Source: an uncultured bacterium
GTDB taxonomy: Bacteria > Bacillota > Clostridia > Lachnospirales > Lachnospiraceae
NCBI GenBank assembly: GCA_947243845.1
Contig: CAMXIF010000006.1
Span: 62,001 to 126,000, forward strand
Direction of reading: 5' to 3'
Length of the DNA stretch: 64,000 nt
Both the position numbers and the translations under genes were made by a program. Below, piece after piece: positions 1 to 64,000 of the stretch (the stretch's first letter is position 1; every line of letters starts with the position of its first letter). The notes beneath the pieces are model-generated. The model made no database searches. It was not told where the DNA came from and saw only the letters and a program-made list of their open reading frames with translations.

Positions 1-821
1 CTCTGATACTGTATCTGCTGACTCTGATGCTGTATCTTCAGCGCCATGATCGTACTGACCAGACCGATCAACAGACACACCGCACTCACCGACACCGATG
101 TCAAAATGGTTTTCCGCATCTTCTGCTCTTTGTGCCGCTGCCTTAAATCATCATAATTACAGTCAAACATAGGAGCCGCCAGACGAAGCAGCTCATTCCT
201 AACCTTCTTGCGTATTTCTCTGTGTGTGCGCCCGCGCACGTCCGCCGCCAGCGGTTCCACGGGCACCTTCTTATATACGACACTGCCGTCAGGCTGCAGT
301 TCTTCCTCCTCCCGGTAGAGCAGTTCCTCCGGAAACGAGGTCTCCGGCTCTCCCTCCACCAAAACAGCCAGCACATGCTCTCTGTCATGCATCTGGATAA
401 AGGTCTCTATCTCCTTGCGGCACCACATTGACTCATTCAGTCTAGGAGAACAGATGACAATGAGAAACTCCGACTGTTCCAACGCCTCCGTGATCGGATC
501 CGCCAGATTACTTACAAGCGGCAGTTCTTCCCGATCTCGGAAAACTCTGTGAATCCGGGTCTTCATCTCGGACGTGTCGTGCAATATCCTTTCTTCTCCA
601 TTCCCGCTTTCACGTACGGCCGTGTCTTTCTCCTCGCTTGCCATAATCTGCCGGCGCAGTTCTTCCTCCCTCTGCCGCACCAGACTGCGGGGCAGCTTAA
701 AACTTTCCAGGCACTTATGCAGTGTCTGCGCTACATAGCTGTCCGGTTCCGTATGACGGTAACTGATAAAGGCATCATACCGCATCCCATTCTCTAAGGT
801 CGTATCTTCTTTATTCTTCAC
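1..821 (-). CDS. TIR-domain membrane protein, C-terminal part beyond the window
   Basis: The reading frame is open to the window start, so only about 270 N-terminal residues are visible. Near residue 17 is YDAFISYRH, the first conserved box of a TIR domain. It is followed by FRDREELP, a run IVICSPRLNES and the box W-C-KEIE, all in TIR order over about 150 residues. A hydrophobic segment (LTSVSVSAVCLLIGLVSTIM) lies near residues 241-263, followed by a Gln-rich stretch that looks like the start of a coiled coil or repeat domain. TIR proteins of this layout in Clostridia often continue into WD40 or TPR repeats; that part cannot be seen here. GTG at 821 is chosen because GGAGG (828-832) sits 6 nt upstream; an in-frame ATG at 827 has no spacing from it. 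Whether it signals, scaffolds or degrades NAD cannot be decided from this part. Confidence 0.8.
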   Translation of the reverse strand, partial: MKNKEDTTLENGMRYDAFISYRHTEPDSYVAQTLHKCLESFKLPRSLVRQREEELRRQIMASEEKDTAVRESGNGEERILHDTSEMKTRIHRVFRDREELPLVSNLADPITEALEQSEFLIVICSPRLNESMWCRKEIETFIQMHDREHVLAVLVEGEPETSFPEELLYREEEELQPDGSVVYKKVPVEPLAADVRGRTHREIRKKVRNELLRLAAPMFDCNYDDLRQRHKEQKMRKTILTSVSVSAVCLLIGLVSTIMALKIQHQSQQIQYQ

Positions 822-876
822 ATCCATCCTCCATGGCAGAGCCGTTTACGGCCGCCTAATCCCCTTCTTGATCCTA

Positions 877-2424
877 CTACTGCGCTGCTTTCTCCTCATA
901 AGTCTTATGGAAGATATCCCGCTCTACCACATAGATATCATGCATATCATCGAAACGCACTGCCAGATAGTCTCCCGGTTTTCCCAACATATATTTTTCC
1001 TCATCCCACGCCGTAAATATCTTGACTCTTTCAGTCAACTCTTTCGCATAGATATGGGTACCGCCGCTGGCAATACAGATCTTGGCCTGATCGACCAGCT
1101 TCATCACCTCTCCCGTGGAACGATTATGTATCGTTGGCTCATACAAAAGTTCGCAGTGTGCATGATCCTCGCACTCATGGTACGATCTCTGTGTCGTCTC
1201 ATAGCTCTTCTCAAAACGATCTCTGCGGTTCGGATACACTTCTCCCTTGATCCCAACCATAATGATCAGATCATCCTCCACCACCATATCCACATCTCCC
1301 TCCAGTGTACGGATGGTGATGGGCGTACCTGTAGGCAGTACCTCTGTGGCCTCCACGTAGCCAAGCGGCACAGGCTTTTTGACATAAGGCTGCATATCCG
1401 CAAGGCCAATCTCATACTCTTTCGCATAAATAACCTGACAGTGATCGAAATAGTCATTGAGACGCTCACTGAAAAAGGCTTCCGAATGCAGCGTTGGATA
1501 GGCTTCCTCGTACAGCTGCATACTGATAAATCCGCCCGCTTTCTCCCGGTGTCCGCCACCAGATCCCACGCCTTCCGCCAGGAAAGCCGCCAGTTCATTG
1601 GCCTGTACTTCCTTCACACAGCTGCGGACAGAGAATTTATAACCGTCCCCGGTCTCATTATAAACAACACAGCAATAAACTTCCGCCACCTGAATCAGGA
1701 AATCACTGATCAATCCCAGAATATTCGGATCACAGGGTTTGGATTTGATGATCGCATAGTTATAGTCATCATTATAGATATGCCGAATCATAGCCACACC
1801 GGCTACTTCCATCTCCTGCAGGGACAGATTGGAGTTACGAAGCAGTGTGATCAATGTCTTATCACAGGGAACCGCTTCCCGCATATCCATATCCAGCGGA
1901 TTAAAAATCTCTGCAAATTGATTGGTGTCCGTGAACAATCCATAATAGAGGGCTGTCCCCAGACGCAGATCCTTTATCTGATATCCTGCTTTGTCCAATA
2001 GCTGCCACACCAGAGTCGAGCAGCTCCCCAGGTGGGGATTGATCTCACTCTTAGCCGGAGGCGTCATCTCCACCTGATGATGGTCGATGACCGCCACCTC
2101 CTCGGCAGGCAGTTTCGTCACATTACCCGCGCCGTACTGGCCATCCACCGTGATCAGAAGCCCTCTCAGCCTCCCTCCCGGTTCCTGCGCAAGAAAGGCC
2201 GGCACATCACCTATGTAAGTAACCGGAATCTCCAGATGATCCACCATCATCAAAAGATTTGGTTTCTGAATCTTGTTTCTCCCACAATAAATCAGCCTCA
2301 CCTGTCTGCCCATATCCTGAAAATAGCAGTACATGGCAAAACCTGATGCAAGCGTATCCGCATCAGGATTATCATGACACTGAATCGTGACAAACTCATA
2401 ATCCCGCAGTTCTTCTAATCTCAT
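877..2424 (-). CDS. DHH/DHHA1 family phosphoesterase
   Basis: The 515-residue protein has the metal-binding motifs of the DHH superfamily: HDNPDAD near residue 17, VIDHHQ, and the C-terminal DHHA1 glycine motif GGGHREKAGG. These enzymes hydrolyse phosphodiester or phosphomonoester bonds with Mn2+; NrnA (nanoRNase/pAp phosphatase) and RecJ belong to the superfamily. The protein is longer than NrnA (about 310-340 residues). The extra C-terminal 170 residues have no motif I recognise, so the substrate is uncertain. The ATG at 2424 is preferred over GTG at 2436 because GGAGG (2430-2434) lies 5 nt upstream of it. The gene lies 55 bp upstream of the TIR gene in the same direction, so they may be cotranscribed. 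Confidence 0.85.
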   Translation of the reverse strand: MRLEELRDYEFVTIQCHDNPDADTLASGFAMYCYFQDMGRQVRLIYCGRNKIQKPNLLMMVDHLEIPVTYIGDVPAFLAQEPGGRLRGLLITVDGQYGAGNVTKLPAEEVAVIDHHQVEMTPPAKSEINPHLGSCSTLVWQLLDKAGYQIKDLRLGTALYYGLFTDTNQFAEIFNPLDMDMREAVPCDKTLITLLRNSNLSLQEMEVAGVAMIRHIYNDDYNYAIIKSKPCDPNILGLISDFLIQVAEVYCCVVYNETGDGYKFSVRSCVKEVQANELAAFLAEGVGSGGGHREKAGGFISMQLYEEAYPTLHSEAFFSERLNDYFDHCQVIYAKEYEIGLADMQPYVKKPVPLGYVEATEVLPTGTPITIRTLEGDVDMVVEDDLIIMVGIKGEVYPNRRDRFEKSYETTQRSYHECEDHAHCELLYEPTIHNRSTGEVMKLVDQAKICIASGGTHIYAKELTERVKIFTAWDEEKYMLGKPGDYLAVRFDDMHDIYVVERDIFHKTYEEKAAQ

Positions 2425-2581
2425 AGAAACCTCCACACCGCTGTCGCATATAATCCCCCCTGCTCACAGCTCCTTATATCTCTCATGTATATGTTGTTAT
2501 TTATTCCATATCATTTGTTGTCTCTGGCATTATTTACTATTTTTCGTTAATACTTACAATAAAACTATTGGAGGAAATTTT

Positions 2582-2830
2582 ATGAAACAAAACGATTCCG
2601 TATCCCCTTACTCCTATGAATACACGGAACTGGGATACAACATAGCCTATTACAGAAAACACAGAAAGCTGACACAGGAACAACTTGCAGAAATGGTGGA
2701 CATCAGTCGTCAGCATCTGGGCGCCATTGAGGCTCCCAATATCATCCGCCCGCTCTCGCTGGATCTTCTTTTCGCCATCGCCAGGGCTCTGGAAGTAGAA
2801 CCCTATAAATTATTTCGTTTCAATCGATAA
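2582..2830 (+). CDS. Small XRE-family DNA-binding protein
   Basis: The 82-residue protein is almost entirely a Cro/C1-type helix-turn-helix domain: NIAYYRKHRKLTQEQLAEMV, then ISRQHLGAIE and a conserved C-terminal helix with LFAIARALEVEPYKLF. Such single-domain proteins act as repressors or as antitoxin-like regulators. No toxin partner is adjacent. GGAGG lies 6-7 nt before the ATG. TTTACT and TACAAT, 16 bp apart just upstream, could be its promoter. It is divergent from the DHH gene, which is a possible target. Its own transcript probably ends at the hairpin at 2847-2879. Confidence 0.8.
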   Translation: MKQNDSVSPYSYEYTELGYNIAYYRKHRKLTQEQLAEMVDISRQHLGAIEAPNIIRPLSLDLLFAIARALEVEPYKLFRFNR

Positions 2831-2846
2831 CAATATCACCCAGCAT

Positions 2847-2879
2847 AGTATGCGGAGGATTTACATCCATCCGCGTACT
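2847..2879 (+). terminator. Hairpin terminator after the XRE gene
   Basis: AGTATGCGGA pairs with TCCGCGTACT (one T-G pair) around a 13-nt loop, followed by a T/C-rich run. It begins 17 bp after the XRE stop codon. Confidence 0.55.
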
Positions 2880-3131
2880 TTCTTCTGTTTCTTCGCATCT
2901 CTATCCTAGTTATAACACAGGAAGACCGCAGATACAAGTCCAGATTTCCTGTCAATCTGTAGAATTTTTCCATCCCCTTATATTCGTTTTATCGTTTTTA
3001 TACTCCCTTTTTCTATGAAAGCGTCCCCAGCAAACAATATATTGTATGCAAGGCACCTCAAACATCTATATATTGTATTGTGCAATTTTACAAACAAAAT
3101 TATACGTTCTATCCAGCTGTCGATTGCAGAC
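2880..3131. other. Intergenic stretch between the XRE gene and mtnA
   Basis: I see no open frame with a ribosome-binding site. The stretch is AT-rich and holds two copies of ATATATTGTAT about 35 bp apart. No clear terminator for the convergent mtnA gene was found. Confidence 0.5.
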
Positions 3132-4226
3132 TCAAATCCTGTCTGCTTCCTTCCGCGCAAACATCTCCTTCAAGGATTCCGTATAGGGTTCTCTGGCAAT
3201 ACCGTACTCCGTCACAATCCCGGCAATCAGGTCATGGTCCGTCACATCAAAAGCCGGATTAAACACCTTAACGCCCTCCGGAGCCATGGGTTTCTCATAC
3301 CACATCTGTGTCACCTCGTGTGCCGGACGCTGCTCAATGACAATATCTGCTCCCGTGGGCGTGTTCATGTCAATCGTGGACGTGGGCGCACAGATATAAA
3401 CCGGCACATGATAACGCTTCGCCACCGTGGCCACCACCGAAGTACCGATCTTATTTGCGGTATCCCCGTTGGCCGCCACCCTGTCACACCCCACAAACAC
3501 GGCGTTAATCCAGCCGTTACGCATGACTGTTGCCGACATATTGTCACACAGAAGCGTCACATCCACCCCGGATGCATAAAGTTCATAAGCTGTCAGCCTG
3601 GCTCCCTGCAGAAGCGGTCTTGTCTCATCTGCAAAGACGCGGAAATGATACCCCCGTTCCTGCCCTAAATAAATAGGAGCCGTGGCAGTGCCATACTTAC
3701 AGGTCGCAAGCTGCCCCGCATTGCAGTGGGTAAGGATGCCATCCCCCGGCTTAACCAGCGTAAGTCCGTGCTCACCGATTGCCTTACATACCCGGATGTC
3801 CTCCTCCTTCATGGCAACAGCCTCTGCCCGCAGAAGCGCCTTAATCTCCTCCACCGGTTTTTCCCTGTTTTCCGTACACACTCTCTCCATGCGGTTTAAG
3901 GCCCAGGATAAGTTAACCGCTGTAGGACGCGCCGAATTGAGATATTCTTTCTGCTTGTGAAAAGCTTGATAAAAGCTTTCATATTCCTGTGTCTCAATCT
4001 GCTTTGCCAACAGATAGATCCCGAAAGCCGCCGCCACACCGATAGCCGGCGCTCCGCGCACCTTAAGCAGATAAATAGCGTCCCAAATCTCCTGTCCTGT
4101 ATGCAGACTGATCAATACCGTCTCTCCCGGAAGTTTTGTCTGGTCTATGATCACCAGGGCACTGTTCTCATCATCCAGTGCCACTGTCTCGTACTCCATA
4201 ATATTCTTTGTATCTTTGTCCATCAT
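3132..4226 (-). CDS. mtnA: S-methyl-5-thioribose-1-phosphate isomerase
   Basis: The protein (364 residues) converts methylthioribose-1-phosphate to methylthioribulose-1-phosphate in methionine salvage. Family motifs are present: [31 protein letters not shown] (the Cys is the known active-site residue), [18 protein letters not shown], and [16 protein letters not shown] with the catalytic Asp. The length is normal. GGAGG lies 5 nt before the first ATG. The members of the pathway usually found beside it (mtnK, MtnB-type aldolase, MTA nucleosidase) are not in the window. The homologous eIF2B-alpha-like proteins lack the Cys/Asp pair seen here, which supports the enzyme call. Confidence 0.93.
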
Positions 4227-4257
4227 ACTATCCTCCTTGACCCTGCTTTGTAAAATC

Positions 4258-4512
4258 TCAGCTCCGATCCGGCTGCCCTGCGTTCATATCAGTATACATA
4301 TCGAGAAGGCCCACCGTTTCCGAAGCCGGTCTGCCATACATATGACAACAGGTATGGGAGACATCCTTGGCCTTCTCTTCCTTCTCATCAAAGGTAACAC
4401 TCATACGATATACTCCCTGGGAAGACTCCTGATCCAGATGCCGCATAACCTCCGCAATCATCTCCTCGTCCGCGCTTCCTGCATCAGCCATCCTGTTATT
4501 ATCTATATCCAT
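4258..4512 (-). CDS. Small uncharacterised acidic protein
   Basis: The 84-residue protein has no recognised domain. It is acidic at the start (residues 1-40). The middle contains [13 protein letters not shown] followed by a Cys-Cys-His cluster ([11 protein letters not shown]) and then [12 protein letters not shown]. The Cys/His cluster could bind a metal, but that is inference. The ATG at 4512 is preferred to GTG at 4524 because GAGGGTGAAT precedes it. It lies between the uncharacterised membrane protein gene and mtnA, all in one direction, 31 bp from mtnA, so it could be cotranscribed with either. Confidence 0.6.
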
Positions 4513-4629
4513 ATTCACCCTCACTTCCCGGTTTCTTTTTGATGCCGCTCTTCCATATCAGTTCCTCTGCATGTTTGTCTACATCATTTCTTTCACAGCC
4601 GAACAGCCTGTCAGACCATTCCCCTATCT

Positions 4630-6255
4630 CTACCACATCATATCCAGAAGGCTGCCATATTCCTCATCAATCCTGTCAAGGATCTCGTACCAGTCCTCCT
4701 CTGTCATCTGAAAAAATGCTTTCCTCGCCTTTGCCGAACGCCTGATTTCGCCACGGAGCGGTTCCACCATGATATCGCCGCTTAGCTTGAAGAGTTCTTC
4801 TCCATCCAATTCCAGAGAAAATTCTTCCAGATCCATCTCATATCCACACCCCGGCCTGATATTGTCAAATCGTCCATTCCCATAGATATTACAGACTGTC
4901 CAGTCATCTTTCATGGAAAAGTTCATCACAAATTCATCATAGACGGCATCATAAGTACCCTTATACTTCAAATTCATTTCCTCGTCCATGGCTTTGCACT
5001 TCATATCCGCTTCCACCTGGTATTCATCCCCGGCCGAATCGATCCACTGATCCACCTGCCAAACAATTTCCAGATTTTCATCACCATCATATCTTGTAAA
5101 TGTAATTTCTCCCTGAAGCAGATCGATACTTCTCTTTTGCCCGTTAAAAAGAATCTCTCCCTCCATCTTAATCTGGTTATCCAGAATACTGACTGGATCT
5201 TCCAGTACAATCCGCCTGATCACTCCCTTCTGATCGATCTTAATCAATAGACTGATATCATCACCCATGCTGACTAACTGCAGACAGGACATCAGATCAT
5301 ACATGTCCTGGCCTGTCATATCCTCATAGGCCTGCAAAAGATCCCGCAGCAGATAATTGACTTCCAGCGCATCAAAAGTAACCCGATAGATTCCTTTTCC
5401 GGCTCTTTCTAGCCTGGCATCTGTAAGACAGGTTTCCAGATGTTCGGAACTTTTACCCAGATATTCCCTTACATCCTGCCAGCTGTGTACGGACTCATAC
5501 TGCGGGATGTCAGCAAACAAATCTATGGAATACTCTTCCTCCATTTCCCCAAACAGATAGGAATCTGCCCACATGGACTTGTTATACTGTCCCGTCACAT
5601 CCTCCGTCTCAATATAAACATCTTCCAAAAACAATTCCGGAATGGAAAAACACAGTGCATCCTCATCCCCATAGAGATTGAAATGCGCAAATTCATAGTT
5701 CATTACGCTTAAACTGGTTCTGGCATCCAGTTCTTTGTGCCGCACATCCTTCTGGTAATCCGTATCGATTCCCAGCGTAACACTTCCCATTCCATAAGTA
5801 TCCATAGCAAAGTTCAGTCTGGTCTTGACGTGACTGCCATCCTCTGCCATCATCCGTTTAAGCTCATCCGCATCCAGTTTCTCCGACAAAGGATTGCGCA
5901 TCTGTGCCCATTCCTTGTCCATATTCTCAAAGCCCTTCCTGATCTTGTAAACAGGAGCGTTCCTATGTGCAAGGTATCCGGCGCCAATACAAATTAGAAG
6001 AAGAGCCAACACCACGCCCAGCGCAATAAAAATCCCTTTCTTACGCTTCTTCTCCTGTGGCAGATATGGCTGTACCGGCGGTCCGAAGGAACTGATCTTA
6101 TCCGCCATACTCTGTTCCGGCTGCTTCTGCTCCTCACACAAGGTATTCTGTACACCGTAAGTAGTATTTATCTGGGGCAGACTCCGTTTGCCATAAGTAT
6201 TGTCCCACTGTGGTTTGTTCTCCATTTCATTCTGATTCCTTCCAGTTCCGTCCAT
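4630..6255 (-). CDS. Single-pass membrane protein with large extracytoplasmic domain
   Basis: I do not recognise the family. The 541-residue protein has a polar N-terminal region rich in Asn, Gln and Pro (1-66), then KKRKK and one hydrophobic helix (about 74-95). This predicts a type II topology with about 440 residues outside. The outer part is acidic and rich in alternating aromatic and charged residues, suggestive of beta-sheet. There are no sortase, lipobox or catalytic motifs. GGAGGGGCT precedes the ATG. The gene stands alone between the etfA terminator and the small acidic gene. A role at the cell surface is inferred only from topology. Confidence 0.75.
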   Translation of the reverse strand: MDGTGRNQNEMENKPQWDNTYGKRSLPQINTTYGVQNTLCEEQKQPEQSMADKISSFGPPVQPYLPQEKKRKKGIFIALGVVLALLLICIGAGYLAHRNAPVYKIRKGFENMDKEWAQMRNPLSEKLDADELKRMMAEDGSHVKTRLNFAMDTYGMGSVTLGIDTDYQKDVRHKELDARTSLSVMNYEFAHFNLYGDEDALCFSIPELFLEDVYIETEDVTGQYNKSMWADSYLFGEMEEEYSIDLFADIPQYESVHSWQDVREYLGKSSEHLETCLTDARLERAGKGIYRVTFDALEVNYLLRDLLQAYEDMTGQDMYDLMSCLQLVSMGDDISLLIKIDQKGVIRRIVLEDPVSILDNQIKMEGEILFNGQKRSIDLLQGEITFTRYDGDENLEIVWQVDQWIDSAGDEYQVEADMKCKAMDEEMNLKYKGTYDAVYDEFVMNFSMKDDWTVCNIYGNGRFDNIRPGCGYEMDLEEFSLELDGEELFKLSGDIMVEPLRGEIRRSAKARKAFFQMTEEDWYEILDRIDEEYGSLLDMMW

Positions 6256-6436
6256 AGCCCCTCCATTTCACAAACCATCCTCTTCACTGCCTTAGATTCC
6301 ATTTCTCTTTCATAGTAACATATTCCACGCAAAAACGGAATGGCAAAACCCAAAATCACTATTCTATATTGGCGAAAGAATTACCTATCGCCTCAACAAA
6401 AGATGCGTGGTTTTTCCAAATATCCTTATGTTAACA

Positions 6437-6480
6437 AAGCCTCCGCACAAATGACCAATAGATCATAAATGCGAAGGCTT
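6437..6480 (-). terminator. Terminator of the butyryl-CoA operon
   Basis: On the minus strand AAGCCTTCGCA and TGCGGAGGCTT pair (one mismatch) around a 22-nt loop and are followed by TGTTAAC. It begins 26 nt after the etfA stop codon. The T-run is short, so termination may be partial. Confidence 0.6.
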
Positions 6481-6505
6481 TATTCATTCCTGTTAGATAA
6501 AAATT

Positions 6506-7552
6506 TTATTTAGATGCTGCAATCTCAGCTTTCAAAGCCTCTGTCAGCTTGGGCACGATCTTGTTCAGGTCACCCACTACGCCGTAGTCAGCCACATCAA
6601 AGATCGGCGCATCCGCATCCTTGTTGATCGCAACAATGATGTCGGACTCTTCCATACCTGCCACGTGCTGGATTGCACCGGAGATACCGATTGCAAAATA
6701 TACGTTAGGACGAACAGTCTTACCTGTCTGACCAACCTGCAGATCCTTGGGCTTCCAGCCGGAATCCACCACTGCACGGGAACAGCTTACGGTACCGCCA
6801 AGTACCTCTGCCAGATCTTCCAGAATCTTGAAGTTCTCCGGGCTTCCTACGCCACGGCCGCCGGATACCAGAATCTTAGCATCCATGATATCAACGGTCT
6901 CAGCCACTGATTTCACGATATCAAGAATCTCTACATATTTGTTATCCGGTGTAAATCCGGGATTGAACTCCTCCACAACAGCCTTTGCGCCCTTGATTGG
7001 AGCAATCTTCTGCATAACGCCTGCACGTACGGTAGCCATCTGCGGACGGTTGTAAGGACATGCGATGGTAGCGATGGTGTTACCGCCGAAAGCGGGACGC
7101 GTCATCAGAAGCTGATTATGCAGCTGCTCCTGTCCCGGCACTGCCTGTAACGGGAAATCACCAATCTCCAGAACGGTACAGTCTGCTGTCAGACCGGTAG
7201 CCACTCTTGCGGATACTCTCGGGCCTAAATCCCTGCCGATTGCGGTAGCGCCTACCAGCATGATCTCAGGCTTATACTGGTTGATTACGGAAGAGAGCGC
7301 ATGTGCATAGGGCTCTGTTCTGTAATCCTTCAATTCGGGATCGTCCACTACGATAACTTTATCTGCACCATACTCAGCGAGCTGATCAGCAAGGTCTTTC
7401 ACACCGGAACCGATCAACACAGCTGTAACATCTGTACTTAAATCTTTCGCGAGGTCTTTTGCTTTGCCAAGTAATTCGAATGCAATACTGCTGATTTCAT
7501 TATCTACCTGCTGCGCAAAGACATATACACCCTTGTATTCTTCTAAATTCAT
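6506..7552 (-). CDS. etfA: Electron transfer flavoprotein, alpha subunit
   Basis: EtfA (348 residues) forms the FAD-containing heterodimer with EtfB and exchanges electrons with butyryl-CoA dehydrogenase. The C-terminal FAD-domain signature is complete: [20 protein letters not shown], then [24 protein letters not shown]. In anaerobic butyrate formers Bcd-EtfAB couples crotonyl-CoA reduction to ferredoxin reduction by flavin-based bifurcation; the operon context suggests this here. It is the last gene of the operon and lies 117 bp from etfB across a palindromic gap (7600-7670). Confidence 0.95.
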
Positions 7553-7597
7553 TTTTTACCTCATTTCTGCGCACTCGTTTTACGCGTATTCTTTTAA

Positions 7598-7674
7598 GTT
7601 CAGTTTAACTCAAATCATTGTTCAGCACGCGCCATGATTTGCCTGCAAAATTCTTTCTGGCTGAACTGTCTAGA
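7598..7674. repeat. Nested palindrome between etfB and etfA
   Basis: An outer pair AGTTCAG/CTGAACT encloses an inner pair CAAATCAT/ATGATTTG. The structure fills the gap between the two subunit genes. It has no T-run, so it is not an obvious terminator; RNA processing or stabilisation is possible. Confidence 0.5.
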
Positions 7675-8452
7675 TTACATGTTTCACTTTTAACTTGTCA
7701 ACAATATAGCTTACGGATTCATCAGGATCGAGAGTCACTTTCTCGCCGGCACCTTTTCTAACTTTATCAGATGCCTTGGCAATCTTGGTCGGTGAACCTT
7801 TCAGTCCTAAGTTCGCATCGTCCACGTCCTTCAAGTCTGCTCTGCCCCATACGGTAATCTCCTGCTTGTAAGCATCAAAGATTCCGCCGGGTGTCATGTA
7901 TCTGGGCTCATTTAACTCGGAAAGCGCCGTGATCAGGCAAGGCATCTTAGCCTTAACCACATGGTATCTATCCTCATACTGACGCTCAACCACTACGCTG
8001 TCGCCCTCAATCTTGATATCCTGTGCATAAGAGATTACCGGAATGTCAAGATGCTCGGAAATCTGAGGACCTACCTGCGCGGTATCGCCATCGATAGCCT
8101 GACGGCCTGTGATGATCAGATCATATTCCAGATTTCTGATCGCACCTGCAAGCGTGGTGGAGGTTGCCCAGGTATCAGCACCGCCAAGAACTCTGTCTGT
8201 TACGAGAACGCCCTTGTCCGCACCCATAGCCATAGCCTCGCGCAGAACTTCTTCTGCTTTGGGAAGACCCATTGTTACAACTGTTACTTCTGCACCATAC
8301 TGATCCTTTAATCTGAGTGCAGCTTCCAGACCTGCTTTATCATCCGGGTTCATGATCGTAAGCATAGCGCCTCTGTCGAGTGTTCCGTCAGGATTAAACT
8401 TAACGCCGCCCTTGGTATCAGGAACCTGTTTAATACAAACAACAATTTTCAT
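7670..8452 (-). CDS. etfB: Electron transfer flavoprotein, beta subunit
   Basis: EtfB (260 residues, usual length) is the partner of EtfA. The start MKIVVCIKQVPDTKG and the motifs IMNPDDKAGLEAALRLKD, VLREAMAMGADKG and ITGRQAIDGDTAQVGPQ are those of the EtfB family, including the loop that binds the second flavin in bifurcating Etfs. It lies downstream of bcd across a gap holding a terminator-like hairpin (8511-8534) and a second palindrome, which could lower etfBA transcription relative to bcd. Confidence 0.95.
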   Translation of the reverse strand: MKIVVCIKQVPDTKGGVKFNPDGTLDRGAMLTIMNPDDKAGLEAALRLKDQYGAEVTVVTMGLPKAEEVLREAMAMGADKGVLVTDRVLGGADTWATSTTLAGAIRNLEYDLIITGRQAIDGDTAQVGPQISEHLDIPVISYAQDIKIEGDSVVVERQYEDRYHVVKAKMPCLITALSELNEPRYMTPGGIFDAYKQEITVWGRADLKDVDDANLGLKGSPTKIAKASDKVRKGAGEKVTLDPDESVSYIVDKLKVKHVI

Positions 8453-8510
8453 TGTATTTCTCTCCTTATATTTTTTAATTTATTGTAATATAACACAGCT
8501 AATCTGCCGG

Positions 8511-8534
8511 AAAAATACCTGCTTTTCAGGTATT
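8511..8534 (-). terminator. Terminator-like hairpin inside the operon, before etfB
   Basis: On the minus strand AATACCTG and CAGGTATT form a perfect 8-bp stem with a 5-nt loop, followed by TTTTT. It lies between bcd and etfB, so complete termination would separate etfBA from the rest. Partial read-through is the likeliest reading. Confidence 0.5.
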
Positions 8535-8550
8535 CTTCAGCGCGAAACAT

Positions 8551-8596
8551 AGAAGTTCTTGGCGAAACGCCATCTGGCGTGAGTCTTAGAACTTCT
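8551..8596. repeat. Palindrome between bcd and etfB
   Basis: AGAAGTTCT pairs with AGAACTTCT, and an inner ACGCC/GGCGT pair gives a second stem. The form resembles the other intercistronic hairpins in this window (11705-11752, 52321-52355). Confidence 0.5.
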
Positions 8597-8606
8597 CTTC
8601 ACGCAC

Positions 8607-9758
8607 TTACTTAAGCAGTGCACCGGAGATGACCATCCGCTGTACTTCGCTGGTGCCTTCGTAGATCTCTGTGATCTTAGCATCACGCATCATACGCTCT
8701 ACATCGTACTCTCTGATGTAGCCGTAACCGCCGTGTAACTGTACAGCCTTGGTTGTTACTTCCATAGCTACTTCTGCAGCATATAATTTCGCCTTGGCAG
8801 CTTCCACGGAATACACCTTCTGGGTAGCTTTTGCCATAGCAGCCTTATATACCAGAAGCTGCGCAGCCTCTACCTTGGTAGCCATGTCTGCAAGCTGGAA
8901 CTGTGTGTTCTGGAAAGCGCCGATTGCTCTGCCGAACTGCTTTCTCTCTTTTACATATGCGATGGTGGTCTCTAATGCGCCTTCAGCCAGACCCAAAGCC
9001 TGGGAAGCGATACCAATACGGCCGCCGTCCAGTGTATGCATGGCGATATTAAAGCCCTTACCCTGCTGTCCTAAAAGATTCTCTTTCGGGATATGGCAGT
9101 CTGTAAAGATCAGCTCATAGGTGGATGAACCGCGGATACCCATCTTCTTCTCTTTGGTACCGAAAGTAAAGCCGGGTGTTCCTTTTTCCACGATAAATGC
9201 GGAAATTTCTTTCTGCAATCTGCCGCGCTTCTCAACCGTACCTGTGATCGCGAAGATAACATATACGTCAGCCTCTTTACCATTGGTGATGAAGCACTTG
9301 GAACCATTCAGAATCCACTCATCGCCCTCAAGCACTGCCTTAGTCTGCTGTCCCTGTGCATCTGTACCTGCGCCGGGCTCTGTCAGACCGAAAGCGCCAA
9401 GCTTCTCACCTTTTGCAAGGGGTACTAAATATTTCTGTTTCTGCTCTTCCGTACCGTAAGTCATAATCGGATCACAGCACAGAGATGTATGCGCGGAAAC
9501 GATAACGCCTGTGGTGCCGCATACCTTGGAAAGTTCCTCTACACACATAGCATATGTAAGAGGATCACAGCCCTGTCCGCCATACTCCTTGGGAACCGGA
9601 ATACCGAGAAAGCCTAATTTTGCCATCTTCTCAACGGTCTGCCTCGGAAAAGCCTCTGTCTCATCCACTTCCTGAGCGAGAGGTTTTACTTCTTTTTCAG
9701 CGAACTCTTTAAAAAGAGCTCTCGCCATTTCATGTTCTTTGCTTAAAGTAAAATCCAT
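8607..9758 (-). CDS. bcd: Butyryl-CoA dehydrogenase (short-chain acyl-CoA dehydrogenase)
   Basis: The protein (383 residues) reduces crotonyl-CoA to butyryl-CoA with electrons from EtfAB. It shows the acyl-CoA dehydrogenase order: N-terminal helical domain, FGLTEPGAGTDAQG and WILNGSKCFITNG in the middle beta domain, then RKQFGRAIGAFQ, QLHGGYGYIREYDVERMMRD and YEGTSEVQRMVI with the catalytic Glu in YEGTSE. Its place between hbd and etfB assigns the substrate better than the sequence alone does. It is cytoplasmic with FAD bound. Confidence 0.93.
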   Translation of the reverse strand: MDFTLSKEHEMARALFKEFAEKEVKPLAQEVDETEAFPRQTVEKMAKLGFLGIPVPKEYGGQGCDPLTYAMCVEELSKVCGTTGVIVSAHTSLCCDPIMTYGTEEQKQKYLVPLAKGEKLGAFGLTEPGAGTDAQGQQTKAVLEGDEWILNGSKCFITNGKEADVYVIFAITGTVEKRGRLQKEISAFIVEKGTPGFTFGTKEKKMGIRGSSTYELIFTDCHIPKENLLGQQGKGFNIAMHTLDGGRIGIASQALGLAEGALETTIAYVKERKQFGRAIGAFQNTQFQLADMATKVEAAQLLVYKAAMAKATQKVYSVEAAKAKLYAAEVAMEVTTKAVQLHGGYGYIREYDVERMMRDAKITEIYEGTSEVQRMVISGALLK

Positions 9759-9786
9759 GATTTCTTATTCCTCCATGTTTTATATT

Positions 9787-9898
9787 GTAGTCTGCTTGTA
9801 TCAAGATAAGCAGACTCAAAATGCTTCGCATTTTTCGTGCGCGTTGCACCTTCAAACAGCACAAAGAAATGATTCCTGCCTGCAGGCATTCAGAATCC
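9787..9898. repeat. Two hairpins between hbd and bcd
   Basis: GTCTGCTT/AAGCAGAC form one 8-bp stem (near 9791-9815). Further on, AGCACA/TGTGCT, GATTC/GAATC and a central CCTGCAGG form a long imperfect stem (near 9857-9911). Neither ends in a T-run. Confidence 0.45.
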
Positions 9899-9932
9899 TT
9901 TCTCTGTGCTATTCTCATTCTGCTTATCTCGC

Positions 9933-10772
9933 CTATTTCGAATAATCAAAGAATCCTACGCCAGTTTTTCTGCCGAGTTTCTTCTCTTCTACCATCTTCT
10001 TCAGAAGCGGCTGTGGAGCATACTTCTCATCCTTGGTCTCATTGTAAAGCACTTCCATGATAGCAAGGCAGATATCCAAACCGATCAGGTCACCTAAGTG
10101 AAGCGGTCCCATAGGATGGGATGCACCAAGCTGCATAGCCACATCGATATCCTCTGCGGAAGCGGTGCCTGCGTCAAGCACACCAATCGCTTCGTTGATC
10201 ATCGGGATCAGGATTCTGTTTACCACGAAACCGGGCGCTTCCTTAACCTGTACAGGTGTCTTGCCAATCTCTGTAGCGATAGCAGTAATCTTATCTACCA
10301 TCTCCTGAGGAGTATTCTCGCCTCTGATTACCTCTACTAACTTCATTCTGTCTGCAGGATTGAAGAAGTGCATACCGATCATCGGTCTGTCAAGGCCCTC
10401 ACCAATCTTAGTGATGGAAAGAGAAGAAGTATTGGATGCGAACATGCAGTCTTTCTTCACGATACCCATCAGCTCTTTGAAAATAGCCTGCTTGATCTCC
10501 ATCTTCTCAAGCGCCACTTCCACGATCAGGTCACAGTCTGTGCAGATGCCATTCAGACCTGTTGTGATCTTGCCCATGATCTCATCAGCCTTCTCCTGGG
10601 TAATCTTTTCCTTACCTACCAGGAAATTCATGTTCTTCTGAATTTTGGCCTTGCCGCCCTCTGCATACTCTTCCTTGATATCACAGAGGCATACCTCATA
10701 ACCGTCTGTCATGGCAAATGCCTGTGCAATACCGGAACCCATGGTTCCCGCACCGATAATACCTACTTTCAT
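9933..10772 (-). CDS. hbd: 3-hydroxybutyryl-CoA dehydrogenase
   Basis: The protein (279 residues) converts acetoacetyl-CoA to 3-hydroxybutyryl-CoA with NAD(P)H. The N-terminal Rossmann motif is VGIIGAGTMGSGIAQAFA. Catalytic-region motifs follow: ASNTSSLSIT, IGMHFFNPADRMKLVEVI (His of the catalytic dyad) and KEAPGFVVNRILIPMINEA. The length is that of stand-alone clostridial Hbd rather than the fused fatty-acid oxidation enzyme. The gene lies 55 bp downstream of crt with GGAGG before its start. Confidence 0.95.
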   Translation of the reverse strand: MKVGIIGAGTMGSGIAQAFAMTDGYEVCLCDIKEEYAEGGKAKIQKNMNFLVGKEKITQEKADEIMGKITTGLNGICTDCDLIVEVALEKMEIKQAIFKELMGIVKKDCMFASNTSSLSITKIGEGLDRPMIGMHFFNPADRMKLVEVIRGENTPQEMVDKITAIATEIGKTPVQVKEAPGFVVNRILIPMINEAIGVLDAGTASAEDIDVAMQLGASHPMGPLHLGDLIGLDICLAIMEVLYNETKDEKYAPQPLLKKMVEEKKLGRKTGVGFFDYSK

Positions 10773-10827
10773 TGTGATTCCTCCTTACAATATTGTTGAT
10801 TAAATAGTTGGTTGCTTTTTACAGAAC

Positions 10828-11613
10828 TTAAGCGTTCTTAAAAGGCTCTTTTACTTTCTCTTTGTTCTTGTCGAGGAAAAATGCCATGCCGTATTTCTGA
10901 TCCTCTGTCTCGAAGCAGTCACCGAAAAGTTTCTCCTCGATCACGATCGCCTCATCCATACCAACTTCTAAGCCATCGTTGATGGCTTTCTTACAGTTGC
11001 GCACTGCGATAGGCGCATTCTTAGCAATACCTGCCGCCATCTTCTCCGCTGCTGCCATCAGTTCTGCCTGCGGATATACAGCATTTACAAGACCGATGCG
11101 AAGCGCTTCATCTGCCTTGATATTTCTTGCCGTGTAGATCATCTGTTTCGCCATGCCGGGTCCCACGATTCTGGCAAGTCTCTGTGTGCCGCCGAATCCA
11201 GGTGTAATGCCAAGGCCTACCTCAGGCTGACCAAACACTGCATTGTCGGAGCAGATCCTGATATCACAGCTCATGGAAATCTCACAGCCGCCGCCTAAAG
11301 CAAAGCCATTGACTGCTGCGATCACAGGAATGGGGAATGTCTCCAGTTTGCGGAATACATCGTTACCTTTCTTACCGAAAGCTTCGCCTTCCGCCTTGGT
11401 AAGTGTGCTCATCTCACCGATATCTGCACCAGCCACAAAGGACTTCTCGCCAGCCCCGGTCAGGATCAGGCATCTTACTTCCTGTAAATCCACACCGTCA
11501 AGAGTCTTGTCCAGTTCCTCCAGCACGGTGGAGTTTAAAGCGTTCAGCGCTTTCTCACGGTTGATGGTGATAATACCAACCTGTCCCTTAACTTCATATA
11601 ATACAAATTCCAT
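10828..11613 (-). CDS. crt: Crotonase (3-hydroxybutyryl-CoA dehydratase)
   Basis: The protein (261 residues) dehydrates 3-hydroxybutyryl-CoA to crotonyl-CoA. Crotonase-fold motifs are clear: AGADIGEMS (oxyanion hole loop), GFALGGGCEISMSCDIRI with the first catalytic Glu, and FGQPEVGLGITPGFGGTQRL with the second. It sits between thlA and hbd, the standard clostridial order. A palindrome occupies the gap to thlA. Confidence 0.94.
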   Translation of the reverse strand: MEFVLYEVKGQVGIITINREKALNALNSTVLEELDKTLDGVDLQEVRCLILTGAGEKSFVAGADIGEMSTLTKAEGEAFGKKGNDVFRKLETFPIPVIAAVNGFALGGGCEISMSCDIRICSDNAVFGQPEVGLGITPGFGGTQRLARIVGPGMAKQMIYTARNIKADEALRIGLVNAVYPQAELMAAAEKMAAGIAKNAPIAVRNCKKAINDGLEVGMDEAIVIEEKLFGDCFETEDQKYGMAFFLDKNKEKVKEPFKNA

Positions 11614-11704
11614 GTTTACTCCTATCTGTCTATTTCTATAGACACATTATGTTTTAACTCCATGCAGAGAATGACCGCCTTATGGTCATTCTCTTATACG
11701 AAGC

Positions 11705-11752
11705 TGTAGTAATTCCCAGGCAGCGTTCTTTGCTGTCTTAGAATTACTCTTC
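11705..11752. repeat. Palindrome between thlA and crt
   Basis: AGTAATTC pairs with GAATTACT and an inner CAGC/GCTG pair extends the stem around GTTCTTT. The GTTCTTT loop and the TTAGAA right arm recur in hairpins in the ribosomal operon (56391-56435). Confidence 0.5.
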
Positions 11753-11757
11753 ATATT

Positions 11758-12936
11758 TTACATCTCTACTATTGTTGCGCAGCCCATACCACCGCCGATA
11801 CACAGTGTTGCAAGACCCTTCTTAGCGCCCTTAGCTTCCATCTCATGAAGCAGCGTAACCAGAATACGTGCTCCGGAAGCGCCCACGGGATGTCCTAATG
11901 CGATAGCACCGCCGTTCGGGTTAAGCTGTTTAGCCACATCGATACCGAGTTCTTTGCCCACTGCCACGGACTGTGCTGCAAATGCCTCGTTTGCCTCGAT
12001 GATATCGAAATCTTCAATCTTATAACCAGCTTTAGCCATAGCCTTCTTGGTAGCCGGAACAGGACCGATACCCATAATCTCAGGTCTGCATCCTGCAAGC
12101 GCGCCTGCCACAAAGGTAGCCATCGGCTTAACGCCTAATTCTTTTGCCTTCTCCTCGCTCATAACAACGATCGCTGCCGCACCGTCATTGATACCGGAAG
12201 CGTTACCTGCTGTCACGAAACCGTCAGGATTGATGGTGCGAAGCTTCTGTAAGCCTTCGATGGTGGATCCCGGTCTCGGTCCTTCATCAACCTTGAACTC
12301 TACCATCTCTTTTTTCTTCTTGATCATAACCGGTACGATCTCTTTGTCAAAAGCGCCGCTCTTCTGGGCAGCTTCTGCCTTTAACTGGCTGTTTAAAGCA
12401 AACTCATCCAGTTCCTCGCGGGTCAGACCCCACTCTCTGCAGATATTGTCTGCAGTCATAATCATATGATAATCGTTGAAAGCATCCCACAATGCATCCT
12501 TGATCATGGTATCAACCAGAGTGCCATTGTTCATTCTGTAACCGTAACGGCCCTGCATAACAGCATAAGGAGCCATGGACATATTCTCCATACCGCCTGC
12601 CACTACGATATCCGCATCGCCTGCCTGAATCATCTGAGCAGCCATGTTGACACAGTTTAATCCGGAACCGCAAACCACGTTGATGGTAACTGCCGGAACT
12701 TCATTGGGAATCCCCGCCTTGATGGAAGACTGGCGGGCAACATTCTGTCCGAGACCTGCCTGGATAACGCATCCCATGTATACCTGATCGACCTGCTCAG
12801 GAGCCACACCTGCTCTGTTCAGTGCCTCCTTGATTACGATTGCACCGAGTTCCGGTGCCGGTGTGGTGCTTAAGCCACCGCCCATGGTACCAATCGCCGT
12901 ACGGCAAGCGCCCGCTAAAACAACTTTTTTTGCCAT
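11758..12936 (-). CDS. thlA: Acetyl-CoA acetyltransferase (thiolase)
   Basis: The thiolase (392 residues) condenses two acetyl-CoA to acetoacetyl-CoA, the first step of butyrate formation. The active-site Cys lies in [14 protein letters not shown]. The C-terminal His ([11 protein letters not shown]) and second Cys ([10 protein letters not shown]) complete the catalytic set. ATG at 12936 is used rather than 12951 because GGAGG precedes it by 8 nt. It is the first gene of the operon; a promoter lies at 13046-13074 and a hairpin at 12986-13005. Confidence 0.95.
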
Positions 12937-12967
12937 CTTTCTCTCCTCCATTTTTGTAATGATTATT

Positions 12968-12985
12968 TTGTGAATTTTTTATAAA
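12968..12985. promoter_or_regulatory. Possible Rex-type operator in the thlA leader
   Basis: On the minus strand TTTATAA-AAAA-TTCACAA has the spacing of a Rex site (TTGTnAA-N4-TTnACAA). The right half fits fully; the left half differs at two positions. Rex controls this operon in several clostridia. The match is weak on one side. Confidence 0.3.
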
Positions 12986-13005
12986 AAGCCCTGTTTTCAA
13001 GGCTT
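12986..13005 (-). terminator. Terminator-like hairpin in the thlA leader
   Basis: On the minus strand AAGCCTTG/CAGGGCTT form an 8-bp stem (one G-T pair) with an AAAA loop, followed by TTTATAAAAAA. It lies downstream of the thlA promoter and after the M23 stop codon (13044), so it could end M23 transcripts, attenuate thlA, or both. Confidence 0.5.
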
Positions 13006-13043
13006 GACAACGATTGTTATTTTTTTGTCATTGTCCACCGTCC

Positions 13044-13520
13044 CTATTGTATCATAGCACTATCTTTTTTGCAATCGTCTTTCTGGTAATCTTCCACCGC
13101 CGGATCACGCATCTGCACCTCCCGTTTCCACTCGCGGGAATCGCCCACTTTGACCGCCTTACTGCGGTTCCTGTAAAGGAATTTGGACAGTTCATAACAG
13201 TCAATCCAGATCTCGTTATCGCTCTCCTTCTGGGACTCGTCAAAGATAAGCTGTAACCCCCAATGTAGATGTACCGTCTCGATATTATTCACGTTTTCTT
13301 TGGTGCTGTAACCGGTGTGGCCCATATAACCGATCACATCTCCTGCGGTCACGGCATCGCCCTCCTTTAACCCCTCTGCATAAGGGTAATTCTGCCGAAG
13401 ATGGGCATAATAATAATAACGCTTCCCGTCAAAGCTGCGGATGCCGATACGCCAGCCCCCATACTGGTTCCATCCAAGGGCTTCCACATAGCCGGACTCT
13501 ACCGCAATAATAGGCGTACC
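13044..13520 (-). pseudogene. M23 (LytM-type) peptidase, C-terminal fragment separated by the element
   Basis: From the core site inward the frame reads GGTPIIAVESGYVEALGW, followed by YGGWRIGIRSFDGKRYYYYA, then GDVIGYMGHTGYS and VHLHWGLQL. The last holds the HxH zinc and catalytic motif of M23 peptidases. The first half of the enzyme, with HxxxD, is missing here and lies at 17473-18218. Upstream of the core the frame soon meets a stop (within the element), and there is no ribosome-binding site near an internal start. Joining the codons either side of the two GGTACGCC cores gives an in-frame protein. It is therefore a fragment only while the element is present. Confidence 0.88.
13046..13074 (-). 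promoter_or_regulatory. Promoter of the butyryl-CoA operon
   Basis: TTGCAA (13069-13074) and TACAAT (13046-13051) are separated by 17 bp. The promoter overlaps the last codons of the M23 gene, with about 110 nt of leader before thlA. ACGATTG/CAATCGT inverted repeats lie on either side of it. Confidence 0.6.
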
Positions 13521-13540
13521 GCCCTGTCTGCTAAACTATA
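13513..13540. promoter_or_regulatory. Left attachment site of the element
   Basis: Core GGCGTACC (13513-13520), 12-bp spacer, then the arm AAACTATA. Outward of the core is M23 coding sequence. Confidence 0.75.
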
Positions 13541-13595
13541 TAGCCGAACCCGATACGGCCTCCCAGTCACCGGCAGGACATAGCTTCCGTGGAGC

Positions 13596-13637
13596 AAAAT
13601 CGCCACAGCCCCGCCATATGCAGGGGCTGCAGCGATT
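13596..13637 (-). terminator. Terminator of the MCP gene
   Basis: AATCGC, CAGCCCC and their complements GGGGCTG, GCGATT form a long two-part stem around CATATG. On the minus strand it is followed by TTTGC. It lies about 40 nt after the MCP stop codon, inside the element. Confidence 0.65.
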
Positions 13638-13674
13638 CCTGTTCTTTCAGGCCGTCAACGCCAGATACTCTCTC

Positions 13675-15369
13675 CTATATTTCAAACCGATTCATCATCT
13701 CCACCATCGTCTCTACCTGCGCCTTCTGTTCTTCACTGACAGCAGCCGTCTCCTCCGATGTAGCCGAATTGTTATCGACAGCAGCAGAAACCTGGGTTAC
13801 ATTCTCATTTAACTCCTGCATACGCTGGGTATTCCGCTTCAGAATCTGCTCGATCTGTCCCATTTTTTCCGTAGCAGCCTTGGCATCCGTCATGACTTCG
13901 TTCATATTCGCTTCTGTCTCCTCAGCAATGGCAATACTCTTGTCCATCACAGAGACAGTAGTCTCGATCAATTCCGTTGTCCTGCCGGCCGCATTTGAGG
14001 ACTCATTGGCCAGATTCTTCACCTGCTCCGCCACCACAGCAAAACCTTTCCCGGCTTCGCCTGCTCTTGCCGCCTCAATCGCCGCATTGAGCGCCAGAAG
14101 ATTGGTCTGGGATGCAATATCCTCTATTGCCTCTATGATGGTGCCAATCTGCTCCGAACATCTGCCGATCTCCTGAATTGAGCCCTTCAGCTCCTGAAGC
14201 TTCCCATTGCCTTTTGCCAGTGTAATACCCGCTGCCGAAGCCATCTTGGCAGATTCTTCCGCCTCATGCGCGTTGTCTTCCATACTCCTGGTCATAGCAT
14301 CAAATGCGGTCATCAGTTCCGATACCTGTCCTGCCTGCAGCGTACAGTTTTCAGCCAAATCCTGTGCGGCGCATGCCAGCTGTTCCGAACCACTGTCTAT
14401 CTGACCGGAAACGTTGCGGATCGTCTTAAGGGTATCCCGCATCTTCTCCGCAATCTGCAGCAGGGAATCTTTGATGCTGATAAACTCACCCACATACTCC
14501 TGTTCAATCTCAATCCGATAATTACCATTTCCCATCTCTTCCAGGGTCTGCGTAATCTCTCTGATCATACCAAGCAGATTTTCTTTCATGAACGAGATTG
14601 CGGCAACCATACGGCCCACTTCGCTCTCATCCTCTTCCAGGTCAAGTTCCACATGAAATTCACCGCCAGCCAGCACGGCCATCTGATCCGACACTTTCTG
14701 AATCGGCTCCAAAAGTTCCTTTTCAGAGAACCTGATCGTCCTGATAAACTCTTTCACAACATACAGGAAAGAGAGTGCAAACAGAATTTCAAATAGATAC
14801 TGTAAAACCTTCAGACCTGCCTGTCTGCTGTCCTTCCTCTCAAGGATGGCAAGGATTGTCTCATCCGTCTGTTGACTGATTTTATCCACCGAATCACCAT
14901 ATTGTGCGCTGAACACACACGCCTGTGCGGCTGCCAGATCCCCGGCCTTCACATGTGAGATCGCTTCCTCCTCCAATGGCACAAGCTGATTCGACATCTC
15001 CGCAATCTGATTCAAGCTTGTCCATTCTTCTTCCTTGAGACTGCATTTCTTTAACATCTCAAGTGCCTGCTCCCGATTCCTGTCCTCATTCAGTTCCTTC
15101 ATATAGCCATCATAGTATTTCTGTTCCCCTGTGACGGCATAAGACTGAATGTCATACGTCAATGTCTTGGATGCGGCCCGGTATTGATTCAGCGCCACAG
15201 TCGTATTGACCTGTGCACTGTTTAGCCTCGACATAGCCACATTAAACAAGATGAAGCCAAGCAGCAGCACGGCTCCTGTTACAACTGACACCAGCGCCTG
15301 GTTGACCAGCTTCTTTAACTGCGCAGCCTGGCTCTTTTTCCCCGATACCTCATTCTTTTTTGTTCCCAT
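13675..15369 (-). CDS. Methyl-accepting chemotaxis protein carried by the element
   Basis: The protein (564 residues) is a transmembrane chemoreceptor. TM1 lies at about 25-45, followed by a helical ligand-binding region of about 140 residues resembling the 4-helix-bundle type. TM2 is near 187-206 ([17 protein letters not shown]), then HAMP and a long coiled-coil signalling domain. The hairpin tip that binds CheA/CheW reads [20 protein letters not shown] followed by [18 protein letters not shown]. The start at 15369 has GAGAGGGC upstream. It has its own promoter (15433-15461) and terminator, so it can be expressed apart from the recombinase. No other chemotaxis gene is in the window. Its presence as cargo of a recombinase element is unusual. 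Confidence 0.93.
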
Positions 15370-15432
15370 AAGCCCTCTCCCAATCAAAACATATCTTTTC
15401 GCTCACCCCGTTACAACTATGCTGTTATAAAA

Positions 15433-15461
15433 AGTATAGCTGAAATGACTCGCGTTTTCAA
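15433..15461 (-). promoter_or_regulatory. Promoter of the MCP gene
   Basis: TTGAAA (15456-15461), 17 bp, TATACT (15433-15438). It lies between the recombinase and the MCP gene. It resembles a housekeeping-sigma promoter, not the sigma-28 form often used for chemoreceptors. Confidence 0.65.
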
Positions 15462-15479
15462 TAACTTATTCCTCTTTTT

Positions 15480-17225
15480 TCATCCATTGTACATGTTATG
15501 GCTCTTTTCCACCGCGGGAAAGAAACTATTCCTATCCACCTTAAGATAAATATCTATTTCCGTTTCCGTAACCACGACAGTTTCGATGAGCATGGACAAC
15601 AGTTTTTTCCTGACATTTAACGGCGCCCCCGCAAATACATCCCGCCAAACCGGCAGCGCTTTCGTAGTCCGCAAACATTCTTCCGCCGCAAGTTGTTTTC
15701 CCTGCATACGATGCTCCAGGATATCCGCTTCCTGCCTGATTTCCCTCGCTTTATCTTCTGCCGTTCTCAGACATTCATTAAGATATTTATGATCAAACTC
15801 ACTTTCCCCGATGACTGCCCTGTATATTTCCTCTTTGAACTTTGCCATATGCTCCTGTACTTTCCGATATTCTCTATGTAAAGAAACCAGTCTTTTACTC
15901 TCTGCATCTGCTTCTTCCAAGAATTGCCTCTGCTGATTCATCATGATAGGAAAGCCGTCTGCATGCTCCAGACGATCCCAAAAAAGATTCATCTCTTCTA
16001 AGACCGCTGTTTCCAGCCGGTATCTGCTGATATATGATTTTGCAGGACAAAGTCGCTTATCCCGCCCTCTTGTATTGCATTTATAAAACTCTGTGCGGCT
16101 TATCGTTATAGAACTGTCCTTTTTGCACGTTTTTTGAGAAGATACCGCAGGCGATAATTTCCCGTGGCAGTACCCGCACTCTGCTAATCCGGTCAGCAGC
16201 AGCGTACTTTTCCAGGTTCTGTCAGTAATCTTGTGTGTTGTATCCGTATGCTTTTTATACCTTCTCTCCAGGATTTCCTGCGCCAGCTGCCAGCGCTTTT
16301 CGCTGACAATCACATAATCCGGATTGGCTTCCTGCGCTAAGATCCACTGATCGGCTGAAACAGCCCGCTGTCTTTTGGGCGCATCCAGAAAGGCTTCTCT
16401 GGTAACTTCTTTGTGCGGCTCCCTTTGCACCTCTTTCATTCTGGTCTTTCCATATGACATATAGCCCTTATACAAGGGATTTTTGAGCATATTTCGTATC
16501 GTTGAAGGATTCCACAGCTTTCCCTTTCTGGTTCTAAGCTGCCTGTCCTCATTGAGATACGCCGCTATTTCATGTAAACTCATGTTGTCATCTATCAATC
16601 TGTCATAAATATCCTGCACTACCCCGCTTTCAAATGCATCTTTTGTAAAAGCATTTATCATGCGGTTTTTTCTGTCCAGCTTCCCTGTGGCCTCCAACCG
16701 GTATCCATATGCAACTGTGCCGCCTGTAAACCGCCCCATTTTAGTGGCATAATTCCTGCCGCTGTCCACTCTCACAGCTGTTTTTCTGCTCTCCGTATTC
16801 GCACCCCAGAATCTGATGATATTCATCAGATTATCGGAGGCGTTTTCAAAAGTCTGCTGCCCTTCACAGACACTCCACACTTCTACCCCGCATTCCACAA
16901 TCCGTTTTAAGAGAAACGGCGTCTCATTATCTTTTCTGCCAATACGATCAAACATAAATACAAGGAGGACGTCTATCCTGTGCTCCCCCACATCTTGAAT
17001 GACCTCCTGCAGAACCTTTCTGTCATTCAGTCCTTTATGATAACCGGAAACGCCAGGTTCCAGATATTCTCTGGTCAATTCCCAGTCCGCCTTATTCTCA
17101 ATGTATTCCATACAGGCATTTCTCTGCATGGGAATATCTTCTTCCACATTCACCTGCTTGCGGGTGCTGACTCTATACAGGCATCCTACCCGCTTTTTGG
17201 CTAATTCACTTCTCCCCTGACCCAA
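15480..17225 (-). CDS. Large serine recombinase (integrase)
   Basis: The 581-residue protein has a resolvase/invertase catalytic domain with nucleophile Ser20 in LYRVSTRKQ and the arginines of LLVFMFDRIGR. The recombinase domain follows (GTVAYGYR, LNEDRQLRTRKGKLWNPSTI, ILKN-type MLKNPLYKGYMSYGK). A zinc ribbon has Cys pairs at ECGYCHG and CNTRGRDKRLCPAKS, and a coiled coil follows (VSLHREYRKVQEHMAKFKEE). All parts needed for activity appear intact. The start is TTG at 17225 with GGAGAGGGGC before it, overlapping the small upstream ORF by 20 bp, so translation is probably coupled. By position it catalyses integration and excision of the element. Confidence 0.93.
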   Translation of the reverse strand: MGQGRSELAKKRVGCLYRVSTRKQVNVEEDIPMQRNACMEYIENKADWELTREYLEPGVSGYHKGLNDRKVLQEVIQDVGEHRIDVLLVFMFDRIGRKDNETPFLLKRIVECGVEVWSVCEGQQTFENASDNLMNIIRFWGANTESRKTAVRVDSGRNYATKMGRFTGGTVAYGYRLEATGKLDRKNRMINAFTKDAFESGVVQDIYDRLIDDNMSLHEIAAYLNEDRQLRTRKGKLWNPSTIRNMLKNPLYKGYMSYGKTRMKEVQREPHKEVTREAFLDAPKRQRAVSADQWILAQEANPDYVIVSEKRWQLAQEILERRYKKHTDTTHKITDRTWKSTLLLTGLAECGYCHGKLSPAVSSQKTCKKDSSITISRTEFYKCNTRGRDKRLCPAKSYISRYRLETAVLEEMNLFWDRLEHADGFPIMMNQQRQFLEEADAESKRLVSLHREYRKVQEHMAKFKEEIYRAVIGESEFDHKYLNECLRTAEDKAREIRQEADILEHRMQGKQLAAEECLRTTKALPVWRDVFAGAPLNVRKKLLSMLIETVVVTETEIDIYLKVDRNSFFPAVEKSHNMYNG

Positions 17226-17412
17226 GCCCCTCTCCCCCTTTTGCCATCATATTCCTCATGTACGTCTCCATCAGAATATCCAGTATTTCCTCTACAATAC
17301 CCTGATCCGTATTGCCTTCCGTAAAATGCAGTCTGACCGTATAGTGGGTCTTAGGATTCTCTCTTCTCAATACCTGGCTGCCTTCCCAGCTGTACTCACC
17401 TGTTTTTGTCAT
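17206..17412 (-). CDS. Small accessory protein of the recombinase element
   Basis: The 68-residue protein has a central stretch (THYTVRLHFTEGNTDQGIVE, then EILDILMETYMRN) that predicts a beta strand followed by an amphipathic helix. Short ORFs with a similar VRLHF-type strand precede serine recombinases of Clostridia (TnpW-like). The function is unknown. It overlaps the recombinase start and is preceded by GAGG before the ATG. It could be a directionality factor, but that is a guess from position and size. Confidence 0.6.
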   Translation of the reverse strand: MTKTGEYSWEGSQVLRRENPKTHYTVRLHFTEGNTDQGIVEEILDILMETYMRNMMAKGGEGLGSGEK

Positions 17413-17452
17413 AATGCCTCAAATTGCTTTTTGTACATTTCTATGCTCTGTT

Positions 17453-17480
17453 TATAGTTTTATGCGCACCTTGGCGTACC
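17453..17480. promoter_or_regulatory. Right attachment site of the element
   Basis: Arm TATAGTTT (17453-17460), 12-bp spacer, core GGCGTACC (17473-17480). It is the mirror image of the left site. Outward of the core is the N-terminal half of the M23 gene. Confidence 0.75.
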
Positions 17481-18218
17481 AATCATTCCCATCATGTCAT
17501 GCCCCAGATGGGGCCTTCTGTAGCCATAGCTGCGGGAAGAGCCAAAGTCATCATAATGACTGTAATCAAAACCGGCGGCTATCGGAGAAAAAGCCTTCAA
17601 TCCATAATAGCGGTGCCATGTCTGACCCGCTGTTCCTGTCTCCCTTTCTGCTTGTACGCCTTCCTCTTTCCCTGTCTCCTCAGAAAGAGCAAACTCCCCC
17701 ACCATCCCGCCAAGGACTGCCGTGTATGCTTCCAGATAATAATCGTAATATTCCATATCCCCGGTCAACTCCTCCATGGTGGTCTCTCCATTTCGCAGTT
17801 TTTCCGCAGCCTTTTGTATCTCCCGCACACTGTTTTTATCAAACTTGCCGCCATTTCTTGCACCCACGTAGGCCAATAGTTCAATCCAATTAAGATGTAT
17901 CTCCTCCTTGTAGGTCTCCACATCCAGATCATAGGCCGCCGCCATGGCTTCACAAGTCACATGAAATTCCACCCATTTGATATAATTCCCATCCGCTGTC
18001 ACCTCAATGGCCTGCCCATCTTCCGAAGTCCAGTCCATATCTTCCCCCCGCAAAGAAGCCTCCTGCCATCTGCCAAGCAATTCCCTGACAATACACACAC
18101 TGCCAAGAGCCAGCAGAAGAATCAGTTCGATCCTTATCACCGCCCTGGAAAAACCACCTCCGCCATCCGTTCTCTTTCCTTTGTCACCCCGACACTGCCT
18201 GTTCCTTTTTAACATCAT
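17460..18218 (-). pseudogene. M23 (LytM-type) peptidase, N-terminal fragment
   Basis: The fragment has a basic start, one membrane helix (about residues 26-45, AVIRIELILLLALGSVCIV), a helical region (to about 170) and then the beginning of the peptidase domain: FDYSHYDDFGSSRSYGYRRP followed by HLGHDMMGMIGTP. HLGHD is the HxxxD motif of M23 enzymes. After GTP the frame enters the element, adds three residues and stops at 17460. ATG at 18218 has a GGATGAG upstream; GTG at 18227 is also in frame. The product would lack HxH and so be inactive as a peptidase. The intact enzyme would be membrane-anchored and act on peptidoglycan cross-bridges. Confidence 0.87.
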
Positions 18219-18227
18219 GCGCTGCAC

Positions 18228-18576
18228 TCATCCGCTTTATCGTAAATAATATATGAATAGAAAGGTAGAGATATGTTCAAGAGGTATGGTATAATGTCCA
18301 CGATGGCAATGAGCAGTGCCAAATCCGGCAAAGATAAGCCGACTGCTCGCAGGCGGACTTATCTGTGCTGGATTTGATAGGGCGAAGCCCGTGAATGAGA
18401 AAAACCGAAGGTTTTTCGAGGACACTGCGGACGAAAGGCTTTTGAGCGACTGCGCAGTCGAAGGGCTTTGGCGCGACTACGCGGATGAAAGGCTTTTGCG
18501 CGGCTGCGCAGACTAATGAAAAAACCGAAGGGCCTTTCATCCGCAAATTTGAATCTATCATCAGGAGGGTATATGT
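18228..18576 (+). promoter_or_regulatory. Long structured leader before the DUF1576 gene
   Basis: No gene is seen. An extended -10 (TGGTATAAT, near 18289-18297) starts a leader of about 270 nt. It holds a long hairpin at 18320-18376 (arms AAATCC/GGATTT, AGATAAG/CTTATCT, CCG/CGG), then the small stems GGGC/GCCC and AAAAACC/GGTTTTT, then three 27-nt tandem repeats. GGAGG precedes the downstream ATG. Confidence 0.5.
18433..18513. repeat. Three tandem 27-nt repeats
   Basis: Units at 18433-18459, 18460-18486 and 18487-18513 begin GAAAGGCTTTTG or GAAGGGCTTTGG and contain GCGACTGCGCAG or a variant. The period is exactly nine codons and both strands stay open across it, but no convincing start or ribosome-binding site is present. 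Confidence 0.65.
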
Positions 18577-19932
18577 ATGACCATAAGAGTCAGGGAGATA
18601 CTTAAAGACAGGGAACTGCTTCTATTCTGTAACTTTACCGTGATTCTTTTCATGATAACCGCCTTTATCCTGGCAACACCGCAGGAGATTGCAAAAGGTA
18701 TGATCACCATCGTACTCACCAGGGACGCGCTGGTCACCGACTACTTTGAACTGGCTGGCTTCGGCGCTGCCTTCTTCAATGCCGGACTGGTGATGGGGTT
18801 GGGTATCCACCTGATCAGGCGGCTGAAGATACCCTTTACGGGCTTTACCATGGCAGTCCTTTTTATCAACGCAGGTTTTGCCCTTTTTGGCAAAAATCCC
18901 ATCAATGTGCTCCCCATGCTTCTCGGCACCTGGCTATATGCAAAATTTCACAGTGCAGGCATGAACCGTTATATCTACACCGCGCTCTTTGGGTCCTGCC
19001 TTGCGCCCATGGTGACAGAACTGGTGTACCTGCTGCCTTTTGGCTTTTGGATGAACCTGTTGTGCGCCGTGGCGGTGGGCATCTTTATGGGATTTGTGCT
19101 TCCGCCCCTCTCCGTACATACCGCCTCCATGCATATGGGATATAACCTCTTTAACATGGGGTTTGCCGGCGGCCTTCTGGCTTTCGTGATGGTATGTATC
19201 CTGCAATCCTTCAGCCTACAAGGTAACAGCGTATTCATCTGGAGTTACGGGCAGCCGCTCTGGCTTGGGGCAGGACTGTACGCCTACTTCGCGGCAACTT
19301 TTCTCTACGGCCTGTTTATCAACCAGGGGTCACTAAAGCCTCTTTTCTCCCTGATGAAACATCCCGGCAGGGCGGTAGCAGATTTTGTCATGATGGACGG
19401 CGCCGGAACCACGCTGCTCAATATGGGAATCATTGGCTGCGTGTGCACTACCTATATACTTCTGGTGGGAGGAGATCTGTCCGGACCGGTAATCGGAAGC
19501 ATCCTCACAGTATTCGGTTTTGCCGCCTTTGGCGTCCATGTACGCAATTATCTGCCGATACTGTTTGGCGTATATCTTTCCACTTTTTTAAACCACACAC
19601 TGCCGACCACACCGGGAATCCAGATGGGGGCTGTCTTTGCCGCAGGGCTTTCCCCCATTGCCGGACAGTTCGGCATTTTGGCCGGAATCATTGCCGGAAT
19701 GCTGCATGCGGCAGTGGTAATGTGCACCTCTGCCCTCTACGGCGGACTGAACCTGTATAACAGCGGATTCAGCACCGGACTGGTGGCTATCGTGCTGGTA
19801 CCGGCCCTGGAAAGTTTTATCAAGGGTTATAAAAAAAATCGAGCAAGTTCGAATACGAGATCCGCTTCGCGGCCTCGGATAAGCGAAAGACTTCCCTATC
19901 CCCTAAAGAAGGATAAGAGAAACAAGAGCTAA
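18577..19932 (+). CDS. DUF1576 multi-pass membrane protein
   Basis: The 451-residue protein is highly hydrophobic, with about 10-12 predicted helices. It has the signature stretches of the DUF1576 family found in anaerobic Firmicutes (FNAGLVMGLGIHLIRRLKI, ASMHMGYNLFNMGFAGGLLA). No transport or enzyme activity is established for the family to my knowledge. GGAGG lies 8 nt before the ATG. The last 30 residues are basic and Ser/Arg-rich and are encoded by a palindromic repeat (19857-19876), so the tail looks acquired. It is followed after 22 bp by a small gene that is probably cotranscribed. Confidence 0.8.
   Translation: MTIRVREILKDRELLLFCNFTVILFMITAFILATPQEIAKGMITIVLTRDALVTDYFELAGFGAAFFNAGLVMGLGIHLIRRLKIPFTGFTMAVLFINAGFALFGKNPINVLPMLLGTWLYAKFHSAGMNRYIYTALFGSCLAPMVTELVYLLPFGFWMNLLCAVAVGIFMGFVLPPLSVHTASMHMGYNLFNMGFAGGLLAFVMVCILQSFSLQGNSVFIWSYGQPLWLGAGLYAYFAATFLYGLFINQGSLKPLFSLMKHPGRAVADFVMMDGAGTTLLNMGIIGCVCTTYILLVGGDLSGPVIGSILTVFGFAAFGVHVRNYLPILFGVYLSTFLNHTLPTTPGIQMGAVFAAGLSPIAGQFGILAGIIAGMLHAAVVMCTSALYGGLNLYNSGFSTGLVAIVLVPALESFIKGYKKNRASSNTRSASRPRISERLPYPLKKDKRNKS
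19857..19876. repeat. Palindrome in the 3' end of the DUF1576 gene
   Basis: GAG-TCCGC-TTC-GCGG-CTC form a small hairpin. Almost the same sequence lies at 61675-61694 in the end of the DUF2752 gene on the other strand. Confidence 0.55.
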
Positions 19933-19954
19933 AAGAAAGGCAGGAGTACTGTTT

Positions 19955-20311
19955 ATGACACATGAAGAAAAAAAGACCGCCAAGATCGTAGAAGAAATGA
20001 CCATGTTTTTCTTTACACTGGAAGCTACTTATATTGATACCCGGATCGAGCGTACTGAGGATCAGGTACTGATCTGTGTGGAGGCGGATTTTGATCCGGC
20101 CTACGCAGATAAACTGGCCCATCTGGATCAATATCTGAACGGTCAGAAAAACGATGGTATGGAAGACATCTATTGGGAATTGGCCGGAAGCGGCGATCCC
20201 GGCGAGAGCAGCCAGCTTTTACTGGTAGGCATGATGATCGACAAGGCGGAGATTGACGTACAGGAACGTTTTGTAAAAATGCGCCTGCTGCGGCAGCTGA
20301 CAAAAAAGTAG
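19955..20311 (+). CDS. Uncharacterised small protein downstream of DUF1576
   Basis: I do not recognise this 118-residue protein. It is acidic and mixed helix and strand, without membrane segments or Cys. Features visible: TKIV-like start (EKKTAKIVEEMTMFFFTLEA), a strand LICVEADFD, and a basic C-terminus (VKMRLLRQLTKK). AGGAG precedes its start by 8 nt. Position suggests cotranscription with the DUF1576 gene, ending at the strong terminator just after its stop. Confidence 0.7.
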   Translation: MTHEEKKTAKIVEEMTMFFFTLEATYIDTRIERTEDQVLICVEADFDPAYADKLAHLDQYLNGQKNDGMEDIYWELAGSGDPGESSQLLLVGMMIDKAEIDVQERFVKMRLLRQLTKK

Positions 20312-20334
20312 TTTGCTTTCGCAAACTACTTTTT
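20303..20334. terminator. Bidirectional terminator
   Basis: AAAAAGTAGTTTGC and GCAAACTACTTTTT form a perfect 14-bp stem with a TTTC loop. A-runs and T-runs on both sides suit termination of the 118-residue gene (plus) and of hpf (minus). Confidence 0.9.
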
Positions 20335-20355
20335 CTTTTCCATCATAATCCGATA

Positions 20356-20883
20356 TTACACTTCGGGTTCTATCAGTCCGTAGGTATTACCCTTTCTCTT
20401 GTATACCACATTTACCTGATCGGTTTCCGCATTGCAGAATACGAAGAAGTTATGTCCTAAAAGTTCCATCTGTACGCAGGCATCTTCCGGATACATGGGT
20501 TTGATGTCAAACTTCTTGGTGCGTATGATCTGCACTTCCTCATCATCCATGTACTCCCGCTCGATAAACTCCTGGCGGAAGTAGGATGCCCCCTGCTTCT
20601 TGTCCACCAGCTTATTCTTGTATTTCTTCAGTTGTCTCTCAATGATCTCCTCCACCAGATCAATAGATACATACATGTCGCTGCTGACCTGCTCAGAACG
20701 AATGATATTGCCCTTAACCGGAATCGTTACCTCTATCTTCTGTCTGTCTTTCTCAACGCTCAGCGTAACATGTACTTCCGTCTCCTCAGTAAAAAACTTC
20801 TCCAGCTTACCGATCTTATCCTCTACTGCTGCTCTTAACCCTTCTGTTACCTCGATGTTCTTACCAATAATTATAAACTTCAT
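20356..20883 (-). CDS. hpf: Ribosome hibernation promoting factor, long form
   Basis: The protein (175 residues) dimerises 70S ribosomes into 100S in stationary phase. The N-terminal domain (MKFIIIGKNIEVTEGLRAAV) binds the mRNA/tRNA channel. The C-terminal domain (EVQIIRTKKFDIKPMYPEDA, then MELLGHNFFVFCNAETDQVN) is the dimerisation part of long HPF. The ATG at 20883 has AAGGGG upstream and gives the usual length; the frame extends further upstream without support. A promoter (TTGCAA-18-TATACT) lies at 20927-20956. Confidence 0.93.
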   Translation of the reverse strand: MKFIIIGKNIEVTEGLRAAVEDKIGKLEKFFTEETEVHVTLSVEKDRQKIEVTIPVKGNIIRSEQVSSDMYVSIDLVEEIIERQLKKYKNKLVDKKQGASYFRQEFIEREYMDDEEVQIIRTKKFDIKPMYPEDACVQMELLGHNFFVFCNAETDQVNVVYKRKGNTYGLIEPEV

Positions 20884-20926
20884 GTCACTCATCCCCTTCA
20901 TTGGATTATTGTGTATGTCTTGTCTT

Positions 20927-20956
20927 AGTATAGCATATCCTCTCCTATTATTGCAA
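20927..20956 (-). promoter_or_regulatory. Promoter of hpf
   Basis: TTGCAA (20951-20956) and TATACT (20927-20932), 18 bp apart. The -10 is preceded by TGC, giving an extended -10. The start would lie about 40 nt before the hpf ATG. Confidence 0.5.
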
Positions 20957-21041
20957 CAATTTACCAGTCTTTTATCACAACTACACAAAACATTCGTTCT
21001 AATGGTTACCATAACCCCCACGATCGTTTCGGTCAAAAACA

Positions 21042-21112
21042 TGTGGATACTGTGGATAAATCCGTGTATAAATCCATTTTGCGCTAAATACCCGCTTTTT
21101 TATTGTGTATAA
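21042..21112. promoter_or_regulatory. Cluster of four DnaA-box-like sequences
   Basis: TGTGGATAC (21042-21050), TGTGGATAA (21051-21059), CGTGTATAA (21063-21071) and TGTGTATAA (21104-21112) all have the same orientation. The second is a perfect complement of TTATCCACA. The rest of the gap 20957-21252 holds no gene. Confidence 0.45.
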
Positions 21113-21252
21113 CTATGTTGGACAATCTTTTTGATAATCTGCTGATTCCTATTTTTTTGTTCAAGATACACAAACGGACTTTATTGCAAGCGATTTTATT
21201 AAAAAACAGCGAAGAACAAAATTTTACCAAAGACAAGTAAGGTTTCATAAAA

Positions 21253-21276
21253 GAGACGGCCATTTCTGGCCGTCTC
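21253..21276 (-). terminator. Terminator of the NlpC/P60 gene
   Basis: GAGACGGCCA/TGGCCGTCTC, a perfect 10-bp stem, followed on the minus strand by TTTTATG. It lies 60 nt past the stop codon. Confidence 0.8.
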
Positions 21277-21336
21277 CCGTCTGATTCTTATTCAATTTTG
21301 TCGTATATTCCTGCTCTTCGGACAAATCACAGATTC

Positions 21337-22674
21337 TTAGATGATTCGTCTGATGGAAAGAATGGAACGATAGCTTGCATTGGACACGATAATACCCGTT
21401 TTGGATGTTGACGCGTGAACAATCTGTCCGTTGCCGATATAAATACCCACGTGTCCGGAATAACAGATGACATCTCCGGGCTGCGCATTTTCCAATCCGT
21501 TGACTGATGCGCCCACGCTTCTGTCTGCTGCTGAAGAGTGCGGCAGGTTTACGCCAAAGTTCTTATATACACTCATGACGAATCCGGAACAATCGGCGCC
21601 ATTGGTCAGGCTGGTTCCGCCGTACACATACGGATTGCCTACAAACTGTAAGGCAAACTGCGCCACATCGGAACCGGAACTTCCTGTCGGGTTCGCATAG
21701 GTCTTACCGCCGTCAGTTGTGGTCTTCTTCGTGGAAGATGCGTTCTCCTGTGTCTTTTTCTTCGCCGCTTCCTTCGCTGCCTTTCTTGCCTCTTCTTCCT
21801 TAGCAAGTCTTGCATTCTCTTCCTCTATAGATTCCGCTTTGACAAATTCCGTTGACAGTGTCACGTAATCCATGGATACGTAACCGTCACCTTCCTCGAT
21901 GTTAACCTTCACCCAGCCGTCCAGTTCTTCGATAACGATCAGTTCATCCTCGTTCGGTACCAGGCCGAGTACTGTTTCCTCTAAACCGGGGTTTTCCCGT
22001 ACTTTAAGGGTAGTCGTTGTGACCGTTGCAATACGTGTTCCCACTTCTTTGGCATAATCAACGGCATCATCTCCTGTCACACAGAACTCACCTTTGACAT
22101 ACCCTTCCACGGAACCGGAACTGATCTTATACCAGCCGTCTTCTTCCTCTATAAAGGATCCTACCGATTTATTGTAAAGTTTACCGACAATCTCGCCTTC
22201 CTCACTGGGAATGTCTCTCACATTCACATAGTCGTTTACCTTGGCTATCACCAGATTCTTAAAGCCTTCTTCCTCTTCGGACAAACCGCTGCCTGCTGCC
22301 TCTTTCAGGTCTCTGGTATAACCCTCGCTGACAACGATGGTATCTTCAATCTTCTTTCTGGAAGTCTTGCTGATCGTGTCTGATGCACTGGCAAGATCTG
22401 CATAACCGCCTACTCTGTTATTCCCTACCGTAACACCGTTTGACCTGTTGACTTCCTGTTGCTTCTTCTCTTTCTCCGCTGCTTCCTTATCTGACTCTTC
22501 CTGCAATGTGGAGAGCGATGTTGTCTTCTCAGAATCCTGTATGGAGAAATCTATGCCTGCCGATGGCAAGACGCTTGCCACATTACCGGATGCACTCGCT
22601 TCCAGTCCTGCCCCGCTAAAAGTCATCACCGCCGCTATTGCACAGGCTGCTATTTTTACGTTGTTTTTTTTCAT
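21337..22674 (-). CDS. Secreted SH3 domain and NlpC/P60 peptidoglycan hydrolase
   Basis: The protein (445 residues) has a signal peptide (residues 1-27). Two SH3b domains follow at about 142-200 (VNDYVNVRDIPSEEGEIVGK, GWYKISSG) and 216-272 (LKVRENPGLEETVLGLV, DGWVKVN). A charged Ala/Glu/Lys linker follows, then an NlpC/P60 domain (330-445) with catalytic Cys362 (GADCSGFVMSVY), His408 (SGHVGIYIG) and His420 (IVHAS). Such enzymes cut D-gamma-Glu to diamino-acid bonds in stem peptides. ATG at 22674 has GAGGTG upstream; the frame extends to 22764 across the promoter and is not used. A WalR-like box overlaps the transcription start. Confidence 0.93.
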   Translation of the reverse strand: MKKNNVKIAACAIAAVMTFSGAGLEASASGNVASVLPSAGIDFSIQDSEKTTSLSTLQEESDKEAAEKEKKQQEVNRSNGVTVGNNRVGGYADLASASDTISKTSRKKIEDTIVVSEGYTRDLKEAAGSGLSEEEEGFKNLVIAKVNDYVNVRDIPSEEGEIVGKLYNKSVGSFIEEEDGWYKISSGSVEGYVKGEFCVTGDDAVDYAKEVGTRIATVTTTTLKVRENPGLEETVLGLVPNEDELIVIEELDGWVKVNIEEGDGYVSMDYVTLSTEFVKAESIEEENARLAKEEEARKAAKEAAKKKTQENASSTKKTTTDGGKTYANPTGSSGSDVAQFALQFVGNPYVYGGTSLTNGADCSGFVMSVYKNFGVNLPHSSAADRSVGASVNGLENAQPGDVICYSGHVGIYIGNGQIVHASTSKTGIIVSNASYRSILSIRRII

Positions 22675-22690
22675 CAAAAACACCTCATTT

Positions 22691-22707
22691 GTTACAAAAT
22701 TGTTACA
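22691..22707 (-). promoter_or_regulatory. WalR-type box in front of the NlpC/P60 gene
   Basis: On the minus strand TGTAAC-N5-TGTAAC fits the WalR (YycF) consensus TGTWAH-N5-TGTWAH. It lies between the -10 and the ribosome-binding site. Binding there would more likely repress than activate. Confidence 0.5.
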
Positions 22708-22716
22708 TCTGAGTAT

Positions 22717-22745
22717 AATATAGCATTGCCCATACGTTTTGTCAA
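22717..22745 (-). promoter_or_regulatory. Promoter of the NlpC/P60 gene
   Basis: TTGACA (22740-22745), 17 bp, TATATT (22717-22722). Confidence 0.75.
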
Positions 22746-22931
22746 CCACATCATCTACCATCAAATTATAGGTATTTACGCAATTTATTGTGTTTTTTCA
22801 CAAAAAAGCTGGTACTTTATTCCCAGGACAACTGATATCCATGCCAATTTATCATATCCTTTCGGGTCATTAGATTCGTAACATTTCTGAAATATCTCCC
22901 GCACAGTTGTTACATCATTCAATCTATGCCG

Positions 22932-23846
22932 TCACATTCCCGCAAGATATCTCTCCACGGATGTGACAGCACAGGCTCCGTCCGCCACCGCAGTCACAAT
23001 CTGCCGCAAGGACTTGGTACGGATATCCCCCGCCGCAAAAACACCGGGAACATTCGTGGCGCAATCCTCCCCTGCAATCAGATATCCTTTCTCATCACAG
23101 GATACAACTCCGGCAAAGGCCTCCGTGCAAGGATGCATCCCCACCGCAATAAAGACGCCCTCCACGGCAAGATCTTTCTCCTTGTCCTCCTGTTTCTGAT
23201 AAAGTGTCACGCCTTCCGCCAGATCGCTGCCATGAATCTTCGAGACCGTACAATTCCAGAGCACTTCCACGTTTTCACAGGCAAAAAGCTTCTCCTGCAG
23301 AATCTTCGCCGCCCGCAGACTGTCCCGCCTGTGGATCAGATACACCTTACGGCACATTCTGGCCAAATAGACGGCATCCTCCACCGCTACATCGCCGCCG
23401 CCCACCACGGCCACATCCCTTCCTTTGAAAAAGGCGCCGTCACAGGTGGCGCAGTAGGATACTCCCCTTCCCTTCCATTCCGCCTCTCCCGGCACCTGCA
23501 AAAGCGCATGTTCTGCCCCTGTGGCCAGAATCAGGCACTTTGCCTCATAAGAAGAGCCCGAAGCGGTCTCCACTGTCTTAGACTGTCCATTATCATGGAT
23601 AGCTGTGACCCTTTCCTTTAAGAAAGACACATTCATTTTATCCGCATGCTCACGGAACTTTGTGCCCAGGTCAAAGCCGCTTATCCCCGGCATCCCCAGA
23701 TAATTATCCACTTCATACGTATTCAGGACCTGCCCGCCGCTCATGGGCGTCTGTTCTATCACCGCAAGATCCAGACCCGCCCGCCGGCCATAAACAGCTG
23801 CAGATAAGCCGGCCGGACCGGCGCCGATTATGATTAGATCGTACAT
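22932..23846 (-). CDS. trxB: Thioredoxin reductase-like flavoprotein
   Basis: The protein (304 residues) has the two nucleotide-binding motifs GAGPAGLSAAVYG (FAD, residue 8) and VAVVGGGDVAVEDAVYLA (NADPH) and the redox pair Cys132-Ala-Thr-Cys135. The C-terminal GVFAAGDI completes the FAD site. It would reduce thioredoxin with NADPH or, if ferredoxin- or NADH-linked, a thioredoxin-like partner; no thioredoxin gene is adjacent. GGAGGAGAATC precedes the ATG. It is divergent from the SDR gene. Confidence 0.9.
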   Translation of the reverse strand: MYDLIIIGAGPAGLSAAVYGRRAGLDLAVIEQTPMSGGQVLNTYEVDNYLGMPGISGFDLGTKFREHADKMNVSFLKERVTAIHDNGQSKTVETASGSSYEAKCLILATGAEHALLQVPGEAEWKGRGVSYCATCDGAFFKGRDVAVVGGGDVAVEDAVYLARMCRKVYLIHRRDSLRAAKILQEKLFACENVEVLWNCTVSKIHGSDLAEGVTLYQKQEDKEKDLAVEGVFIAVGMHPCTEAFAGVVSCDEKGYLIAGEDCATNVPGVFAAGDIRTKSLRQIVTAVADGACAVTSVERYLAGM

Positions 23847-24027
23847 GATTCTCCTCCATTGTTATATGATATTATTCTCATGCTAAACCAGAAGTGACGC
23901 CTGCGCAGATAGAAAATTCTTCGTCAGGCTGACACATTGGCATAATATAATATTGGCTTTTTCTTTCATTTTATTTGTAGTATAATTCTTGTGAGATGGG
24001 TTTGTCAAAAGAAAGGACTCCAATAGC

Positions 24028-24795
24028 ATGCAATTTAATTCTTCCGTCATGAACGATAATAACGACCAGTTCTCCGAACCCAAAATCGCCTTGGTCACGG
24101 GGGCTTCCCGGGGGATTGGGCTTGCCATTGCAAGGGAACTGGCGAAAACGGGCTATAGTCTCTATCTTACCTGCCGGCGCTCCGGTGAGGTACTGACAGA
24201 AGTGTCAGAAAAGCTGTCAAAAGCCTATCAGGTGCCCTGTAAGGCTATTATCGCGGATATGGGGAACCCGGAAGATGTGACACGGGTGTTTGCTGAGATT
24301 GAAGATTTGACTTTGTTAGTCAATAACGCTGGCCTCTCCTATGTGGGTCTGCTGCATGAAATGTCTGTGGAAGCATGGCAGGAAGTCATGCATGTCAATC
24401 TGGACTCCATGTTCTACTGCAGCCGTCTGGCCATTCCCCTGATGCTTCGCCGGCATGCCGGCAAGATTATCAATATCTCTTCTGTCTGGGGCCGTGTAGG
24501 CGCCTCCACAGAAGTAGCTTACTCTGCCTCCAAAGGCGGGGTGGATGCCTTCACCAGGGCGCTGGCCAAGGAACTGGCCCCCAGTAATATTCAGGTGAAT
24601 GCCATCGCCTGCGGCGTGATCGACACCGACATGAACCGCTGCTTTTCCGAAGAAGACCGGGCGCTTCTCCGGGAGGAAATCCCGGCTGACCGCTTTGGTC
24701 AACCCGAAGAAGCCGCCAAATTACTGCTTTCCATCCTCAATGGACCGGATTATCTGACCGGACAGGTCATCACGCTGGACGGCGGGTGGACATAA
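24028..24795 (+). CDS. Short-chain dehydrogenase/reductase, FabG-like
   Basis: The protein (255 residues) has the SDR cofactor motif TGASRGIG (24-31), NNAG, the catalytic Ser (NISSVW) and Tyr165-x3-Lys169 (YSASK). The C-terminal LTGQVITLDGGW is typical of FabG. It is a stand-alone gene, not in a fab cluster, so the substrate may not be an acyl-ACP. It has 18 extra residues at the N-terminus. The 3' end overlaps the convergent MATE gene by 26 bp. Confidence 0.85.
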   Translation: MQFNSSVMNDNNDQFSEPKIALVTGASRGIGLAIARELAKTGYSLYLTCRRSGEVLTEVSEKLSKAYQVPCKAIIADMGNPEDVTRVFAEIEDLTLLVNNAGLSYVGLLHEMSVEAWQEVMHVNLDSMFYCSRLAIPLMLRRHAGKIINISSVWGRVGASTEVAYSASKGGVDAFTRALAKELAPSNIQVNAIACGVIDTDMNRCFSEEDRALLREEIPADRFGQPEEAAKLLLSILNGPDYLTGQVITLDGGWT

Positions 24796-26128
24796 GCTTT
24801 TTCATCACGATAAGATAACTTGTTATCAGCACTATATCCGCACCCAGCCAGGCCGTGGTCTCCGCAAAGAAGATTCCGGTTTCCCCCATAAGCATTGGCA
24901 GGAAGATCACTGACAAGGTCCGCATGACGAACTCCGCCACGCCGGACAGCATAGGCAGCACCGTATTTCCCATGCCCTGGATGGCAGAACGGGTTACATG
25001 CAGAACATACAAAACGGGCAGGCTGAAACTCATGACTGCCAGATAGAAATAGGCAATCTGCGTTGTCTGTTCCACCACCTCCGGCGTACCGGAAATGAAG
25101 AGACCCAGGATATATTTTCCCAGAACCAGCATGACCAGAGCGATAACGACAGAAGTGGCCATTGCAATCCCCATGGCCGAGCGCATACCGCTGCGGATCC
25201 GCTCCAGCTTACCGGCGCCCAGATTCTGCCCCACATAGGTCACCATCGCATACCCATAAGAGGTAGCCGCAATCTCCAACAATCCGTAAAGCTTATTGGT
25301 AGCCGTAAAGCCGGCAATAAAAATGACCCCGTAACTATTTACCACAAACTGTACGATCATGCCGCCAATCGCAATGATACCGTTCTGGAAAGCCATCGGA
25401 AGCCCCAGCACGAAAAGCCGGATCGTGCGGTCTTTCTGCAGCCGAAAATCCTCTTTCGCTATCTTAAGAAAAGCAATCTTTCTGATATGCCAGAAACAGA
25501 AAGCACCGGATACCGCCTGTGCGATCAATGTTGCAACTGCCGCTCCGGCAATTCCCCATTCCAATCCCATCACAAACAGATAATCCAGAACTATATTGGT
25601 CAATGATGCCACGATCATTGCATTTAGCGGCGTTCTGCTGTCGCCCAGGGATCGCAGGATACAGGCCAGCAGATTATAGAGCATCACGATCGGTACCCCT
25701 GCAAACATAATCCGCAGGTACAATAAGGTATACTCCATAATCTCCGCAGGCGTCTGTAAGAGCATCAGCACCGGTCTGGCAATCAGCTGCCCCAAAACCG
25801 CCAAAACTATCGTAGATAACAAGGACAGAACCACCGAGTTTCCCACACTTCTTCTCAGCTCGTCCTCCCGGCCGGCCCCAAACTCCTGTGCCATCTTGAT
25901 CCCAAATCCCTGCGTCAGGCCCTGAATCACTCCCAGCATCAGCCAGTTGAGCCAATCTGATGCCCCCACCGCAGCCAGAGCATTGACGCCAAGATATTTT
26001 CCAACCACCATGGTATCCACCACGGTATATAGCTGCTGGAACACATTTCCCGCTACCAGAGAAAGAGAAAAAGTCAGCAATAATTTTGCCGGCTTTCCCT
26101 CGGTCATATTTTTAACATGAGATGCCAT
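24770..26128 (-). CDS. MATE family efflux transporter
   Basis: The protein (452 residues) has 12 predicted helices in two six-helix halves. The start of each half has the MATE pattern: LLLTFSLSLVAGNVFQQLYTVVDTMVVG near residue 16 (shown here in parts: FQQLYTVVDTMVVGKYLG) and the later PMAFQNGIIAIGG. MATE proteins export cationic drugs or metabolites by H+ or Na+ antiport; the substrate cannot be inferred. It lies 24 bp downstream of the YitT gene and overlaps the SDR gene end to end. Confidence 0.92.
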   Translation of the reverse strand: MASHVKNMTEGKPAKLLLTFSLSLVAGNVFQQLYTVVDTMVVGKYLGVNALAAVGASDWLNWLMLGVIQGLTQGFGIKMAQEFGAGREDELRRSVGNSVVLSLLSTIVLAVLGQLIARPVLMLLQTPAEIMEYTLLYLRIMFAGVPIVMLYNLLACILRSLGDSRTPLNAMIVASLTNIVLDYLFVMGLEWGIAGAAVATLIAQAVSGAFCFWHIRKIAFLKIAKEDFRLQKDRTIRLFVLGLPMAFQNGIIAIGGMIVQFVVNSYGVIFIAGFTATNKLYGLLEIAATSYGYAMVTYVGQNLGAGKLERIRSGMRSAMGIAMATSVVIALVMLVLGKYILGLFISGTPEVVEQTTQIAYFYLAVMSFSLPVLYVLHVTRSAIQGMGNTVLPMLSGVAEFVMRTLSVIFLPMLMGETGIFFAETTAWLGADIVLITSYLIVMKKLMSTRRPA

Positions 26129-26152
26129 CTGTTGTCCCTTATCCTTCTATAA

Positions 26153-27010
26153 CTAAATATACCCACGGAATCCTTTGCCCATAATCTCACTGCTCTTAGT
26201 CACCATAAGAAAAGCGTCAGGCTCTACCGACTGAATATACCGCTCCAAGAGTACGGCCTGCTTGGGATCCATGACCGTCAGGATCACGACCTTGCCCTTA
26301 TGCGTGTAAGCGCCTTCCGCATTATACACCGTGGCGCTGCGCTTCAATTCTTTCATAATGTAATCACAGATAGGTTCCGGCCTGCTGCATACGATCGTAA
26401 AGTACTTACTCAGTTTCATGTGCTCGATTGCCTTATCGATCAACAGCGTCTTGGCCATCAGTCCGCAGACCGAGAACAATCCCGTCCTCGTATCAAACAC
26501 AAAATATGCCACAAACACAATGATCGCATCCACGGCCAGAAGCGCCGAGGAAATGTTCATTGTCGAATACTTCCGAAGCACCATGGCTATGATATCCGTC
26601 CCGCCGCCGGAAGCATTTTCATAAAAAAGAATGGCCGAAGCAATTGCCGGCAGGGCGATCGCATAAAACAATTCCAACATCGTTTCATTGGTAAGCGGTG
26701 CATGCATCGGAAATGCCGCCTCCATAAGATTCAACAGCACAGACGACAAGATTGTCACATACGCCGTCTTCACTCCGAAATTTTTGCCCAGGAACAGAAA
26801 CCCGAATACCAGCAGCAGCATATTGATGGCCAGATTAATCTGGGAGGCCGTAAACGGTACAAAATGCGTTATCACCACTGCCAGGCCGGATACGCCGCCG
26901 AAGGAAAAGTTATTGGGAAATTTAAATACATAGATACCGATATCCATAAGAATCACGGCAACTGTTATCAGAACATACTCTTTTACTACCTGTTTTCGCT
27001 TGCTGTTCAT
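26153..27010 (-). CDS. YitT family membrane protein
   Basis: The protein (285 residues) has five or six helices (YVLITVAVILMDIGIYVF, NFSFGGVSGLAVVITHF) and a soluble C-terminal DUF2179 domain (FTIVCSRPEPICDYIMKEL, then VVILTVMDPKQAVLLERYI). This is the YitT architecture; its biochemical role is not known. ATG at 27010 has GAGGTGTGG upstream. An upstream extension of the frame runs into the tRNA terminator and is rejected. It is probably cotranscribed with the MATE gene. Confidence 0.9.
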   Translation of the reverse strand: MNSKRKQVVKEYVLITVAVILMDIGIYVFKFPNNFSFGGVSGLAVVITHFVPFTASQINLAINMLLLVFGFLFLGKNFGVKTAYVTILSSVLLNLMEAAFPMHAPLTNETMLELFYAIALPAIASAILFYENASGGGTDIIAMVLRKYSTMNISSALLAVDAIIVFVAYFVFDTRTGLFSVCGLMAKTLLIDKAIEHMKLSKYFTIVCSRPEPICDYIMKELKRSATVYNAEGAYTHKGKVVILTVMDPKQAVLLERYIQSVEPDAFLMVTKSSEIMGKGFRGYI

Positions 27011-27070
27011 ACCACACCTCGTAAAAAATCTTGCAGTAATCATCTTGCCTTTTCCTGCTGTTTTGTTTTC

Positions 27071-27112
27071 AAAAAAGAAGCCAGAATGTACCAATCATTC
27101 CGACTTCTTTTT
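27071..27112 (-). terminator. Terminator of the tRNA transcript
   Basis: On the minus strand AAAAAGAAG...GAATG pairs with CATTC...CTTCTTTTT. It lies just after tRNA-Val. Confidence 0.8.
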
Positions 27113-27117
27113 GTTAG

Positions 27118-27191
27118 TGGAAGCAATGGGGCTCGAACCCATGACCTCTCGCGTGTGAGGCGAACGCTCATCCCGGCTGAGCTATGCTTCC
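27118..27191 (-). tRNA. tRNA-Val (anticodon CAC)
   Basis: A full cloverleaf: acceptor GGAAGCA/TGCTTCC, anticodon stem TTCGC/GCGAG with one G-T pair type mismatch, loop CTCACAC giving anticodon CAC, T-arm ATGGG-TTCGAGC-CCCAT, discriminator A. CCA is not encoded. It reads valine GTG codons. Confidence 0.88.
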
Positions 27192-27195
27192 AAAC

Positions 27196-27268
27196 TGGAG
27201 ATAGCGAGACTCGAACTCGTGACCTATACGTTGCGAACGTATCGCTCTCCCAACTGAGCTATATCCCC
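27196..27268 (-). tRNA. tRNA-Ala (anticodon CGC)
   Basis: Acceptor GGGGATA/TATCTCC contains the G3-U70 pair that marks tRNA-Ala. The anticodon stem ATACG/CGTAT encloses TTCGCAA, anticodon CGC, reading GCG. CCA is not encoded. It lies 4 bp upstream of tRNA-Val in the same transcript. Confidence 0.88.
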
Positions 27269-27278
27269 TCTAAGGAAG

Positions 27279-27306
27279 ATTATAGCACGCAGAAAATAAA
27301 AAGCAA
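27279..27306 (-). promoter_or_regulatory. Promoter of the tRNA pair
   Basis: TTGCTT (27301-27306), 16 bp, TATAAT (27279-27284), about 11 bp before tRNA-Ala. Confidence 0.6.
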
Positions 27307-27351
27307 TACCTGTATAATAATGATTTAAGATATAGTTATAGGAATGCAAAA

Positions 27352-27376
27352 ACTCCGCAGGATAAACCTGCGGAGT
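27352..27376 (-). terminator. Terminator of rplM-rpsI
   Basis: ACTCCGCAGG/CCTGCGGAGT, a perfect 10-bp stem with a 5-nt loop, followed on the minus strand by TTTTGC. It starts 6 nt after the rpsI stop. Confidence 0.88.
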
Positions 27377-27381
27377 CGATA

Positions 27382-27786
27382 TTATCTCTTGGAGAACTGA
27401 GGTGCACGTCTTGCTGCCTTGAGACCGTATTTCTTTCTCTCTTTCATACGAGGATCTCTTGTCAGATAACCTGCCTTCTTCAGTGTCGGTCTGTAATCAG
27501 GATCTGCCTGAAGCAGCGCTCTTGCGATGCCGTGTCTCACTGCACCTGCCTGACCTGTATAACCGCCGCCCTTTACAGTAACAAGCACATCGAACTTGTC
27601 AACAGTATCTGTTGCTGCCAGAGGCTGACGAACGATAACTTTGAGGGTCTCTAACCCGAAATAATCATCAATGTTCCTTTTATTGATTGTAATCTCGCCC
27701 TTACCGGGTACTAAATATACTCTGGCGATAGATTTCTTCCTTCTACCGGTTCCATAATATTTTGCTGATTTATCTGCTTTAGCCAT
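27382..27786 (-). CDS. rpsI: 30S ribosomal protein S9 (uS9)
   Basis: The protein (134 residues) belongs to the 30S head; its C-terminal tail reaches the P-site tRNA. Motifs: [16 protein letters not shown] at the start, [20 protein letters not shown] in the middle, and the conserved tail [18 protein letters not shown] with terminal Lys-Arg. It follows rplM by 17 bp and they form a two-gene operon. Confidence 0.97.
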
Positions 27787-27803
27787 GATTCTTTATCCCT
27801 TTC

Positions 27804-28232
27804 TTAAAATGTTAACACTTCTGGTTTCTGTGCCGCCTGTTTGTGCTCAGGGCCTACATATACATGAAGTTTGGTATACATCTGACTTCCTAAAGGTCCC
27901 TTGGGAAGCATGCCTTTGACCGCGTGTTCCACAACTCTTTCAGGGTGCTTTTGCAACATCTCTTTCAAGGTAGTTTCTTTCATGCCACCCACATAATCGG
28001 AGTGATGATAGTAAATCTTCTGATCTAATTTCTTACCTGTAACTTTTACCTTCTCCGCATTAACCACGATCACATAATCACCTGTGTCCATGTGGGGAGT
28101 AAAGATGGGTTTGTGCTTACCTCTAAGCACCTTGGCAACCTCAGATGCCAAGCGTCCCAATGTCATATCTGTCGCATCAACTACATACCATTTTCTCTCG
28201 ATCGTAGCTGGACTCGCCATAAAAGTTTTCAT
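27804..28232 (-). CDS. rplM: 50S ribosomal protein L13 (uL13)
   Basis: The protein (142 residues) is an early assembly protein of the 50S subunit. Motifs: [38 protein letters not shown] and [20 protein letters not shown]. The ATG at 28232 has GGAGG 7 nt upstream; the longer frame is not supported. A consensus promoter lies at 28414-28442, leaving a leader of about 175 nt. Confidence 0.97.
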
Positions 28233-28408
28233 GATATTACCTCCATAGTAACTGTTCGTCTCTCGACTGTCTGTGCCATATCCCGAAATCTCCATGCAGA
28301 TGTCCGGCCACACTTATGATCTCTTTCAACGGCAGTTTGTACTTCTTTTACTTATTTAAAATGTCTTTGCCGGGGCTTTGGCTTGACATTTTTATACATT
28401 GTCACAGT
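28233..28408 (-). promoter_or_regulatory. Leader of rplM-rpsI
   Basis: About 175 nt of untranslated RNA lie between promoter and L13 start. L13 leader motifs are known in Firmicutes, but I cannot confirm a fold match by eye. No gene is seen here. Confidence 0.35.
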
Positions 28409-28413
28409 TCCCT

Positions 28414-28442
28414 ATTATATTATACGCTCCCGCGTGTGTCAA
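28414..28442 (-). promoter_or_regulatory. Consensus promoter of rplM
   Basis: TTGACA (28437-28442), 17 bp, TATAAT (28414-28419): a full match to the sigma-A consensus, as expected for a strongly expressed ribosomal operon. Confidence 0.88.
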
Positions 28443-28502
28443 CAGCTTTTTCGGTTGATTTTCTGTTGTCTGTTGTTTTTTCTCGCTGCTTCTCCGTTGT
28501 TA

Positions 28503-28531
28503 TTGTAAATGTCTTCTTCTAATTGTATAAT
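28503..28531 (+). promoter_or_regulatory. Promoter of the O-acylation genes
   Basis: TTGTAA (28503-28508), 17 bp, TATAAT (28526-28531). It is divergent from the rplM promoter and about 35 nt before the AlgI-like start. Confidence 0.65.
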
Positions 28532-28565
28532 AATTAGCAATAGAATGGGAAGGATTTAATAAGAA

Positions 28566-29906
28566 ATGTCATTTACGTCTACGTTCTTTTTAACTGGTCT
28601 GTTACCAGGCCTTATTTTATTGTTTTATATTTTCAGGAAAAACCCGACTATCAGACAAGTACTGTTGTTTATGGCTAATCTGGCGCTCTATCTTGTCGGC
28701 GGAGGCACCCGCACGCTTTTCCTTCTGCTTGCCATATGTGTGCTTACGTGGCTTTTTTGCAGACTGTGTGCAAAATATCACAGAAAAGGCTTACTGCTTA
28801 CGTGCTGTATGATTTTGCTCATACCGCTTATACTGTTTAAATATACAGATATCGTATCCGAATTATTTATAGTGGTTGGCATTTCTTTCTTTACATTCGA
28901 GGCAATTTCCTGTCTGTGTGATGTCTATTGGGGAAAAGCGGGCGGAGCGCCATCGCTTACGGAGATTTTGACTTACCTATCCTTTTTCCCAACGGTCACG
29001 TCAGGCCCTATCGTAAGAATCAAAAATTTCAAAGAAGGCATGAAAAATACGCTATGTTTGGAGGATTTCCAGCAAGGCAGCATTCTGCTCGTGAAGGGTT
29101 TATGCAAAAAAATTCTGCTGGCGGACAAGCTGACACCCTTAGTGAGCTACTATTTTGATGGAGTGGCTGCGGGAAATATGTTTTCCCTGCCTGGGTTATG
29201 GATCGGCTCTTTTGCCTACACATTACAACTGTACTTTGATTTTTCAGGATATTCGGATATTGCGATTGGCATCAGCAGGATGCTCGGTTATCACATTCCG
29301 CTTAATTTTCAGAAGCCCTATCAGGCCAAGAGCATTCAGGACTTCTGGAGGCGCTGGCATATTTCCCTGAGTACATGGTTTCGGGATTATGTCTATATTC
29401 CTCTCGGAGGCAGCAGGTGCAACATTGCAAAACAATTGAGAAATCTGTTCGTGGTTTGGAGTCTGACAGGAATATGGCATGGTGCTGATTTAACTTTTTT
29501 AATCTGGGGAATGGGCTATTTCCTGCTGCTTATTGCGGAAAAGTATGTACCGCTGATTCGCAGAATTGGTGAAAAATGGTATGGACATCTGTATGCACTC
29601 TTTTGGGTAAATTTATTGTGGGTGCCCTTTCGAGCCCAGAATTTATATACCTTTGTACGCTATCTGAAAGGCATGTTCGGCATTTCCTCTGGTGGAACGT
29701 CTTTGGAGGAAAAGGGAATGAGGTTTGTGCCATTTCTGGTTTTCTGTATCTTGTTATGCACCCCATGGCAGAACGTAGTCGATAAATATCGAGAGTTGTG
29801 GTGGTTTAAGGTAATGAGAGGAATATTGATCATCGGAGCCGCCTACCTTGCGGTCTGCGCCGTAATCAATTCATCTTATGCACCGTATATTTACGGTAAC
29901 TTCTAA
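28566..29906 (+). CDS. MBOAT family O-acyltransferase (AlgI/DltB-like)
   Basis: The protein (446 residues) is a polytopic membrane acyltransferase. The MBOAT core is present: SIQDFWRRWHISLSTWFRDY followed by VYIPLGGSR, and the catalytic His region LTGIWHGADLTFLIWG. AlgI-type proteins pass acyl groups, usually acetyl, across the membrane to a periplasmic or surface transferase. The next gene encodes an AlgJ/AlgX-like partner, so the pair probably acetylates a surface polysaccharide. GGAAGGA precedes the start. It is transcribed against the direction of its ribosomal neighbours. Confidence 0.92.
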   Translation: MSFTSTFFLTGLLPGLILLFYIFRKNPTIRQVLLFMANLALYLVGGGTRTLFLLLAICVLTWLFCRLCAKYHRKGLLLTCCMILLIPLILFKYTDIVSELFIVVGISFFTFEAISCLCDVYWGKAGGAPSLTEILTYLSFFPTVTSGPIVRIKNFKEGMKNTLCLEDFQQGSILLVKGLCKKILLADKLTPLVSYYFDGVAAGNMFSLPGLWIGSFAYTLQLYFDFSGYSDIAIGISRMLGYHIPLNFQKPYQAKSIQDFWRRWHISLSTWFRDYVYIPLGGSRCNIAKQLRNLFVVWSLTGIWHGADLTFLIWGMGYFLLLIAEKYVPLIRRIGEKWYGHLYALFWVNLLWVPFRAQNLYTFVRYLKGMFGISSGGTSLEEKGMRFVPFLVFCILLCTPWQNVVDKYRELWWFKVMRGILIIGAAYLAVCAVINSSYAPYIYGNF

Positions 29907-29923
29907 CGGAGGAAATATATAAT

Positions 29924-31177
29924 ATGAAAAAACCCTCAAAAGGAAATATTGATTTTGCAATATTATTGCTTTCCGGCGCACTGTTATGCTTTTCCGCATA
30001 TTGCTGGGCAAGTGTGTTGGCTAAGGGAGTCACAGTCTTTTTCCCTGCTGCCCCTGCATTGACACCAACCGCCTCTCCGGAGGAACCTTTACCGGAAACA
30101 GAAGAACAGGCGCTTCCTCAGGAGGAAATGGAACCGGCGCAAGAGGAGGATACTGTTTCTGTAGAGATGGATTCTCCAAAGACCAAGGATGCGCCTGCAA
30201 AGGAATACTTCCTTGACAAAATAGATGATTTAACAGCGAAAGTTTCCAATTTCTGGTATGTAAATGTCTGTAGAGAAAATGAATGGAGTGGTATAGATTC
30301 CGCAGTCACCTATATAGTCACCGGGGAGATTTCTTCCAGTCAGGTACTGCTCGGCAAGGAAGGCTGGCTTTTTTATAAAAGTGAATTTGATAATGATCCC
30401 ATTGGTGACTACGATGGCACAAAACAATTTACACAAGACGAGATGAAGATGATCGGACAGAGTACCCTGCGTGTGCAAAACGCATTGGAAGAACAGGGGA
30501 TTCAATTTACTGTTCTGCTCTGTCCTAATAAAGAAAATGTATATGCCGCTTATATGCCAGAAAATTATATACATGCTGAAGAGTCCCGAACGGATCTGCT
30601 GGCGGCACATTTAGCCCAAGAGGGGATTGCCGTAGTAAATTTAAAAGAGGATATGATCAGACAGAGCAAAAAGTATCCCCTGTATTATTCATATGACACG
30701 CATTGGAATCAACTTGGCGGCTATGTCGGAACAGAGAATCTTCTCCTGTCGTGGGGAATTGACTTTCCATCGTTGGACGAGAGAGAAATTTTGTCCAAAA
30801 AGCTTTGGGAGTGTGACAACCGGGAATGCGATGACGATCTGGCCAGATTGTCGCGGCTTCAATTTGTGTTTGACGATGAGTTGGAACATGTGGTCACAGG
30901 CACGTTTCCCGTAGATTGGACCGATATCGAGAAGGAAGGGTATATCCGTTATGAAAATCCGGATGCTGCCTGTCAGGACAAAGTTTTGCTGGTAGGTGAT
31001 TCCTTCCGCCGTGCCATGCTGCCTTCCTTGTGTGAAAGATTTCGTGAAGTATATGTAGTACACCGCAATTATTACGAAGCAAACATGCTGTATGAAATTG
31101 CTCCGGATTATGTGATTGCTGAGTATGTGGAGAGGTATAGTGGGGATATGCAGGACATAGAGAGTCTGTTTTTATAG
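29924..31177 (+). CDS. AlgJ/AlgX-like (DHHW-type) surface acetylation protein
   Basis: The protein (417 residues) has one N-terminal membrane helix (about 12-33), a low-complexity Pro/Glu/Thr linker (residues 44-85), then a SGNH-like domain. Motifs: VLLGKEGWLFYKSE, LLCPNKENVYAAYMP, YDTHWNQLGGYVGTE (the D-x-H pair of the family) and LLVGDSFRRAMLPSL (the Ser block). It is expected to face outside and receive acyl groups from the preceding MBOAT protein. GGAGG lies before the ATG, 17 bp after the upstream stop. The 3' end overlaps the convergent membrane-protein gene by 6 bp. Confidence 0.88.
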   Translation: MKKPSKGNIDFAILLLSGALLCFSAYCWASVLAKGVTVFFPAAPALTPTASPEEPLPETEEQALPQEEMEPAQEEDTVSVEMDSPKTKDAPAKEYFLDKIDDLTAKVSNFWYVNVCRENEWSGIDSAVTYIVTGEISSSQVLLGKEGWLFYKSEFDNDPIGDYDGTKQFTQDEMKMIGQSTLRVQNALEEQGIQFTVLLCPNKENVYAAYMPENYIHAEESRTDLLAAHLAQEGIAVVNLKEDMIRQSKKYPLYYSYDTHWNQLGGYVGTENLLLSWGIDFPSLDEREILSKKLWECDNRECDDDLARLSRLQFVFDDELEHVVTGTFPVDWTDIEKEGYIRYENPDAACQDKVLLVGDSFRRAMLPSLCERFREVYVVHRNYYEANMLYEIAPDYVIAEYVERYSGDMQDIESLFL

Positions 31178-32542
31178 ATTAAAAATCATCCCCACAATAT
31201 CCCGGATCGTATTCCAATCCGCCTTATCTGACGGAAGCACCCGATACCAATAGGCCGCCATACACCAGAGATTCCATAGCACACAAACACCGCAATAGCC
31301 ATACACAAAACCTGCAAGCAGCCTTTCCTTCCCACCCTTTTCCTTTTTATGCTGCTCGACATGGGCAAATACATAAGCAAGAAAAATGGCAAACACACAC
31401 AAAAAGTCTACCATTACCCTCTGCCCAAAAGAACCGCCATAATACCAGGACCACCAGGCGCTGGAAACATAAATGATCAGTACCAGAAACACCACCAGGC
31501 CCACATAGAGCTGTTTCCGCTTCTTATAAGACATAAAAATACCCACAATGGCTAACAACAATAATGGACTCCAAAAGAACATTCCCTTGCGCACACTGAA
31601 CAGGAAATTTCCAATCTGCGGTGCAAGCCAGTAAAAAGGTTCATTGGATCCATAAGAGTACACGAACCAGTGTCCCGTTGCCTCATGCCAGTATAACAGC
31701 TGCGGAAATAGGCTGACCGCACCAGTCAACACAATAGGAACAGACCGGGCCGGTTTTAAGATCGTAACCATTCTCTTCTGAAACGTCTCCCAATTTCTGA
31801 CGCCATAAAAAACATAAGTCAACACAAATAGTATATTTGTATTACGGCACATGAAGATCAATCCCGCAATCAGTCCAAAGATACAGGTGTGAATCAGCCT
31901 ATTCTTTCCTTCCTGCTCCCGCGCCTCATACCAGCACAGGTAAAAGAGGAACAGATTGAAAAGGAAATAGGAATAGACATGGGAAAAGCAGGCGTCATAG
32001 GACGCATAATGAAACAGGTTTGTCCCATAGGTGATCACAGCACATGCAGCCAGTGATACTTTTTTAGAAAATCCCAGATACTTTACCAACAACTCATATA
32101 ATAATATGGTTCCCACGACCCAGTATAAGACACCGCCGAACAGAACCATATACTGATAGAGATTAGAATATCCTGTGGCCGTCATACTGCCCGTTAGCGC
32201 ATCCTTAACCAGACAGACCACATGCGCAAAGAAGAAAAAGGGGCTCTCCAGGATTGCCACACCCACCGGATACTTATCGATGATCCCGCCGTCCACTGCG
32301 ATCAGATCAAAAGGATGTTCCCAGCCTTCTATGAATCCGAAAGAAAAATCTCCATGGATGATGGCCGGCAGATACAGATAGTATCCGAACCCGTCCGAGT
32401 ATACTTTCGGCGCATTTAACACTTTCACATGATACACCCACACAATACTCAAAAACATGAGCAGAGCGGAAACCGCTATAAAAATATAAAAGCCAGGATT
32501 CTCCCGGATATGAACTTTTGTCTTATCTGTTATCTTTGTCAT
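31172..32542 (-). CDS. Multi-pass membrane protein, GT-C glycosyltransferase-like
   Basis: The protein (456 residues) has about 11 predicted helices. The first outer loop has SDGFGYYLYLPAIIHGDFSF, reminiscent of the acidic DxD/ExD catalytic loop of GT-C enzymes that use lipid-linked sugars; later stretches include YGTNLFHYASYDACFSHVY. The exact family is not certain. It overlaps the end of truA by 20 bp with GGAGGAAGG inside truA, so it is translated with it. By position beside an acetylation pair it may act in surface glycan synthesis; that link is inferred. Confidence 0.75.
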   Translation of the reverse strand: MTKITDKTKVHIRENPGFYIFIAVSALLMFLSIVWVYHVKVLNAPKVYSDGFGYYLYLPAIIHGDFSFGFIEGWEHPFDLIAVDGGIIDKYPVGVAILESPFFFFAHVVCLVKDALTGSMTATGYSNLYQYMVLFGGVLYWVVGTILLYELLVKYLGFSKKVSLAACAVITYGTNLFHYASYDACFSHVYSYFLFNLFLFYLCWYEAREQEGKNRLIHTCIFGLIAGLIFMCRNTNILFVLTYVFYGVRNWETFQKRMVTILKPARSVPIVLTGAVSLFPQLLYWHEATGHWFVYSYGSNEPFYWLAPQIGNFLFSVRKGMFFWSPLLLLAIVGIFMSYKKRKQLYVGLVVFLVLIIYVSSAWWSWYYGGSFGQRVMVDFLCVFAIFLAYVFAHVEQHKKEKGGKERLLAGFVYGYCGVCVLWNLWCMAAYWYRVLPSDKADWNTIRDIVGMIFNL

Positions 32543-33290
32543 TTCCTTCCTCCGTCAAAAACTCATATCCCACAAGCGTCAGACCGCAGGCCGGCGCAGT
32601 AGGGCCTGCTGCCTGTCTGTCTTTTGCCGCCAGAATCTCTGCCACCTTCTCCGGTTGTATATGGCCTCTGCCCGCCTCCATTAAAGTACCAGCCATGATA
32701 CGCACCATATTATATAAAAATCCTCTGCCGGATACACGGATGATAATCTCATCGCCTTCCTTAAACACTTCCACACTGTCCACCCGCCGCACCGTGGTGA
32801 GGGCCTGTGTCTGTACACTGCAAAAGCTCTTGAAGTCATGTTCCCCTATCAAGTATTCCGCGGCTTGACTCATTAAGTCAATATCTAACGGTACATAAGT
32901 AAAATAGGAATAGAGCCTCTTAACAGGCATGGGAAAAGGTGCGCAATAAATCCTATATTCATAAGTCTTGCGGCTCTCACAGTGCCTGGGATGAAAGTCA
33001 GACGCCACATCCTTTGATCCACAGATCCGAATATCTTCCGGCAGTCTCTGATTAAGTGCATAGGAAAACTTGTCCCCCGGAATCCGGCTCATCGTGTCAA
33101 ACACAGCAATGTTTCCCATGGCATGAACCCCTGCATCCGTCCGGCTTGCGCCGATCACCGTAATCTCTTCCCCTGTCAGTTCACTGAGGCAGCGGTTTAG
33201 GACACTTTCTATGGTCTCACCGTTTGGCTGTAACTGCCACCCACTGTAATTCGTGCCGTCATAGGCCACAGTCAGCATGACTCTTTTCAT
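32523..33290 (-). CDS. truA: tRNA pseudouridine(38-40) synthase
   Basis: The protein (255 residues) isomerises uridines 38-40 in the anticodon arm. The start MLTVAYDGTNYSGWQLQPNG and the catalytic motif VIGASRTDAGVHAMGN with the nucleophilic Asp are diagnostic. The C-terminal RVSGRGFLYNMVRIMAGTL is typical. It follows ecfT after 39 bp, which is the usual Firmicutes order. In other Firmicutes rplM-rpsI come next; here a membrane-protein gene and two inverted genes intervene. Confidence 0.96.
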   Translation of the reverse strand: MKRVMLTVAYDGTNYSGWQLQPNGETIESVLNRCLSELTGEEITVIGASRTDAGVHAMGNIAVFDTMSRIPGDKFSYALNQRLPEDIRICGSKDVASDFHPRHCESRKTYEYRIYCAPFPMPVKRLYSYFTYVPLDIDLMSQAAEYLIGEHDFKSFCSVQTQALTTVRRVDSVEVFKEGDEIIIRVSGRGFLYNMVRIMAGTLMEAGRGHIQPEKVAEILAAKDRQAAGPTAPACGLTLVGYEFLTEEGNDKDNR

Positions 33291-33329
33291 GGTTCCCTCT
33301 TCACCCTCATACTCTCATCTATGCCTAAC

Positions 33330-34130
33330 TTATAAATATATCCGTATCAGCACACAACCCACAAAGTAGACAAGCAATACCCCGTAAGCAATCCGGTCTC
33401 TGCCTTTATATTGCAAGGGTTTCATCTTCGTACGGTTCTCTCCGCCACGATAGCATCTTGCCTCCATAGCCATCGCCAGATCATTGGCCCTGCGGAAAGC
33501 CGAGATAAATAAGGGCACCAGAAGCGGCACCATGGCCTTCGCTTTCTTGATCAAATTCCCGCTCTCAAAGTCCGCCCCTCTGGCAATCTGCGCTTTCATA
33601 ATCTTATCTGTCTCTTCTAATAAAATGGGGATGAACCGCAGCGCGATAGACATCATCATCGCCACCTCATGCACCGGTACTTTAAACAACTTCAGCGGCC
33701 GCATCAGTTTCTCCATACCGTCCGTCAGGCTGTTGGGCGTAGTCGTTAACGTCATCACGGAAGAACCTATAATAAGAAAAGACAATCGTATCGCCATCAT
33801 TCCTGCAATCTTTGCCCCCTCCTTCGTAATCGTAAACTTCCACAACGTCACCAAGGGTTCTCCCGGCGTCAAAAACAGATTGAACACCACCGTAATCATC
33901 AGAATAAAGACAATCGCCCTCATTCCCTTTACCATATATCCAAACGGTACTTTGGACAGTTTGATCACCACTGCCAGAAATACCGCCGCTGCCACGTAGC
34001 CAATCCAGCTTTGTACCACAAACAGAGAAATGATAAAGGCCAGCGTAGCTGTCAGTTTTACCCGCGGGTCCAGTTTATGGATGACGGAATCCGCCTGATA
34101 ATACTGGCCCAATGTAATATCTCGTATCAT
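33330..34130 (-). CDS. ecfT: ECF transporter transmembrane component EcfT
   Basis: The protein (266 residues) links the two ATPases of energy-coupling-factor transporters to changeable substrate-binding S components for vitamins and metals. It has five or so helices and the two cytoplasmic ARG-type motifs that contact the ATPases (KAQIARGADFESG, EARCYRGGENR). Its start overlaps the ecfA2 stop by 4 bp. No S component is encoded in the window, as expected for a group II shared module. Confidence 0.95.
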   Translation of the reverse strand: MIRDITLGQYYQADSVIHKLDPRVKLTATLAFIISLFVVQSWIGYVAAAVFLAVVIKLSKVPFGYMVKGMRAIVFILMITVVFNLFLTPGEPLVTLWKFTITKEGAKIAGMMAIRLSFLIIGSSVMTLTTTPNSLTDGMEKLMRPLKLFKVPVHEVAMMMSIALRFIPILLEETDKIMKAQIARGADFESGNLIKKAKAMVPLLVPLFISAFRRANDLAMAMEARCYRGGENRTKMKPLQYKGRDRIAYGVLLVYFVGCVLIRIYL

Positions 34131-34972
34131 ACGTATCTCCTACAGATTTCCTGCTTTGCCTCTTCGATGGTAGTGACATCGGTGCGCACCGGTATTCCCT
34201 GTGCGGCAAGCGCCTGCATGATATAAGTCACCTGCGGCGCCGCAAGTCCTACCTGCTCTAACTCTTTATAATGTTGAAAGACCTCTCGCGGCACATCATC
34301 ATAGAGCACACTGCCGCGGTTCATGACGATGATCCGTTCCACATATTTAGCCACATCTTCCATACTGTGGGAAACCAAGATCACCGTGATGCCGGTCTCT
34401 TCTTTTAATTTAGCGATCTGATCCAGAATCTCATCCCGTCCCTTGGGATCTAGGCCCGCCGTAGGCTCATCCAGAATCAGGATTTCCGGTTTCATGGCAA
34501 GTACGCCTGCAATCGCCACCCTGCGCTTCTGTCCGCCCGAAAGGTCGAAAGGTGACTGATAAAAATATGCATCCTCAATCCCCACCTGCTTTAAGGCCGC
34601 ATAAGCGCGAAGTTCCGTCTCCTGCTTGGTAAGTCCAAGGTTTTTCGGACCAAAACACACATCCTTAAAAACATCAATCTCAAAAAGCTGGTGCTCCGGA
34701 TACTGGAATACCAGTCCTACCTTACTGCGCAGTTTCTTCTTATCGTAATCCTCCGCATGGATATCTTCGCCATTGTAATAGATACTGCCGCTCGTTGGCT
34801 TGATTAGTCCGTTCAGATGCTGTACCAACGTGGACTTGCCGGAACCGGTGTGACCGATCAGGCCGATGAACTGCCCGTCAGGTATCACCAGGTTCACATC
34901 CTTTAAAGCATGCACCGCCAGTGCCGTATCACCGCCGTATATATAATTTACGTGATCTAAAATCAAAGACAT
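34127..34972 (-). CDS. ecfA2: ECF transporter ATPase, second subunit
   Basis: The protein (281 residues) has Walker A GHTGSGKSTLVQHLNGL, Q-loop VFQYPEHQLFE, signature SPFDLSGGQKRRVAIAG, Walker B ILILDEPTAGLDP and the switch His (LVSHSMED). The Q-loop with PEHQLFE marks the second EcfA type. It forms a heterodimer with EcfA1. It lies between ecfA1 (67 bp) and ecfT (4-bp overlap). Confidence 0.95.
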   Translation of the reverse strand: MSLILDHVNYIYGGDTALAVHALKDVNLVIPDGQFIGLIGHTGSGKSTLVQHLNGLIKPTSGSIYYNGEDIHAEDYDKKKLRSKVGLVFQYPEHQLFEIDVFKDVCFGPKNLGLTKQETELRAYAALKQVGIEDAYFYQSPFDLSGGQKRRVAIAGVLAMKPEILILDEPTAGLDPKGRDEILDQIAKLKEETGITVILVSHSMEDVAKYVERIIVMNRGSVLYDDVPREVFQHYKELEQVGLAAPQVTYIMQALAAQGIPVRTDVTTIEEAKQEICRRYV

Positions 34973-35039
34973 TGTCCTGTTCCCTCTTCAATCCTGCTGA
35001 TTGTCATTTTACTGCCTTTGTATGATTATCCTGATACTT

Positions 35040-35906
35040 TTATCTGCCCTGTCCTTTATATTGTGCCGCAAGCACTTCCGTTAATTCCTTTATCGTCAAA
35101 ATTCCATCCGGCAAATCCATGCCGCTTTGTTTCAGTTCATACGCTAAAAGCGTCACCTGCGGCACATCCAGACGAAGTTCCTTCAGTTCCTCCACCCTGG
35201 AAAAAATCTCCCGGGGCGTACCCTCCATGGCCACATGTCCCTTATCCATGACATACACCATGTCTGCGTGAATGATTTCTTCCATGTAGTGGGTGATCAG
35301 GATGACCGTAATCCCCTCCACATCATTGAGTGCACGCACGGCCCGGATCACTTCTTTGCGTCCATTGGGATCTAGCATCGCCGTGGGTTCATCCAAAATA
35401 ATGCATTTGGGATGCATGGCAATCACACCGGCAATGGAAACACGCTGCTTCTGTCCTCCCGAAAGCTTGTTAGGAGAATGTTTCCTGTACTCGTACATGC
35501 CCACCGCCTTCAGGCTCTCTTCCACCCGCTCCCAGATTTCCTTGGTGGGCACACCCATATTTTCCGGCCCAAAACCCACATCCTCCTCCACCACCTGGCC
35601 GATAATCTGGTTGTCGGGATTCTGGAATACCATTCCCGCCTCCTGGCGGATATTCCAGAGTTTACTCTCATCCTGGGTGTCCATACCGTCCACCCACACG
35701 GTACCTTCTGTCGGATAAAGGATGGCATTGATATGCTTGGCAAGCGTGGACTTACCGGAACCATTATGGCCAAGAATGGCTATAAAATCGCCTTGCTTCA
35801 CATCCAGATCCACCTCATCTACTGCCCGGGTAATGCCTTCCACATTTCCTTCTTCATCCCGTCTTATATATTCAAATACCAGTTTGTCTGTCTTAATGAT
35901 TCCCAT
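35040..35906 (-). CDS. ecfA1: ECF transporter ATPase, first subunit
   Basis: The protein (288 residues) has Walker [19 protein letters not shown]-loop [11 protein letters not shown], signature [16 protein letters not shown], Walker [14 protein letters not shown] and switch His (LITHYMEE). NPDNQ marks the EcfA1 type. ATG at 35906 has GAGGATTAAA upstream; the longer frame to 35939 lacks such a site. In most Firmicutes this gene follows rplQ; here 6 kb of other genes separate them. Confidence 0.95.
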
Positions 35907-36075
35907 TTTAATCCTCATTTCGGAACATTTATGCGTCATACCAACGCCTATTGTACTAGATTATGCCAGAAAATACAAGGTTTGGTATATACTATAAAAT
36001 GGACAGGGTATGAGAAAATCCAAAAATGTGCTATACTGGACACATACAAGAAATCATAAAGGAGTTATGACACAT

Positions 36076-37134
36076 ATGTCAGATAATAAAACCACTAAAA
36101 ATAGAAAAAACAGCAGTACTTCCCACAAAAATGACAAAAGTGTCATCATGAGACGGCTCGCAGGGCCTGTGATTTTCCTGCTAAGTTTTATCATGGTGTG
36201 CGCTTTTCTGGCCCAATATCTGACCGGTTCAGAGACACTCACCGAATATGCGCAGAACAACCCTGAACTGGCCTACGGCTCTGCCGGAAGCGCCCCTGCC
36301 CCAATCAGCACCGTCTCGCAGGACGAGACCCCACAGACAGGCACGGAAGCTGTTGCGAAGAGGGAAGACCAAATAGCAGAAAGCAGCGCTAACACACCAG
36401 ATACTTCTGCGGCAGAAAACAGCGTCAAAACGCCGGATACCGCTGTCACCCCGGAAACCAATCCCACATATACTACAGATGAGAATAGTACAGAGGAGCC
36501 TTCCGAAATGAATCGCAACCCAGAGCGCACCACATACCAGCCGGGATTCTATTACGAACCTTTGACTGAAACGGTCAAGCAAAGAATTACAGGTATTTCT
36601 TACCCTGAGAGCGACTGTACAGTTCCTTATGAGGACTTACGCTATGTAGGACTGCTGTATCATGATTTTAATGGAGAAGAACAGACGGGAGAACTGATCT
36701 GCAATAAGGACATTGCGCAGGATATGATAGAGATTTTTTACGAATTGTACCTAAATGATTATCAGATAGAGAAAATCCGCCTGATCGATGAGTACAACGG
36801 CGATGATACCGCCTCTATGGCGGATAATAACACCTCCTGCTTTAACTATCGGGTGGTAGACGGCACCACAAGCCTCTCCAAACACGCCTACGGACTCGCC
36901 ATTGACATCAATCCTTTCTACAACCCCTACGTAGTCTTTAACAAAGGCGGCACAGGCAATACTTATATCTCCCCCGCAGGCAGTGAGATCTATGCGGACA
37001 GAAGCCAGGATTTTGCCTACAAGATTGATGAAAACGACCTCTGCTACCGTCTTTTCATCGAACATGGTTTTACCTGGGGCGGGAATTGGAATTCCAGCAA
37101 AGATTACCAGCATTTCCAAAAAGTACTAAAATAG
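36076..37134 (+). CDS. D-alanyl-D-alanine carboxypeptidase-like protein (M15, VanY-type)
   Basis: The protein (352 residues) has an N-terminal membrane helix (about 30-48, LAGPVIFLLSFIMVCAFLA), a Ser/Thr/Pro-rich linker to about 150, then an M15 peptidase-like domain with LSKHAYGLAIDINPFYNPYV, the H-x6-D zinc motif, and a C-terminal EHGFTWGGNW with the last zinc or catalytic region. It should trim peptidoglycan stem peptides outside the cell. AAGGAG (36059-36064) is 11 nt before ATG 36076; ATG 36067 is also in frame but only 2 nt away. It stands alone and ends at a terminator. Confidence 0.85.
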   Translation: MSDNKTTKNRKNSSTSHKNDKSVIMRRLAGPVIFLLSFIMVCAFLAQYLTGSETLTEYAQNNPELAYGSAGSAPAPISTVSQDETPQTGTEAVAKREDQIAESSANTPDTSAAENSVKTPDTAVTPETNPTYTTDENSTEEPSEMNRNPERTTYQPGFYYEPLTETVKQRITGISYPESDCTVPYEDLRYVGLLYHDFNGEEQTGELICNKDIAQDMIEIFYELYLNDYQIEKIRLIDEYNGDDTASMADNNTSCFNYRVVDGTTSLSKHAYGLAIDINPFYNPYVVFNKGGTGNTYISPAGSEIYADRSQDFAYKIDENDLCYRLFIEHGFTWGGNWNSSKDYQHFQKVLK

Positions 37135-37159
37135 CACTATCAGATCAATCTTTCATCGT

Positions 37160-37198
37160 AAAACCCCGAAGACATGACCTCAGCCTCTTCGGGGTTTT
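37160..37198. terminator. Bidirectional terminator
   Basis: AAAACCCCGAAG/CTTCGGGGTTTT stem with a 15-nt loop and T/A runs on both sides. It serves the VanY-like gene and the convergent PG-binding/LysM gene. Confidence 0.88.
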
Positions 37199-37229
37199 CT
37201 ATCTTTTATTCTTTCTCGCTTGCCCGCAT

Positions 37230-39074
37230 TTACTCCGGAATTCTAAGCACCTGCCCTACACGCAGCGCGTCACTGGTCAGCCCGTTCAGATTCTTGATGG
37301 CGTTCACTGTTGTACCAAAGCGGTTGGCAAGAAGCCACAACGTATCTCCCGGACGCACCGTATATAAAAAATATCCTGTGTTCTGGGACACCGGTATCCG
37401 CAGCACCTGACCAATACTTAAATTGTCGCTGGTCAGCCCGCTTGCCTGCTTGATCGCATCTACTGTTGTGCCATAACGATTGGCAAGAAGCCACAGCGTA
37501 TCTCCTGAGCGCACTGTATATACAATTACATTTCCTGGATTAGGTGTCGGATTTGGCGCCGGTTGTGACGGGGGCACGTTCTGCCCGATACCCTGATAGG
37601 TTCTATATAGCGAATTCCATGTGGCCGGGCCCACAACCCCGTCTGCCACCAATCCCATTTGCCGCTGAAATGCCACAACCGCCTCTCCGGTCTTATTTCC
37701 AAAGATACCATCCTGCCCCGGACTCGGAATAGCGGCGTAATATTCCGATATGACATCCAGCAGATATTGTAATGTAATGACATCCTGTCCTCGGGAACCC
37801 TGCCTGAGTACAGAAGAAGGCGGAACTGTTCCGATACCGAGTGAAGTTCCTTCACTGTTTAGTTCTGCGAGCCTGGTCACCGCAGTATATAGATTTGAAA
37901 TTTTATACCATGTCGCTTTCCCAACGATACCATCCGTAGCGAGATTAAAAATACTCTGGAACTTCGTCACAGCCGCCCTTGTACTTTCTCCAAATACGCC
38001 CGTCTCATCAGTGATTGTCGGAATCGCCGGATAGTTTCTCCTAATCCTGTTCAAATAAGTCTGTATCGTCTGCACATCAAGCCCTGTGCTTCCTACCCGC
38101 AGCGGCGTCCCCGGGTAAGAAGTGACCACATTACTGACAGCATTGGTTTCCGCAATCTCTATGTCATCCGGATAGTAATTTCTCAAAATCCTGATCGGCG
38201 TATAGCCCTGATTTGCCAGCGTGACCGTTCCCCACTGTGATAATCCTGCACAATTTGCTGTTGTTCCATTGCAAAAGGAAGTGAAATAAGGCGCCTTCTG
38301 CCCCTGCCTGCGGACATATTCGTTAAAAATCTGATCCACAATACGGCTGATGGATTCATAAATCGGCCTGCCATAGACAAAGTACTGATCATATGCCGTG
38401 CTGTTTGTGATATCAAAATTATATCCCTTTGCCCGATACCATTCTGTGTATACCCTGTTTAACGCAAATGTGATGATCGCATAAATATTCGCCCGCAGGG
38501 CCGCATCCGGCCAAGTCGGATAAATTTCACTGCTGGCTACATTTTTCACATAATCTACAAAGGGGACCTGTATGTTGGATGCAGCGGCATCCGGTGTCCC
38601 CATATGAATTGTGATCGGATTCGGAATCACCACCTGACGCAGTACATAGGGAGAACCCAAATCCCCTTCCGGTCCGTCCTGATCACGCTGCCCGCTCATT
38701 GTCACAGCCGGCGCTCCCACTACGATCTCAGTCTGCTCACTGTTTCGCTGATCCTCCTGCATGGGTACCAGGGCGAGCGGCAGGACTGCCAATTCCCCAT
38801 CAAAAATAGGAATATCAGCGACATACAGGCTATTAAATCCCTGTGCCTGTGCAAGTACGTTATAAGTTACATAGGGTGTGCCCTGGAAATTTTCATTCTG
38901 TGAATAACTCTTGTCCACAGTTTCTAACGACACACTTCTCGTCTCACCATTCTCATCTGTCGTCAACTCATAAATCCGATTCTGTTCATCATCCAAAACG
39001 CGGATCTGTACGCCGCTCAAGGGAAGCGCGTCATGCGCTGTTCTGGCCTGCATCATCAGATAACCAACTGCCAT
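37230..39074 (-). CDS. Peptidoglycan-binding and LysM repeat protein
   Basis: The protein (614 residues) has no signal peptide. The N-terminal 80 residues look like a carboxypeptidase-regulatory beta fold (LSGVQIRVLDDEQNRIYELT). The middle (170-330) has EIYPTWPDAALRANIYAIIT and FTSFCNGTTANCAGLSQWGT, a region I have seen in clostridial spore or cortex-associated proteins. Two PG_binding_1 repeats follow (each with GIVGKATW or GVVGPATW), a Pro-rich linker, then two LysM repeats (YTVRSGDTLWLLANRYGTTV and a near copy). The lack of a secretion signal fits a mother-cell or spore-coat location, which is inference. GGAG lies before the start. Confidence 0.85.
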   Translation of the reverse strand: MAVGYLMMQARTAHDALPLSGVQIRVLDDEQNRIYELTTDENGETRSVSLETVDKSYSQNENFQGTPYVTYNVLAQAQGFNSLYVADIPIFDGELAVLPLALVPMQEDQRNSEQTEIVVGAPAVTMSGQRDQDGPEGDLGSPYVLRQVVIPNPITIHMGTPDAAASNIQVPFVDYVKNVASSEIYPTWPDAALRANIYAIITFALNRVYTEWYRAKGYNFDITNSTAYDQYFVYGRPIYESISRIVDQIFNEYVRRQGQKAPYFTSFCNGTTANCAGLSQWGTVTLANQGYTPIRILRNYYPDDIEIAETNAVSNVVTSYPGTPLRVGSTGLDVQTIQTYLNRIRRNYPAIPTITDETGVFGESTRAAVTKFQSIFNLATDGIVGKATWYKISNLYTAVTRLAELNSEGTSLGIGTVPPSSVLRQGSRGQDVITLQYLLDVISEYYAAIPSPGQDGIFGNKTGEAVVAFQRQMGLVADGVVGPATWNSLYRTYQGIGQNVPPSQPAPNPTPNPGNVIVYTVRSGDTLWLLANRYGTTVDAIKQASGLTSDNLSIGQVLRIPVSQNTGYFLYTVRPGDTLWLLANRFGTTVNAIKNLNGLTSDALRVGQVLRIPE

Positions 39075-39278
39075 AATTCATTCTCCTTCATAGCCATAAT
39101 CTTATACTATACAGATTGATATGCTATAAAATATGATGAAACGTGCTGACCAGTGATACATTTTGAGCAATAAAAATTTAGCTGGGGCGATTCTTTCCTT
39201 AATTATCTTTCTATTTGGATGATGACTGGTCCGAAAAATCATTTCCATCCATATTCTGCAGCCGGCGAAGCAGCGAAA

Positions 39279-39305
39279 CAACCGCCCCCTTCACAGGTGC
39301 GGTTG
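39279..39305 (-). terminator. Terminator of the flagellin gene
   Basis: On the minus strand CAACCGC pairs with GCGGTTG with CC/GG inside, followed by TTTCG. It lies about 50 nt after the flagellin stop. Confidence 0.65.
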
Positions 39306-39356
39306 CCTCTACACAACATTACTATAACACTTGGAACTCTATTCCTTCAGGCTGTA

Positions 39357-40430
39357 TTAGCCAAGTAAGGACAATGCCAGCTGGTTGGACTGATTTGCCT
39401 GGGACAGCATCGATGTGCCAGCCTGCTGTAAAATATTGTTGTTGGAGTACTGTACCATCTCCGTGGCAATATCCGTATCGCGGATTGCCGCTTCTGCGGA
39501 GGATGTGTTCTCCACAATGTTATCCAGATTGTTGATCGTATGCTCCAGTCTGTTCTGGATAGCACCGAGATCACTTCTCTGCTGGGATACTAAGGAAAGC
39601 GCACCCTTGATGAAAGCATTTAAGGAGTTGAAATCTTGAACTGTTGCAACAGAAGTTTTATCACCTGTTGTCAACTGCATAAAGGTAGCTACCACCCTCT
39701 TTGCAACATCTGATGTCATTTCTCTTTGGGAATAATGTCCCTTTGCGTCCAACGCTGAAAAAGTTGTGATAGTCTTTCCTCCTGCTTCACCAATCATCAC
39801 TTTTTCGCCAGTCGGCTTACCATCTTTCATAAGAGGTGTTGCCGTATAAGTCGTGTTCACATAGGTAGCATCAGTCTTGGCTAAATTATTGTAAGTCACT
39901 TTAGTGTAAAGCTTAGTTCCAATATTCTTAGCCAGACCAGCCATACTCATATTGTTGATACTGATGTTAATATGTTGACCGGCTTCCGCACCTACCTGCA
40001 GACCTTTGATAAAGGAGCCATCCAACAAATTCATCTCATTGAATGTGGTGGTACTCTGTACACGGTCAACCTCACTCATCAGCTGTCTGATCTCAGCCTG
40101 AATGGATGCACGATCTGTTGTTGTAAGAGTGCCGTTTTCACCCTTAACAGCCAGTTCGTTCATTCTCTGTAACATATCTTCTACTTCGTTCAGTGCGCCT
40201 TCTGCGGTCTGCACAACACTGATGCCGTCCTGTGCGTTAGCGGAAGCCTGTGTCAGACCTCTGATCTGTCTTCTCATCTTCTCGGAAATGGAAAGTCCTG
40301 CTGCGTCATCAGCTGCACGATTAATCTTATAGCCGGAAGATAATTTCTCTGTAGACTTTGCCTGTGATGCTGTGGTCAGTCCTAACATTCTGTTAGAGTT
40401 CATTGCTGTGATATTGTGTTTTACTACCAT
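39357..40430 (-). CDS. hag: Flagellin
   Basis: The protein (357 residues) is the flagellar filament subunit. The conserved D0/D1 ends are clear: VKHNITAMNSNRMLG, then SSGYKINRAADDAAGLSISE and the C-terminal AIRDTDIATEMVQYSNNNIL, QAGTSMLSQANQSNQLALSL. The variable middle (about 150-260) is short. It has the Asn-Arg-Ala-Ala-Asp-Asp box recognised by TLR5 in some flagellins (not tested). AAGGAGG lies 7 nt upstream of the ATG and a GGA-loop hairpin (40457-40472) precedes it. csrA is immediately upstream. No other flagellar gene is in the window. Confidence 0.96.
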   Translation of the reverse strand: MVVKHNITAMNSNRMLGLTTASQAKSTEKLSSGYKINRAADDAAGLSISEKMRRQIRGLTQASANAQDGISVVQTAEGALNEVEDMLQRMNELAVKGENGTLTTTDRASIQAEIRQLMSEVDRVQSTTTFNEMNLLDGSFIKGLQVGAEAGQHINISINNMSMAGLAKNIGTKLYTKVTYNNLAKTDATYVNTTYTATPLMKDGKPTGEKVMIGEAGGKTITTFSALDAKGHYSQREMTSDVAKRVVATFMQLTTGDKTSVATVQDFNSLNAFIKGALSLVSQQRSDLGAIQNRLEHTINNLDNIVENTSSAEAAIRDTDIATEMVQYSNNNILQQAGTSMLSQANQSNQLALSLLG

Positions 40431-40437
40431 AGTGTTA

Positions 40438-40472
40438 CCTCCTTGTGTTTGCTGACGGTAATTCCTTTTACC
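40438..40472 (-). promoter_or_regulatory. Probable CsrA target in the flagellin leader
   Basis: On the minus strand GGTAA-AAGGAA-TTACC forms a hairpin with GGA in a six-base loop, the classic CsrA site. A second GGA lies in the ribosome-binding site AAGGAGG (40438-40444), 12 nt downstream. This is the two-site layout known for hag in Bacillus subtilis. Confidence 0.65.
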
Positions 40473-40505
40473 GCCACTATCTTGTTTTTGGTTTCTATAA
40501 TAAAT

Positions 40506-40529
40506 CCGGAGTCCCCAGGATTACTCCGG
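40506..40529 (-). repeat. Hairpin between csrA and flagellin
   Basis: CCGGAGT/ACTCCGG with a 10-nt loop that contains GGGG next to A, so another GGA. It could end csrA transcripts weakly or be a further CsrA site. Confidence 0.45.
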
Positions 40530-40553
40530 TCTATTACCATAATGCCGTCATCC

Positions 40554-40820
40554 TTAAGACTTCTTGGGTCTGTCATTCATCACGATTCTTTTCTTGCGAT
40601 ATTTCTGCTCCAATTCGCTAGCCGCATAGTAATGATCAATCTTTGCCCTGTCCTCAGATGTCTTCGCATGGTTTTCCAGCGCCCTGCTCCTCACCACGTT
40701 AATCTCTGACGGTACATCCAGCATGACTTTCGTATGATTTCTGCTCCCACCCAGAAAAACAATCTTGATATTGTCTCCGATCTGGATGTATTCCTCTGTA
40801 TTGACTGTCATTCTAAGCAT
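40554..40820 (-). CDS. csrA: CsrA carbon storage regulator homologue
   Basis: The protein (88 residues) matches the CsrA fold: MLRMTVNTEEYIQIGDNIKI, VFLGGSRNHTKVMLDVPSEI, NVVRSRALEN. CsrA proteins bind GGA motifs in mRNA leaders and block translation. The C-terminal 30 residues are a basic and helical tail (SELEQKYRKKRIVMNDRPKKS in part), longer than usual (60-75 residues). The first strand has VNTEEYIQIG in place of the common RKxGExIxIG, so binding residues differ. ATG 40820 has GGAGG 7 nt upstream. Its neighbour flagellin is the likeliest target. The antagonist FliW is not in the window. Confidence 0.82.
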   Translation of the reverse strand: MLRMTVNTEEYIQIGDNIKIVFLGGSRNHTKVMLDVPSEINVVRSRALENHAKTSEDRAKIDHYYAASELEQKYRKKRIVMNDRPKKS

Positions 40821-40889
40821 TGATATGCCTCCTTGCATTTGCCTTTCCAAGTGCGCCGCCCTGCGCATACTGCGATGCAACTTTTTATA

Positions 40890-40903
40890 TTAAAATGTTG
40901 TAT
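40890..40903. repeat. Left inverted repeat flanking the recombinase homologue
   Basis: TTAAAATGTTGTAT. Its exact complement is at 41660-41673. It lies between the divergent csrA and recombinase genes. Confidence 0.7.
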
Positions 40904-40966
40904 GATGGAAAAACTTGGAGGAAAATCTTCTGACTTTCCAAAACAATGATAAGGAGGACTGAAATC

Positions 40967-41548
40967 ATGAGTACAACGTATCCAATCAAAACCAGAAAAT
41001 CTCTAGAAATGTTTAAGGACTATTATATCAATATCCGGCCCAATCCCCGCAACTATGCAATGATCGTCACCGGACTGAATACCGCGTTCCGTATCGGTGA
41101 TCTGTTAAAACTGCAATGGAAAGATGTCTGGAATAGCCTTACCGGGAATTTCCGCACTCACATCTGCATAGAGGAGCATAAAACCGGCAAACTTCGTGTC
41201 GTACCAATTAATAAATCCGCCAGGGATGTTCTGGAAGACTACCGCCGCTTTTGTAAACAGACGGCCCCTGAGGACTACCTATTTCCCAGTATGCGCAACA
41301 AGACACAGCCGCTCTCCCGGTATCAGGCATACCGTATCATCAAGACAGCTGCCCTGGCATGCGGCCTTGATGAACATATCAGCTGCCACTCCCTGCGCAA
41401 GACTTTTGGCTACCATGCCTGGAAACAGGGCACGCCGCCAGCAATGCTAATGGAACTCTACAATCATTCTTCTTATGGAATCACCAAGCGATGTCTTGGC
41501 ATAGAGCAGGACGAAAAAGATAGTGTGTATCTGAAAATAGATTTATAA
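40967..41548 (+). CDS. Tyrosine recombinase homologue with Cys in place of the catalytic Tyr
   Basis: The protein (193 residues) is a core-only tyrosine recombinase of the FimB/FimE size class. Catalytic residues seen: Arg42 (FRIGDLL), Lys72 (HKTGK), His141 and Arg144 (HSLRKTFGYH), His167 (NHSS). The nucleophile position, normally Tyr in KRYLGI, is Cys176 (TKRCLGI; codon TGT at 41492-41494). One base change from TAT would explain it. The protein is probably unable to cut DNA by the usual mechanism and may act only by binding. GGAGG lies 9 nt before ATG 40967. It is flanked by 14-bp inverted repeats. Confidence 0.85.
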   Translation: MSTTYPIKTRKSLEMFKDYYINIRPNPRNYAMIVTGLNTAFRIGDLLKLQWKDVWNSLTGNFRTHICIEEHKTGKLRVVPINKSARDVLEDYRRFCKQTAPEDYLFPSMRNKTQPLSRYQAYRIIKTAALACGLDEHISCHSLRKTFGYHAWKQGTPPAMLMELYNHSSYGITKRCLGIEQDEKDSVYLKIDL

Positions 41549-41816
41549 AAGTATTAGCCCATATCATTTTAAAAAACGTTAGGCAAAAATATTAAAAATT
41601 TTAATTAAGGGGTTAAGTATTCTTGCGATGAACCGATATTATATATGTAACGGAGTGAGATACAACATTTTAATATAAAATGTTGTATCTTTTATTATGC
41701 TCTTTTTCTATACTTATTAATCCGTCACTTATAACAGATACTTTATAACAAATAGTTTTTCTAATTATGAGAATCACATCACGGACTCTAATAAATGAAA
41801 GTGTTTTCTATATAGT
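41549..41816. other. Gap between the recombinase homologue and rplQ
   Basis: No gene is seen. It contains the palindrome 41659-41689 and otherwise AT-rich sequence. Confidence 0.5.
41659..41689 (+). repeat. Perfect 14-bp-arm palindrome after the recombinase homologue
   Basis: GATACAACATTTTA and TAAAATGTTGTATC are separated by 3 nt and followed by TTTTATT. It may end the recombinase transcript. The left arm is also the complement of the repeat at 40890-40903. Confidence 0.75.
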
Positions 41817-41853
41817 AAAAGAGACCCGGACACATCGCCCAAGTCTCTCTTTG
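41817..41853 (-). terminator. Terminator of the alpha operon
   Basis: On the minus strand AGAGAC/GTCTCT with an inner GG/CC pairing, followed by TTTTACT. It starts about 40 nt after the rplQ stop. Confidence 0.7.
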
Positions 41854-41891
41854 TCTTTATTCTCTCTCTTACCAAAAGTTCTGCCTGCCGT

Positions 41892-42497
41892 TTATACTAA
41901 CTCCAGCACAACTTCCATAGCTGCATCGCCCTTACGGGGACCAATCTTGATAATCCTGGTATAACCGCCGTTACGGTTCGCATATTTCGGACCATACTCA
42001 TCAAAGAGTTTCTCTACCAGATTTACCTGCTTGGTATTTTTCTTTCTGCCGGCAGCTGCTTCAGGTACTTCCTTGACAGGATATAATACCTTTAACATCT
42101 GCTTTCTTGCATGTAATCTGGACGGAAGGTCTTTCTTAATCTCTTTCTCCACCTCATCGTATACAGTCACGGTAACACCGTTATCGATACGCAGGATCTT
42201 ACCGTCTTTGTCACGGTGTGTCTCAGAAAGAACTGCCTTTGTGTCCTTATCAATAATCTGCTTTACTCTCTTGCCGTCCTTATCCTTGCGGGCTACTTTT
42301 GCAGTAACTTTAACGGTCTCGAAATTGTCCTTCTCTTTAACCGCCATTGTGATCAGACGTTCTGCAATCTTGCGCACTTCCTTCGCTCTTGCCTCTGTGG
42401 TAACGATCTTTCCATTATAGATCAGCGCTGTTACCTGACTTCTAAGTAATGCTTTTCTCTGGTCAGATGTTCTGCCCAGCTTTCTGTATTTTGCCAT
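41892..42497 (-). CDS. rplQ: 50S ribosomal protein L17 (bL17) with internal insertions
   Basis: L17 sits at the exit-tunnel side of the 50S subunit. Ends are standard ([54 protein letters not shown]). The protein is 201 residues instead of the usual 112-130. Two insertions account for it: about residues 54-127, rich in Lys/Asp, and about 140-157. The RLHARKQ motif that normally follows the first helices is displaced to 127-133. ATG 42497 follows a short GGCTCC-type region and matches the family start; the longer frame to 42545 is rejected. It is the last gene of the alpha operon. Confidence 0.94.
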
Positions 42498-42638
42498 ATC
42501 GGCTCCTTTCTCACGGGTTCTGCCCGTCATGGTGCATTCGGCCACGCACTTTGGTCTTACTTACCGAATGTATAAATAGTTCCATTTATGAGCCCGCCGT
42601 CCAAGTGCACTTTGGACTTATCCTGTCCGGCTTCTCTC

Positions 42639-43598
42639 TTACGCCTCGTCCGCAGGATTCAGCTGTAATCCTAACTCTTTTAATTTCGCAAGCACTTCTT
42701 CAAGGGACTTACGACCAAGGTTTCTCACCTTCATCATATCCTCGGAAGTCTTGTTGGTCAACTCTTCGACTGTATTGATACCAGCTCTCTTTAAGCAGTT
42801 ATAGGAACGGACAGACAACTCCAATTCATCAATGCTCATCTCAAGCACTTTTTCCTTCTCGTCATCTTCCTTCTCCACCATAACCTCTGCGGTCTTGGCA
42901 TTCTCAGACAGGTCAATAAAAAGACTTAAGTGCTCACTTAACACCTTCGCCGCCAGACTGACAGCCTCATCCGGAACCAGAGTACCATTGGTGTATACAT
43001 CCAAAGTCAGCTTATCATAGTCTGTAATCTGACCGACACGGGTATTTTCTACAGTGACATTGACTCTCTCTACAGGTGTATAGATAGAGTCTATAGCAAT
43101 GACGCCGATTGGCAGATCCTCTGACTTATTCTTGTCAGAACTTACATAACCTCTGCCTCTCGTAATCGTCAATTCCATGTACAGTTTGGTATCCTTACCA
43201 CTCAGAGTGGCAATCTCCATGTCAGGATTTAAAATCTCAATATCCTGATCTACCTGAATATCTGACGCACGTACAATACCTTCGCCTTCATACTCAATGT
43301 ATGCCGTCTTAGGTTCATTGGTATCGCTGTTGTTCTTGATTGCAAGACTCTTGATGTTCATGATGATCTCAGTCACATCTTCCTTGACACCGGGGATGGA
43401 ACTGAACTCATGTAAGACACCTTCGATCTTGACCTGGCTGACTGCAACACCAGGCAGGGAAGACAGCATGATTCTTCTTAAGGAATTACCCAGAGTAATG
43501 CCGTAGCCTCTCTCTAAAGGTTCCACAACAAATCTGCCGTATTTCTTATCTTCCGAGATCTCTACCACTTCAATATTCGGTCTCTCAAAATCAAACAC
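42639..43598 (-). CDS. rpoA: RNA polymerase alpha subunit
   Basis: The protein (319 residues) has the N-terminal dimerisation domain ([38 protein letters not shown]) and the C-terminal DNA-contacting domain ([40 protein letters not shown]). The length is normal. It lies between rpsD and rplQ as usual. The gaps on both sides contain palindromes (for example GATAAGAAAG/CTTTCTTATC at about 43710-43752). Confidence 0.97.
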
Positions 43599-43708
43599 TC
43601 AAATACCCTCCTTTACGAGCATGTTGTTATACCACCGTCATCATGTACCACTATTTTACTAACTCATATTGAGTCATGCAGCGAATTCCCGTTCTGTAGG
43701 AAATTCTC

Positions 43709-43750
43709 TTGGATAAGAAAGAGTTGTAAAACAACCCTTTCTTATCTTTT
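43709..43750. repeat. Palindrome between rpsD and rpoA
   Basis: GATAAGAAAG/CTTTCTTATC with an inner GTTGT/ACAAC stem. On the plus strand it is followed by TTTTTATT, but no plus-strand gene ends here. It extends almost to the rpsD stop. Confidence 0.55.
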
Positions 43751-44343
43751 TATTTAGAGTACAACTCAACGATAAGCATTTCGTTTACCGGAACATCAAT
43801 CATCTCTCTTGTAGGGAGGTATTTCACAGTCGCTTTCATTGCCTCCTGATCTACCTCAAGCCACTCCGGAACGAGCCTGCCGCCCGTTACTTCGAGGATA
43901 TCTTTATATCTCTGTAAAGATTTCGCTTTCTCTCTTACTTCAATCACATCGCCTGCCTTCACCAGATAAGAAGGAATCTGCACAGGTTTGCCATTTACAA
44001 GGAAATGTTTATGTCCTACGACCTGTCTTGCTTCTCTTCTGGTTCTCGCAAAGCCCATTCTGAACACAACGCTGTCCAGTCTGCTCTCCAACATGATCAT
44101 CAGGTTTTCACCTGTCATGCCCTTCATTCTGTCAGCTCTTTTATAATAATTTCTGAAAGGCTTCTCAAGCACACCATAGATAAATTTTGCTTTCTGTTTC
44201 TCACGCAGCTGCAGACCATACTCACTGATCTTCTTGCCTGCTCTGGGTGATGTTCTGTTAGACTTCTTATCATATCCTAAAAAAGTAGGATCAAGATCGA
44301 GAGATCTGCATCTTTTTAATACCGGGACTCTGTTTACTGCCAT
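43750..44343 (-). CDS. rpsD: 30S ribosomal protein S4 (uS4)
   Basis: The protein (197 residues) nucleates 30S assembly on 16S rRNA. It has the S4 RNA-binding domain ([39 protein letters not shown]) and a long N-terminal part without the zinc Cys set. The N-terminus begins [20 protein letters not shown]. In many bacteria S4 represses its operon; no such site was identified. A 169-bp gap with two hairpins separates it from rpsK. Confidence 0.96.
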
Positions 44344-44451
44344 TGTTCTGGCTCCTTTCTGATTTTTGTTTACAGTACCATGTACGAATCAGCGTATACT
44401 GCCGATAGGTACCGTACCTTCTTCCAAACGTTTACTATAATCATTCCACTA

Positions 44452-44511
44452 AACACTGAGAACCGTGAAAACACGATTCTCTGGATGTAAATTTGCAAAG
44501 CAAAATTTACA
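44452..44511. repeat. Two hairpins between rpsK and rpsD
   Basis: GAGAACCGTG/CACGATTCTC around AAAA, then ATGTAAATTT/AAATTTACAT around GCAAAGCA. They fill the gap next to the rpsK stop. Confidence 0.5.
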
Positions 44512-44512
44512 T

Positions 44513-44908
44513 TTAGACACGGCGTCTCTTAGGCGGACGGCATCCATTGTGCGGTACCGGTGTCACATCGCGGATACTGGTCACTTCAAGACCACAAGCC
44601 TGCAGAGCGCGGATAGCCGCCTCACGGCCTGAACCCGGACCTTTCACCATAACATCCACAGTCTTTAACCCATGGATCAGAGCAGCCTTTGTTGCTGTCT
44701 CTGCAGCCATCTGTGCCGCATATGGAGTAGATTTCCTTGAACCTCTAAAGCCAAGACCACCAGCACTTGCCCAGCTTAAAGCATTACCTTCATTATCTGT
44801 CAGGGTAACGATGGTATTGTTAAAAGAAGACTGGATATGTGCCTGTCCATGTTCAACGTTTTTCTTTACACGCTTTTTTGTTACTTTTTTTGCAACTTTT
44901 TTAGCCAT
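44513..44908 (-). CDS. rpsK: 30S ribosomal protein S11 (uS11)
   Basis: The protein (131 residues) lies on the 30S platform near the mRNA exit. Motifs: [40 protein letters not shown] and the C-terminal [19 protein letters not shown]. The N-terminus is Lys-rich. It follows rpsM by 76 bp. Confidence 0.97.
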
Positions 44909-44984
44909 ACTAAACTAACCTACTTTCTCATATTCTACTACTGTTTCCTGGTAACCGTCTAAAATCCTGCCATGCAGGGTTAGA

Positions 44985-45353
44985 CTATTTCTTCTTATTC
45001 GCTACGGTTCTCTTAGGACCTTTTCTTGTTCTTGCATTGGTCTTTGTCTTCTGACCACGAACCGGAAGACCTTTTCTGTGGCGGATGCCTCTATAACAGC
45101 CAATCTCCTGAAGACGTTTGATATTGAGAGCTACCTCTCTTCTCAAATCACCTTCCACCATGTAATCTTGTTCAATGATTTCGGCCATTCTCTTTACCTC
45201 ATCGTCAGTCAACTCTCTGACACGGGTATCCGGATTCACATTCGCCGCCTCCAGAATCTTGTTCGCGCTTGCTCTGCCAATCCCATAAATATAGGTTAAG
45301 CCGATCTCCACACGCTTTTCTCTCGGTAAGTCAACACCTGCAATACGAGCCAT
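44985..45353 (-). CDS. rpsM: 30S ribosomal protein S13 (uS13)
   Basis: The protein (122 residues) is in the 30S head and bridges to the 50S subunit. It opens with [20 protein letters not shown], has a helix-hairpin-helix, and ends in the basic tail [20 protein letters not shown]. It is the first gene after rpmJ, with a 323-bp gap between. Confidence 0.97.
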
Positions 45354-45676
45354 TTACGTTTCCTCCATTTCCTTTGCAGAGCGGTCATAGAAATCATAAT
45401 CCCTTATTTCCGCTCTTCTTCATGCATTTCGTATGTTTTCCATACGTGATACTAATTGATTGGGGTAGGTTCTACCCAATCGGATCAGGTATCCGATCTT
45501 TCCAAACACAATGTTGGTATCAAAAAGTAATCTCCCATAGGCTCTTCCATCTATATTATATCCGCCATTTCTCCTGAATCGGAAAAAGAACGGATCTGCA
45601 GCCGCTCATAATATATGATAATCCCTTTCGGGCTATCTCTGGACAAGAACCCCTTTCTTACTGAAAATTACGGGGA
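45354..45676. other. Palindrome-rich gap between rpmJ and rpsM
   Basis: No gene is seen. Stems present include CGTATG/CATACG, GATTGGG/CCCAATC and GATC-type pairs near 45480-45500. None is followed by a clear T-run on the minus strand. The gap could hold an S13- or S4-responsive leader, but I see no specific support. Confidence 0.45.
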
Positions 45677-45790
45677 TTAACCTTGCACCTGTTTGTGTTT
45701 CGGATTCTCACAAATTACTCTGATCTTTCCTTTTCTTTTAATGATCTTGCACTTTTCGCAAATCGGTTTTACTGATGATCTGACCTTCAT
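45677..45790 (-). CDS. rpmJ: 50S ribosomal protein L36 (bL36)
   Basis: The 37-residue protein begins [20 protein letters not shown] and ends with NPKHKQVQG. The zinc ligands are Cys11, Cys14, Cys27 and His32, so this is the zinc-binding form. It lies between infA and rpsM, the expected position. GGAGGG lies upstream of the ATG. Confidence 0.95.
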
Positions 45791-45945
45791 CTCAAACCCT
45801 CCTTTCAAAAAAGACCGTTTTACATTATACCATCAACCCCTCGTCTTTGCAAGAGGTAAACTAAATTTTTCCAAACCTGCATAACGCAAATTTTGCCGTA
45901 CCGAAGCCGCAGCGCGATCCTTCGGATCGAACCACGTCCGATTCC

Positions 45946-46164
45946 TTATTTGTCTCTCCAGATAATCCTGCCTTTGGACAAATCGTAAGGAGATAATTCC
46001 AAAGTCACCTTATCACCGGGCAGGATGCGGATAAAGTTCTGACGCAGTTTGCCACTGATATGCGCTAATACCACATGGCCATTCTCCAATTCCACCTGAA
46101 ACATGGTGTTGGGCAACTTCTCAATTACAGTTCCTTCGATTTCGATTACATCAGCCTTTGACAT
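45946..46164 (-). CDS. infA: Translation initiation factor IF-1
   Basis: The 72-residue protein has the S1/OB fold of IF-1: [60 protein letters not shown]. It binds the A site of the 30S subunit with IF-3. Its start overlaps the end of the KOW gene by 14 bp. A hairpin (CGATCC/GGATCG near 45917-45931) lies between it and rpmJ. Confidence 0.97.
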
Positions 46165-46405
46165 TTCCTTCCTCCTGATATTCTTTGATTATTTTCCTGA
46201 TCTCCAAATCCTTAAAACCGCTCTCCGGTTCTGTTAGCTGTTTTTTCTTTATATTCTGTACATGCTTCTTATTCTTTTTCTTAGGCGCTTCTACGGTTCT
46301 GATACGGCCATCGGCTACATATACATATTCGCCCTCTTCCCGTATTATGACATATATGGTTCCCTTATCATGCCCGGCCTTCGACATGGCAAGTATTCCT
46401 ACCAT
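46151..46405 (-). CDS. KOW-domain RNA-binding protein
   Basis: The 84-residue protein starts with a KOW/L14e-type segment ([39 protein letters not shown]) and ends in a charged tail. Similar small KOW proteins lie between map and infA in many Clostridia. They probably bind RNA or ribosomes; the exact role is not established. GGAGG lies 6 nt before the ATG. Confidence 0.88.
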
Positions 46406-46477
46406 ACGCTTCCTCCCTCACTAAACTGCATTTCGTCTGCTTACGAAATCCGCTTCCCGCTTCCGGCCCGTTCCCAG

Positions 46478-47233
46478 CTATGACATCAGTGTCAGTATTT
46501 CCGGCTCACCCTCTGTGATCAACACCGTATTCTCATAATGTGCCGAAAGAGAATGATCCGCTGAGATAACAGTCCAATCATCATCCAGCCACTCAACATC
46601 CCCTGTCCCCATATTAATCATGGGTTCAATAGCCAGTGTCATGCCCGGACGAAGGCGTATCCCCCGTCTTCTGACCGCATAATTAGGGATATGCGGCGGT
46701 TCGTGCAGATGCGTTCCGATGCCGTGCCCTACCAGGTCTCTCACAATACCATATCCAAAAGGCGTGACATAAGCTGCAATAGCATTGGAGATGTCATGCA
46801 GATGCATACCCGCTCTCGCCATCTTGATACCCTCAAAGAAGCTCTGTTTCGTCACATCCATCAGCTTCTGTGCCTCTGCGCTGATCTGCCCCACTGCATG
46901 TGTTCTTGCCGCATCAGAGTGATACCCCTGATAGATCAGCCCTGTATCCAGACTGACAATATCGCCTTCTTTGAGGATATGGTCTTCTCTCGGAATCCCG
47001 TGTACCACTTCCTCATTCACAGAGACACATACGGAAGCCGGATATCCCTGGTAGTGCAGGAAATTCGGCGTACAGCCATAACTTCTGATGATTTCCTCGC
47101 ATACCCGGTCAATATCCTTGGTGGAAATTCCCGGGCGGATAATCCCTGCCAGTTCCTCATGAACCCGTCCAAGAAGCCTGCCCGCCTCCCGCATCAATTC
47201 AATTTCCCTCTCTGACTTGATCGTGACTGTCAT
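46478..47233 (-). CDS. map: Methionine aminopeptidase, type I
   Basis: The protein (251 residues) removes N-terminal Met from new proteins. Metal ligands are visible: Asp in SLDTGLIYQGYHSDAARTH (two Asp), His in DLVGHGIGTHLHEPPHIPNY, Glu in LAIEPMINMG and the last Glu near VLITEGEPEIL. ATG 47233 fits the family start (MTVTIKSEREIELM); the frame extends to 47254 without support. It lies between adk and the KOW gene. Confidence 0.96.
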   Translation of the reverse strand: MTVTIKSEREIELMREAGRLLGRVHEELAGIIRPGISTKDIDRVCEEIIRSYGCTPNFLHYQGYPASVCVSVNEEVVHGIPREDHILKEGDIVSLDTGLIYQGYHSDAARTHAVGQISAEAQKLMDVTKQSFFEGIKMARAGMHLHDISNAIAAYVTPFGYGIVRDLVGHGIGTHLHEPPHIPNYAVRRRGIRLRPGMTLAIEPMINMGTGDVEWLDDDWTVISADHSLSAHYENTVLITEGEPEILTLMS

Positions 47234-47324
47234 TTCCCGTAACCTTCTTCTCACACTATTCTTATCAGGTCAATCCACTGCAATGAACACACTTGGAATA
47301 TCCATATTCCTGACTGCCGCCTAA

Positions 47325-47966
47325 TTAACCCAGAATCGCCACAATTGTCTCAAACACTTCTTTCATATCCTTTGTGCCATCCACATTGTGGAGTACGCCT
47401 TTCGTACTGTAAAAATCAATCAGCGGCTGCGTCTGATCCTTGTAAACCTGAAGACGATTCCCTACTGTCTCCGGCTTATCATCATCACGCAGTATCAACT
47501 CCTGTCCGCACTTATCACAGATACCCTCCTTTTTCGGGGGAACATTCTCGATGTGATAAGTAGCGCCGCATGCCACGCAGGCACGTCTGCCGCCCATCCT
47601 GCGGATAATGTTCTCATCCGGCACTTCCACATTGATTGCATAATCAATCTTGTCGCCCAGCTTAGAAAGCGCCTCTTCCAGTACATTCGCCTGAGGAATA
47701 TTACGAGGAAAACCATCCAGTATATATCCCTTCTTACAATCATCTTTCGCCACTCTGTCAAGCAGGATCCTGACTGTTAACTCATCCGGCACCAAAAGGC
47801 CCTTATCCATATACGTCTTGGCCTCCATGCCCAGTTCCGTGCCGTTCTTAATATTCATCCTAAAGATATCACCTGTGGAAACATGGGGGATATCATACTT
47901 CTCCGCAAGCATCTCAGCCTGCGTTCCCTTGCCTGCTCCAGGGGCACCTAACATAATGATCTTCAT
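47325..47966 (-). CDS. adk: Adenylate kinase
   Basis: The protein (213 residues) catalyses ATP + AMP = 2 ADP. P-loop LGAPGAGKGTQAE, AMP-binding GFPRNIPQA and the long LID domain with four Cys (CVACGATYH and GICDKCGQE) for zinc, as in other Gram-positive enzymes. ATG 47966 has GGAGG 5 nt upstream. It follows secY after a gap with hairpins (48085-48130). Confidence 0.97.
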   Translation of the reverse strand: MKIIMLGAPGAGKGTQAEMLAEKYDIPHVSTGDIFRMNIKNGTELGMEAKTYMDKGLLVPDELTVRILLDRVAKDDCKKGYILDGFPRNIPQANVLEEALSKLGDKIDYAINVEVPDENIIRRMGGRRACVACGATYHIENVPPKKEGICDKCGQELILRDDDKPETVGNRLQVYKDQTQPLIDFYSTKGVLHNVDGTKDMKEVFETIVAILG

Positions 47967-48085
47967 CCTAACCTCCCTATCAGAACTGTTCAGAAAATTT
48001 ACTGCGATAATACGTCCCGTCATAACGCAAGGTAAGGGACGTGCCAGTTTATCCTGCCGTCCCTACTACCTTATATTACCGCCTG

Positions 48086-48131
48086 TTTGCGAATTTGCGA
48101 AGCAAATCCCGCAATCGAGCCTGGCTCGATT
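48086..48131. repeat. Hairpins between secY and adk
   Basis: ATTTGC-GAA-GCAAAT and ATCGAGCC/GGCTCGAT lie side by side, ending at the secY stop. The GCGAAGC loop recurs in the repeats at 52207-52323 and 59216-59231. Confidence 0.55.
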
Positions 48132-49444
48132 TAATCATTTAAAAAACCTTTATAATTGCGGACAAGCATCTGGGATTCAATCTGCTTCAGCGTCTCAAGC
48201 ACAACGCTGACAATAATGATCAGACTTGTTCCACTGAATGATACGCTTGCACCAAACACACCGTTAAAGAAATACGGCACCACACAAATGATTGTCAGTC
48301 CGACCGCACCGATAAATACGATATAGTTAAGCACTTTGGTCAGATATTCGCTGGTAGGTCTGCCCGGTCTGATACCCGGAATAAAACCGCCCTGCTTTTT
48401 CATATTCTCTGCAATCTCTAAAGGATTGAAGGTAATGGAAGTATAGAAGTAGGCAAAAAAGATTACCAGAGCAACATATACTACCAAACCTATGGAGTAG
48501 ACCAACTGATGCGGGTTGCACCAGTAATTGGAATTCATTCCCTTTAAAATCTCACCCCACACACCCGAATTGCTGATGCCGAACAGGGAGCAGACTACCA
48601 CTGGCAGCTGCAACAGGGAAGAAGCAAAGATGACCGGGATAACACCCGATGTGTTGACCTTCAACGGAATATTCGTTGTCTGGCCTCCAACCATCTTCCT
48701 GCCCTGTACTTTCTTGGCATACTGCACCGGAATCTTGCGCACACCGTCATTTAAGATAATGACAAGTACTACCATCAGTACGATGATTGCAATAATGATA
48801 ATTGCTGCTACCACTCCTTTGGCGATGGACTTACCAATCACAAACTGCTTAAAGAGTTGCGTGATATCCTGCGGCATACGGGAAAGAATATTGATCGTCA
48901 GCACGATGGAAATACCATTGCCAACGCCATTCTCTGTAATTCTCTCACCAATCCACATTAAGAAAGCACTGCCTGCCGTGAGTGCGGCAATAACCGTGAT
49001 GATATTCATCACATTGTAGACCTCCAAAAGCCCCTGACGTCCGAAACCAACTGCCATTGCGGTGGCCTCCACGAGAGCGAGGACTACTGTTACATATCTT
49101 GTAATGGAAGCGATCTTCTTACGTCCATCAGCGCCATCCCTCTGCATCTCCTCCAGCTTCGGAATCGCTATCGTCATCAGCTGCATAATAATGGAAGACG
49201 TAATGTAAGGTGTGATATTAAGCGCCAAAATGGACATATTGAGGAACGATCCACCTGTAAAAGCATTAAAGAAATTGAATGCGTCACCGGTTTGCTGGGA
49301 AAACCATCTGGCAAAATAGGTCCTGTCCACACCCGGCACGGGAAGCTGTGATCCAAGACGGATCACAACCAACATCAGAAAAGTAAACAGTATTTTCTTT
49401 CTGATCTCTTTGATCTTAAATGCGTTTTTTAAGGTTGTAAACAT
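48131..49444 (-). CDS. secY: Protein translocase subunit SecY
   Basis: The protein (437 residues, ten helices) is the channel of the Sec translocon. Motifs: RLGSQLPVPGVDRTYFARWF near the start (plug region), GNGISIVLTINILSRMP and the conserved loop GGQTTNIPLKVNTSGVIPVI; MKKQGGFIPGIRPGRPTSEY is the cytoplasmic ribosome-contact loop. The start overlaps the rplO stop codon by one base. Confidence 0.97.
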   Translation of the reverse strand: MFTTLKNAFKIKEIRKKILFTFLMLVVIRLGSQLPVPGVDRTYFARWFSQQTGDAFNFFNAFTGGSFLNMSILALNITPYITSSIIMQLMTIAIPKLEEMQRDGADGRKKIASITRYVTVVLALVEATAMAVGFGRQGLLEVYNVMNIITVIAALTAGSAFLMWIGERITENGVGNGISIVLTINILSRMPQDITQLFKQFVIGKSIAKGVVAAIIIIAIIVLMVVLVIILNDGVRKIPVQYAKKVQGRKMVGGQTTNIPLKVNTSGVIPVIFASSLLQLPVVVCSLFGISNSGVWGEILKGMNSNYWCNPHQLVYSIGLVVYVALVIFFAYFYTSITFNPLEIAENMKKQGGFIPGIRPGRPTSEYLTKVLNYIVFIGAVGLTIICVVPYFFNGVFGASVSFSGTSLIIIVSVVLETLKQIESQMLVRNYKGFLND

Positions 49445-49884
49445 TAAACCACCTCTGCTGTTCCACCAAGTGCCTCGATCTTCTCCTTAGCGGATGCGCT
49501 GAAGGCAGTTGCCTTCACATCGAGTTTTTTGGTAAGTTCTCCATTTCCAAGAATCTTCACACCATCGCGGGGATTCTTAATGATACCCTTTGCAATCAGT
49601 GCGTCCACGTCAACTGTTGTACCGTTGTCAAATACCTCTAAAACACTCAGGTTGAGTGATACGATTTCCTTTGTGTTTCTGTTTTTGAAACCTCTCTTCG
49701 GGAGACGTCTGTACAATGGCATCTGACCACCTTCGAAACCTACTCTGGGTGCTCCGGAACGAGCTTTCTGACCTTTATGGCCCTTGCCGGCTGTCTTGCC
49801 GTTGCCTGAACCGTGACCGCGGCCTCTTCTAAAATTACTGCTGTGTACAGAACCTTCCGCCGGTCTTAAATTTGATAATTCCAT
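49444..49884 (-). CDS. rplO: 50S ribosomal protein L15 (uL15)
   Basis: The protein (146 residues) starts [20 protein letters not shown] and has the Gly/Lys-rich stretch [20 protein letters not shown] that threads into 23S rRNA, then [20 protein letters not shown]. It lies between rpmD (16 bp) and secY. Confidence 0.97.
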
Positions 49885-49900
49885 TCTCTGACACCTCCTT

Positions 49901-50101
49901 CTATGCTTCTTCTACCTTAACCATATGTCTTACTCTCTGGATCTGACCTCTGGTCGCCGCATTATCAGGCAGTTCCACTGTCTGATTGAGCTTCCTGAGT
50001 CCCATAGCCTCAATTGTCGCACGAGCCTTGGGCACCTGGCCGATCTTAGATCTGACTAAAGTGATCTTTAATGTTTTAGCTGCCTCTTTCTTTGCTGCCA
50101 T
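49901..50101 (-). CDS. rpmD: 50S ribosomal protein L30 (uL30)
   Basis: The 66-residue protein has a short Ala/Lys extension, then [20 protein letters not shown] and [20 protein letters not shown], both typical. It lies between rpsE and rplO. Confidence 0.96.
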
Positions 50102-50149
50102 TTTTCTTCCTCCTAATCATTCTGATCCGGTACCTGGATACGGTATTTA

Positions 50150-50659
50150 TTATGCACGGATCTCTTCTACGGATTTGCCGCGGTTCTTAGCCACTTCCTC
50201 AGGAGTCTTTAACTGGCTTAAGCCCGCAATCGTAGCAAGTACGACATTCTGCTTATTGTTAGAACCCAAAGATTTCGTACGGATATTCTTGATACCTGCA
50301 AGTTCGCACACAACACGGGCCGGACCGCCGGCGATGATACCGGTACCTTCCGGAGCTCTCTTTAAGAGAACGGATGCAGAACCAAATTTTCCGACAAAAT
50401 CATGTGTGATACTGTTTTTATCATCAAGTGCAACACTAACTAAATTCTTGATCGCATCTTCTTTACCTTTGCGGATCGCCTCAGGGATTTCAGTTGCCTT
50501 ACCCAGGCCTGCGCCGACATGGCCATTGCTGTCGCCAACTACCACAAGTGCAGTAAAGCGCATGTTACGACCACCCTTGACAACCTTGGTAACACGCTTG
50601 ATTGTCACAACTTTCTCAGTGAGTTCTAACTGACTTACGTCAATGATTGTACGTCTCAT
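50150..50659 (-). CDS. rpsE: 30S ribosomal protein S5 (uS5)
   Basis: The protein (169 residues) takes part in translational fidelity. Motifs: [40 protein letters not shown] and [20 protein letters not shown]. The N-terminal spectinomycin loop has the ordinary Lys-Gly-Gly-Arg. It follows rplR by 20 bp. Confidence 0.97.
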
Positions 50660-50679
50660 GTGATCTTCTTTCTCCCTTC

Positions 50680-51048
50680 CTAGAATTCCAGGCCAGCTTC
50701 TCTGGCCGCATCAGCTAATGCTGCAATTTTACCCTGGTATATAAAGCCGCCTCTGTCAAAGACAACTGTCTTGATACCTTTCTCGATTGCTCTCTTAGCG
50801 ATCACTGTTCCCAAATATGCTGCCGCATCAACGTTATTGGTCTTCTCAAGCTCAGACTTAACGCTCTTCTCCAGAGTGGAGGCTGAGACTAAAGTATTTC
50901 CAACTGTGTCGTCAATAATTTGAGCATACATATGATTATTACTTCTGAACACAGCCAGGCGGGGTCTTTCAGGTGTGCCGCTGAAACGGTTACGCATCCT
51001 GTTGTGTTTTTTTACACGAACTTCTTGTCTAGATTCTTTCCTAACCAT
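50680..51048 (-). CDS. rplR: 50S ribosomal protein L18 (uL18)
   Basis: The protein (122 residues) binds 5S rRNA. Motifs: [40 protein letters not shown] and [20 protein letters not shown]. Order and length are standard. Confidence 0.97.
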
Positions 51049-51067
51049 TTTCTACTCTCCTTATCTA

Positions 51068-51610
51068 CTATTTCTTACCAGTCTTACCAACTTTACGTCT
51101 AATCGTCTCATCAGCATACTTGATACCCTTACCCTTGTAAGGCTCAGGACGCCTCTTGTCTCTGATCTCAGCCGCAAATTGACCTACTTTTTCTTTATCA
51201 ATACCTTTAACGATGATCACGTTCTGACCTTCTACAACAGACTCGACACCCTCAGGATCTGTCATCTCTACCGGATGGGAATATCCCAGGTTCAATGTCA
51301 GAGTCTTGCCGGACTTAGAAGCCCTGTAACCTACACCGTTTACTTCCAGTTTCTTTTCAAAACCGTCTGTAACACCAACTACCATATTCATGATCAGTGT
51401 TCTTGTCAGACCATGGAAGGATTTCATTTTCTTTAAGTCGTTGGGCCTGGATACTACTACCTCGCCGCCCTCTACCTTAATGTCCATTCCCTCCGGAAGC
51501 ACTCTCTCAAGTGTTCCCTTAGGACCTTTTACAGTCACTTTGTTATTTTCTGCAACCTCTACAGTCACACCCGCAGGGATCGCGATTGGCATTCTTCCTA
51601 TACGTGACAT
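51068..51610 (-). CDS. rplF: 50S ribosomal protein L6 (uL6)
   Basis: The protein (180 residues) sits near the sarcin-ricin loop. It starts [20 protein letters not shown] and ends [23 protein letters not shown] 51610 has AGGAGG 8 nt upstream; the longer frame is rejected. A palindrome (CGAAAGAATG/CATTCTTTC near 51711-51740) fills the gap to rpsH. Confidence 0.97.
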
Positions 51611-51710
51611 GCCCGTACCTCCTATTTTATTATTATAACTTATATTAATGGTTACCTGTATCATCAGATACAGTAAATCATTCTACAATATGCTCAGTGT
51701 CTGCTACTGC

Positions 51711-51742
51711 CGAAAGAATGACGAAGACATTCTTTCAGACGA
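51711..51742. repeat. Palindrome between rpsH and rplF
   Basis: GAAAGAATG/CATTCTTTC with a 7-nt loop; no T-run follows on the minus strand. Confidence 0.5.
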
Positions 51743-51763
51743 AACATAGCACCTTTTCGTCTT

Positions 51764-52165
51764 TTACCATACAAAGGCTAACACTTCTCCGCCTACCTGA
51801 AGCTCTCTGGCCTTCTTGTCGGTCACGACGCCCTGATTCGTAGAAATAATTGCAACACCAAGTCCGCCAAGAACTCTCGGCAGTTCCTCTTTGCCGGCAT
51901 ACACGCGAAGACCTGGTTTAGAAATTCTCTTAATCCCGGAAATGATCTTGTCATTCTTATCCTCACCATACTTTAAGGTGATATGGATTGTCTTGAAATT
52001 ACCTTCATCGATCACATCAAACTTCTTTATATAACCTTCATCCAAAAGGATCTGTGCGATGGATAATTTCATCTTAGATGCAGGTACATCTACTGTATCA
52101 TGTTTTGCAGTATTTGCATTACGGATTCTTGTAAGCATATCTGCAATCGGATCGCTCATTGTCAT
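51764..52165 (-). CDS. rpsH: 30S ribosomal protein S8 (uS8)
   Basis: The protein (133 residues) binds the central domain of 16S rRNA. Motifs: [40 protein letters not shown] and the C-terminal [22 protein letters not shown]. In other bacteria S8 represses the spc operon at the rplE region; no matching leader was identified. An alternative start is the second Met, 6 nt inside. Confidence 0.97.
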
Positions 52166-52206
52166 GATTTTTCCTCCTATTTACTATACTTAACTTTGCT
52201 GCTCCC

Positions 52207-52323
52207 GAGGCTGCGAAGCAATCCCCGCAAACGAGACTGATATCCGAGTTCACGAAGCGAATCTCGCAAACGAGATTACTAACCGAGGTTGCGAAGCAAT
52301 CCTCGCAAACGAGACTTAGCATT
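52207..52323. repeat. Three tandem 39-nt repeats between rpsZ and rpsH
   Basis: Units at 52207-52245, 52246-52284 and 52285-52323. Each starts GAG, has GAAGC or GAAGCG near position 10 and ends with CGCAAACGAGA plus a variable end. The period is exactly 13 codons, and the minus strand stays open through it (repeating Leu-Val-Cys-Glu-type residues), but no clear start is present. Confidence 0.75.
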
Positions 52324-52355
52324 TCTTAGGCGGCGTACTTTGACGCCTTAGAAAT
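52321..52355. repeat. GGCGGCGT hairpin, copy 1
   Basis: ATTTCTTAGGCGGCGTA pairs with TGACGCCTTAGAAAT. Copies 2 and 3 are at 53941-53975 and 57440-57476. Confidence 0.75.
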
Positions 52356-52367
52356 CCTTCTCGTTTT

Positions 52368-52553
52368 CTACCAGGAAGCTTTTCTGACGCCAGGTATCTG
52401 ACCTTTATATGCTAACTCACGGAAGCAGATTCTGCAGATTCCGTATTTTCTTAAATAAGCATGTGGACGACCACAGATTTTGCAGCGATTGTACTCTCTG
52501 GTAGAGAATTTCGGTTTGCGCTGCTGTTTGATCTTCATTGCTGTCTTAGCCAT
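52368..52553 (-). CDS. rpsZ: 30S ribosomal protein S14, zinc form (uS14, type Z)
   Basis: The 61-residue protein has the type Z zinc site: [20 protein letters not shown] (Cys at 24, 27, 40 and 43) and ends in [11 protein letters not shown]. This short, zinc-dependent form is typical of Gram-positive spc operons. It lies between rplE and rpsH; the gap to rpsH is 202 bp and full of repeats. Confidence 0.97.
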
Positions 52554-52567
52554 GAACTTACCTCCTT

Positions 52568-53110
52568 CTATTTGGCGAATGGCATATTAAATAATCTCAA
52601 CAATTCACGGGCTTCTTCATCTGTCTTGGCAGTGGTAACAAAGATGATATCCATACCTCTTACCTTATCCACCTTATCGTACTCGATTTCGGGGAAGATG
52701 ATCTGCTCCTTGATACCGAGTGCATAATTGCCTCTGCCGTCAAATGAATTGGCGCTGACACCTCTAAAGTCACGTACACGAGGCAGTGCAAGATTCACAA
52801 GTCTGTCTAAGAACTCATACATCTTGTCGCCGCGCAGTGTGGTCTTACAGCCAATCGACTGTCCCTCTCTGATCTTGAAATTCGCAATGGAGTGCTTTGC
52901 CTTGGTAATAACCGCCTTCTGTCCGGTTATAGTCTCCATATCGCTTACCGCTGCTTCAAGTACCTTGGCATTTTCTTTCGCTTCACCGACACCCATGTTG
53001 ATCACGATCTTGTCAAGCTTCGGAACTTCCATGACATTTTTATATCCAAACTTTTTGATCATAGCATCTACGATCTCGTCTTTATACATATCTTTAAGTC
53101 TACTACTCAA
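52568..53110 (-). CDS. rplE: 50S ribosomal protein L5 (uL5)
   Basis: The protein (180 residues) binds 5S rRNA and P-site tRNA. Motifs: [60 protein letters not shown]. Order and length are standard. Confidence 0.97.
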
Positions 53111-53134
53111 CGCTCTGGATCTCCTTTCTCAGAA

Positions 53135-53446
53135 TTAATCAATGATGTCGCCTGTGGACTTGGCGTAACGAACCTTCTTGTCATTTTCAATCTTGAAGCC
53201 GACTCTTGTTGCCTTGCCCTTGTGTACATACATCACATTGGAAGCGTCAATGGGCGCCTCTTTCTGGACGATACCACCGTTCTGGTTTGCTGCGGAGGGC
53301 TTCTCATGTTTTGTGATCTTATTGATTCCCTCTACAAGTACCTTGTTTTTCTTTCTATCTACGGAAATTACTTTGCCTTCTTTGTCTTTATCTTTGCCGG
53401 CGATTACCTTAACGGTATCACCTTTCTTAATCTTAAATGTTGACAT
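53135..53446 (-). CDS. rplX: 50S ribosomal protein L24 (uL24)
   Basis: The 103-residue protein has an N-terminal KOW motif ([20 protein letters not shown]) and [20 protein letters not shown]. It initiates 50S assembly. It follows rplN by 11 bp. Confidence 0.97.
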
Positions 53447-53457
53447 ACCGGCACCTC

Positions 53458-53826
53458 CTATAATACTTCCGGAGCCAGTGAAACAATTTTCATAAACTGT
53501 TTATCACGAAGCTCTCTTGCTACTGGTCCAAAAATACGGGTTCCTCTCGGAGTTTTGTCATCTTTGATGATAACAGCAGCATTTTCGTCAAATCTAATAT
53601 AAGATCCATCTTTACGGCGAGCGCCTTTTACGGTGCGTACAACAACTGCCTTCACGACATCGCCTTTTTTTACAACGCCGCCTGGTGTTGCATCTTTAAC
53701 CGTAGCAACAATCGTATCACCAATACGCGCATATCTTCTTGTCGATCCGCCCATAACCCTGATACACAAAAGCTCTTTCGCACCAGTATTATCAGCGACC
53801 TTAAGTCTGCTTTCCTGTTGAATCAT
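53458..53826 (-). CDS. rplN: 50S ribosomal protein L14 (uL14)
   Basis: The 122-residue protein begins [20 protein letters not shown] and has [20 protein letters not shown] and [20 protein letters not shown]. Order and length are standard. A 162-bp gap with palindromes separates it from rpsQ. Confidence 0.97.
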
Positions 53827-53907
53827 GCTATCTTCTCCTTATCTTAATATTATTACGTTATCACATCTTAATGGTAATTCACTGAGGTGATGTAAGCCAC
53901 GGGAAGA

Positions 53908-53935
53908 ATTTTGCAAAAATTCTTCCAAGCCAGAC
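53908..53935. repeat. Palindrome between rpsQ and rplN
   Basis: GGAAGAATTTTTG-type arms: GGAAGAATTT/AAATTCTTCC with a TGCAA loop. It stands next to hairpin copy 2. Confidence 0.55.
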
Positions 53936-53940
53936 TTAGA

Positions 53941-53975
53941 TTTCCTTAGGCGGCGTCCTCTGACGCCTTAGAAAA
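53941..53975. repeat. GGCGGCGT hairpin, copy 2
   Basis: TTAGGCGGCGTC pairs with GACGCCTTAG around CTCT. An outer AGCCAGA/TCTGGCT pair is also present. Confidence 0.75.
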
Positions 53976-53988
53976 TCTTCTGGCTTTA

Positions 53989-54243
53989 TTATTTAGCTCT
54001 CTCCACGATCTCCACAAGTCTCCATCTCTTATCTTTGGATAACGGTCTTGTCTCCATCACCTTAACGGTATCACCGATGTTGCACTCATTGTTCTCGTCA
54101 TGTGCTTTTAACTTATAAGTCTCCTTTACAATCTTCTTGTAAAGGGGATGCTTTACATGGTTTTCAATTGCAACAACAATTGTTTTATCCATCTTATTAC
54201 TGGTTACTTTACCAGTACGGGTTTTTCTCAGATTTCTTTCCAC
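53989..54243 (-). CDS. rpsQ: 30S ribosomal protein S17 (uS17)
   Basis: The 84-residue protein has the OB-fold motifs [40 protein letters not shown] and [20 protein letters not shown]. It binds 16S rRNA helix 11 region. It follows rpmC by 36 bp. Confidence 0.97.
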
Positions 54244-54279
54244 GATTGTCTGCCTCTCCTTTCTGAAACAATACCTTCA

Positions 54280-54489
54280 CTAGTTAGTGGCTTTTGCCTT
54301 CTGTGTGATAACCGTCTGGATTCTTGCGATATTTCTTCTCACATCTTTGATCCTGGCTGTATTGTCTAACTGATTCGTTGCGTTCTGGAATCTCAAATTG
54401 AAAAGTTCTTTCTTAGCATCAACAAGCGCCTGTGCTAATTCTGCATCTGATTTTTTGTTTAAATCTTCTACATATTTATTTGTTTTCAT
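54280..54489 (-). CDS. rpmC: 50S ribosomal protein L29 (uL29)
   Basis: The 69-residue protein is a helical hairpin ([40 protein letters not shown]). ATG 54489 overlaps the rplP end by 14 bp and has AAGGCGG upstream within rplP, so translation is coupled. The longer frame (to 54558) lies inside rplP and is rejected. Confidence 0.95.
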
Positions 54490-54916
54490 TTGATACACCG
54501 CCTTCCAAGTCTGCTTTAGAAACGATTTTACATTTGCATGGAAGTTTATGGGTTGCAAGACGCAGTGCCTCTTTGGCTACGTCCTCGCTCACGCCTGCGA
54601 TCTCGAACATCACGCGGCCTGGCTTAACCACTGCTACCCAGTATTCCAAAGTTCCCTTACCGGAACCCATACGTGTCTCTGCCGGTTTTGCTGTAACAGG
54701 CTTATCCGGGAAAATCTTGATCCAGACTTTACCGCCACGCTTGATATAACGTGTCATGGCAATACGGGCTGCCTCAATCTGATTGGATTTGATCCAGCAG
54801 GGCTCTACAGCCACAATACCATATTCACCGTAGGTGATCTTGTTGCCGCGGGTTGCCTTACCTGCCATAGATCCACGGAACTGTTTACGACGTTTTACTC
54901 TTTTTGGCATTAACAT
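54476..54916 (-). CDS. rplP: 50S ribosomal protein L16 (uL16)
   Basis: The 146-residue protein begins [20 protein letters not shown] and has [20 protein letters not shown]. It contacts A-site tRNA. Its start shares a base with the rpsC stop, and its end overlaps rpmC. Confidence 0.97.
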
Positions 54917-55572
54917 TATTTATCGCTCCCTTCCTTGTTTGATTTAGTAGGAAGTACCTCGCCTTTGTAAATCCATACTTTGACACCAAGCTTACCATAT
55001 GTGGTGTCTGCCTCTGCAAACCCATAATCGATATCTGCTCTCAGAGTCTGAAGCGGAATAGTACCCTCACTGTAGAACTCCGTACGGGCGATATCTGCAC
55101 CGCCGAGACGTCCGGATACAGCTGTCTTGATACCTTCTGCGCCTGCCTTCATGGTACGGCCCATGCAGGACTTCATGGCACGTCTGAAAGATACACGGTT
55201 CTCAAGCTGCTGCGCAATATTCTCTGCAACAAGCTGTGCATCTTTATCAGGTCTCTTAATCTCCTTAATATCTACAAGAACCTTCTTGTTCGTCAGCTTG
55301 GAAAGTTCTTTCTTGGTCACTTCGATCTCAGCGCCGCCTTTACCGATCACAACACCCGGCTTAGCTGTATAAATGATGACCTTCACTCTGTCGGATGCTC
55401 TCTCGATCTCAATCTTAGAGATACCGGCACTGTATAATTTCTTCTTTAAATACTGTCTGATATTATAATCTTCCACTAAGAAGTCAGCAAATTCTCCATC
55501 AGCATACCATTTGGAATCCCAATCTTTAATAATACCGACTCTTAAGCCGTGTGGATTAACTTTCTGTCCCAT
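54916..55572 (-). CDS. rpsC: 30S ribosomal protein S3 (uS3)
   Basis: The 218-residue protein has the KH domain ([20 protein letters not shown] with the GxxG loop) at the mRNA entry site and the C-terminal [20 protein letters not shown]. Order and length are standard. Confidence 0.97.
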
Positions 55573-55596
55573 GTTGTTCTCCTTCCTAATCTGATC

Positions 55597-56001
55597 CTAT
55601 TTTGCATCGAGAACGATCGTGATATGACTCATTCTCTTTTCAATCCTGTACGCTCTACCCTGCGCTCTCGGTTTCACACGCTTCATGGTAGGTCCTTTGT
55701 TGGCGTAGCACTCTGCCACATAAAGGTTTTCCGGATTAGGATACTTGGTAGGATCCTGACTGTATTTGTACTCGGCGTTTGCGATCGCCGACTCCAACAA
55801 CTTTTTGATAATGCTGGATGCATATCTGGGATTGTAAGTTAAGATGGCAAGCGCCGTCTCCGTATCTTTCCCTCTGATGGCATCTAATACGAAACATGCC
55901 TTCTGTACAGACACGCGAGCGTAAGATAACTTCGCTGAGGGTCTTACATCTTTATTGGCATTTCTTTCTCTTTTTATCTGGGATCTATGTCCTTTAGCCA
56001 T
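55597..56001 (-). CDS. rplV: 50S ribosomal protein L22 (uL22)
   Basis: The 134-residue protein has the core motifs AKLSYARVSVQKACFVLDAI, TYNPRYASSIIKKLLESAIA and the tunnel loop PTMKRVKPRAQGRAYRIEKR. The tunnel loop is relevant to macrolide binding; no unusual change is obvious. Order standard. Confidence 0.97.
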   Translation of the reverse strand: MAKGHRSQIKRERNANKDVRPSAKLSYARVSVQKACFVLDAIRGKDTETALAILTYNPRYASSIIKKLLESAIANAEYKYSQDPTKYPNPENLYVAECYANKGPTMKRVKPRAQGRAYRIEKRMSHITIVLDAK

Positions 56002-56022
56002 AGATTAAAACCTCCTTTCAAA

Positions 56023-56304
56023 TTAGCGAACTTTGGACTTTCTCTCGTCCTTGTCATGTCCTCTATAAGTTCTGGTAGCCACGAACTCGCCGAGTTTATG
56101 TCCAACCATATCTTCTGTAACATATACCGGTACGTGCTTTCTTCCATCATGAACAGCAAATGTGTGTCCAACGAAGGAAGGGAAAATCGTAGAGCGGCGA
56201 GACCAGGTCTTAATGACCTGCTTTTGTCCCGATGAATTCATTGCATCTACTTTTTTCAGTAAGCTCGCATCTGCAAATGGTCCTTTTTTCAGTGATCTAG
56301 CCAT
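56023..56304 (-). CDS. rpsS: 30S ribosomal protein S19 (uS19)
   Basis: The 93-residue protein begins [20 protein letters not shown] and has [20 protein letters not shown] and [20 protein letters not shown]. It forms part of the 30S head. A 141-bp gap with two hairpins separates it from rplB. Confidence 0.97.
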
Positions 56305-56352
56305 GATCTTTCCTCCTAAATAATATTCATATATTGCAGTTTAGCAGTCTGG

Positions 56353-56436
56353 GGAAGAATTGCTGTTCTTTGCAATTCTCCCGGGCAAAGTTCTAGTTGT
56401 TCTTGGGTGATGTTCTTTATCGCCCTAGAATAACTC
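56353..56436. repeat. Two hairpins between rplB and rpsS
   Basis: AGAATTGC/GCAATTCT (with outer GGG/CCC) and GTTCTAG/CTAGAAT with inner GGGTGAT/ATCGCCC around GTTCTTT. The GTTCTTT loop also appears in the thlA-crt palindrome. Confidence 0.55.
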
Positions 56437-56445
56437 TTTGTCCAC

Positions 56446-57288
56446 CTATTTGATCGCTCTGCCGTCTCTTCTTCTCACAATCAGCTTATTAGAAGATTTC
56501 TTTTTCTTACGAGTCTTAAGTCCAAGTGCAGGCTTGCCCCAAGGTGTACATGGGCCCGGGCGTCCAATCGGAGCTCTGCCTTCACCACCGCCGTGCGGAT
56601 GGTCATTCGGGTTCATAACGGAACCGCGAACCGTAGGACGGATACCCATATGACGCTTACGTCCAGCCTTACCGATCTTGATCAGGTTGTGATCAACATT
56701 ACCAACGGTTCCAACAGTAGCCCTGCACACCATCGGCACCATTCTCATTTCGCCGGAAGGAAGTCTTAAGGTTGCATACTTACCTTCCTTAGCCATCAGC
56801 TGTGCGCTGTTGCCGGCGGAACGTACCATCTGGCCGCCCTTGCCGGGATATAATTCAATATTGTGAACCAGTGTACCTACCGGAATCTCAGATAAGGGCA
56901 GGCAGTTACCTACTCTAATCTCCGCCTCAGGACCGTTCATGACTTTCATTCCGTCCTTCAATCCTTCCGGTGCAAGGATGTATGCTTTCTCACCATCCTC
57001 ATAGCAGATCAGTGCGATGTTAGCCGTTCTGTTGGGATCGTACTCGATACCGATAACCTTGGCACTGATACCATCTTTATTTCTCTTAAAATCTATATTT
57101 CTGTATAATCTTCTGTTTCCACCGCCGTGATGTCTTACCGTGATCTTACCCTGGTTGTTCCGGCCCGCATTTTTCTTCAAAGATGTGCAAAGCGCCTTTT
57201 CGGGAGTCTGCTTTGTAATCTCAGAGAAATCGGATCCAGTCATGTTACGTCTGGAAGGTGTATATGGGTTATATGTCTTAATTCCCAT
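56446..57288 (-). CDS. rplB: 50S ribosomal protein L2 (uL2)
   Basis: The 280-residue protein is close to the peptidyl-transferase centre. Motifs: [40 protein letters not shown] and the C-terminal [20 protein letters not shown] with the conserved His. ATG 57288 has AAAGGAG upstream; the longer frame to 57342 is rejected. Confidence 0.97.
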
Positions 57289-57350
57289 GATCTTATCTCC
57301 TTTTCTATGATTTTGCGCAGTGTCTGCAGACACCGCATACATTATCTTTA

Positions 57351-57425
57351 TTCGCAGTCCAGGGAGAATCGCCTCTCATCCTTTCCTCATTCCGAGTCCG
57401 GAGAGAATCGCTTGCGATTCTCTCG
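57351..57425. repeat. Duplicated segment and perfect palindrome between rplW and rplB
   Basis: Two related copies, CGCAGTCCAGGGAGAATCGC and CGAGTCCGGAGAGAATCGC, lie about 45 bp apart. The second continues into a perfect 11-bp palindrome (GAGAGAATCGC/GCGATTCTCTC). Confidence 0.6.
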
Positions 57426-57439
57426 AACGAATCTATAGT

Positions 57440-57476
57440 TTTTCTTAGGCGGCGTCCCTAAGACGCCTTAGAAAAA
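57440..57476. repeat. GGCGGCGT hairpin, copy 3
   Basis: TTTTCTTAGGCGGCGTC pairs with GACGCCTTAGAAAA around CCTAA. It lies directly after the rplW stop on the minus strand. Confidence 0.75.
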
Positions 57477-57488
57477 CTCTTCGTTCTG

Positions 57489-57788
57489 TTAAAGTCCTGC
57501 AAAAATCTCGATATCCTTGCTGTCCTGTGTCAGCTGAACGATTGCTTTCTTGGTCTTTGCGGTCTTACCGTATACCATGCCGCGTCTCTTGGTCTTGCCA
57601 TCTAAGTTCATGGTGTTAACCTTTGCAACTTTCGCGCCTTCGAACATCTTCTCAACAGCTTCTTTGATCATCGTCTTATTTGCTTCGGGATGAACCAGGA
57701 AAGTGTATTTCTTCTCGCTCATGCCTGCCATACTCTTCTCCGTAATCACCGGTTTGAGGATCACATCATAATACTGAATCGCTGCCAT
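57489..57788 (-). CDS. rplW: 50S ribosomal protein L23 (uL23)
   Basis: The 99-residue protein is at the tunnel exit and docks trigger factor and SRP. Motifs: [40 protein letters not shown] and [20 protein letters not shown]. Its start touches the rplD stop. Confidence 0.97.
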
Positions 57789-58408
57789 TATGCAAACACC
57801 TCCTCGATCTTAGCTACCGCATCCTTGGTGATCACCAATGTATCACCCTTTAATACGTCATATACATTGATATTCTCCGCTACTGCTGTGTTAACCTTGG
57901 AAAGGTTTCTAGCGGAAAGGATCACCTTGTCATCCTTATCAGCAATCACTACCATAGCCTTCTCTACTTTCAGGTTATCCATAACCTTCTTGAAATCCTT
58001 CGTCTTAATCTCATCAAACTTAAGTTCATCGAGCACGATCAACTTATTGTCCTGCACTCTGCTTGTGAGAACAGACTTAAGCGCTGCTTTCTTCTCTTTC
58101 TTATTCATCTTAAAAGAATAATCTCTCGGAACGGGAGCAAACACAACTCCGCCGCCCTTCCACTGAGGCGCTCTGATGGAACCCTGTCTTGCATGACCAG
58201 TTCCTTTCTGCCTCCAGGGCTTTCTGCCGCCGCCGCTCACCTCAGAACGGGTCTTGGCTTTCTGCGTACCCTGACGCTTATTGGCAAGGTTCTGGACAAC
58301 TGCCAAGTGCACCAGGTGTTCATTGATCTCGACACCAAACACTGCATCACTCAAGTCCATCTTGCCGACTTCTTTACCTTCCATATTATAAACAGCTACG
58401 TTTGCCAT
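57788..58408 (-). CDS. rplD: 50S ribosomal protein L4 (uL4)
   Basis: The 206-residue protein has the tunnel loop [20 protein letters not shown] and [21 protein letters not shown]4 represses the S10 operon in some bacteria by binding its leader; the leader here (59577-59814) is long and structured. Order and length are standard. Confidence 0.97.
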
Positions 58409-58443
58409 CTATTTGGTCCTCCTTTCAACTGTGACCAGAGTCA

Positions 58444-59130
58444 CTATTTCGCATCGACCTTAGTTGTCTCTTTGATGGTTACTAAGGCTTTCCTGGGTCC
58501 GGGCACCGCACCCTTAACAAGAATGAGGTTCTTATCTGCATCAACTCTCACTATCGTAAGGTTCTGCACCGTAACTCTGACACATCCCATGTGTCCAGGC
58601 ATCCCTTTGCCCTTGAATACTCTGCTGGGTGAGGAACATGCGCCGTTGGAACCCTGATGGCGATGGAATTTAGAACCGTGAGTCATAGGTCCTCTGTGCT
58701 GGCCATGTCTCTTGATCGCACCCTGGAATCCCTTACCTTTGGAAATTGCCGTTGCATCTACTCTGTCGCCAGCCTCAAAGATATCCGCCTTAATCTCGCT
58801 TCCGAGTGTGTACTCTTCTGCATTTTCTAATTTCAGCTCTCTGATAAATCTCTTGCAGGATACGCCTGCTTTGTCAAAGTGGCCCTTCTGAGCCTTATTA
58901 ACGCCGTGACGGTGGATCACTTCCTTATTACCACCCTTGTCCTTGTTAACGATTTTTTCCTTCTTGTCCACAAAACCAACCTGCACTGCATTGTAACCAT
59001 CGTTCTCGACAGTTTTGATCTGCGTTACTGCGCAGGGGCCTGCCTGAAGTACGGTAACCGGTGTCAGTGTGCCGTCTTCATCGAAGATCTGAGTCATTCC
59101 GACTTTTGTTGCTAAGATAGCTTTCTTCAT
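58444..59130 (-). CDS. rplC: 50S ribosomal protein L3 (uL3)
   Basis: The 228-residue protein starts [20 protein letters not shown] and has [20 protein letters not shown] and [36 protein letters not shown]. It helps shape the peptidyl-transferase centre. ATG 59130 has AGGAGG 8 nt upstream; the frame to 59190 is rejected. A 128-bp gap with hairpins separates it from rpsJ. Confidence 0.97.
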
Positions 59131-59175
59131 TTCCTTTACCTCCTGTTGTTCTACAGCGGATTTAAAGTGTATGGC

Positions 59176-59235
59176 CTCGTTCCGAGCCAATTCCGCAGGA
59201 ATTTGCTCGAGAAGTTAATTGCGAAGCAATTTACT
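59176..59235. repeat. Hairpins between rpsJ and rplC
   Basis: ATTCC-GCA-GGAAT and GAAGTTAATTGC/GCAATTTACTTC lie in the gap. The second carries the GCGAAGC loop seen at 48086-48131. Confidence 0.5.
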
Positions 59236-59258
59236 TCAAATCGTCCTAGTAGGGGTTT

Positions 59259-59576
59259 TTATTTGTTCTTCATTTTGATGTCGATATACACACCTGCCGG
59301 CATCTCCAGTCTCTGGAGCGCATCCACCGTCTTGGGGGTGGGGGTGATGATATCAATGAGTCTCTTATGAGTCCTCTGCTCGAACTGCTCTCTGGAATCT
59401 TTGTATTTATGAACAGCCCTTAAGATTGTAACTACTTCCTTTTTAGTAGGAAGCGGTACAGGTCCGCTCACCTGAGATCCGTTCTTCTTCACAGTTTCGA
59501 TGATTTTCTTGGCTGACGCATCCACTAACTGATGGTCATAGGCTTTCAATGTGATTCTCATTACTTGACTTGCCAT
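59259..59576 (-). CDS. rpsJ: 30S ribosomal protein S10 (uS10)
   Basis: The 105-residue protein is also the transcription factor NusE. Motifs: [40 protein letters not shown] and [20 protein letters not shown]. It is the first gene of the S10 operon. AAAGGAGG lies upstream of the ATG. Confidence 0.97.
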
Positions 59577-59814
59577 AAAAAAAGTCGCCTCCTTTTCGCA
59601 CTTTTAAAGCTTAAGTACGACAAGCGGTGACTGTACACTCTCCCGTGTGTGTCCTAATTGCTTACGCATCGAATCACTAACACGTCGTTTCCGGCTAACC
59701 GGACATTATGTCTGTACAGTGACTTGTCGTCAGTTTCCTAACTTGACATTCGCTCCACGGAAAACCTGCCACGAAGGCAGCAACCTCTCGCTTCATAGCT
59801 ATCATGTCACAGCA
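59577..59814 (-). promoter_or_regulatory. Structured leader of the S10 operon
   Basis: About 240 nt lie between promoter and rpsJ. A long-range stem joins ACGACAAG...ACTGTACA (59713-59730, read on the minus strand) to TGTACAGT...CTTGTCGT (59617-59637), enclosing a small hairpin TCCGG/CCGGA. Closer to the promoter TGCTGCC/GGCAG forms another. Control by L4 or another r-protein is possible; the fold does not match one I know. Confidence 0.55.
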
Positions 59815-59820
59815 CAAACT

Positions 59821-59849
59821 AGTATATATGATGTTTTTAGGAATTGCAA
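59821..59849 (-). promoter_or_regulatory. Promoter of the S10 operon
   Basis: TTGCAA (59844-59849), 17 bp, TATACT (59821-59826). Confidence 0.75.
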
Positions 59850-59881
59850 GAGAAATTTTCTATTTTTTACAAAAAATATCA

Positions 59882-60589
59882 TCACCTGTTCAAAATCCAT
59901 GCAATCCCGGATGCCATTCTGAGTGCCGTATCCTGAAAATGATTTCCCGGATTCAGTTCATAAATAGTGTCTATCCCTTTCTCCCCGTAATATGCTGCGA
60001 TTTTCTCCGTACGCTCCTGCACCGTCCTCAGATAAGGGTTCCTTGTCCTGCATTCTTTGTTCCCCAGGGAAAGATATACCGCTTCCGGCGCTGCCTTCAT
60101 TTCATTGTCAAAGACGTATTCCTGAAATCCCGGAAACCAGAACGAGCCGGAAGCACTGGCAATCCTGTGGAAAATATCCGTTCGATACGGGGCATAGAGC
60201 GCAAACAGTCCTGCCAGGGAATATCCTGCAAGCCCCCGCCACAAGACCTTGCCCGGCACTAACTCTTCTACTGCCGGTATCATTTCTTCTGTCAGCATCC
60301 GCAGATACGCGTTTGCACCACCGGTACAGGGGGTATCCTTTCCGGCGATCGCTGGTGCATCCCAGGGTGACATATCATGATTCCACGAAAGCCCGCTGAC
60401 TGCCGCCAGCGTAAACTCCGGACAGAGGGTTTGCCACCGCGCATACATCTCCCGCACTCCAAAATATACCTGTGTCCCCTCTTCCTCAAAAGTATGCAGA
60501 TAAATGATAGGGCTGTCCGGGTTTGGACTTATGTAAACCAATATGTCCTTGCCGCCAATGGCAAGCCTATGGGACTTTCTTATCTCCAT
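59882..60589 (-). CDS. Alpha/beta-hydrolase, esterase D/IroE-like
   Basis: The protein (235 residues) has the nucleophile elbow AGYSLAGLFALYAPY and a C-terminal GNHFQD that supplies the His. It resembles serine esterases of the IroE/esterase D group, some of which cut siderophores, but there is no siderophore gene nearby. No signal peptide. It is the gene just upstream of the S10 operon and has no visible link to it. Confidence 0.78.
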   Translation of the reverse strand: MEIRKSHRLAIGGKDILVYISPNPDSPIIYLHTFEEEGTQVYFGVREMYARWQTLCPEFTLAAVSGLSWNHDMSPWDAPAIAGKDTPCTGGANAYLRMLTEEMIPAVEELVPGKVLWRGLAGYSLAGLFALYAPYRTDIFHRIASASGSFWFPGFQEYVFDNEMKAAPEAVYLSLGNKECRTRNPYLRTVQERTEKIAAYYGEKGIDTIYELNPGNHFQDTALRMASGIAWILNR

Positions 60590-60788
60590 TTTATTTACTC
60601 CCGCTTATTTCACGATACCATCCACATTATACTATATAAGAAAAGGAAAACAAAGACATTTTCCCACCCAGATATCCGGTTGTGTAAACTTCTGAAATAT
60701 GCTATCCTGTTGAAAACATACACCGTATTATACGATGTTTTGCCAGTGACAGAATACGCCCGTTTATAGATAGAAAGGACATACCGTA

Positions 60789-61664
60789 ATGTGGATTGCA
60801 GATAACTGGAAAGACTACGAAGTCATAGACTGTTCTAAGGGAGAAAAACTGGAACGCTGGGGGGATTATCTTCTGGTGCGCCCCGATCCGCAGGTCATCT
60901 GGAACACCCCCAGGACCGATGAGGGCTGGCGTAACAAAAACGGCCATTACCATAGAAGTTCCAAGGGTGGCGGCGAATGGGAATTCTTCCATCTGCCTCA
61001 GGAATGGAGTATCCGCTACCAGGATCTCACTTTCCGATTAAAGCCGTTCAGCTTTAAACATACCGGACTTTTTCCGGAACAGGCCGTCAACTGGGATTGG
61101 TTTTCTTCTATTATAAAGGAGACCCGAACGAAAAATCCGGACAGACAGATCAAAGTCCTGAATCTTTTCGCTTATACAGGGGGCGCTACCCTGGCCGCCG
61201 CCAAGGCCGGTGTCCACGTAACACACGTGGATGCTTCCAAAGGCATGGTCACCTGGGCTAAAGAAAACGCTGCCGCCTCCGGCCTGTCAGATGCCCCCAT
61301 CCGCTGGCTGGTGGATGACTGTGTCAAATTCGTGGAGCGGGAACTCCGCCGGGGCAATACTTATGATGGCATCATCATGGATCCGCCTTCCTACGGACGC
61401 GGCCCCAAAGGGGAAATCTGGAAGATAGAGGATAACATTTACCCCTTTATCGAACTCGCTGCGAAACTGCTGTCCAAAGACGCTTTATTTTTCCTGGTCA
61501 ACTCCTATACCACAGGCTTACAGCCTGCAGTGCTCACCTATATGATACACTCTGCCCTGGTACCGATAATGGACGGCCACGTAGAGTCTTCGGAAATCGG
61601 ACTGCCTGTCGCCCGGAGTGGACTGATCCTGCCCTGCGGCGCCTCAGGACGATGGCAAAAGTAA
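60789..61664 (+). CDS. Class I SAM-dependent rRNA methyltransferase (RlmI/RlmK-like)
   Basis: The protein (291 residues) has the SAM-binding motif VLNLFAYTGGATLAAAKAGV, an acidic motif VTHVDASKGMVTWAKENA and the catalytic motif IMDPPSYGRGPKGEIWK. DPPSY and the order fit the RlmI/RlmK group of 23S rRNA cytosine or guanine methylases; it lacks the N-terminal PUA domain of RlmI. The exact target base is not predictable. AGAAAGGA lies upstream of the ATG. Convergent with DUF2752, 6 bp apart. Confidence 0.85.
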   Translation: MWIADNWKDYEVIDCSKGEKLERWGDYLLVRPDPQVIWNTPRTDEGWRNKNGHYHRSSKGGGEWEFFHLPQEWSIRYQDLTFRLKPFSFKHTGLFPEQAVNWDWFSSIIKETRTKNPDRQIKVLNLFAYTGGATLAAAKAGVHVTHVDASKGMVTWAKENAAASGLSDAPIRWLVDDCVKFVERELRRGNTYDGIIMDPPSYGRGPKGEIWKIEDNIYPFIELAAKLLSKDALFFLVNSYTTGLQPAVLTYMIHSALVPIMDGHVESSEIGLPVARSGLILPCGASGRWQK

Positions 61665-61670
61665 ATTCCT

Positions 61671-62159
61671 TTACGAGATCCGCTTTGCGGACTCAACCGC
61701 ATTTAGCAAACGCTCCCGATAGGCAGGTATTGTTCTTTCGAGGAGATTTCCTTCAAGATAACCATAGGGCTCCCTGTCGGGAAAATAGCGGCCTATACGC
61801 AGTATGTAAACTGCCAGAAGCATTACCGCGATCCCTGCGACAATCCCTTTCATCTCTTTCACCTCTCCCGCCAAAAGATAGCGTTTCACGCAGTAATACA
61901 GCACCGCTAGCACAATCGGGAAGATGACGGGATTCATCTGCCAGGCCTGCTGCCATCGGCCAGCCAGAAACAGCACTGCTGCCCTGGTAATGCCGCAGCC
62001 CGGACAGGGCAGTCCGGTAGCCAGACGGATAGGACAGGGCGTACCAAAAAGAACACTGAACACAGCCACATAAACCATGATCAGTATACATACCACGCCA
62101 TATTCCCGAATATCCTTCCAGAGCCGTCCTGCGGCTCTTTTTCCATATTTCTTCAACAT
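61671..62159 (-). CDS. DUF2752 membrane protein
   Basis: The protein (162 residues) has two or three helices and the DUF2752 signature CPIRLATGLPCPGCGITRAA with the Cys-Pro-Gly-Cys-Gly motif, then LAGRWQQAWQMNPVIFPIVL. The family's function is unknown to me. Its last codons (Lys-Arg-Ile-Ser) are part of the palindrome 61675-61694. The ribosome-binding site is weak. It follows the TraX gene. Confidence 0.82.
   Translation of the reverse strand: MLKKYGKRAAGRLWKDIREYGVVCILIMVYVAVFSVLFGTPCPIRLATGLPCPGCGITRAAVLFLAGRWQQAWQMNPVIFPIVLAVLYYCVKRYLLAGEVKEMKGIVAGIAVMLLAVYILRIGRYFPDREPYGYLEGNLLERTIPAYRERLLNAVESAKRIS
61675..61694. repeat. Palindrome in the 3' end of the DUF2752 gene
   Basis: GAG-TCCGC-TTT-GCGGA-CTC. 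It shares 17 of 20 bases or more with 19857-19876. Confidence 0.6.
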
Positions 62160-62241
62160 CGCTGTCTGCTTCCCCTTTTATCGCATCATCCCAAATGGTT
62201 TCTTCACACAACTGTTTTTCCCATCTGCCTCGCCATTTCGT

Positions 62242-63072
62242 TTAAATCACTCCGATATACTTTGCCGCTCCATACAAGAACAGAAGATGTACCGGGTAGA
62301 ATCCATATGAAAACCATTTCGGCAGCTGTCGTCCCTTTTGCCCATTATAATAGGCAAGCGGAATAAAGGCCGCCAAGCCATACATCTCCCGCAGGGAAGT
62401 CCGAAACAGTTCCATCACGGTATAACCATCCTCCAGATACCGCAGGCAGTTACCGCTCCAAGTACCAAATAACATCACACATCCCGCCAGTATGATCTTG
62501 TCAGACAATTTCCTGTCATGGGCCATATAAAATCCAAAAATCAACAGGATTCCCATATAACGGTAGTCCATGTTCCCCAAATAGGCTGCAAGACACCCTG
62601 CTGCCAACGCCATCCCCCTGACAACAACAAAGATCACGCCACGATACCGGGCAAGACTTTCCCACACAATCAGTACCAGCACTCCTGTCAGCAAGGTAAA
62701 AAATATATTTTGACTATCCAAGTCAATTATTTGGCCCGAAAACGCCAGGTCAAAAGGAATCTCCGAGACAATTGCAAAAATCCCCAGACGGAGTAAAAAG
62801 CGTCCCCTGCTCCTGGTGTAAAGAAATCCCTCCACAATTTGGTGGGCAAAGAGGATAAAGGCAACTCTTCCCAACGCTCTCCCCGCCCTGTAGATGATCG
62901 TAAGCCCTGGATCCCAAACACCGTCCACCGCTGTCATCCACAAATAATTTAATATGATTATAGCAAAGAAATGGTCAATAAACATGGAAATATAGGCCAT
63001 ATTCTTAAGAGACGCCCCACTGATATGAAATTGTGTCCTGTCGGAAGTTCTCATTCGACTATCTGCTGCCAT
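62242..63072 (-). CDS. TraX family membrane protein
   Basis: The protein (276 residues) has about eight helices and the TraX-like start SGASLKNMAYISMFIDHFFA, with RAGRALGRVAFILFAHQIVE and RFLLRLGIFAIVSEIPFDLA. TraX acetylates F-pilin in conjugative plasmids, but chromosomal TraX-like genes are common in Firmicutes and probably acylate other surface molecules. It overlaps the preceding gene's end by 22 bp. AGGATGAAAG precedes the ATG. Confidence 0.87.
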   Translation of the reverse strand: MAADSRMRTSDRTQFHISGASLKNMAYISMFIDHFFAIIILNYLWMTAVDGVWDPGLTIIYRAGRALGRVAFILFAHQIVEGFLYTRSRGRFLLRLGIFAIVSEIPFDLAFSGQIIDLDSQNIFFTLLTGVLVLIVWESLARYRGVIFVVVRGMALAAGCLAAYLGNMDYRYMGILLIFGFYMAHDRKLSDKIILAGCVMLFGTWSGNCLRYLEDGYTVMELFRTSLREMYGLAAFIPLAYYNGQKGRQLPKWFSYGFYPVHLLFLYGAAKYIGVI

Positions 63073-64000
63073 CTTTCATCCTGTTCCATGAATCCAAATA
63101 TTTCCTCATCCCGAAAACACCGAAGCAGCGTCTCCCGCATTGTCTCTCCATACTCTTTCTCTTCCTCCCGGAATGCCATATGACTGTACAGGCGTGACTT
63201 TGTAAAGCTACAGATATCCTGCACAGTATAAAGCATCTCCTTTGCCAGTCGGACACAGGCCTCCTGATCTTGTTCCTGCACCGCCAGTTCCAGTCTGTGC
63301 CCCACCTCATAATACCTGCCCATCTCGAAACTGCCTGCTATCTGCTCAATCTTATCTGCGATATAATGCGCCCGTGCGAAATCCTTCTCCTGTATATTGA
63401 GCATGTAAATCCCATTCAATATCATCATCACCCTATTCTGCTCCTCGTATAGCAGTTCTTCATAAGTCCGATAAGCCTCCTCAATCTGTCCTGTCCTTCC
63501 ATAGAGCAGTGCCTGTCTGTACTTTTTCTCCGGATTCTGATCCGAGAAATACTCCAAACACTCCCCTGCCTTCCCATAGTCCTGACGACTTAGATAGAAG
63601 CTGTACAGCGCCTGGGCTGCCATCATGCGCAGTTCCTCATCCTGCCCCAGTACGCCCCGCTCAAAACATGCAAGGATCTGTTCATCATACTGCTTCTCAT
63701 CAGGCACCTCACTGACTATACGATAGGCATTTAATACCGCAGCCGCCTGTACCATCAGTTCCACACTATTGGGAAAGGTGCGTATCTTATCCTGCACCCA
63801 GCTAAAGACTGCCTGATATGGCTCTTTATCCATCCGTTCTTTCAATTCTCTTAAAATATCATTTACTTCTTCTTTCGTCAGCTTCTCCTGATAAGCAAGA
63901 AGCGTATCCAGAGAAACACCAAGAACCCTTGCAATCGGCGCGAGAAGCGCAATATCCGGACAGGCGCTGCCCTTCTCCCATTTATTGACTGCTGAAGCCG
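63051..64000 (-). CDS. XRE-family regulator with helical repeats, 5' end beyond the window
   Basis: The frame is open to the window edge. The first visible residues, ASAVNKWEKGSACPDIALLA followed by PIARVLGVSLDTLLAYQ, are the second half of an XRE helix-turn-helix. About 260 residues of alpha-helical, TPR-like sequence follow (YSFYLSRQDYGKAGECLEYF, LLYGRTGQIEEAYRTYEELL). Such proteins often sense a peptide or metabolite through the repeats. The stop overlaps the TraX start by 22 bp, so TraX may be translated with it. Confidence 0.87.
   Translation of the reverse strand, partial: ASAVNKWEKGSACPDIALLAPIARVLGVSLDTLLAYQEKLTKEEVNDILRELKERMDKEPYQAVFSWVQDKIRTFPNSVELMVQAAAVLNAYRIVSEVPDEKQYDEQILACFERGVLGQDEELRMMAAQALYSFYLSRQDYGKAGECLEYFSDQNPEKKYRQALLYGRTGQIEEAYRTYEELLYEEQNRVMMILNGIYMLNIQEKDFARAHYIADKIEQIAGSFEMGRYYEVGHRLELAVQEQDQEACVRLAKEMLYTVQDICSFTKSRLYSHMAFREEEKEYGETMRETLLRCFRDEEIFGFMEQDERWQQIVE

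Follow-up and report, generated by a model that had tools for sequence, protein, structure and literature searches.

A predicted gene-intervening element splits an M23 peptidase gene in a Lachnospiraceae bacterium

Introduction

Gene rearrangement in sporulation has been described for sigK, spsM, spoVFB, gerE and yabG in Bacillus and Clostridia (PMC5595907, PMC10747680). The skin element of sigK, found in B. subtilis and C. difficile, has a large serine recombinase, and its precise excision rebuilds a mother-cell gene (PMC5025042); in B. subtilis the recombinase gene (spoIVCA) comes after the 5' half and is co-oriented with it (PMC10747680). The gin element, in gerE of Bacillus cereus ATCC10987, is described as a 28.6-kb non-phage unit with three recombinases; its excision, shown in sporulation, restores the sporulation gene gerE and needs the recombinase GirC and the recombination directionality factor (RDF) GirX (PMC5595907). 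SPbeta, a prophage in the spore-envelope gene spsM of B. subtilis, still excises in sporulation when cut down to recombinase and RDF (PMC4191935), and yin, a prophage-like gene-intervening element in yabG of one C. botulinum strain, has a 72 aa RDF candidate and a recombinase 3' of the 5' half (PMC10747680).

Here we analyze a 64,000-nucleotide stretch of the genome of an uncultured Lachnospiraceae bacterium (the window; GCA_947243845.1, contig CAMXIF010000006.1, positions 62,001 to 126,000), in which a unit of 4.0 kb splits an M23 peptidase gene. We consider it probable that this unit is a gene-intervening element like skin or gin, predicted to be excised in the sporulating mother cell. Like gin, it is a non-phage serine-recombinase unit splitting a gene, but it has one recombinase and a methyl-accepting chemotaxis protein (MCP) gene, lies in another host family and another gene, and its excision is a prediction. 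Like skin it encodes a large serine recombinase, positioned 3' of the 5' half and read in the same direction, as in B. subtilis skin and much as in yin; its target is a peptidase rather than a sigma factor, and neither phage genes nor an RDF (Pfam, NCBIfam, PHROGs, phages and PDB) were recognized in it. It likewise differs from SPbeta in having no phage genes, and from yin in that its insertion site is used by several different elements. The initial annotation knew of no described element of this kind. This overstates the case: skin, SPbeta/spsM, vfbin, gin and yin, as described, are of the same kind in other genes, and an MCP-like family (phrog_8572) exists among phage proteins. In a literature search, no title with M23 or Lachnospiraceae appeared among the matches listed.

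Results

Structure of the split gene and of the intervening unit

A 3,960-bp unit interrupts the M23 peptidase gene of the window, with a copy of the core repeat GGTACGCC at either end (Table 1). The two fragments lie where the initial annotation had placed them and end and begin at the repeat as it described, the N half closing with HLGHDMMGMIGTP and the C half opening with GTPIIAVES. Joining the halves at the core, as computed for precise excision, gives the single open frame of 407 codons that had been proposed, and the Pfam Peptidase_M23 domain spans the join (residues 239-339; 59.5 bits against a cut-off of 28.7). The joined translation contains both the HLGHD (HxxxD) and HLH (HxH) motifs of an M23 peptidase, which we take to hold the metal ligands, divided between the halves. 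The predicted structure of the whole protein, with a mean pLDDT of 59.5 and nothing in the PDB matching at E<=0.001, was uninformative. The unit lies between core repeats inside one gene, and its precise removal restores the frame, as in the gene-intervening class; such removal would, as first suggested, restore the M23 frame and remove the MCP gene together. Because GGTACGCC occurs six times in the window, each time on the minus strand and against 0.52 on average in shuffled sequence, the 8-mer by itself is weak evidence. Ten matches of the attP 16-mer in viral contigs were taken as chance.

Table 1. Coordinates of the split M23 gene, the intervening unit and adjoining features in the window
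Feature	Position	Strand	Basis or remark
thl (acetyl-CoA acetyltransferase; name presumed from sequence)	11758..12951	-	downstream neighbor fixing the locus
C half of M23 gene	13044..13520	-	HLH motif
attR core GGTACGCC	13513..13520	-	core repeat, relatives compared
Right end of unit (attP arm side), MCP stop to attR core	13521..13674	-	
Methyl-accepting chemotaxis protein, 570 aa	13675..15387	-	HAMP + MCPsignal
MCP sigma-A-type promoter TTGAAA-N17-TATACT	15433..15461	-	within the unit, as is the MCP
Large serine recombinase, 581 aa, all three domains	15480..17225	-	domain search
Small ORF, 68 aa, candidate recombination directionality factor	17206..17412	-	place and size only
attL core GGTACGCC	17473..17480	-	core repeat, relatives compared
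N half of M23 peptidase gene	17473..18227	-	hydrophobic N-terminal segment, HLGHD motif
Sigma-E-like promoter of M23 gene CATATC-N14-CATATA	18250..18275 (C6:80250-80275)	-	own-genome pattern

The recombinase, small ORF and MCP first reported between the halves are all present. Judged by its domains and length, the recombinase is an intact large serine recombinase of the phage-integrase type: Resolvase (PF00239), Recombinase (PF07508) and Zn-ribbon (PF13408) all score above their Pfam cut-offs, the RVST and DRIGR motifs, presumably functional in recombination, are found, and the protein matches the phrog_95 integrase in PHROGs (7e-77). Its best NCBIfam match was NF041201 (the fdxN-element recombinase XisF; E 9e-28), by name an element-excision recombinase from another host and gene, and membership was rejected at 97.4 bits, far under the curated cut-off of 375. 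Among phages 331 records matched, with 30.4% identity for the one ranked first on coverage and identity, and viral_contigs gave none. The 68-aa ORF had no match in Pfam, NCBIfam, PHROGs or phages; its model is a beta-beta-alpha fold of moderate confidence (mean pLDDT 72) with no PDB match at E<=0.001, and its place and size make it a possible RDF. Among the three main ORFs of the unit no phage structural or packaging genes, and no conjugation or replication genes, were found, and no plasmid record contained 80% of the unit at a single location.

The locus in related genomes and the origin of the MCP

The gene order of the window recurs in another genome (G046) at ~93% nucleotide identity, and an assembly chimera or accident was accordingly judged unlikely. 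In the sister of this pair (G045) the M23 gene is whole at the same locus, and in the closest relatives (G045, G010 and G006) a whole M23 gene is followed by thl with no MCP. This is the arrangement that precise removal would leave, and it reflects either prior excision or a unit that was never present. The search of related genomes proposed at the outset turned up both the whole gene and the same unit. Across the genus, among 73 genomes having the gene (one per species), it is uninterrupted in 62 and split in 11, and a gene that is always split at the join was therefore rejected.

Synonymous divergence between the window and G046 is similar inside and outside the element (dS 0.32 for the recombinase and 0.24 for the MCP; 0.15 and 0.26 for the M23 halves; 0.15 for thl; 0.27 and 0.24 for upstream genes), so the unit is most simply vertical in descent, as inferred from this single pair.

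The chemoreceptor had been regarded as unusual cargo. This did not hold: a homologue stands in M23-MCP-thl order at 18 of the 26 loci examined, adjoining M23 in relatives, which makes the MCP a regular occupant of the locus there, and the reading as exotic cargo was rejected. The match to phrog_8572 (E 1e-54) covers the signalling part only. We infer that the MCP comes from an M23-MCP-thl neighborhood of the window's or a related species. There is about an even chance that the element and its MCP were gained horizontally by the ancestor of the window genome and G046 after their clade had lost the native MCP. This requires the fewest steps, and the window C half already has the MCP-less 3' end, running into the thl promoter region, that is found in G045 and G010. 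In a tree, the element MCP grouped with G063 and a G044/G048/G050/G005/G009/G075 clade with weak support (85/87); the tree is undecided on origin because capture in place predicts the same weakly supported group. A horizontal origin would exclude capture in place and is compatible with a gene-intervening element.

One spot in the M23 gene is split repeatedly

In 17 genomes the M23 gene is split at the codons used in the window or within ~25 nt of them; an apparent split in G280 reads as a frameshift and was left out of the count. The splitting elements fall into four recombinase groups, with roughly 20-30% identity between groups, and extend from 2.9 kb with a single main gene up to a complete prophage, the element of G019, which carries phage genes and for which SPbeta is a likely parallel by analogy. 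When the split genes were joined in silico, 15 of 16 had no stop. On these comparisons, the M23 target is an integration hot spot common to distantly related elements. The recombinase genes of group B and of G186 run in the opposite direction, and read-through from the 5' half therefore cannot be the general mechanism.

Selection on the split gene

In the pair formed by the window and G046, both M23 halves are under purifying selection (omega 0.24, 0.14-0.43, for the N half; 0.021, 0-0.065, for the C half). Because the split state is common to two species and both halves are so constrained, the joined gene is evidently used and its protein matters. The recombinase is likewise maintained (omega 0.16 between the two species), consistent with its intact domains and length, and the weakest constraint is on the small ORF (omega 0.49 on 68 codons), which, like the lack of a recognized RDF, counts against the gene-intervening reading. 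An ordinary site-specific insertion, by which a dispensable gene is knocked out, excision is rare and unregulated and the gene is simply lost in carriers, would fit the family survey, where 284 of 397 genomes had no match to the M23 gene at E<=1e-30. Large serine integrases also often target conserved coding sequence. The N-half omega is in addition raised: it exceeds the value of every one of the 25 intact pairs (median 0.136, max 0.205), although its interval overlaps theirs. The constraint on both halves and the near-complete lack of stops in the joined genes argue against such a knock-out, which we regard as unlikely.

Probable link of the M23 gene to sporulation

The sigma-E-like promoter of the M23 gene is kept in relatives and has a similar layout upstream of spoIVA. 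Of 83 regions upstream of M23 genes, 36 carry the motif, against a mean of 0.3 and a maximum of 3 in shuffles; for spoIVA it was 9 of 16 regions, with 0.1 on average and at most 1 in shuffles. The expression used missed 47 M23 and 7 spoIVA upstreams, including that of the spoIVA of the window's own genome. A strict pattern gave three matches in the own genome and one for the control. SpoIVA is encoded in 111 of 113 M23 carriers versus 145 of 284 genomes without M23, by a test that ignores phylogeny; the carriers lacking it are G238 and G283, and conversely SpoIVA is present and M23 absent in G070/G071 (81% complete). Because of this promoter and co-occurrence, the M23 gene looks sporulation-linked. 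LytH (YunA), an M23 enzyme of B. subtilis that is made only in sporulation and acts on the spore cortex (PMC9662197), is by its description a candidate functional analogue.

The same evidence bears on a reversible switch in growing cells (active lysogeny or phase variation), in which part of the population would be excised at any given time, so that M23-on/MCP-off cells stand beside M23-off/MCP-on cells with no tie to sporulation. The unit does couple the two genes in opposite senses, the MCP has a sigma-A-type promoter, and yin is described in both states at every time point (PMC10747680); against this, gin and C. difficile skin require an RDF for excision as reported (PMC5595907, PMC5025042). 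With the sigma-E-like promoter and SpoIVA co-occurrence also opposed to it, such a switch appears improbable.

It is very hard to credit that the two halves function as separate polypeptides: both are conserved, and the G046 C half is open 135 nt 5' of the core with in-frame GTG and TTG codons, but the presumed metal ligands are divided between the halves, and the window C half is open merely 15 nt 5' of the core and has no good start of its own, the sole start codon within its first 90 nt being a GTG at +33.

Discussion

The skin-type arrangement first proposed for this locus gains support from the promoter, the SpoIVA co-occurrence and the selection evidence. As a gene-intervening element, the window unit would act as follows. 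In the mother cell during sporulation, the sigma-E-like promoter would drive transcription of the M23 gene, and read-through would extend it into the co-oriented small ORF, possibly an RDF, and the recombinase. The recombinase would then cut the unit out of the mother-cell chromosome, recombination of attL with attR restoring the whole M23 gene, and the peptidase would be made and would remodel spore peptidoglycan. The spore chromosome would retain the element and the MCP, which, from its own vegetative-type promoter, would serve the growing cell.

These observations add a candidate rearrangement gene, from gut Lachnospiraceae, that is split in 11 of the 73 genus genomes having it. The case is evenly poised for a wider view, in which the sporulation M23 gene of Lachnospiraceae would be a standing hot spot of developmental rearrangement on a par with sigK, entered by four recombinase groups whose elements are excised in the dying mother cell, the same event in the window removing a native-type chemoreceptor of use to growing cells. 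Four recombinase groups converge on this one gene, and the question of why genes of the mother cell attract such elements becomes open to experiment. In the window a gene of the locus now lies inside the mobile unit, and the receptor gene and the whole peptidase gene would be mutually exclusive on each chromosome.

A split M23 peptidase gene that would rejoin in frame

The large serine recombinase, small ORF and MCP initially annotated between the halves of an M23 peptidase gene are all present, within a 3,960-bp unit bounded by the core GGTACGCC, and the recombinase domains are in place. The unit is host-like in composition, with a G+C of 0.473 versus 0.474 for nearby flanks; the host genome is 3.39 Mb, and its family, Lachnospiraceae, was taken from the titles of relatives. 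Fusing the M23 halves at the core yields 407 open codons, the length proposed earlier, and the Pfam M23 match on the fused product spans the join. Combining the unit ends gives a 68-bp attP in which TATAGTTT-like arms, read by eye, flank the core on both sides. The core sequence occurs six times in the window, always on the minus strand (1322, 13513, 17473, 25083, 35215 and 62038; 0.52 expected); two copies are the att cores, and the others may be Gly-Thr-Pro codons. Elsewhere in the window, 59724-59804 is an S10-Clostridia ribosomal protein leader (RF03136).

Features of the interrupted M23 locus
Feature	Coordinates	Strand	Position
Promoter-like site	18275-18250	minus	upstream of M23 N half
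M23 peptidase gene, N half	18227-17473	minus	
Core GGTACGCC		minus	between N half and 68-aa ORF
68-aa ORF	17412-17206	minus	
Large serine recombinase, 581 aa	17225-15480	minus	
MCP	15387-13675	minus	
154-bp stretch		minus	MCP stop side to second core GGTACGCC
M23, C half	13520-13044	minus	
thl	12951-11758	minus	after C half

The M23 gene was found in 73 of the 77 genomes of the genus, with weak matches only in G053, G056, G070 and G071. It is uninterrupted in 62 of the 73, as one stretch in 52 (four of which, G026, G033, G036 and G037, have a single stop flagged inside) and, in 10, as a single open frame made up of two adjoining stretches; the other 11 have it in two pieces, counting G065, where the N half alone was found. 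Relatives thus supply the intact gene and are not always split at this point, a possibility raised by the initial annotation. G045, sister of the window and G046 (the second carrier of the unit) on the M23 tree, has GGAATGATTGGTACGCCCATTATTGCG unbroken, and thl adjoins M23 there.

The enclosed chemoreceptor

The chemoreceptor, initially regarded as cargo, does lie inside the unit, but in 18 of the 26 loci examined an MCP 78-84% identical separates M23 from thl. TTGAAA and TATACT lie between M23 and MCP in the 16 relatives aligned; the window MCP precedes the C half, with this same promoter, TTGAAA-N17-TATACT, directly after the recombinase stop. In the window C half (13044-13090), G045 and G010, which have no MCP between M23 and thl, the last M23 codons correspond to the thl promoter region of other loci, and the ending ...DDCKKDSAMIQ is common to the window and G045. 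Because its end runs into this region, the interrupted M23 probably already adjoined thl, judging from sequence. The MCP may either have been brought in by the unit or have moved into it in place, and the MCP tree is compatible with both origins. Three close relatives (G045, G010 and G006) have a whole M23 and no MCP at the locus, the state that excision from the window would leave.

Different elements at one site

The unit is shared by two species, the recombinases of the window and G046 being 90% identical. In nine further members of the genus, elements whose integrase is of another type interrupt M23 at the same codons, with both halves on one contig 35-41 kb apart in three (G019, G022 and G050) and on different contigs in the others. 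The G019 element, the sole one searched for phage genes, gave terminase, portal, major head, tape-measure and endolysin matches. Family-wide, the gene is present in 113 of 397 genomes, with six more split genes (G098, G186, G259, G289, G322 and G351); G280, considered as another, reads as a frameshift.

The recombinases at all 17 split loci form four groups, approximately 20-30% identical between groups, based on the retrieved parts of the loci (leaving out 19 kb of the G322 element and 10 kb of G259). Group A comprises the window, G046 and G186 (41%); group B, eleven recombinases, with G289 most distant at 58-59%; group C, G351 and G322 (49%), the C half of G322 lying about 2.4 kb from the recombinase; and group D, G098. 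All eleven group B recombinases and that of G186 oppose the M23 direction, and the window, G046, G351 and G098 recombinases are co-directional with it. Additionally, an eighteenth split case at this site is a viral contig (L238, IMGVR_UViG_3300035427_000129), in which a group B integrase (78%) adjoins an M23 N half. On the M23 tree (56 rows, 16 split), the split label takes 8 changes (6 or more of them on starred branches), versus 14.1 for shuffled labels; the split state therefore has several origins and is clustered.

Individual elements differ in content. The 2.9-kb unit of G351 (L169, C32, about 5074-7940), at the same site with a 14-bp repeat, has a 496-aa serine recombinase as its sole large ORF and is near-minimal. 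The ~11-kb element of G098 (L166, C29, about 4440-15334) encodes three serine recombinases in tandem, together with ORFs in which SGAL-SLYMWG-type motifs recur and look RCC1-like by eye; the junction of this element falls within the HLGHD codons, ~25 nt upstream of where the common core lies. Several ORFs of the 6.4-kb element between the M23 halves of G186 (L172, C13) are ATPase-like by eye, a possible defence cargo.

Among described elements, gin, skin, SPbeta and yin are comparable with the window unit, which differs from them in gene, host family, enclosed receptor and how many different elements occupy a single spot. The earlier statement that no such element had been described goes too far as regards the type of element; the combination of features was not found described in open-licence PMC literature, where absence is weak evidence.

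Selection on the divided gene

Sixteen of the 17 split genes were joined in silico (G065, whose C half is absent from its contig, was left out, and the G098 join is approximate), 15 without a stop; the joined G022 gene has one stop, in the tail past the domain. Between the window and G046, dS is 0.32 for the recombinase, 0.24 for the MCP, 0.15 and 0.26 for the M23 halves, 0.15 for thl and 0.27 and 0.24 for upstream genes; because these values are alike, the element is most simply taken to be as old as the window/G046 split. For the same pair, omega is 0.24 in the N half (bootstrap 0.136-0.426) versus an intact-gene median of 0.136 (0.091-0.205), and 0.021 in the C half (0-0.065) versus 0.062 (0-0.256), the reference being 25 pairs, not independent of one another, drawn from 32 intact genes. 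The catalytic site is divided so that each half has part only, given the motif roles in M23 peptidases. The window C half has no convincing start codon, and that of G046 has GTG and TTG codons in frame upstream. A hot spot with selected M23 halves is solidly supported, and the simplest account would be that rejoining of M23 is frequent enough to matter.

A predicted link to sporulation

CATAWC-N14-(T)CATATA was read by eye upstream of many M23 orthologues. A broader promoter pattern is found in 36 of 83 distinct M23 upstreams and in 9 of 16 spoIVA upstreams (those anchorable of 19 retrieved), versus means of 0.3 and 0.1, respectively, in 200 first-order resamplings. By eye, the window site, CATATC-N14-CATATATT, is near-identical to the spoIVA site of the comparison locus L213, and the spoIVA of the window genome has TATAGC-N14-CATATACA, outside the pattern. 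C. difficile spoIVA is listed as sigma-E-dependent in PMC3738446. SpoIVA is present in 111 of 113 family genomes with M23 versus 145 of 284 without (one-sided Fisher p = 1.4e-23, phylogeny ignored and two weak SpoIVA hits set aside). The window genome, G045 and G046 are among the SpoIVA carriers; counter-cases are G238 and G283, with M23 and no SpoIVA, and G070 and G071, with the reverse. At L025, L033, L094, L103 and other loci, a terminator-like hairpin upstream of M23 has, by eye, a -35-like CATAAC in its loop and a T-run that continues into a -10-like CATATA, so that promoter and terminator seem to overlap.

We infer a developmental step in which mother-cell transcription would start at the M23 promoter and continue past the short tail of the N half to reach the 68-aa ORF and the recombinase, with excision of the unit following recombinase expression. 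M23 would then be made and act on spore peptidoglycan, perhaps like B. subtilis LytH (PMC9662197), and the unit would be retained in the spore chromosome.
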